IMG/VR virus record: IMGVR_UViG_3300006192_000038
Span: 1-24,710 of that record
Reading direction: 5' to 3' (one strand)
Length of the DNA stretch: 24,710 bases
Source of the DNA: a virus
The position numbers and the translations under genes were made by a program. Of the stretch, positions 1 to 24,710 are shown in pieces (position 1 is the stretch's first letter; the number at the start of each line of letters is the position of its first letter). Below the pieces are notes generated by a model. The model saw nothing but the letters and a program-made list of their open reading frames with translations, searched no databases and was not told the origin of the DNA.

Positions 1-111
1 CGATTGGGCCGCTGCCCGCAGGAGTGGCTGAGGGCAGTTGTCAGGTCCTGCATCGAGAAAACCGACTACCCGTTCCCGGAGGAGTTGGTGCTGTCAACAC
101 CGTCCCGGTGA
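1..111 (+). CDS. C-terminal fragment of a probable transposase
   Basis: The plus-strand frame is open from the window edge to the TGA at 109-111 and gives 36 residues. It includes PQEWLRAVV, then a YP pair, then EEL near the end. This loosely resembles the C-terminal element of IS66 transposases (P-x-E-W-L ... YP ... EELLP), but the usual LLPWNW-like ending is absent, so the match is weak. The stop codon lies inside the presumed terminal inverted repeat. It overlaps the out-of-frame tail of the broken portal gene on the other strand. A passenger gene of another insertion sequence is the main alternative. Confidence 0.35.
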   Translation, partial: RLGRCPQEWLRAVVRSCIEKTDYPFPEELVLSTPSR

Positions 112-119
112 ACGGTTAC
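1..119 (+). mobile_element. Right end of an insertion sequence, possibly IS66 family (partial)
   Basis: Portal homology on the minus strand stops abruptly after the conserved LFRRKY motif at position 120. The sequence beyond it is unrelated. Read on the minus strand, the foreign segment begins GTAACCGTTCACCGGGACGG, and a GTAA terminus is the known hallmark of IS66-family inverted repeats. An open plus-strand frame runs in from the window edge and stops 8 bp before this terminus, as a transposase C-terminus would. The other end and any target duplication lie outside the window, so the family assignment is tentative. Confidence 0.5.
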
Positions 120-689
120 GTATTTGCGCCGAAACAGGGTGGCGTCCTGGTTGAGCAGGGCCGACTGCAAGCCGCCCAGGTAATCGGGCATGCCATAGAC
201 TTGCTGCTCGGGGTCGTACTGAGCCAGCCAGATCACATCCTCCGGCCGGTAAATCAGGTTCGGCTTGCCCTGCTGCAGATAGACAAAGCAGCCATCCTCG
301 CGCCGGCGCAGGTAGACGCTCGAGAGCGGGTACAGCCCCACCACCTGGCCAAAGCCATTGCGAATTTTAAGCAGTCCCGCATCCCCGAACTGCAGGTAGT
401 TGTGAGCAAAGGCCGTGACGGTGGTGCGCTGATTGGTGAAGCGCCCTGCCACCATATTGCGCCGCGCCATCAAGATGGCCCCGTGGTGAGCATTGGCCCG
501 CACCACCTTGGCCAGCCCCTTGCGCTCGATGGGAGGCTGGTAATACTCGCCATAGGGGTTGTAGAACACTCCGGTGTAGTCGGTCATCCAGGCGGTGGGA
601 TCGACCGCTTCCGGCATGCTGAACACCACAGAAGAACGGGTGGAAGGGGTGGCCACCTTGGCCGGGGCTGGTTGCTGTCGTTTGGTCAT
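120..689 (-). pseudogene. Q: Phage portal protein (P2 gpQ type), interrupted by the insertion
   Basis: The portal forms the dodecameric ring at the capsid vertex through which DNA is packaged and ejected, and to which the head-tail connector docks. The first 190 residues follow P2 gpQ closely in pattern: FYNPYGEYYQPP near residue 45, the RANAHHGAILMARRN segment, a DYLxFG-like stretch (NYLQFGDAGLL) and YGMPDYLGGLQSALLNQDATLFRRKY. Homology ends there. Translation would continue 17 foreign residues to a TAG at 66-68, whereas gpQ is about 344 residues, so roughly 150 C-terminal residues are missing from this side. The start ATG at 689 overlaps the terminase stop codon (ATGA), as expected for translational coupling. 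Loss of the C-terminal half should abolish head assembly unless the insertion can be precisely excised. Confidence 0.85.
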
Positions 690-2506
690 GCTGCCTTTCT
701 CTCCTGACTGGTCACCCAGCTGGATTTGCGTTTACGGTTTGTATCGAGTGGCTCGTTGGCCACAGCGTGGGCGATGGCAAAAAACACGTCAGCGTGGCCG
801 GTCACGTTGTCGCGGGCGGCCCGAAACGTCATCTGACCGCCGCCGGTGGTGCTGCGCTTGATGGCGAGGAACGCCAGCGGAATATCCCGATCCGAGCTGT
901 CCCACTCGATGCGGTTGGCTTCCACCACGTCGATCATCTTGAGCACCAGCCGCGATTTACTCTCGATGCTGTAGTTGATGGGGTGGCACACCCCTTTGAA
1001 CACGGGTTTCAACAGGTCAAACACCCCGGCGCCGATGCCGGACACATCGACCCCCAGATACGTGACCCGAAACTTCTTGGCGATGCGCTCTATCTCCTGC
1101 GCCTGGTACTGGAAGTTGAGCCCGCGCCAGTAGTGCTTTTCCAGCACCCGGAACCGCTCGCCGGCGACGGTGGGCGGGGCGACCACCACCAGGGTGGCAT
1201 TGTCACGGGTGCGGCTCGGGTCATAGCCCAGCCACACCTCCCGCCGGCCGAACGGGTCGGGCCGCCCGGGCTTGTAGTCCTCCCACCTTGTCGGGTCAAC
1301 CCCTGCCCGCTCCATGTCCTGGAACTTGAACACCGACAGGGCATCGTCGATAAACCGGCACAGATACAGGCGCTCGAACACCTCCTCCGGGTACTCGTCT
1401 TTGAGCTCCTCGATGTCGATGAAGTTGCACCCGAGGCGTATGGCATCCTCGATGGTGATGACATAGCGCCACTGGCGGTCCGGGCAGATGCGGCCACCGT
1501 CGCGCAGGTCATCTTCACCCGGGAAGTCGATGGCCTGCCGACTGGGGCGAGTGCCCTTCCAGCGATCCCCGGTCCAGAACCGATACGCTTCGTGCACCTT
1601 GCTCGATGGCGTGGAGAAGTAGGTTTTGCGCCAGTGGCTCTGGGTGGCCATGGCGCTCGATACATCGGAGAGCCGCTCGAAGTTGGGGATCCAGAAATAC
1701 TCATCGATGTAGACGTTGCCGGAGCGAGACTGGGCGCTGTTGGAGTTGGTGGAGCAAAAGATAAGCTCGGCCCCGTTCGACAAGACGATGGGGTTGCCGG
1801 TCAGGGTGACCCCGAGGAAGGTCTGGGCAATCTTGCAGATGTAGGAGCGAAACACCTCTGCCTGGGCGCGGGTAGCGGACAGGAAGATCTGATTGCCACC
1901 CGTCAAAATGGCATCTTCCAGCGCCTCGCCGGCGAAGTAGTAAGTCATGCCAATCTGGCGGGACTTCAAGATGTTGCGGGTACGCGGCAAGGCCGGATCG
2001 TTCTTGGCCTCCCGGCAGCGCAGCTGGTAGCCAAACAGGGTCCCCAGCCACTCGCTAAAGTCTGCCTCTGTCAGGTGGCCAACCTGGTTCTTGCCCTTCT
2101 TGCCGCCTTTGCCTTTGCTGCTGCCACCATCTTCGCCACCCCGGCCACGGCGCGGCCGCTCGGCAGCCGGTTCCTCGCCACCCTCGCGGCGAGCAGTGAG
2201 CGCCTGCTGGCGTTCGGCCCACTTGAGCGCCTTTTCTTTGAGGCTGACATGGTGGCCGATGAGCCGGTCCAGCTCCTCCTGCTCCCCCGGGGTTTTCTTC
2301 TCGCGATCCAGCAGCACATTGACCCGGCGGGCAATGGCATCCTCCACTGCCTCATCGGTCAGCAGCTCCCGCCAGCCGAGCTTTTCAGCCCAGTAGTAGA
2401 CGATGCGACAGGAGTTTAGCCCCAGTTCGTCCTTGATCTCCTGGGGGGTCCATCGCTTAAGGTAGAGTCCCTTTGCTGCCTTGCGGATCTCTTCGGGATA
2501 CGCCAC
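686..2506 (-). CDS. P: Terminase large subunit, ATPase (P2 gpP type)
   Basis: This is the packaging motor that pumps DNA into the prohead through the portal. I start it at GTG 2506, which has AAGGAGG five to six bases upstream and gives 606 residues (P2 gpP is about 590). An in-frame ATG at 2695 would add a sequence with no recognisable domain. Residues 5-45 look like a helix-turn-helix DNA-recognition domain (LKRWTPQEIKDELGL). Residues 105-140 are a low-complexity G/K/R/E linker. A Walker A-like KSRQIGMT lies at 181-188 and Walker B VYIDE at 265-269. The C-terminal half has an RNase H-like nuclease pattern: LGYDPS (D429), YLGVDVSG (D487) and GHADVFFAIAH (D573). The gene is divergent from the scaffold gene and is followed by the broken portal. 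Confidence 0.93.
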   Translation of the reverse strand: MAYPEEIRKAAKGLYLKRWTPQEIKDELGLNSCRIVYYWAEKLGWRELLTDEAVEDAIARRVNVLLDREKKTPGEQEELDRLIGHHVSLKEKALKWAERQQALTARREGGEEPAAERPRRGRGGEDGGSSKGKGGKKGKNQVGHLTEADFSEWLGTLFGYQLRCREAKNDPALPRTRNILKSRQIGMTYYFAGEALEDAILTGGNQIFLSATRAQAEVFRSYICKIAQTFLGVTLTGNPIVLSNGAELIFCSTNSNSAQSRSGNVYIDEYFWIPNFERLSDVSSAMATQSHWRKTYFSTPSSKVHEAYRFWTGDRWKGTRPSRQAIDFPGEDDLRDGGRICPDRQWRYVITIEDAIRLGCNFIDIEELKDEYPEEVFERLYLCRFIDDALSVFKFQDMERAGVDPTRWEDYKPGRPDPFGRREVWLGYDPSRTRDNATLVVVAPPTVAGERFRVLEKHYWRGLNFQYQAQEIERIAKKFRVTYLGVDVSGIGAGVFDLLKPVFKGVCHPINYSIESKSRLVLKMIDVVEANRIEWDSSDRDIPLAFLAIKRSTTGGGQMTFRAARDNVTGHADVFFAIAHAVANEPLDTNRKRKSSWVTSQERKAA

Positions 2507-2682
2507 GGCGCCTCCTTCGATATGAATGATGGCGCCATCATAGCCAGCCCCCTCCCCTCGCTTATCCCACTGATGTTCTGAGCAATTCGGATATCCCGCT
2601 GGATCCGAATCTCCCCGAACACAACAGGATGAAACCCCCTTGGCGACCCGATAGCCTGAGCCCGCATCTATTGGGAGCAGGC
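2507..2682. promoter_or_regulatory. Divergent control region between the terminase/portal and scaffold/capsid operons
   Basis: These 176 bp separate two head operons transcribed away from each other. In P2 the equivalent gap holds the divergent late promoters PP and PO, each activated by Ogr/Delta at TGT-N12-ACA. I found no such box here. Instead there is a perfect 16-bp palindrome, ATGATGGCGCCATCAT (2526-2541), in the terminase leader, and an inverted repeat with arms ATTCGGAT (2585-2592) and ATCCGAAT (2603-2610). No convincing sigma70 -35/-10 pair stands out, which fits activator-dependent late promoters. Confidence 0.6.
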
Positions 2683-3555
2683 ATGAGCGCAACAACCTTG
2701 AGAACAGATTGGGTCTGTATCGCCACCGAAGGCAAAGCGGTGGATGGGCGGGATATTACCCGCGACTGGCTCACCGATATGGCCGAGACCTACGACCCCG
2801 ATTTCTACACGGCTTTGCTGTGGCCAGAGCACGATCGCTGGTCAAACTTCGGGGTGGTGCAGGCGCTCAAAACGGTGGAAGTCGATGGCAAGCTCAAGCT
2901 GTTTGCCATCCTCTGCCCGAATCGCGATCTCATCTACTACAACCAGAACGGCCAGTATCAGTTCTGCTCCATCGAACCCTTCGAGAACTTCGCCGACACC
3001 GGGCGCACCTACCTGCTGGGCCTCGGCGTCACCGACGAGCCGGCAAGCCTCGGTACCACGCGCCTCAAATTCAGCACCAAGCACAAAGGCCACACCATCG
3101 GCGCCAGCGAACAGCTGGATCTCTCCACCTTCAAGCTACCCAGGCACGAGAAGGCCGATGGCCTGATCACCAAGTTTTTCAGCTTCCTGGCCAGTCATGG
3201 CGAGCAAATGCCCACGACTCCCCCCAGCCAACCCGAGGATGAGGAAATGACCAAAGAACAGTTCGACCTGCTGCTGGGGGCCGTCAACGGCCTTGGCACC
3301 AAGATCGAAGGCTTCAGCACCAAGCTGGAGACCAAACCCACCACTGAACAGCCCACGGCACCGGCTGCAGAGCCCGCCAAGGTGGACGCACAGCCAGGCA
3401 TCACTGCCGAGCGCTTCACCAAGCTGGAGCAGACCCTGACCGGTCTGACCGACAAGGTCGGCGAGCTGCAAGGCCAGATCGAGAAGTTCTCCGTTGAAGT
3501 GCCGGGCCAGCGCCCGGGCGCGCTCGGCGGTGACGATACCCCCACCGTATATTAA
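2683..3555 (+). CDS. O: Capsid scaffolding protein/prohead protease (P2 gpO type)
   Basis: It scaffolds procapsid assembly and, through an N-terminal serine protease, processes capsid proteins and itself. The ATG at 2683 has GGGAG five bases upstream and gives 290 residues (gpO is 284). The order of catalytic residues matches the family: Asp21 (KAVDGR), His50 (WPEHDRW) and Ser96 (QFCSIEP), followed by the conserved FADTGRTYLLGLGVTDEPASLGT. The C-terminal third (about 170-290) is rich in T, E, K, P and A, with helical coiled-coil-like stretches (TKLEQTLTGLTDKVGELQGQ) expected of a scaffold. It is the first gene of the rightward late operon; the capsid gene follows after 9 bp. Confidence 0.94.
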   Translation: MSATTLRTDWVCIATEGKAVDGRDITRDWLTDMAETYDPDFYTALLWPEHDRWSNFGVVQALKTVEVDGKLKLFAILCPNRDLIYYNQNGQYQFCSIEPFENFADTGRTYLLGLGVTDEPASLGTTRLKFSTKHKGHTIGASEQLDLSTFKLPRHEKADGLITKFFSFLASHGEQMPTTPPSQPEDEEMTKEQFDLLLGAVNGLGTKIEGFSTKLETKPTTEQPTAPAAEPAKVDAQPGITAERFTKLEQTLTGLTDKVGELQGQIEKFSVEVPGQRPGALGGDDTPTVY

Positions 3556-3564
3556 GGACGGCCC

Positions 3565-4632
3565 ATGAGTCAGACCCTCACCGTCCAGGCCATGCAGCGC
3601 CTGGACCAATACAGCAACGCCCTGGCCAAGTCCTACGGCATCCCCGTTAACGCCCTGGCCAAACAGTTCAGCGTCACCGGTCCGGTGGAAACCGGCCTGC
3701 GCGCCGCCCTGCTCGCCTCGGTCGAGTTCCTCGGCCTCGTTACCTGCCTGGACGTGGACCAGATCAAGGGTCAGGTGGTGCAGGTTGGCATCGGCAAGCT
3801 GTTCACCGGCCGCAAGAAGAACGGCCGCTTCAACGGCAAGATCGGCGTCGATGGCAACACCTACGAGCTGACCGAGACCGATTCGTGCGCCTCCCTCGAC
3901 TGGGCGACCCTGTGCGTCTGGGCCAACGCCGGCAGCGAGGGCGAGTTCCTGCGCCTGGTGGGCGACTTCATCAACAAGGCGTTTGCCCTGGACATGCTGC
4001 GGGTCGGCTGGAACGGCATAGCTGCGGCCGACGATACCGATCCCGCCAAGCACCCGCTCGGTGAGGACGTCAACAAGGGCTGGCACCAAATCGCCCGCGA
4101 GTGGAACGACGGCAGCCAGATCATCAAGGCCAAAGCCGGCGAGAAGATCCGCTTCGACCCGGACGGCCATGGCGATTACAAGACTCTGGACGAGATGGCC
4201 TCGGACCTTATCAACACCACCATCGACCCGCTGTTTCGCCAGGACCCGCGTTTGGTGGTGCTGGTCGGTACCGACCTGATTGCCGCCGCCCAGGCCAAGC
4301 TCTACAGCGAAGCCACCAAGCCGAGCGAGCAGATCGCCGCCCAGAAGCTGGCCGAGTCCATCGCCGGGCGCCGCGCCTACATCCCGCCCTTCTTCCCGGG
4401 CAAGCGGATGGTAGTCACCACCCTGGACAACCTGCACATCTACACCCAGCGCGGCACCCGCAAGCGCAAGGCCGACGATAACCAGGACAAGAAGTGCTTC
4501 GATAACCAGTACTGGCGCATGGAAGGCTATGCCCTGGGCGAACACCTGGCCTATGGCGGCTTTGAAGAGGCTGACATCGAGATTGGTGCCGCCAAGCCGA
4601 CCGAGGCGTCCACTGCCGAGCCGCAGGACTAA
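3565..4632 (+). CDS. N: Major capsid protein (P2 gpN type)
   Basis: This HK97-fold shell protein is 355 residues long (P2 gpN is 357). It shows the family pattern: an N-terminal region ending around YGIPVNALAKQFSV, DFINKAFALDMLRVGWNG near 130-150, EDVNKGWHQ, the GDYKTLDEMASDLINTTIDP stretch, DPRLVVLVGTDLIA, and FFPGKRMVVTTLDNLHIYTQ. In P2 the capsid precursor is cleaved by gpO near the N-terminus. AAGGACGG precedes the ATG. The flanking gpO and gpM genes fit the standard P2 head cluster. Confidence 0.95.
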   Translation: MSQTLTVQAMQRLDQYSNALAKSYGIPVNALAKQFSVTGPVETGLRAALLASVEFLGLVTCLDVDQIKGQVVQVGIGKLFTGRKKNGRFNGKIGVDGNTYELTETDSCASLDWATLCVWANAGSEGEFLRLVGDFINKAFALDMLRVGWNGIAAADDTDPAKHPLGEDVNKGWHQIAREWNDGSQIIKAKAGEKIRFDPDGHGDYKTLDEMASDLINTTIDPLFRQDPRLVVLVGTDLIAAAQAKLYSEATKPSEQIAAQKLAESIAGRRAYIPPFFPGKRMVVTTLDNLHIYTQRGTRKRKADDNQDKKCFDNQYWRMEGYALGEHLAYGGFEEADIEIGAAKPTEASTAEPQD

Positions 4633-4635
4633 GCC

Positions 4636-5361
4636 ATGAGCTCACCCGGTCAACGTCACAAGCAGCGCCTGATCGCCAGGCAAGGGGCCGAGCAGGCCGC
4701 CTGCTCTGGCATGGCCACCGGCGCGGTGGCTGACAGCCTGCACCTGCAGCTGATTGCCCTGGATCAGGACATGGTCCGGCTGCGCAAGCTGGCACGCATT
4801 GGGGATCGGGTGAACATGAAACGCGATGAGCTGATGCCCAAATACCGCCCCTATGTGGAGCGCTATCTGGCAGCGGTCGCTGAGTCCGGCCAGCCCTACC
4901 AGAACGAGCTGTTTCAGCGCCTCATCATCTGGGCCTTTGACGTCGGGGATTTTGATGCCGGCATTGCCTGGGCAGAGCTCGCCATTGCCCAGGGGCAGCG
5001 CACCCCGAACAACATCAAGCGCGACTGGGCCCACTTTGTGGCCGACACCGTGCTGGAGTGGGCCGAGAAACAGGCGGCCGAGGGCCACTCCGTCGAGCCC
5101 TGGTTCTCCCGGGTGTTTGACAAGGTGCGCACCGACTGGCGCCTCAACGAGCGGTTGACCGCCAAGTGGTTCAAGGCCGCCGGTTGCCTGCTGCTGCGCG
5201 ACCACGACGGCCAGCCACGCCCCAGCGCCGTGGGCGACAGCGCCACCCTGGAGCAAGCCGATCACTGGCTGGCCCAGGCCGACCAGCTGCACGGCAAGGT
5301 GGGCGTCGGCACCTTGCGCCAAAAGATTGCCATGCGCCTGCGGGCGCTCAATCCGGAATAA
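4636..5361 (+). CDS. M: Terminase endonuclease/small subunit (P2 gpM type)
   Basis: P2 gpM is the terminase subunit that acts with gpP at cos to cut concatemers. This protein is 241 residues (gpM is 247). It begins with the typical SSPGQRHKQRL motif and contains LIIWAFDVGDFDAGIAWAELAI (about 95-115), equivalent to the gpM MLWRLDTGDIAGALEIARYAL segment. The C-terminal helical section has LLLRDHDGQPRPS. Start lies 3 bp after the capsid stop. The assignment rests on the motif pattern and on position between N and L. Confidence 0.92.
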   Translation: MSSPGQRHKQRLIARQGAEQAACSGMATGAVADSLHLQLIALDQDMVRLRKLARIGDRVNMKRDELMPKYRPYVERYLAAVAESGQPYQNELFQRLIIWAFDVGDFDAGIAWAELAIAQGQRTPNNIKRDWAHFVADTVLEWAEKQAAEGHSVEPWFSRVFDKVRTDWRLNERLTAKWFKAAGCLLLRDHDGQPRPSAVGDSATLEQADHWLAQADQLHGKVGVGTLRQKIAMRLRALNPE

Positions 5362-5489
5362 CCAGCCGGTGTAACCGACTCTCCGCGCCACCGCACCCCG
5401 GCGCGAAGGCCATGGGCAGCTTATGGCTAACCCAGCGGCCATTGCGTGGCTTCAGGGGTGCTCCATTTAACCAACCAGCGAGGCCCGCC

Positions 5490-5951
5490 ATGTTTGCAGG
5501 CAAGGACATCGACTACAGCGCCGCCACTATCCGCAATGACGGCTTCTGGCCGGATGTGGCCGTGAGCGATTTTGAACGTCGCCGCGCCCTGCCTGCCGAT
5601 CTGGATGCCCAGACCACCGGCGCCGCCCTGCTCGCCGCCGTCGCTGAAATCAACCTACAGCTGGTGAGCCACCAGGTCGAGCTGCAGGCCAAGGGCTACG
5701 CCACCGCCGCCGAGGTCCCCGGGCCCAGCCTGGAGGGCGGCAGCAATGCCCTGACCGAGCAGTACCTGGCCGCGGTGTTTGCCCGCGCCAAGGCGGCCCT
5801 GCTACCCGAGTTCGCCAGCGTCACCGAGCGGGCCACCGCCAACAACCAGCTGGCGCGTTCGCCAGACCAGCGCGCCCAGCTGCTGGCCGAGAGTCAGCAG
5901 CGGGTGCGCAGCATCAAGGGCAAGCACAGGGCGGGGGTCTCGCTGATATGA
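5490..5951 (+). CDS. L: Head completion/stabilisation protein (P2 gpL type)
   Basis: GpL-type proteins bind the portal after packaging and stabilise the filled head before tail joining. I place the start at ATG 5490, preceded by GAGG, for 153 residues (P2 gpL is 169). The open frame extends upstream to 5166, but that stretch overlaps gpM and has no gpL features. Recognisable points are IRNDGFWPDVAVSDFERRRALP at the N-terminus, a central helix with LLAAVAEINLQLVSHQ, and a C-terminus with LLAESQQRVRSIKGKHR. A 128-bp gap without a clear gene separates it from gpM. Its stop overlaps the next start (ATGA). Confidence 0.88.
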   Translation: MFAGKDIDYSAATIRNDGFWPDVAVSDFERRRALPADLDAQTTGAALLAAVAEINLQLVSHQVELQAKGYATAAEVPGPSLEGGSNALTEQYLAAVFARAKAALLPEFASVTERATANNQLARSPDQRAQLLAESQQRVRSIKGKHRAGVSLI

Positions 5952-6469
5952 GCGACATCAACGAACAGCAGGCCCAGGGCTACTTCCTGCAGGCGCTCCA
6001 CGCCGAGCTGCTGCGGGTGCTGCCGGCCAAGTGCCACAAGACGCTGGATAGCTGGATGGAGAACGGCACCATCCGGCTGGCGCCCAAAAACATGGGCCCC
6101 ACCGGGGTGGACGTGGCCTGGCTCACCTATCAGGCGGTGTTCACCATCGAGCAGTTGCCGTTTCGCGAGCTGGATCCAGCCATTGTGCTCGCGTCAGTGG
6201 CGGCCTGGGTGCAAGAGCATGACGAGTTCCGCGAGCAGTTCGAGTTGCCCGATCCCGAGTACGCCGTCACCCCGAACGATGAGAAGACCGCCGACCTTGA
6301 GATCCAGCTCGCCTTTACCGAGCCGCTGCGCCTGGTGGAACACGCGCTGGGCCCCATCAACTGGCTCGGCAAGCGCTGGAACGTGGCCCCCTATGACATC
6401 TGGGTGGCCGAGCAGATTGACCTGAACGTGGGCAACACCGGCCATCACCAGATAGGTGGCCAGCCATGA
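5948..6469 (+). CDS. R: Tail completion protein (P2 gpR family)
   Basis: GpR caps or completes the tail so that it can join the head. The 173-residue product contains VDVAWLTYQAVFTIEQLPFRELDPAIVLASVAAWVQEHD (about 55-95), the characteristic core of the P2_Phage_GpR family, followed by LEIQLAFTEPLRLVE and a C-terminal domain longer than P2 gpR by about 20 residues. It overlaps gpL by 4 bp and the next gene by 4 bp, so translation is probably coupled. Confidence 0.85.
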   Translation: MSDINEQQAQGYFLQALHAELLRVLPAKCHKTLDSWMENGTIRLAPKNMGPTGVDVAWLTYQAVFTIEQLPFRELDPAIVLASVAAWVQEHDEFREQFELPDPEYAVTPNDEKTADLEIQLAFTEPLRLVEHALGPINWLGKRWNVAPYDIWVAEQIDLNVGNTGHHQIGGQP

Positions 6470-7152
6470 TCAGCATCACCCTGGACAGTCGCCGCACCCA
6501 GGAACAGCTCAAGCTGCTGGCCCTGTCACCCAAGCAGCGCAAACGCCTGGTGTGGCGGGCAGCCGCCGAGCTCAAGAAGCTGGCCGCCCGCAACGTGCGG
6601 GGCCAGCAAGACCCCAACGGCAGTGCCTGGGCCCCGCGCAAACGGGGCAAGCGCAAGATGCTGCGCGGCCTGCCCAAGCTGCTGGAGATCCACGCCCCCC
6701 GCCAGGACGTGGCCGAGCTGGGTTTCAAGAAAGGCACCATGAGCGCCCACGCCGGGGTCATAGCGGGCACCCACCAGAAGGGTCACACCTTCCTGGTCAC
6801 CGCCGCCAGCCGGCGTCGCATTGCGCCCAGTGAAGGCGGCAAGCACAAACCGGCCAGCAAGGCCCAAGCCCGCAAGCTGCGGGAATTGGGGTTCAAGCGC
6901 CCGGGCAAGCGCAAGCGCGCCTACCGCTCGGCTTCCTTGGGCTGGATCACCGGCAACCTCAACGCGGCCCAGGCCGGCCTGCTTATCAAGAAGCTCAAGG
7001 ATGAACCAGTGAAAAACCACTGGGAGATAAAGCTCCCTGCCCGCCCGTTCCTGGGTGCCAACACCCGGCAACGGGAGCAAGCCTTTGCCCGCGCCCTGCA
7101 AAGCATCGACTACGGCTGGGACGTCAACAAACAAGACCTGAAGGGGAACTAA
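6466..7152 (+). CDS. S: Virion morphogenesis/tail completion protein (P2 gpS family)
   Basis: GpS-like proteins act late in tail assembly, near the head-proximal end. The 228-residue protein is strongly basic: Arg/Lys clusters at 37-65 (LKKLAARNVRG, PRKRGKRKM) and 110-155 (ASRRRIAPSEGGKHKP, RPGKRKRAYR). It ends with the family pattern LPARPFLGANTRQREQAFARAL. P2 gpS is about 150 residues; HP1/K139-type homologues are longer, consistent with this size. Start overlaps the gpR stop. The sheath gene follows 4 bp downstream. Confidence 0.82.
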   Translation: MISITLDSRRTQEQLKLLALSPKQRKRLVWRAAAELKKLAARNVRGQQDPNGSAWAPRKRGKRKMLRGLPKLLEIHAPRQDVAELGFKKGTMSAHAGVIAGTHQKGHTFLVTAASRRRIAPSEGGKHKPASKAQARKLRELGFKRPGKRKRAYRSASLGWITGNLNAAQAGLLIKKLKDEPVKNHWEIKLPARPFLGANTRQREQAFARALQSIDYGWDVNKQDLKGN

Positions 7153-7156
7153 CGCC

Positions 7157-8281
7157 ATGTGGCCTTATGTACAGATCAACAACTTGAACCAGATGCAGGG
7201 GCCGGTGACCGAAGTCGAGCGCCACCTGCTGTTTATCGGCAGCGCCGCCAGCAACACCGGCAAGCTGCTCTCCCTCAATACCCAGTCCGATTTTGACCAG
7301 CTGCTGGGCGCCGCTGACAGCGAGCTCAAGGCCAACCTGCTGGCGGCCCGCGATAACGCCGGCCAGAACTGGACTTCGGCCGCTTACGTGCTGCCCACCG
7401 ACCAATCCTGGCTGGATGCGGTACGAGAGGCTCAGCAAACCCAATCCTTTGAAGGTGTCGTGGTACTGGGGCAAGCATGGGACGCCGCCAGCATCAACGC
7501 CGCCCACGCCCTCAACCAGGAGCTGATCGCCAAGTGGGGACGCTGGCAGTTCATGCTGCTGGCGGTGCCGGGTATCAATGCCACCGGCGAAGGCGCCCAA
7601 GACTGGCCCGAGTACGAGGCCACCCTGGCCGCCCTGCAGGAGGGCATCAAGGCCGATTCGATTGGCCTGGTGCCGATGCTCTGGCCAAACCTCATCGGGG
7701 TCTATGCCGGGCGCTTGTGCAACCGGGCGGTGAGCATCGCCGACAGCCCGTGCCGGGTGAAGACCGGCGCCCTGGTCGGCCTTGGCAACAAGCCGGTGGA
7801 CAAGGACGGGATCCCGCTGCCGCTGGCCACCCTGCAGACCCTGGAAGCCAACCGCTACTCGGTGCCGATGTGGTACCCGGACTATGACGGCCTCTACTGG
7901 GCAGACGGGCGCCAGCTCGATGCCGAGGGCGGTGACTACCAGGTGATCGAGAACCTGCGCATTGCTTACAAGGTGGCGCGCCGGACCCGTATCCGCGCCA
8001 TCGCCCGCATCGGTGACCGCTCGTTCAACTCCACCCCGGGCAGCACCGCCGCCGCCATCACCTACTTTGGCAAGGACCTGCGCGAGATGGCCAAGGCCAC
8101 CACCATCAACGGCCAGCCGTTCCCGGGCGACATCGCCTCCCCCAAAGAGGGAGACATCAGCATCCAGTGGACCGCCAAGAACCTGGTCTCTGTCTATGTG
8201 GTGGTGCGCACCGTGGACTGCCCCAAGGGGATCACCGTCAACATCATGCTCGATTTGAGCCTCAATAACGGGGAGGGCTAA
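7157..8281 (+). CDS. Contractile tail sheath protein (DUF2586 family)
   Basis: This is the contractile outer tube of the myovirus tail. Its 374 residues match the DUF2586 type of sheath found in HP1/K139-like phages rather than P2 gpFI. The N-terminal half holds a sheath-initiator-like region (HLLFIGSAASNTGKLL). The C-terminal part has the conserved sheath core: YQVIENLRIAYKVARRTRIRAIARIGDRSFNSTP (about 255-300), then a strand-rich tail VSVYVVVRTVDCPKGITVNIMLDLS. The tube gene lies directly downstream, the universal sheath-tube order. Confidence 0.88.
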   Translation: MWPYVQINNLNQMQGPVTEVERHLLFIGSAASNTGKLLSLNTQSDFDQLLGAADSELKANLLAARDNAGQNWTSAAYVLPTDQSWLDAVREAQQTQSFEGVVVLGQAWDAASINAAHALNQELIAKWGRWQFMLLAVPGINATGEGAQDWPEYEATLAALQEGIKADSIGLVPMLWPNLIGVYAGRLCNRAVSIADSPCRVKTGALVGLGNKPVDKDGIPLPLATLQTLEANRYSVPMWYPDYDGLYWADGRQLDAEGGDYQVIENLRIAYKVARRTRIRAIARIGDRSFNSTPGSTAAAITYFGKDLREMAKATTINGQPFPGDIASPKEGDISIQWTAKNLVSVYVVVRTVDCPKGITVNIMLDLSLNNGEG

Positions 8282-8284
8282 GCA

Positions 8285-8740
8285 ATGACCCGTCGTATTT
8301 CCGGTGCCAGCTTTGACACCACCCTGATGGGGGCCATGGTCCACGTCGAAAAGGCCAGCCTCTCCATCACCGACAACAGCGCCGTGGCCCAGACCCGGGG
8401 CGTCCCGGATGGCTATGTGGACGGGGACGTCTCGGCGGAGCTGGAGTTCGAGCTCGACACCAAGAACCTCAAGTTACTGGCCGATGCCGCCAAACGGGCC
8501 GGCAGCTGGCGCGGGATGGAACCGGACGATGTGCTGTTCTACGCCGACACCGGCAGCGACCAGATGAAGGTGGAGGCCTTTGGCGTGAAGCTCTTGGTCT
8601 CCGACCTGCTCGACGTCGATCCCAAGGGCGGCAGCAAGAGCGTGCACAAGGTGAAAGGCTTTGTGACCTCCCCCGATTTTGTTCACCTCAATGGCGTGCC
8701 GTACCTCTCCAAGGACGACACCCGCCACCTGCTGGGTTAA
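8285..8740 (+). CDS. Tail tube protein (DUF2597 family)
   Basis: The 151-residue protein is predicted to form the inner tail tube. It has the strand-rich pattern of tube proteins (VHVEKASLSITDNSAVAQTRGVPDGYVDGDVSAELEFELDTKNL), followed by a short helix (LKLLADAAKRAG) and a C-terminal strand pair. The sequence type corresponds to DUF2597, found next to DUF2586 sheaths in Vibrio K139-like phages. Start lies 3 bp after the sheath stop. Function is inferred from family and position. Confidence 0.85.
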   Translation: MTRRISGASFDTTLMGAMVHVEKASLSITDNSAVAQTRGVPDGYVDGDVSAELEFELDTKNLKLLADAAKRAGSWRGMEPDDVLFYADTGSDQMKVEAFGVKLLVSDLLDVDPKGGSKSVHKVKGFVTSPDFVHLNGVPYLSKDDTRHLLG

Positions 8741-8749
8741 GGGGGAACA

Positions 8750-8959
8750 GTGGACGATATCGACCGCGCCAACCAACACGCCGCCCGCATGCTGGCCGCC
8801 AACCTGGCCAAACAAGTGGGCAAAGGGCGCTACCAGGGCATGAGCCTGCATCAGTGCGAGGAGTGCGACGACCCCATCCCCGCGGCCCGTCGCCACCATG
8901 TGCCGGGGGTGCGCCTGTGCGTCCCCTGCCAGACCCGCCTTGAACGGCTGGCCCGCTAA
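8750..8959 (+). CDS. TraR/DksA-type C4 zinc-finger protein
   Basis: This small protein of 69 residues starts at GTG 8750, with GGGGGAA just upstream. It carries one zinc-finger: Cys36-x2-Cys39 and Cys57-x2-Cys60, with the DksA/TraR-like context CEECDDPIPAARR. Full TraR (about 73 residues) binds the secondary channel of RNA polymerase and mimics DksA plus ppGpp; phage homologues are common in P2-like late regions (P2 orf82-like). A role in modulating host or phage transcription is inference; the N-terminal helix (AARMLAANLAKQVG) is compatible with insertion into the channel. Confidence 0.85.
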   Translation: MDDIDRANQHAARMLAANLAKQVGKGRYQGMSLHQCEECDDPIPAARRHHVPGVRLCVPCQTRLERLAR

Positions 8960-8973
8960 CCCGAGCAACGGAC

Positions 8974-9300
8974 ATGAACGCCATGCCTCATAAAGACCCC
9001 TTCATCAGTGCCATGCTGCTGGCCTGGTTGATGGACAACATGCCCACCGTCTATGGCACCGCCCTGGCCGTGTTAACCGCCTGGCTGCGCATCACCTATG
9101 GCGGGGGCAGTGGCCGCCGCCGGCTGCTGGAATCCGTCCTGTGTGGGGCGATCACCTTGGCATTTATCAGTGCCTTTGGCTGGTTCGGGATCCCGGGAGA
9201 AGCGGCCGGCTTTGTCGGTGGCATGGTCGGCCTTATCGGTGTGGAGACCATTCGCGGTATTGCCGAACGCTGGCTCAACACCAAATTACCCAAGGAGTGA
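8974..9300 (+). CDS. Holin, lambda family type
   Basis: Holins accumulate in the inner membrane and form lesions that release the endolysin at a set time. The 108-residue protein has the family pattern: short N-terminus with HKDPFISAMLLAWL, transmembrane segments near 14-40 (including YGTALAVLTAWLRI), 49-70 (LLESVLCGAITLAFISAFGWFG) and 73-90 (GEAAGFVGGMVGLIGVE), and a charged C-terminus (RGIAERWLNTK). GGGSGRRRLLES in the loop is typical of the family. Met1 and Met4 are both possible starts, an arrangement resembling the holin/antiholin dual start of lambda S. The methyltransferase gene follows after 6 bp. Confidence 0.87.
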   Translation: MNAMPHKDPFISAMLLAWLMDNMPTVYGTALAVLTAWLRITYGGGSGRRRLLESVLCGAITLAFISAFGWFGIPGEAAGFVGGMVGLIGVETIRGIAERWLNTKLPKE

Positions 9301-9306
9301 ACAGAC

Positions 9307-10398
9307 GTGATGACTGATCAAATGCAGATCCACAAAATCAACGAGCGGCTCAAGCTGGTCAATGCCGACTCGCTGGCTTACCTCACCACACTGCCATCCC
9401 ACAGCCTGGATCTGGTGGCCGTCGATCCCCCTTATTACCGGGTCAAAGATCTGAACTGGGACAACCAATGGCCCAACGTCGAGGCCTATCTGGATTGGCT
9501 GGAAGCGTGCGTGGTGGAGTTTGCCCGCATACTCAAGCCCAACGGCTCGCTCTATCTGTTTTGCAGCCCCAGCCTCAATGCCGACATCGAGCTGCTGGTG
9601 CGCAAGCACTTCAACGTGCTGAGCCACATCGTCTGGGCTAAGCCATCTGGCGTGTGGAACCGGGCTGACAAGTCGGCCTTGCGCAACTTCTGGCCCGCCA
9701 GTGAACGCATCATCTTTGCCGAGCAGTTGGGTGCCCATGGCAGCGTACAAGCCAGTGGCTATCGCCAAGCCTGCCAGGCACTGCGTGGCCAGGTAATGCA
9801 GCCACTGATCGACTACTTCCAGCAGGCCAAGGCCGCCTGCGGTATTTCCAACAAAGAGATCGACCAGGCCCTGGGCTGCCAAATGGCGGGCCACTGGTTT
9901 GGCCGCAGTCAATGGAGCCTGCCAAGCGAAACGCAATATGCCCGCTTGCAAGCCCTGTTTGCCCGCAAAGCCCACGCCCTGAGCCGGCCCCATCGCGAGC
10001 TCAAAGAGACGTATCAGGGACTGCATCGCACCTATCAGACCCTGGCCGCCAGTTATGACCAGCTCAAGGCCGAATATGAGCAGCTGCGCCGCCCGTTCAG
10101 CGTCACCAAAGAGGTGCCCTTTACCGATGTGTGGACCTATCCCTCGGTGCAGGCCTACCCGGGCAAACACCCGTGCGAAAAGCCCGCCGCCATGATGGAG
10201 CACATCGTGCGTACCAGCAGCCGGCCGGGTGACGTGGTGGGGGATTTCTTCATGGGCTCTGGCGCTACCGGAAAAGCTGCCTGGCGCCTCGGCCGCCGCT
10301 TTATCGGGGTGGAGCTCGAAGCCCATCGGTTTGCCCAGACCTGCCAGGAATTTCAGGCCCTCATCAGCCAGGAGGAAACCCACCATGGCGCGCAGTAA
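9307..10398 (+). CDS. DNA adenine N6-methyltransferase
   Basis: This orphan methyltransferase is expected to transfer a methyl group from S-adenosylmethionine to adenine. The catalytic motif IV, DPPY, is at residues 40-43 and the SAM-binding motif I, DFFMGSGATG, at 313-322, so catalytic precedes SAM-binding (beta class). Between them lies a target-recognition region with a helix-turn-helix-like stretch (ISNKEIDQALGCQMAGHWFGRSQWSLP, about 179-205) and a predicted coiled coil (LKETYQGLHRTYQTLAASYDQLKAEYEQL). GTG 9307 sits nine bases from AAGGAG; ATG 9310 is an equally possible start. No partner endonuclease is next to it. It overlaps the endolysin by 14 bp, in the middle of the lysis genes. Target sequence is unknown. 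Confidence 0.9.
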   Translation: MMTDQMQIHKINERLKLVNADSLAYLTTLPSHSLDLVAVDPPYYRVKDLNWDNQWPNVEAYLDWLEACVVEFARILKPNGSLYLFCSPSLNADIELLVRKHFNVLSHIVWAKPSGVWNRADKSALRNFWPASERIIFAEQLGAHGSVQASGYRQACQALRGQVMQPLIDYFQQAKAACGISNKEIDQALGCQMAGHWFGRSQWSLPSETQYARLQALFARKAHALSRPHRELKETYQGLHRTYQTLAASYDQLKAEYEQLRRPFSVTKEVPFTDVWTYPSVQAYPGKHPCEKPAAMMEHIVRTSSRPGDVVGDFFMGSGATGKAAWRLGRRFIGVELEAHRFAQTCQEFQALISQEETHHGAQ

Positions 10399-10846
10399 CT
10401 GCCACCCGCAAGTGGCCGCTTTTCTGGACATGCTGGCCTATGCCGAAGGCACCAAAGGGCTCGGCGATGACGGTTACAACAAGCTGGTCAACCCGGCGGG
10501 GTTCTTTACCGACTACCGCACTCACCCCAACGTCAAGGTGCAGGTGAACCCGCGCCTAGTCAGCACCGCCGCCGGGCGCTATCAGCACCTGTCCAAGCAC
10601 TGGCCACACTACCGTGACCGGCTCGGCCTGCCGGACTTTGGCCCCGAGTCGCAAGACACCTGGGCCATCCAGCTTATCCGCGAGCGCAAGGCGCTGGCCG
10701 ATGTGGTCGATGGCCGCATCCCCCAGGCGATCGCCAAATGCGCCAACATCTGGGCCAGTCTGCCCGGTGCCGGCTATGGCCAGCGCGAGCATCGGCTAGC
10801 TGACCTGCTGGCCAAGTTCACCGAGTTTGGCGGGGTGCTGGCATGA
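10385..10846 (+). CDS. Endolysin, lambda R-like lytic transglycosylase
   Basis: It cleaves the glycan strands of peptidoglycan once the holin opens the membrane. I start at ATG 10385, giving 153 residues (lambda R is 158); an upstream in-frame extension to 10229 lies inside the methyltransferase and is rejected. Alignment by eye to lambda R is clear: FLDMLAYAEGT (catalytic Glu21 in the AEGT context), GFFTDYRTHPNVKVQVNPRLVSTAAGRYQ, LPDFGPESQDTWAIQLI and ANIWASLPGAGYGQREH. No signal or SAR segment is visible, so export depends on the holin. Stop overlaps the Rz start. Confidence 0.93.
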   Translation: MARSNCHPQVAAFLDMLAYAEGTKGLGDDGYNKLVNPAGFFTDYRTHPNVKVQVNPRLVSTAAGRYQHLSKHWPHYRDRLGLPDFGPESQDTWAIQLIRERKALADVVDGRIPQAIAKCANIWASLPGAGYGQREHRLADLLAKFTEFGGVLA

Positions 10847-11286
10847 ACATCTTCAAAGAACTGTTCTCCAACCTGCTGTTTGTGCTGGTACTGGCCATGG
10901 GCGCCGCCTTGCTCCTGGGCAGCCGCATGCTCGATAGCCGAGGCAAGGCGCTGGCCACCGCCAACGAGACCATCACCACCCTGCAGAGAGCCAACGACCA
11001 GATGGCCACCGAGTTCAAGACACTGCAACGAGAAGAGAGGGGGCTGCGCACGCTGCTCGCCCACCAGAACGCCGCCCTGACCGAGCTCGACCAACAACAG
11101 AGGAAAACTGCCGATGACCTGCAACACGCCCTGGCCACGCCGCCGGCGGGCCGCCCGGACTGCGCTCGCGAGCCTCTGCCTGTTGGTGCTCTGCGCCTGC
11201 TCCAGCCAGCCAAGGACCGTGGTGCACGCCAAGGTGGTGAAGCGGCTGCCACCGCCGGGGCTGGTGCCCCACTGCCCGGAGCCTGA
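10843..11286 (+). CDS. i-spanin (Rz-like)
   Basis: The inner-membrane spanin subunit links to Rz1 and fuses inner and outer membranes in the last step of lysis. Of 147 residues, 8-26 form an N-terminal membrane anchor (SNLLFVLVLAMGAALLLGS). Residues 30-100 are a charged, helical coiled-coil-like periplasmic domain (LQREERGLRTLLAHQNAALTELDQQQRK). The C-terminus includes DCAREPLPVGALRLL, a typical Rz/LysB end pattern. The last 60 codons overlap Rz1 in another frame, which explains the odd, low-complexity C-terminal tail after about residue 125. Confidence 0.85.
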   Translation: MNIFKELFSNLLFVLVLAMGAALLLGSRMLDSRGKALATANETITTLQRANDQMATEFKTLQREERGLRTLLAHQNAALTELDQQQRKTADDLQHALATPPAGRPDCAREPLPVGALRLLQPAKDRGARQGGEAAATAGAGAPLPGA

Positions 11287-11413
11287 ATTTAACGGCACTA
11301 CCTGGGGCGAGGCAGTGGCCTTTATCCCCACCCTGCAGGGCGCGCTGCGCCGCTGCCAAACCCAACTCGACACCCTGAATCAGTGGATTGAACAAGAGGA
11401 AACCACCCCATGA
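11114..11413 (+). CDS. o-spanin lipoprotein (Rz1-like)
   Basis: The outer-membrane partner of Rz. The 99-residue precursor has an Arg-rich start (PRRRRAAR), a hydrophobic core and a lipobox ending LCAC with the lipidated cysteine at position 29, giving a mature lipoprotein of about 71 residues. The proline-rich RLPPPGLVPHCPEPEF segment is characteristic of Rz1 proteins. The gene starts inside the Rz frame (about codon 90) and runs on for 127 bp beyond the Rz stop, so the two genes overlap out of frame but are not fully nested. Stop overlaps the start of the tail chaperone gene (ATGA). Confidence 0.85.
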   Translation: MTCNTPWPRRRRAARTALASLCLLVLCACSSQPRTVVHAKVVKRLPPPGLVPHCPEPEFNGTTWGEAVAFIPTLQGALRRCQTQLDTLNQWIEQEETTP

Positions 11414-11673
11414 GCAAGCAAACCATCACCCTGACCATTGCCGGCACCGACATCAGCTTTGAGCCAACCCTGGTGGCCTACAACAGCTACATCAACGACC
11501 TGGCCATGAACGACAAGGTGGCGCCGGCCCACAACTACCTGCGCAAGATTGTCAGCGCCGAGCACAAAGAGGCCCTGAGCGATCTGCTCGCCCTGCCGGG
11601 CGCGGCCCTGCAGCTGACCGCCAAGATCAACGAGGAGTTCGCGCCGGCGCTGGATATCACCGTAAAAAACTGA
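11410..11673 (+). CDS. Tail assembly chaperone, short form (gpE/gpG analogue)
   Basis: Such proteins coat the tape measure before the tail tube polymerises. The 87-residue zero-frame product (SKQTITLTIAGTDISFEPTL at the start, then HKEALSDLLALPGAALQLTAKINEEF) looks like the phage tail assembly chaperone found upstream of tape measures in HP1/K139-type phages. It is the equivalent of P2 gpE (91 residues) and lambda gpG. The final codons GTA AAA AAC TGA contain a classic -1 slippery heptamer, so a fraction of ribosomes should make the longer form. The tape measure gene follows 194 bp later. Confidence 0.82.
   Translation: MSKQTITLTIAGTDISFEPTLVAYNSYINDLAMNDKVAPAHNYLRKIVSAEHKEALSDLLALPGAALQLTAKINEEFAPALDITVKN
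11664..11670 (+). promoter_or_regulatory. Programmed -1 ribosomal frameshift site (A AAA AAC)
   Basis: The heptamer A AAA AAC is read in zero frame as GTA AAA AAC and is followed at once by the TGA stop. It fits the X XXY YYZ consensus for tandem -1 slippage. The frame entered by slipping back one base stays open to 11858. GC-rich self-complementary sequence just downstream (GGGCGCGCC) could form a stimulatory structure, though I cannot fold it here. Confidence 0.82.
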
Positions 11674-11858
11674 CCGGGCGCGCCGAGGCCATCGAGCGCA
11701 ACCAGCTGGAACAGGTACTGGCGCTGCGGCGCCACTACCTGCCCCATGAAGAGGATGACCTCGACAGCCTGGCCCGCGCCCTCTGGTTTGATAAGCATGC
11801 CCGGGACACGCTCGCCTTTGCCGTCGCGCAGGGGATAGCCAAAGCCTTCAACGGATAA
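11670..11858 (+). CDS. Frameshift extension of the tail assembly chaperone (gpE'/gpT analogue)
   Basis: This 62-codon frame runs from the slippery site to TAA 11856-11858, 9 bp before the tape measure gene. It contains no ATG, GTG or TTG codon, so it has no ordinary way to be started alone. It encodes a plausible protein segment (ALRRHYLPHEEDDLDSLARA, then DTLAFAVAQGIAKAFNG). With the upstream 87 residues the fusion would be about 149 residues, close to P2 E+E' at 142. In lambda and P2, such fusions recruit the tape measure protein. Similar small proteins may be annotated separately in related phages, but the lack of a start favours frameshifting. Confidence 0.78.
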   Translation: MTGRAEAIERNQLEQVLALRRHYLPHEEDDLDSLARALWFDKHARDTLAFAVAQGIAKAFNG

Positions 11859-11867
11859 GAGACCCCT

Positions 11868-13919
11868 ATGGCCTGGATGGAAAAACTGATGATGCAGGTG
11901 GCACTGGTGGACAATGCCACCAAGCCGCTGGCGGGCATCAACACCCAGATCGACCAGATCAGCAAAGCGGGTCGGCAGGGGTGGACCAACATGGCCATGG
12001 GCACCACCACCGTAGTGGCCGGCGCCATGGCGATCCAGAACGTACTGGGCCCGGCTATCGAAATGGATCGGGCGCTGGCCGAGGTGGCGTCTCTGGACGT
12101 GCACGAACAGACCCTCAAACAGCTGTCCGACACCGCCCTGCAGTTCTCGGTGGACTATGGCGAGTCAGCCAGTGAGTTCGTGCGCGCCTCCTACGATATT
12201 CAATCCGCCATCGCCGGGCTTGAGGGCAATGAGCTGCCCGCCTTTGCCCGCGCCTCCGGGGTGCTGGCCAAGGCCACCAAGGCCGACACTGCCACCATCA
12301 CCAACTACATGGGCACCATGTACGGCATCTTTGAGCAGCAGGCCGTGCGCATGGGCAAAGCCAACTGGGTAGAGGACATAGCAGGCAAGACCGCCACCGC
12401 GGTGCAGATGTTCAAGACCACCGGCCAGGGCATGACCGACGCCTTCAAGGGCATCGGCGCCAACGCCACCGCCGCCGGCATTTCGATGGATGAGCAGTTC
12501 GCCGTGCTCGGCCACCTGCAGGCCACCATGGGCGGCGGCGAAGCCGGTACCAAGTTCAAATCCTTCCTGGCCGGGGTCGGCAACGCCCAGAAGGCGCTGG
12601 GCCTGCAGTTCACCGATGCCGCGGGCAACATGCTGCCGGTGCTCGACGTGCTGGAAAAGCTCAAAGCCCGCTATGGCGAGACCCTGACCGTCGCCGGCGG
12701 CGATGAGCTGAAAAAGGCGTTTGGCTCGGATGAAGCGGTGTCGATGATCAAGCTCTTGATGAGTAACACCAAGGGGCTCTCCAACAGCATCAATGCCCTG
12801 GGCAACACCTATGGCATGGGCAAGGCCGAGCAGATGGCCGCCGCCATGACCGACCAGTGGCAGCGGGTCGAATCTGCCTGGTTTGCTATTCGGGCCGCCG
12901 CGTTCGGGGCGGTACTGCCCGCCATCAACCAGGTGGTGGGCGCCTTTGCCGATGGCGCCGACACCGTGCTGCGCTGGACCCGGCTCTTTCCCCACCTGAC
13001 CAAGGCGGTCAGTTACGCCATCCTGGCCATCGTCGGGCTTGGCATGGTCACCGGGAGCTGGTTGCTGCTGGCGGGCTTGGCCAAGCTGGTGACCCTGGGC
13101 TGGGGCATCGTCATGACGGGGTTGCTCGCCCCGCTCAAGCTGCTGCGCGGTGCCATGGCGCTGATGCGCACCACCGTCTTGTTGGTGAACCTCGCCATGT
13201 ACGCCAACCCGGTGCTGCTGATCGTGGGCGGCATCCTCGCACTGGTCGCCGCCGTGGCGCTGGCCATCGTCTACTGGGACGAGCTCTATGCCGCCTTCTC
13301 TGTGCTGACCAACTTTGAGCTACTGGGTGCCTTCTTCAGCGGGCTGGCCGAGACCTTCGGCCCCCTCGCCTCCCAGGCACTGATCCCCATTGCAGACACC
13401 CTGGGGATCATCGTGACCTTGCTCGGCCAAGCCTGGGACTGGCTCGGTTCCTTCTTCGGGGCCACCGAGCAGGCCAGCCTCGGGGTCGATGGGGTGACCG
13501 ATGCCGGCCGGCGTCTGGGGTCCGTCCTCGGGGCCGTGTTCGAAGCCCTGCTCACTCCCTGGCAGTGGATCATCAAGGCCATTCGCTACGCCCTCGACTT
13601 GATGGGGATGATCCCGGGCATCGACATCGACACCAGCAAGCTGGTGATGCCGGACCTGAGCCTGCCCCTGACTACCCAGCTGCAAGCCCCGGCGCCGATG
13701 GAGCGCATCAATGCCCCGCTTGCGCGCTACCGCCAGCAAGACCAGAGCGCGGTGCCCTCGGGCGGCCTGGGCCAGCAGTTGATCCAGGCCAACGCGGCCG
13801 CGACCACGGCCAACCAGAAACCGGCCAAGGCCCTGCACATCGGCGAGGTGCACATGCACAACCAAAACCCGATGACGCCGGAGCAGATGGCCGAGAACGC
13901 CTGGCTGGAGACCAAGTGA
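11868..13919 (+). CDS. Tail tape measure protein (gpT analogue, TP901-like core)
   Basis: It sets tail length and lies inside the tube until DNA ejection. The 683-residue protein has a helical N-terminus (MEKLMMQVALVDNATKPLAGINTQ), then the TP901-type core with DRALAEVASLDV (near 65), YGESASEFVRASYDIQSAIAG, TATAVQMFKTTGQGMTDAFKGIGANA and LGHLQATMGGGEAGTKFKSFLAG. Residues about 380-470 are hydrophobic with several potential membrane-spanning helices (ILAIVGLGMVTGSWLLLAGL; VLLIVGGILALVAAVALAIV), as usual for proteins that enter the host membrane. The C-terminus is Pro/Gln-rich with HMHNQNPMTPEQMAENAW. Its stop overlaps the next start. Confidence 0.9.
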   Translation: MAWMEKLMMQVALVDNATKPLAGINTQIDQISKAGRQGWTNMAMGTTTVVAGAMAIQNVLGPAIEMDRALAEVASLDVHEQTLKQLSDTALQFSVDYGESASEFVRASYDIQSAIAGLEGNELPAFARASGVLAKATKADTATITNYMGTMYGIFEQQAVRMGKANWVEDIAGKTATAVQMFKTTGQGMTDAFKGIGANATAAGISMDEQFAVLGHLQATMGGGEAGTKFKSFLAGVGNAQKALGLQFTDAAGNMLPVLDVLEKLKARYGETLTVAGGDELKKAFGSDEAVSMIKLLMSNTKGLSNSINALGNTYGMGKAEQMAAAMTDQWQRVESAWFAIRAAAFGAVLPAINQVVGAFADGADTVLRWTRLFPHLTKAVSYAILAIVGLGMVTGSWLLLAGLAKLVTLGWGIVMTGLLAPLKLLRGAMALMRTTVLLVNLAMYANPVLLIVGGILALVAAVALAIVYWDELYAAFSVLTNFELLGAFFSGLAETFGPLASQALIPIADTLGIIVTLLGQAWDWLGSFFGATEQASLGVDGVTDAGRRLGSVLGAVFEALLTPWQWIIKAIRYALDLMGMIPGIDIDTSKLVMPDLSLPLTTQLQAPAPMERINAPLARYRQQDQSAVPSGGLGQQLIQANAAATTANQKPAKALHIGEVHMHNQNPMTPEQMAENAWLETK

Positions 13920-14242
13920 TGAATGAGCCCAAGTACATCGACATCCTGGTGGTGAACGGCGCCTGGCAGCTCGATGCGGGCGGCCAACCCCGCACCACCC
14001 AGGACCGCCACAGCATCGGTCAGGACATCAAGCACCGCATCATGGAGTCGGGGCTCGCCCGCAAGCTCATCGGCGAGCGCAGCCCGACCCTGCGCAGCGA
14101 TGTGATGACCGAGATTGAACTGCTGGTAGAAGACGACGAGCGGCTGGTGCCCGGCACCATCCTCATCCGTGAAGAGGCCCCCGACCGGATACTGGTCACC
14201 GCCCGCACCTATGAATTTGGCGAACTGGAGGTAACCCTGTGA
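13919..14242 (+). CDS. Baseplate-associated protein, DUF2590 type (gpW/gp25-like position)
   Basis: ATG 13919 overlaps the tape measure stop and gives 107 residues; the longer open frame upstream is the shadow of the tape measure. The sequence (YIDILVVNGAWQLDAGGQPRTTQDRHSIGQDIKHRIMESGL, then TEIELLVEDDERLVPGTILI) fits the DUF2590 family of HP1/K139-like phages. Position between tape measure and baseplate J-like gene, and the RHSIGQDIKHRI pattern resembling gp46/gp25-like wedge proteins, suggest a baseplate wedge component. The function is inference. Confidence 0.78.
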   Translation: MNEPKYIDILVVNGAWQLDAGGQPRTTQDRHSIGQDIKHRIMESGLARKLIGERSPTLRSDVMTEIELLVEDDERLVPGTILIREEAPDRILVTARTYEFGELEVTL

Positions 14243-15426
14243 ACCTGCGCCCGACCGTGGACTTTATGGCCCTGCTGGCCGAGACCGGCGTCCCGACCAC
14301 CGAGCAGGCCATGGAGGCCGAGCTCAAAAAGGAAGTGGTGGCCGCCGGCTCCCTTATCACCAATGACAGCGATGTGAGCCCCTTTTGGCGGCTGGTGCGC
14401 GGGGTGGTGATAACGCCGGCGCTCTGGCTGGTCCGCACACTCTTGGCCGGCCATGTGCTGCCCAACACCTTCGCGGCCACCGCCACTGATGCCTATCTCG
14501 ACCTCAAGGCATGGGACGTGGACTTGACCCGTAAACCCGCCCAGACCACCCGGGGCCTGGTCAACTTCGTCAAAGCCAATCCCAGCGAAGCGGTCACCAT
14601 CCCGGCCGATATCTGGGTCACCACCGAGCGCATCAACGGCGCCATCTACCGTTTGCGGCCCCTGCAGGCGGTAGTGAGCCCAGCCGGCGAGGCGGTGGCC
14701 CGGGTGGTGTGCGAAGCAGAGTTCGCCGGGGCGGCCTGGAATCTGGCGCCGGGCTATTACAACCAGCTCAGCGAACCGGTCACCGGCATCCTGTCGGCCC
14801 GCAACGATGACAGGGAGTGGATAACCACCCAGGGCGCCGATGCCGAGGGCAACGACGCTTTGGGCTTACGCATTCAGAACCAGTTCTCGGCGGTGGGGCG
14901 TTACCACATCGACGCCATTTACCGCTCCATGCTGGCCAGCGTCGCCGGCATTCGGGCCGACCACATCTTCTTCGAGCACGAAGCCCCGCGGGGGCCGGGT
15001 ACCGCCAATGCCTACATCCTGCTGGAGGTGGGCGCCACCCCGGCCAGCCTGATTGACCAGCTCAATGACTACGTGGGCCGCCAGGGCAACCATGGCCATG
15101 GCGATGACCTGTTTGTGATGAGCATCCCCGAGACCCAGCACAGCCTCACGCTGTCACTCTGGCCACAAGCCAACCTCACTGATGAGCAGCGTGCCGCGCT
15201 CAAGGCGGGCACCGAGAGCCTGGTCAGGGCGGCGTTTCGCCAGTCGGCGGACTTTCCGGCCGCCACCCGCACCTGGCCGCGCTCGCGCTTCTCGCTCTCC
15301 CAGCTGGGCCGAGAGCTGCACAGCCAGTTTCCACAGCTGCAAAGCCTCAAGTTCGCGCAGGATGACATCGTGTCGGGGCTGGCCATCCCGCGATTGAACA
15401 AACTGGTGGTGACCCTGCATGACTAA
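14239..15426 (+). CDS. J: Baseplate J/gp47-like wedge protein
   Basis: This is a structural baseplate wedge component. The 395-residue protein starts at GTG 14239, overlapping the previous stop. It shows the family pattern: helical N-terminus, LPNTFAATATDAYLDLKAWDVDLTRKPA (about 74-100, equivalent to the A-x-G-xx-L-D-xxA region of gpJ), a strand-rich insert with VTIPADIWVTTERINGAIYRLR, then YHIDAIYRSMLASVAGIRADHIFFE and the ANAYILLEV strand. It is larger than P2 gpJ (302), as expected for the HP1/K139 version. Stop overlaps the next start by 8 bp. Confidence 0.87.
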   Translation: MNLRPTVDFMALLAETGVPTTEQAMEAELKKEVVAAGSLITNDSDVSPFWRLVRGVVITPALWLVRTLLAGHVLPNTFAATATDAYLDLKAWDVDLTRKPAQTTRGLVNFVKANPSEAVTIPADIWVTTERINGAIYRLRPLQAVVSPAGEAVARVVCEAEFAGAAWNLAPGYYNQLSEPVTGILSARNDDREWITTQGADAEGNDALGLRIQNQFSAVGRYHIDAIYRSMLASVAGIRADHIFFEHEAPRGPGTANAYILLEVGATPASLIDQLNDYVGRQGNHGHGDDLFVMSIPETQHSLTLSLWPQANLTDEQRAALKAGTESLVRAAFRQSADFPAATRTWPRSRFSLSQLGRELHSQFPQLQSLKFAQDDIVSGLAIPRLNKLVVTLHD

Positions 15427-16021
15427 GCCGACCCCGCTTGAACACAACCGGCAGGCGCCGGTGCTGCCGGATGCCAGCGCCCCCTGGTGGGAGGATGGCT
15501 ACACCATCAGCCCGGCCCATGCCGAGCCAGGGTTCTTGGCGCGGGGCATCAACGCCTTCTGGCAGCGGCTCAAGGGGTGGTTGTTGCTGCCACTGGCCCA
15601 GCAAGACCCGCTGACCTGCTCCGAATCCCTGCTCTCCTTGCTTGCCTGGGAGCGAGACATCGCCCGCTTTAACGGTGAGCCCATCGCGCTGTTTCGCAAA
15701 CGGGTCAGGTTCGCCTTTGTGAACGCCCGGGACGCCGGCGAGGTGGCGGGCTTTAAGCGCATCTTCGAGCGCCTTGGCATCGGCTGGTGTGACATTCACG
15801 AGCGCCAGGCCGGCACGCCCTGGGACGTTATCACCATCGAGGTGACCGACAGCGCCATCGCCAACAACCAGCAGCTGATGGAAACCCTGATCCAACACTA
15901 TGGCCGCACCTGCCGCCGCTACCGCTTTCAGGTGGTGTACCCGGTCACTGGCACCCTTCGCACCGGCCGCATCGACATGAGCCAGCAGGTGTTCGGCGCA
16001 ACCCTCAAGAGGACAGCATGA
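15419..16021 (+). CDS. I: Tail protein I-like baseplate protein
   Basis: The 200-residue protein sits between baseplate J and the tail fibre, exactly where P2 gene I lies (gpI is 176). It has a helical middle section, LLSLLAWERDIARFNGEPIALFRKRVRFAFVNARDAGEVAGFKRIFERLG, whose LAWERD(I) and RKRVRFAFVNARDAGEV resemble the core of phage tail protein I. A strand-rich C-terminal region follows (DVITIEVTDS; RYRFQVVYPVTG). It probably connects the fibre to the baseplate. The fibre start overlaps its stop. Confidence 0.8.
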   Translation: MTKPTPLEHNRQAPVLPDASAPWWEDGYTISPAHAEPGFLARGINAFWQRLKGWLLLPLAQQDPLTCSESLLSLLAWERDIARFNGEPIALFRKRVRFAFVNARDAGEVAGFKRIFERLGIGWCDIHERQAGTPWDVITIEVTDSAIANNQQLMETLIQHYGRTCRRYRFQVVYPVTGTLRTGRIDMSQQVFGATLKRTA

Positions 16022-17844
16022 GCCAAATCATTACCAACGCCTTTGCCAACTACCTGCAGGCGTGCCTAGCAACCCAAGTGCCGGTGGTGCTCGATGAGTT
16101 CGTGCTGGCCAATATCCCGAACCTTGACCCCAGCAAACCCATCAGCCCTGACCAAGGGTTGCCGCCGGCGGGCCAGATTGTGCATCGGCGCGCAGTGGAC
16201 CAGCGCGGGCGTATCAACAACGACGCGGTGGCCTACACCATAGTCATGGACACCACGGTCGGCGATTTCAGCTTCAACGCCCTCTACCTCATCAACAAGG
16301 CCGCCGGCGTGGTGGGGATGATTGTGCACAAGGGGTTGGAGACCAAGCTCAAGACCAATGAGGCCACCGGCCAGACCGGCAACAGCCTGGTCAAATCCAT
16401 GTTGATGGAATACGACCGAGCCCCGGAGGCCACCGCTACCCACGTGGATGCCAGCACCTGGCAGATTGACTATGCCGCCCGCCTGCGCGGGATGGACGAC
16501 GACCTGCGCCTGCAGGCGCTGCAGTTCTTCGGGCCAGCCACCTTCTACGGCAACGGCTTTAATCTGGTCAATGAATCAGGGGTCTACAAGGTGCAGCCCG
16601 GGGTGGCCTACGTGGGCGGCCTGCGCGCCCAGCTCGATGAGGTCAAGAAGGTGACCCCGGGCGCCAAGCCGGTGGGACTCTGGCTGGACATCTACCGGGC
16701 AGGCTCCCTGCTTGATGCCTGGGTGAACCACTTCACCCTGACCTTGAGCGTGCCAGACCTGGTGGACTACCGGGACGCCAACGGCCATCAGCACCATGTG
16801 GCCAAGGTCGCCATCATCAATGCCAACGGCAGCGTCACCGACGTGCGCCGCAAGCGCACCCTCGAGCTGACCGGGGATGTCACCGGCAAGGGCATCCTGG
16901 AAGATGCCCAGGGCGTCAATATCGCGGTGGAGATAAAGGACGGCAGCCACCGCCACAAGTGGGGCGAGCTCGACCAGGTACCGGCCACTGCCAGCCGCTG
17001 GCCCAGCTGGGCAGAGGTGTCCAGCAAGCCGGACCTCGCGGCAGCCAACCACACCCACCCCGGCTCCTGGCTCAATCCCATCAACTTGAGCACGGAGGAC
17101 CTCGACACCCTCAAAGAGCCCAAGGTGTATGCCCAGCATGCCAACGCCAACACCTCGGCCGCCCGCCACTACCCGGAGAACAGCGCAGGGGCGCTGATTA
17201 TCAGCAGTGGCGCCGGTCCCCAGCAGACCTACCTGGTCTACAACTCGAGCCGGGTCTGGCGCCGGGCCCAATACAGCACTGGGGCCTGGACACCCTGGAC
17301 CCGGGATTACAACACCGGCAACAAACCCACGCTGGCCGAGCTGGGGGCCGCGGCGGCCAGTCACGCCCACCCCTGGGCCCAAATAACCGGGGTACCGGTG
17401 CATGCCACCCGCTGGCCCACTTGGGCAGAGGTCAGCAGCAAGCCCGCCACCATGCCACCGGCGGCGCACACTCATCCCTGGGCGCAAGTCACCGGGGCGC
17501 CGGCCACGGCTACCCGCTGGCCCGCCTGGGGCGAAGTCACTGGCAAGCCGGCCACCATGCCGCCCGCCGCGCACACCCACACCGCGGCTCAAGGCAACGC
17601 CGATATTGTGGCCAGTGGCTGGGGACAGGTGGGCTCATATGCCATGGCTTGCTGCATCGCCTACGTAGGAGCAAAAACGGCCGGCTACGTCATTGCCGGT
17701 AGCAACCTGAAACTGGCCTGCGGCTCTGACCAATGGGCGGGTCGAGGGGCCACCCTGCCCGGCACCTGGAAACTGCTCGGCTATATCGTCGGGGATGGCA
17801 AGGACGGTGGCTGGAATAACTCAACCTGGATCCGCATCAGCTAA
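16018..17844 (+). CDS. H: Tail fibre protein (gpH-like) with repeated His-rich modules
   Basis: This is the receptor-binding fibre, 608 residues. The N-terminal 200 residues match tail-collar fibre proteins (DEFVLANIPNLDPSKPISPDQGLPPAGQIVHRRAV; FNALYLINKAAGVVGMIVHKG), the part that attaches to the baseplate. From about 311 there are HxH motifs at H311, H345, H449, H484 and H519. Between the last three, a 35-residue unit repeats almost exactly: HPWAQ(V/I)TG, ATRWP, W-x-EV, KPATMPPAAHTH. HxH motifs in trimeric fibres commonly bind metal ions along the axis. The C-terminal 85 residues (GWGQVGSYAMACCIAYVGAKTAGYV...) are unlike the repeats and are the likely receptor-binding tip. A chaperone gene follows. 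Confidence 0.9.
   Translation: MSQIITNAFANYLQACLATQVPVVLDEFVLANIPNLDPSKPISPDQGLPPAGQIVHRRAVDQRGRINNDAVAYTIVMDTTVGDFSFNALYLINKAAGVVGMIVHKGLETKLKTNEATGQTGNSLVKSMLMEYDRAPEATATHVDASTWQIDYAARLRGMDDDLRLQALQFFGPATFYGNGFNLVNESGVYKVQPGVAYVGGLRAQLDEVKKVTPGAKPVGLWLDIYRAGSLLDAWVNHFTLTLSVPDLVDYRDANGHQHHVAKVAIINANGSVTDVRRKRTLELTGDVTGKGILEDAQGVNIAVEIKDGSHRHKWGELDQVPATASRWPSWAEVSSKPDLAAANHTHPGSWLNPINLSTEDLDTLKEPKVYAQHANANTSAARHYPENSAGALIISSGAGPQQTYLVYNSSRVWRRAQYSTGAWTPWTRDYNTGNKPTLAELGAAAASHAHPWAQITGVPVHATRWPTWAEVSSKPATMPPAAHTHPWAQVTGAPATATRWPAWGEVTGKPATMPPAAHTHTAAQGNADIVASGWGQVGSYAMACCIAYVGAKTAGYVIAGSNLKLACGSDQWAGRGATLPGTWKLLGYIVGDGKDGGWNNSTWIRIS
16948..17580 (+). repeat. 105-bp direct repeats in the tail fibre gene
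   Basis: Two consecutive units beginning at the HxH codons of 17362 and 17467 and ending at 17580 have a 105-bp period and encode near-identical 35-residue blocks. A diverged single unit of 34 codons starts at 16948. Between them (17053-17361) lies a non-repeated insert. Near-identical tandem DNA of this kind can gain or lose units by recombination. Confidence 0.8.
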
Positions 17845-17854
17845 GGGACATCTC

Positions 17855-18277
17855 ATGAGTATCGATATCGTCAAGGTGCGCAATGTCACCGCCCACCCCG
17901 AACAGGACAACGAACTGAATATGGAGGTGCTGTTTGCCCACCTGCCGGCGTTTGTCCCCTTCACCGCCCGCAGCAATGACTGCGAGGAGCATGGCCGCGA
18001 GCTCTACAGCCGGGCCATGTTTGGCGAGTTTGGTCCCATCGAGGTGATCACCCCGTCACCGCCGACCGAGGTCCAGCAACAGGCCATCCTGACAGATAAG
18101 CTGCAACAGGCGGCCCGCGCCATGGCGCCGCTGGAGGACGCCAACACCCTGGGCATCATCAGCGATACCGAGCGCGAGCGGCTCACCGCCTGGCAGCGCT
18201 ACCGGGTCGTCCTCTACCGCCTGCCACAGAGTGACGGCTGGCCCACCGAGGTCAGCTGGCCAGAGGCGCCGCAATGA
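17855..18277 (+). CDS. G: Tail fibre assembly chaperone-like protein
   Basis: I choose ATG 17855 (AAGGGA six bases upstream), for 140 residues; the longer frame from 17795 begins inside the fibre gene. The C-terminal half has the tail fibre assembly pattern: TPSPPTEVQQQAILTDKLQQAARAMAPLEDANTLGIISDTERERLTAWQRYRVVLYRLPQSDGWP. The ERERLTAWQRYRVVL(Y)RL and WP endings match Tfa/P2 gpG-type proteins. These act in trans to trimerise or mature the fibre. The N-terminal 50 residues are less typical. Stop overlaps the next start. Confidence 0.85.
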   Translation: MSIDIVKVRNVTAHPEQDNELNMEVLFAHLPAFVPFTARSNDCEEHGRELYSRAMFGEFGPIEVITPSPPTEVQQQAILTDKLQQAARAMAPLEDANTLGIISDTERERLTAWQRYRVVLYRLPQSDGWPTEVSWPEAPQ

Positions 18278-19155
18278 GTTGGACACAAGGGCCACTGCGC
18301 TGGCCTGCCACTGCCGCCAGCCTGCACAGCCGCGCCCGAGGCGTGCTCGGCCAACTGCCCACCACCCAAGCCAGCGCCATGGACCGCCTGCAGCGGCTCG
18401 CGGCCCGCGCCCAATACCGGCGCCACCCGTTAAGCGAGGCGGCCGCTGCACTGGCGAGCCTGCGCAGCGATCTCGACCAGCTGCTGGTGACCGGCCGTTG
18501 TCTGACCGTCACCCCCTACCAATACGGGGTAGGCGATCAGCAGGGCAGCCAGTACCACCTCTCCGCCCCCAAGGCGGTAGCCACCCTGACCGCCAAGCTG
18601 CAAGACGGGGCCGACCCGCGCCTGCCCGCCGGCCAGCTGCACGCCCTCGCCTGGTTGGTGACCGGCAACAGCGCCGATGACTTGGCCCAGCAACTGGCAG
18701 CGCTCTGCGCCTTGCTGCCACTGCCCGAGTGGTGCGCGGCTTTGCGCCGCCTCACCGCCAACAACGACACCATGAGCCAACCGACGGCGGCCAAGGTCCC
18801 ACGCTGGCGCGCCGACGAGCCGCTGACCTGGGCGCCGCTGCGCCCGGCTCGCATGGCGCTGGGGGCTGAGCTAGCCCAGCTCGAAAGCCTGGCCCGGGAC
18901 AGCAAAACCCCGATGGCAAAATTGCAGGCCCTGGCCAGCCGCCGAGCCGACCGCCTGGAAACGCTCGCCGAGACACTGACCAAACTGGAGACGCTCTCCG
19001 GCACGCTCTGGCACTGGCACGGCCAGGGGGATGCGGCGAGCCTCGCCACCCAGCTGGGCCAAAGCGCGCCCCCCGACCACAGCCAGAGTATGACGGTTGG
19101 CGCCCTGCTGCTCTCCCCTTCCCCGCTCACTTTCTGGCAGGAGTTAACCCCATGA
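18274..19155 (+). CDS. Unassigned phage tail-cluster protein
   Basis: I do not recognise a family. The 293-residue product is mostly predicted helix, rich in Ala, Leu and Gln, with no signal peptide or membrane segment. Helical blocks include MDRLQRLAARAQY, LSEAAAALASLRSDLDQLLV and RADRLETLAETLTKLETLSGTLWHWHGQGD. One strand-like section, GRCLTVTPYQYGVGDQQGSQYHLSAPKAV (about 74-102), sits between them. Four-base overlaps with the fibre chaperone and with the next baseplate gene put it firmly in the late operon. A baseplate or tail-assembly role is inference from position only. Confidence 0.8.
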   Translation: MSWTQGPLRWPATAASLHSRARGVLGQLPTTQASAMDRLQRLAARAQYRRHPLSEAAAALASLRSDLDQLLVTGRCLTVTPYQYGVGDQQGSQYHLSAPKAVATLTAKLQDGADPRLPAGQLHALAWLVTGNSADDLAQQLAALCALLPLPEWCAALRRLTANNDTMSQPTAAKVPRWRADEPLTWAPLRPARMALGAELAQLESLARDSKTPMAKLQALASRRADRLETLAETLTKLETLSGTLWHWHGQGDAASLATQLGQSAPPDHSQSMTVGALLLSPSPLTFWQELTP

Positions 19156-19694
19156 GCCAAGCCATGCTGACCCTGGATGGCGAGCCCATCATCATGAAGT
19201 CGATGCGGGTCTCTGCATCGATGCAGTTTCAGGACAAGGACCAGAGCGGCCAGACTAGCTCGACCAGCAGTGCCGAACAGGGTGCCAAGGGCAAGGAGCT
19301 CGACGTCTCCGGCCTTATCCCGTTCAAGGAGGAACGCATGCTGAGCCGGCTGTTTGAGTTGGCCGATGCCAAGGGGAACGGCGGCAAGCGCCACGTCTAC
19401 CGGGTCGGGTCGCTCTTGGCCAAGTCGGTGAAGGTGCGCCAGGCCAAATTTGCCGGGCGTATCACCGCCAGCGAACAAGAGGGCCTGCTGGCCTGGCAGG
19501 TGCAGTTCACCTTGAAGGAGTTCAACTCGGTACCGGAGAAGCGCGAACAACGCTTGCCCAAACAAGCCCCAACCGTGGGCCAGGGCACCGATAACACCAG
19601 CGCCGCCAAGGGCGGTAGCAAGGGGGAAGGAGAACCGGATCTCAGCAGCTTCGAGCGCTATGTGCTCAAACCGATGGATGACGTACTGGCATGA
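19152..19694 (+). CDS. Baseplate complex protein (gpU-like position)
   Basis: The 180-residue protein begins with strands (LTLDGEPIIMKSMRVSASMQFQDKDQSGQTSS) and continues with KELDVSGLIPFKEERMLSRLFELADAKGNGGKRHVYRVGSLLAKSVKVRQAKFAGRITASEQEGLLAWQVQFTLKEF. The order is: beta hairpin, helix, then a final strand pair. That is like P2 gpU and phage baseplate adaptor proteins that join tail tube to hub. The C-terminal 50 residues (KQAPTVGQGTDNTSAAKGGSKG) look disordered. Its neighbour is the hub/spike gene, the P2 order U then D. Confidence 0.68.
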   Translation: MSQAMLTLDGEPIIMKSMRVSASMQFQDKDQSGQTSSTSSAEQGAKGKELDVSGLIPFKEERMLSRLFELADAKGNGGKRHVYRVGSLLAKSVKVRQAKFAGRITASEQEGLLAWQVQFTLKEFNSVPEKREQRLPKQAPTVGQGTDNTSAAKGGSKGEGEPDLSSFERYVLKPMDDVLA

Positions 19695-21304
19695 AACTCT
19701 CCACTTCCCTGACCCTCGCCGGCCAGCCGGTGCACCTGGTCGATCACGATATGGTGCTGGACCTCAACGCCGGCGGCCGCGCTGCCCTGACCATTGAGGG
19801 GACGGCCAACAAGGGGCAGCTCTTTACCCTGGACACCGGCTACAACGGCGACCTGCGCCGCTGGTTCACCGGTTATGTGTACGACGTGCAGCCCGCCACC
19901 AACGGCGCCAGCAAGTTGCTGTGCCGCGAGCTGGCCGGCGCCTTGGGCACTCGCCTGCCCGTCAGCCAACAACACGCCACCCTGCGCGGCCTGCTGGCCT
20001 GGCTGACCGACCAGACCGGGCTGACCTTTCTGCTGCCCAAGGGGGTGGACTACACCGACCGGCCGATCCCCAACTTCACCAGCGCCGGTACCGGCTATCA
20101 GCTGCTCGATAACGCCGGTCGCGCCTTTGAGGTGCCGGACTTTGTCTGGTACCAGCAACCCGATGGCGCCATCTTTGTGGGGAGCCACACCCACAGCCGT
20201 TGGGCGGGCAAGGAGGTGACGCTCGATCCGGCCTGGTCAGGCCGCCAGGCAGGCGACACCCTGACCCTGTCGCCGGTGCCGTCCATCCGGCCCGGCGCCG
20301 TCATCAACGGCAAGCGGGTGATGCGGGTGCGGCTCAAAGGTGACGAGATGACCCTGACCACCGCCACCCAGGGCAAGACCAGCAAGTCACCGGAGCGGCG
20401 CAAGATAGAGGGGGAGTTCCCGGAACTGGCCGACAAGATGCACCTGCCCAAGTTTGGGCGAGTCGAGGCCATCAGCGACCAGGCCAGCGCTGGCCAGCTC
20501 AATGATCCGTTTCGCCCCCGCTATGCGGTGGACGTGCAACTGCTCGGCGAAGATGGCCAACCGGATAAGGCCGCGCCCCTTTATCGGGCGGTGCCGCTGC
20601 CGGTGCAGTTCGGCGGGCAGGAGCAAGGGCTGCTGCAGTTCTCCACCGAGGGGACCCTGGTTGAGCTGGGGTTTGCCTTTGGGCGGGCTGATCGACCCTT
20701 TATCCGCACAGTGCTTGGCAGTGGCTGGGCCCTGCCGGATATCGCCCCTGGGGAGCAACTGCAGCAGCAACGGGCCGAGGTATTCAGCCGCACCGATACC
20801 GTGGGCAACCAGAGCCGCCACACGGACCGCCGCCTGCATGACCAGGCCCTGCTGATGCACCACCAGAGTGACGACTACCTGGGTGAACATGGCCAGCATC
20901 GGCTGCAGGTGGCCCAGCACAGCATCGAGGAGGTGGGTGGGTTCAAGCTCATCGAGGCGCTGGGGGCCATCGAACTGCTGGCCGGTGATGATCTCACCCT
21001 GGGGAGCCTGAGCAACATGAGCCAGACCACGGCGGGGGATCTGGTCGAGGTCGTGGGTCAGCTGCGCCGGGCAGTGGCCGGCGAACTGCAACACCTGGAG
21101 GCCCCCCGTTCGTGGATGGGCACAGATAGCGTGAACATCTTCCGGCTGCTGCTACAGCTGATGAACGTGGTGGAGCAGCTGGCCGCTGCCACGGCCATCC
21201 ACACCCACGGCAGTGGGCTAGCTCCTGGTAACAGCCAGGCCATGACGGGACATGGCCAACAGGCCAAGCAGTTGGCCGGCCAGCTATCCCCCATCATCGA
21301 GTAA
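19691..21304 (+). CDS. D: Baseplate hub/tail spike protein (gpD/VgrG-like)
   Basis: The 537-residue last gene of the late operon. The N-terminal 250 residues have the hub pattern of gpD/gp27 proteins (RRWFTGYVYDVQPATNGASKLLCREL; LRGLLAWLTDQTGLTFLLP; FEVPDFVWYQQPDGAIFVGSH). The centre has an OB-fold-like, gp5/VgrG section (FGRVEAISDQASAGQLNDPFRPRYAVDVQLLGEDG; LVELGFAFGRADRPFIRTVLGSGW). The C-terminal end carries an IHTHGSG motif (H504 and H506) near residue 504, like the metal-binding tip of P2 gpV. So hub and spike functions appear joined in one chain. It is followed 10 bp later by a strong terminator. Confidence 0.82.
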   Translation: MKLSTSLTLAGQPVHLVDHDMVLDLNAGGRAALTIEGTANKGQLFTLDTGYNGDLRRWFTGYVYDVQPATNGASKLLCRELAGALGTRLPVSQQHATLRGLLAWLTDQTGLTFLLPKGVDYTDRPIPNFTSAGTGYQLLDNAGRAFEVPDFVWYQQPDGAIFVGSHTHSRWAGKEVTLDPAWSGRQAGDTLTLSPVPSIRPGAVINGKRVMRVRLKGDEMTLTTATQGKTSKSPERRKIEGEFPELADKMHLPKFGRVEAISDQASAGQLNDPFRPRYAVDVQLLGEDGQPDKAAPLYRAVPLPVQFGGQEQGLLQFSTEGTLVELGFAFGRADRPFIRTVLGSGWALPDIAPGEQLQQQRAEVFSRTDTVGNQSRHTDRRLHDQALLMHHQSDDYLGEHGQHRLQVAQHSIEEVGGFKLIEALGAIELLAGDDLTLGSLSNMSQTTAGDLVEVVGQLRRAVAGELQHLEAPRSWMGTDSVNIFRLLLQLMNVVEQLAAATAIHTHGSGLAPGNSQAMTGHGQQAKQLAGQLSPIIE

Positions 21305-21314
21305 GCCACCAAGC

Positions 21315-21345
21315 GAAGAAGGCCCCACATAGTGGGGCCTTCTTC
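21315..21345 (+). terminator. Terminator at the end of the phage late operon
   Basis: A perfect 14-bp GC-rich stem (GAAGAAGGCCCCAC, 21315-21328, with its complement at 21332-21345) encloses a 3-base loop. It is 10 bp after the hub gene stop. The U-tract on the plus side is only pyrimidine-rich (CTTCTTCTATCT), so efficiency may rely on stem strength. Confidence 0.88.
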
Positions 21346-21938
21346 TATCTGCCTGACAGCGCCTGAGCATGGCCAGGGAATGGCGCCGCATGAAGAGGCA
21401 GCCATCGGGCAGCGCTGCATCATACGTGAAGCCTGCGCACGCTCACAGCCTCCCAGCATACGGCAGCGACGCCCACCGCCGCGTCTGCGTCACGGAATCC
21501 GCGCTCTTCCGCTCCCGCCTGCGCGCCGCATCAATAAAATTTTTTGCAAAAGTGGATTACCGCAAAGCCATAGGCCCAGCCCCCGCCAGACAAAGGATCC
21601 GCAAGACGTTGAGGATCTGAAAAGAAGGATCTTTTTTGCAGGATTTTACAGCTTGATGAGCAATCAACCGTTCAGATAAAAAACCTAACTTGTTGAATGT
21701 GTTGTGGTTAACGTTATTTTCGTGGGAATTTGAAAGATCGAGAAGGAGCTTTAGGGGCACGATGAGAAATATGAAAAAACTTTTATTTCAACAAGTTACA
21801 AGATAACCAGGATTAAGTTGAAACTGAAATTATGAAAGGGAGCTACGGCCTTGGGGTAGCGGGCAACCTTTCCTACGTAAAGTAGGTTTTCTATGAAATG
21901 TGTCCGGTCACGCTAGGGTTGGCTGATAACTGGATTCA

Positions 21939-22211
21939 CTAAGGCGGCCTGACTTGCTTGCACGAAACTTCAAGCAGCTTCGCTAAACTGAACAGGTAGG
22001 GTGGATGCTCCTTCGTACATGGAGCTATCTCCAGATCCTTGATGGTTCCAACATAGTTAAATGGACTGATAGCTTCGGGTGATACTATAGAAAAAACCAT
22101 GGGTTCTATATCGAGACCCACCAGTCTTGCTGCCCTATTAACGGCCTCTGCAATGAGGGCTGCGTTGAATGGGGCTCTACAGCCATCACGTTTAATAACT
22201 ACCGGTTTCAC
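21939..22211 (-). pseudogene. Truncated nrdD-like ATP-cone fragment
   Basis: GTG 22211, with AAGGTGG seven bases upstream, opens a 90-residue product. The first 38 residues (beginning with KPVVIKRDGCRAPFNAAL, then IAEAVNRAARLVGL) match the ATP-cone start of anaerobic ribonucleoside-triphosphate reductase NrdD (E. coli HVMKRDGCKVPFKSERIKEAILRAAKAAEV). The next 25 residues, to about GTIKDLEI, still look like a diverged cone. After that the sequence is unrelated and stops at TAG 21939-21941. Full NrdD is over 700 residues, so only the allosteric domain start survives. The catalytic and glycyl-radical parts are absent. A real small ATP-cone protein is possible but unlikely. Confidence 0.6.
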
Positions 22212-22497
22212 TTAGTTGCCACCTTCGATCCTGTCAGCAATTATCTACCCAAGAAACAACACACTGCTGCTTCAGTATGAAGATCCCACCGGAGGAATCG
22301 GCGGTTCCCCCTTGGTAAACGTGAGTTAGTGGTAATTGAACTCGAATACATAAATATGGTTCATATGAACCTCCACTTTAAGAAAACAATGCAGTCTTCT
22401 TGACGTCAGTTGAAATCAAAAAATCAGTTTGCTCTAGGCGCTAAAAACCTCCTCGACCATGAATCCTGCCAGGGAGTCACAGCAACATCTATGACCT

Positions 22498-22671
22498 TCA
22501 GGCACCAAAGATACAATTCCATACCAGACGTAGGAGCTCACGACCACATTGAAAAACTGCGCCTTTCAAAAAGGTCTTAGTGAGTCCGTCATTGGCAGGC
22601 ACTGTTTCATGTTTGCCTTTACGGTTCGTGGGTTGTTTGTCTTTAGTACTTTCTTTTCTGCGTCGCGACAT
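22498..22671 (-). CDS. Possible small basic protein, unassigned
   Basis: A 57-codon frame starts at ATG 22671 with CAAGGAAAA eight bases upstream, a good ribosome-binding site, and ends at TGA 22498-22500. The product has a strongly basic N-terminal third (SRRRKESTKDKQPTNRKGK) and a more hydrophobic, cysteine-containing end (FLKGAVFQCGRELLRLVWNC). I recognise no family. It lies in the AT-richer junction with no neighbouring operon. The strong start signal is the only real support. Confidence 0.3.
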   Translation of the reverse strand: MSRRRKESTKDKQPTNRKGKHETVPANDGLTKTFLKGAVFQCGRELLRLVWNCIFGA

Positions 22672-22861
22672 ATCAATTTTCCTTGATATGAGGGACGCCT
22701 AACTCATCGTTTGCCGAGGGTAGGAACGGCAATACTAGATATTGGACTGCTTGAGCTCGACTTCAAGACTCATTGAAAACTATTTTTAGGAAGAAATGAG
22801 AAGTGGGCTCAGCTGAGCAGAGAGGGTTGGCCAGGAGAATAGACCGTTCAGATGAGCTTTG

Positions 22862-22884
22862 GTGGACACGATGTGGACACATCG
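22862..22884. repeat. Short direct and inverted repeats near tRNA-Leu
   Basis: GTGGACAC occurs at 22862-22869 and 22873-22880, an 11-bp period that is one helical turn. The second copy lies in an inverted repeat CGATGTG-GA-CACATCG (22869-22884). Such closely phased sites near a tRNA 3' end resemble arm-type or accessory-protein binding sites of tyrosine-integrase attachment regions. That role is inference; no integrase gene or second att copy is in the window. Confidence 0.4.
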
Positions 22885-22900
22885 TCATTATTGGTCGCCA

Positions 22901-22936
22901 GAAAAACTTAGGGCCACCCGCTTGGGTGGCCCTAAG
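22901..22936 (-). terminator. Terminator of tRNA-Leu
   Basis: Read on the minus strand, a perfect 13-bp stem (CTTAGGGCCACCC, loop AAGC, complement) is followed by five T residues. It lies 15 bp after the tRNA 3' end and is a textbook intrinsic terminator for the leftward tRNA transcript. Confidence 0.9.
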
Positions 22937-22951
22937 TCATTGAATTCTAAA

Positions 22952-23037
22952 TGGTGCCCGGGGTCGGACTCGAACCGACACGATTATTCATCGGCGGATT
23001 TTGAATCCGCTGCGTCTACCGATTTCGCCACCCGGGC
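22952..23037 (-). tRNA. tRNA-Leu, anticodon CAA
   Basis: The 86-nt gene on the minus strand starts GCCCGGG and ends CCCGGGC-A-CCA, with the CCA encoded. The anticodon arm is CGGAT/GCGGA-type with loop TTCAAAA, so the anticodon is CAA (codon UUG). The T-arm contains GGTTCGAGTCC, and the extra arm is long, as in class II leucine tRNAs. Its 3' end faces the prophage, the usual orientation for tyrosine-integrase insertion in a tRNA 3' end. Confidence 0.97.
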
Positions 23038-23048
23038 AACTGCGAGGG

Positions 23049-23076
23049 ATTATACGAATGGCGCGATGCCATGCAA
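23049..23076 (-). promoter_or_regulatory. Promoter of tRNA-Leu
   Basis: On the minus strand, TTGCAT (23076-23071) and a perfect TATAAT (23054-23049) are 16 bp apart, just upstream of the tRNA. The CCCTCGC discriminator after the -10 box is GC-rich, as in stable-RNA promoters under stringent control. Confidence 0.85.
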
Positions 23077-23122
23077 GGTGTTTTTCTTGTGCACGCTCTC
23101 GTTTGCTCATTTATTCAACGCC

Positions 23123-23151
23123 TTGCCGATACAAGGTCAGTTACATAGAAT
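23123..23151 (+). promoter_or_regulatory. Promoter of the RDD protein gene
   Basis: TTGCCG (23123-23128) and TAGAAT (23146-23151) are separated by 17 bp, a near-consensus sigma70 pair. Start of transcription would be about 22 bp before the ATG at 23181. It is divergent from the tRNA promoter. Confidence 0.65.
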
Positions 23152-23180
23152 GCCCGCATCATATTAATGGAATAAAAACG

Positions 23181-23702
23181 ATGGCCAAGCGTACACCCGT
23201 CTCACCAAAACCTGTCTCTACCGCAACCCCGCACTACCCGTCGGCTGGTCTGCTACGCCGCCTCGGCGCTTTGCTCTATGACTATCTGGTGGTCATCTCT
23301 TTGCTGATCATCGCAGGCTTTATCGGTATGGGGGTAGCGCATCTGCTGCTGGCAACCGGCGCAGCTACCCTTCCGGAAGGCAAAGACGCTTCCTGGTTGC
23401 TGACCAGCCCGATCTACAGCGCCTGGCTCGCCTTCATCATCTGCGGTTTCTACACCTGGTTCTGGACCCGTGCCGGTCAGACCATAGGCATGCGCGCCTG
23501 GCGACTGCGCATTCAGAATGCGGATGGCAGCAACATCCGCATCACCCAGGCCCTGATCCGGCTGGCGACGGCGGCATTCGGCCTTGGCAACCTGATGTGT
23601 CTGTTCAACCGCAAGGCACCCCGCGCCTTTCAGGACATCTGGTCCGAGTGCGAAGTGGTGGTGTTGAGCAAGCAGGAGAATCTGGAGCAGCTGAACAAGT
23701 GA
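23181..23702 (+). CDS. RDD-family membrane protein
   Basis: I start at ATG 23181, giving 173 residues; the open frame upstream to 23001 crosses the tRNA and is rejected. The protein has the RDD pattern: a basic lead-in, then LLRRLGALLYDYLVVISLLIIAGFIGMG (first membrane segment, about 25-55), a second hydrophobic segment near 76-95 (PIYSAWLAFIICGFYTWFW), then TRAGQTIGMRAWRLRIQNADG, and a final IRLATAAFGLGNLMCLF segment with RAFQDIWSE. TIGMRAWRLRI and FQDIWS are characteristic of RDD domains. Function in most bacteria is unknown; membrane transport or ion homeostasis roles have been proposed. It is convergent with lptG across a shared terminator. Confidence 0.9.
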   Translation: MAKRTPVSPKPVSTATPHYPSAGLLRRLGALLYDYLVVISLLIIAGFIGMGVAHLLLATGAATLPEGKDASWLLTSPIYSAWLAFIICGFYTWFWTRAGQTIGMRAWRLRIQNADGSNIRITQALIRLATAAFGLGNLMCLFNRKAPRAFQDIWSECEVVVLSKQENLEQLNK

Positions 23703-23723
23703 TCTGGCGAGCAGGGTATGAAT

Positions 23724-23758
23724 AACAAGAAGGGCACCCAGTGGGTGCCCTTCTTGTT
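23724..23758. terminator. Bidirectional terminator between the RDD gene and lptG
   Basis: A perfect 16-bp stem (AACAAGAAGGGCACCC, 23724-23739, with its complement 23743-23758) has a 3-base loop. A/T bases at each foot give U-rich ends in both directions, suited to the two convergent genes. Confidence 0.9.
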
Positions 23759-23774
23759 TGGTCTATGCAGGCCG

Positions 23775-24710
23775 CTACTGTTTGCGGCTCAAGATATAGA
23801 AGGAGATACCGCCAAACAACAGACTGGGAGCAATGGCGGCCAGGATCGGCGGCACTGCGTACACCAGACTGATGGGCCCGAACACACGATCGCTCACATA
23901 GACGGCGAAACCTGTCATGATCCCCATCAGCATGCGAGCCCCCATGCTCACCGAGCGCAGCGGGCCGAAGATGAAGGAGGAGGCGAGCAGTATCATGGCC
24001 ACCACGGAGAGCGGCGACAACAGCTTGCGCCACATCTCCAGCTTGTAACGCCCGGCGTCCTGCTTGTTGGCGTCCAGATAGCCTATGTAGTCGAGCAGAC
24101 CGGCCACCGGCAGGTTTTCTGGGTCGATACTCACCACACCGAGCTGCTTGGGCGTGAGCTCGGAGCTCCACTCCATCTGGGCCTGCGTCTCGCTCAGGAT
24201 CTGCGCGGGATCGTCAAAACGGGTGATCTGGACCTGCTTGAGCAGCCAGTGATGCTGCTCAAACACGCCTTCGCGAGCCTGGAGTATATCGATCAGCTTA
24301 CGCTCTGGCGTGAAGCGATAGAGGGTGATGCCGGTCAGTGCACCATCGTTGCGCACCCCGTTGATATTGACGAAGTTGTTGCCATCGCGTGCCCAGACCC
24401 CATACGCAGAAACAGTCAATCGCCCCTCTGACAGCGCGCCAGCCTTGACGTCGTCTGCCATCCGCTTGGCGATGGGCGCCACATACTCACCCATCAATCC
24501 CACCAGTATCATCAAGGGGATCGCAGTCTTGAGCGCCGCCATCACGATACTGATCTTGGAGCGGCCCGCAGCCTGCATCACCACCAGCTCAGAGCTGGTC
24601 GCCAGCTGACCCAGCCCTATGAGTCCGCCCAGCAGGGCAGCCAGCGGGAAGAACTGAACCGCCTCCTTGGGCATGGAGAGCAGGACGTAATAGAGCGCAT
24701 TGATCATGTC
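23775..24710 (-). CDS. lptG: LPS export permease LptG (N-terminus outside the window)
   Basis: LptG is one half of the inner-membrane LptB2FG transporter that extracts lipopolysaccharide and feeds it to the LptC-LptA bridge. 311 codons are visible. Alignment by eye to E. coli LptG begins near its residue 46, so roughly 45 residues including the first membrane helix are beyond the right edge. Conserved stretches are FFPLAALLGGLIGLGQLATSSELVVMQAAGRS, IGEYVAP-like MGEYVAP, GVWARDGNNFVNINGV, TPKQLGVVSIDPENLPVAGLLDYIGYLDANKQDAGRY, and SFIFGPLRSVSMGARMLMGI. The periplasmic beta-jellyroll lies between the two membrane halves. lptF is expected just upstream (to the right), as in other gammaproteobacteria. 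This gene places the right flank firmly in host chromosome. Confidence 0.96.
   Translation of the reverse strand, partial: DMINALYYVLLSMPKEAVQFFPLAALLGGLIGLGQLATSSELVVMQAAGRSKISIVMAALKTAIPLMILVGLMGEYVAPIAKRMADDVKAGALSEGRLTVSAYGVWARDGNNFVNINGVRNDGALTGITLYRFTPERKLIDILQAREGVFEQHHWLLKQVQITRFDDPAQILSETQAQMEWSSELTPKQLGVVSIDPENLPVAGLLDYIGYLDANKQDAGRYKLEMWRKLLSPLSVVAMILLASSFIFGPLRSVSMGARMLMGIMTGFAVYVSDRVFGPISLVYAVPPILAAIAPSLLFGGISFYILSRKQ

Follow-up and report, generated by a model that had tools for sequence, protein, structure and literature searches.

The locus examined here lies directly upstream of the tail tape measure gene of a prophage and holds a small tail assembly chaperone gene, which runs at its very end into a slippery heptamer and an overlapping -1 frame. 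Coordinates refer to the window, the whole stretch of 24,710 nucleotides of IMG/VR record IMGVR_UViG_3300006192_000038 that was analysed, and the relevant features are the following:

11410-11673, plus strand: tail assembly chaperone, zero-frame product of 87 aa (Phage_TAC_10, PF10963, E 9e-37; phrog_1214)
11664-11670, plus strand: slippery heptamer A_AAA_AAC, in register (direct reading)
11671-11673, plus strand: zero-frame stop TGA, adjoining the heptamer (direct reading)
11670-11858, plus strand: -1 frame extension of 62 codons plus TAA, DUF6890 (PF21830, E 1.5e-19; phrog_7050)
11680-11724, plus strand: candidate downstream stem-loop, suggestive only (11680-11684 with 11720-11724; inner 11688-11690 with 11714-11716)
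11868-13919, plus strand: tail tape measure protein of 683 aa, the presumed client of the chaperone (phrog_28, E 2e-98; TIGR01760, E 2e-23; PF10145)
8285-8740, plus strand: tail tube protein of the HP1 Orf24 family, the presumed partner of the extension (PF10772, E 1e-64; phrog_1182)

Within the P2 family, the prophage in the window belongs to the HP1/phiO18P type. Its gene order runs from portal and terminase on the minus strand through scaffold, sheath (7157-8281), tube and lysis genes to the chaperone, the tape measure and the baseplate genes, the portal, terminase and lysis genes being assigned by eye and by analogy with the phiO18P record. The nearest relatives of the region are found in Aeromonas prophages and phages. 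Within the lysis cassette, a methyltransferase-like gene (9307-10398) is located just 5' of the muramidase gene, as it is annotated in phiO18P, and nested Rz/Rz1-like spanin frames are present at 11114-11413 and 10843-11286. The chaperone ATG at 11410 shares bases with the stop of the Rz1-like frame (ATGA), which suggests that these two frames may be translationally coupled. Near a tRNA-Leu(CAA) gene (22952-23037, minus strand) that lies at the right edge of the prophage, a short minus-strand ORF (21939-22211) begins by eye like NrdD, the anaerobic ribonucleotide reductase, and ends in an unrelated-looking sequence, possibly representing a rearranged junction. Additionally, the gene at 23775-24707 (minus strand) resembles by eye LptG, a permease of lipopolysaccharide transport, so that the window probably runs into host chromosome at its right end.

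The chaperone gene ends with the codons GTA (11662), AAA (11665), AAC (11668) and TGA (11671), which puts AAAAAAC in the X_XXY_YYZ register, and direct reading thus bears out to the base the statement of a preliminary description that A AAA AAC stands in the correct register right before the stop. From 11463 onwards no stop interrupts the -1 frame until the TAA at 11856-11858, and ATG, GTG and TTG are absent from it throughout. Its first codon past the heptamer is CTG (11670), 62 codons are counted from there, and 9 bp separate its stop from the tape measure ATG at 11868, so that each element of the earlier claim of a start-less 62-codon frame ending 9 bp before the tape measure gene was confirmed from the sequence. 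Two overlapping frames are therefore found directly 5' of the tape measure gene, which is the next ORF downstream. In Pfam, PF10963 scored 125.5 bits (cut-off 25.7) and PF21830 69.9 bits (cut-off 23.6), the two domains being adjacent and the second one at -1. AAAAAAC occurs five times in the window versus 0.9 times expected from shuffles, so the motif by itself is not decisive; the copy in the chaperone gene is the sole in-register A6 heptamer among 15 phage genes checked, and it lies at the exact end of the first frame, within the long start-less -1 frame. A Shine-Dalgarno-like GAGGAG is also present about 26 nt 5' of the heptamer, and it was set aside as a signal of this shift site because it is too far upstream.

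Conservation of the heptamer, which the preliminary description had proposed as a check, was analyzed in relatives gathered as two sets, one via the chaperone and the other via the extension alone, so that the heptamer was not presupposed, together with named phages. As the alignment of diverse chaperones (A1) was unusable for the collection scans, the extension served as query instead. The resulting 394 loci with both domains, HP1, HP2, K139, F108, PV94 and phi3 among them, were grouped at about 90% nucleotide identity into 122 clusters, and since the clusters are related, their counts are not counts of independent events. The extension stands at -1 relative to the chaperone in all 394 loci and is fused in frame in none. 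A_AAA_AAN is found in register in 387 of the 394 loci and 117 of the 122 clusters, the heptamer ending in AAC in 58 clusters, in AAA in 32 and in AAG in 27, with five clusters having none, and the site type changes at least eight times on the tree. The stop adjoins the heptamer in every AAC cluster (58/58) and in 24 of the 32 AAA clusters (82/117 in total), and lies exactly 21 nt past it in all AAG clusters and the other eight AAA clusters. Furthermore, in an independent sample of 394 genomes from one order the heptamer was in register in 29 of 29 loci, the query's own being excluded.

Codon choice at the shift site tracks the heptamer rather than codon usage. The codon that supplies the first A is GTA, ATA, CTA or TTA in 117 of 117 clusters, versus 19.6 A-ending codons expected from their own codon usage; by the same measure, the lysine of the heptamer is AAA in 117 of 117 (64.1 expected) and the asparagine AAC in 58 of 58 (33.0 expected). 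In the genes of the window, GTA is used 19 times versus 288 for the other valine codons, and AAA 57 times versus 160 for AAG. This bias beyond codon usage indicates that the nucleotide string itself is kept.

Purifying selection acts on the -1 frame, its first 13 codons included. Using 2786 pairs with 80-99% identity, an estimate that replaced one from all pairs in which very divergent ones were included, dN/dS was 0.20 for the -1 frame and 0.26 for its codons 1-13 alone; the chaperone gave 0.28, and the two remaining frames 1.36 and 2.33. A decaying second frame next to an incidental heptamer, a reading that might be seen in the loss of the heptamer from 5 of the 122 clusters, is contradicted by this strong selection and by the codon bias at the site over hundreds of loci, and is the least probable of the alternatives, almost negligible. 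In addition, the extension is modelled as a confident helical domain (pLDDT 96; helices 2-10, 13-24 and 32-62) whose helix 1 begins at residue 2, at the junction; a Foldseek search of this model against viral models gave no meaningful match.

These data also bear on whether the extension could be a separate short gene, translated from an internal start of its own or by termination-reinitiation after the chaperone. Most records that show the extension at all follow that reading: among 21 phage records of the HP1-like family seven carry a separate internal ORF (phiO18P, for example, from a GTG), one the fusion and 13 no extension at all, and some ATG, GTG or TTG occurs within the extension frame in 111 of 117 clusters. 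However, the extension frame of the window has no such codon, and the first one in relatives varies in position from 2 to more than 50 codons in. The commonest first internal start in relatives is codon 14, near the GTG annotated in phiO18P, and initiation there would, according to the model, delete helix 1, which is formed by the very codons 1-13 that are under purifying selection. A separate gene would also leave the conserved heptamer, its register and the biased codons unexplained, and we regard it as very improbable. In this regard, the Pfam model PF21830 starts at residue 20 of the window extension, which is consistent with a family built from truncated gene calls.

The preliminary description had named relatives lacking the heptamer and keeping a separately started second ORF as evidence against a frameshift. 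We looked for them: five clusters of 122 (L039, L099, L114, L192 and L393) lack the heptamer, and all of these keep the extension. That a few relatives lost the heptamer is added by the present analysis; on the tree, this class requires three changes or more. In L039 (together with L395 and the near-copy L115), L099, L114 and L393 the place of the heptamer is taken by [AG]TA AAG, and in L192 by ACA CTG GAC TAA, which contains no slippery sequence. The -1 frame of L039, L099, L114 and L115 is open merely 10-16 nt ahead of the zero-frame stop, and the extension there continues K-G-[IL]-[TD] and onwards, with the first ATG, GTG or TTG at least 11 codons past the stop; throughout the [AG]TA_AAG clusters, L393 included, a shift is possible only within a stretch of 10-37 nt. 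In the heptamer-less clusters other than L393, conservation of the extension reaches further 5' than the first ATG, GTG or TTG, which gives no support to separate initiation. For the [AG]TA AAG relatives, a slip on A_AAG would be the natural guess. The Providencia genome that holds L115 (G002) carries three such extensions, among which L479 has an A_AAG site and L482 AAAAAAC.

Downstream of the heptamer, the folding energy of 50-nt segments dips at about +5 in the AAC and AAA groups. When the segment from +5 to +55 was compared with synonymous codon resampling, the AAA group with an adjacent stop was more stable than expected (mean z -2.87), with a significant stem in 20 of 24 clusters that mostly starts at +7 to +10. 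The AAC group showed a moderate effect (z -0.99; significant stem in 13 of 58) and the AAG group none (z 0.16; 0 of 27). A stem 8-10 nt downstream is well supported, at the level of sequence, in the Vibrio relatives, where a 9-bp stem starts at +8, and in the enterobacterial ones, where it starts at +9, in both cases with covariation support. In the Aeromonas-type set, to which the window belongs, the stem 11680-11684/11720-11724 is the best-paired of 32 registers (83% of cells paired versus 24-67% when slid); its energies, no stronger than those of synonymous codon resampling (mean z -0.16), make the stem in the window and in this group only suggestive. A search of Rfam gave a single match, at chance level only.

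Stem strength also differed with site type, being strong with AAA, intermediate with AAC and absent with AAG. That heptamer type might be traded off against stem strength was accordingly considered and not retained: striking though it looks by group, the link has only four independent pairs behind it on the tree and lacks significance. Three ideas about variant shift signals, namely a single-codon slip on A_AAG, the adjacent stop as part of the signal (82/117) and site type traded against stem, are possible though rather unlikely.

The frame change could also be thought of as made by RNA polymerase slipping on the run of A, in which six or seven A are conserved. With six A and then a C, the run is short for the polymerase to slip on productively. 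A ribosomal shift, moreover, agrees better with the downstream stems at the usual spacing of ribosomal frameshifting, as well as with those relatives that have just A_AAG in place of the heptamer, and transcriptional slippage seems to us even less probable than a separate gene.

The relationship of the two products to known chaperones was analyzed at the level of fold and of sequence. The AlphaFold2 model of the chaperone (pLDDT 90) has as its closest solved fold 3fgx, an uncharacterised protein (Z 10.4), followed by the HK97 tail assembly chaperone 2ob9 at a Z of 5.2, which is below the clearly meaningful range, and Foldseek matched it to several viral chaperones weakly (E 0.01-0.4). These matches of a predicted structure are compatible with a chaperone role and are no proof of it. 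In Pfam, none of the 45 sequences in either alignment matched PF10109 or PF06528, the families of P2 E/E', and hhalign of chaperone and extension against the P2 proteins showed no relation (probability about 1% or less). The scan with P2 E' returned identical copies only, so that no P2 E' profile could be obtained. A likeness of the extension to P2 E' seen by eye, H-x-x-P-x-E, was supported by neither hhalign nor Pfam and was dropped. By its sequence, the pair is a member of the HP1-like PF10963 plus PF21830 group; it would work like P2 E/E' while having, at the sensitivity used, no sequence relation to those families.

The resemblance to P2 gpE/gpE+E' of the FETUD operon is nevertheless extensive at the level of organization. 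P2 is a contractile-tail phage of the same family with a small gene just 5' of the tape measure, a slippery heptamer close to the end of the first frame and a -1 frame that extends up to the tape measure gene. Its frameshift was reportedly described by Christie et al. in 2002, the site is annotated in the P2 record, and T_TTT_TTG was found in P2 gene E, in agreement with what had been stated about P2 in the preliminary description. In contrast to the window, P2 uses T_TTT_TTG instead of A_AAA_AAC, has its stop 18 nt past the heptamer rather than adjacent, overlaps the tape measure start with its -1 frame where the window has a 9 bp gap, and carries PF10109 and PF06528 rather than PF10963 and PF21830, with no detectable sequence relation. 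Lambda gpG/gpGT likewise pairs a short chaperone, the major product, with a frameshifted one made in minor amount; lambda differs in being a siphophage, and its heptamer is G_GGA_AAG. Closer to the window, both domains are homologous and the heptamer is in register in the HP1-like group (HP1 orf26, K139, F108, PV94, phiO18P) and in gp36/gp36a of Pseudoalteromonas phage ACA1, which differs in using A_AAA_AAA with the stop 21 nt downstream. The GenBank record of ACA1 carries "a projected programmed frameshift analogous to that in phage P2". Frameshifts of the P2 type have been described as conserved among P2-related phages (PMC3931495), and the HP1-type frameshift was not named in the open literature searched. 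The kind of frameshift is thus already known, and a relative, ACA1, is already annotated with it.

A small chaperone gene before the tape measure gene, an in-register heptamer, a start-less coding -1 frame and a helical add-on together place the locus with the lambda G/GT and P2 E/E' type, and a programmed -1 ribosomal frameshift giving two tail assembly chaperones from one start is, with high confidence, the best explanation of the sequence. The predictions that sequence could address, those on the heptamer and its register, the -1 frame, selection and the position before the tape measure gene, all favour it. From the anatomy, conservation and selection obtained here, and by analogy with lambda and P2, we infer the slippage, its rate and the roles of both products. 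Most ribosomes would read AAA AAC TGA and release the 87-residue protein. In a minority, tRNA-Lys and tRNA-Asn on AAA AAC would re-pair one base further 5', with AAA AAA, and translation would go on with CTG ACC GGG, producing a minor fusion of 149 residues, that is, the 87 residues ending in K-N followed by the 62 that begin with L-T-G-R. On the model of lambda gpG/gpGT and P2 gpE/gpE+E', the tape measure protein may be bound by the domain that both products share, and the tail tube subunit may be recruited by the rare helical extension (DUF6890); for lambda, the common part is described as binding the tape measure and the extension as binding the tube protein (PMC5009743). The preliminary description had also called the heptamer clear; this holds for its conservation and not for its efficiency, since a review (PMC5009743) rates A_AAA_AAC as slipping much less readily in E. 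coli than A_AAA_AAG, which counts against the frameshift reading. The stem energies of the Aeromonas-type group, which stay within the codon null, and the five clusters that keep the extension in the absence of the heptamer weigh on the same side.

Lastly, the analysis changes how the second half of the pair can be read. DUF6890 and PHROG 7050, both listed without function, are explained as the half of a tail chaperone that frameshifting produces; new in this analysis is that DUF6890 has this origin family-wide. We suggest that both models begin inside the real domain, gene callers having taken chance internal starts, and annotating the short ORF alone, as most records do, would omit the predicted fusion. 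Furthermore, the family constitutes a natural series of shift sites in one homologous gene, with three heptamers, two stop spacings, several stem registers and even sites without a heptamer, suited to measurements of the rules that -1 frameshifting follows in bacteria.
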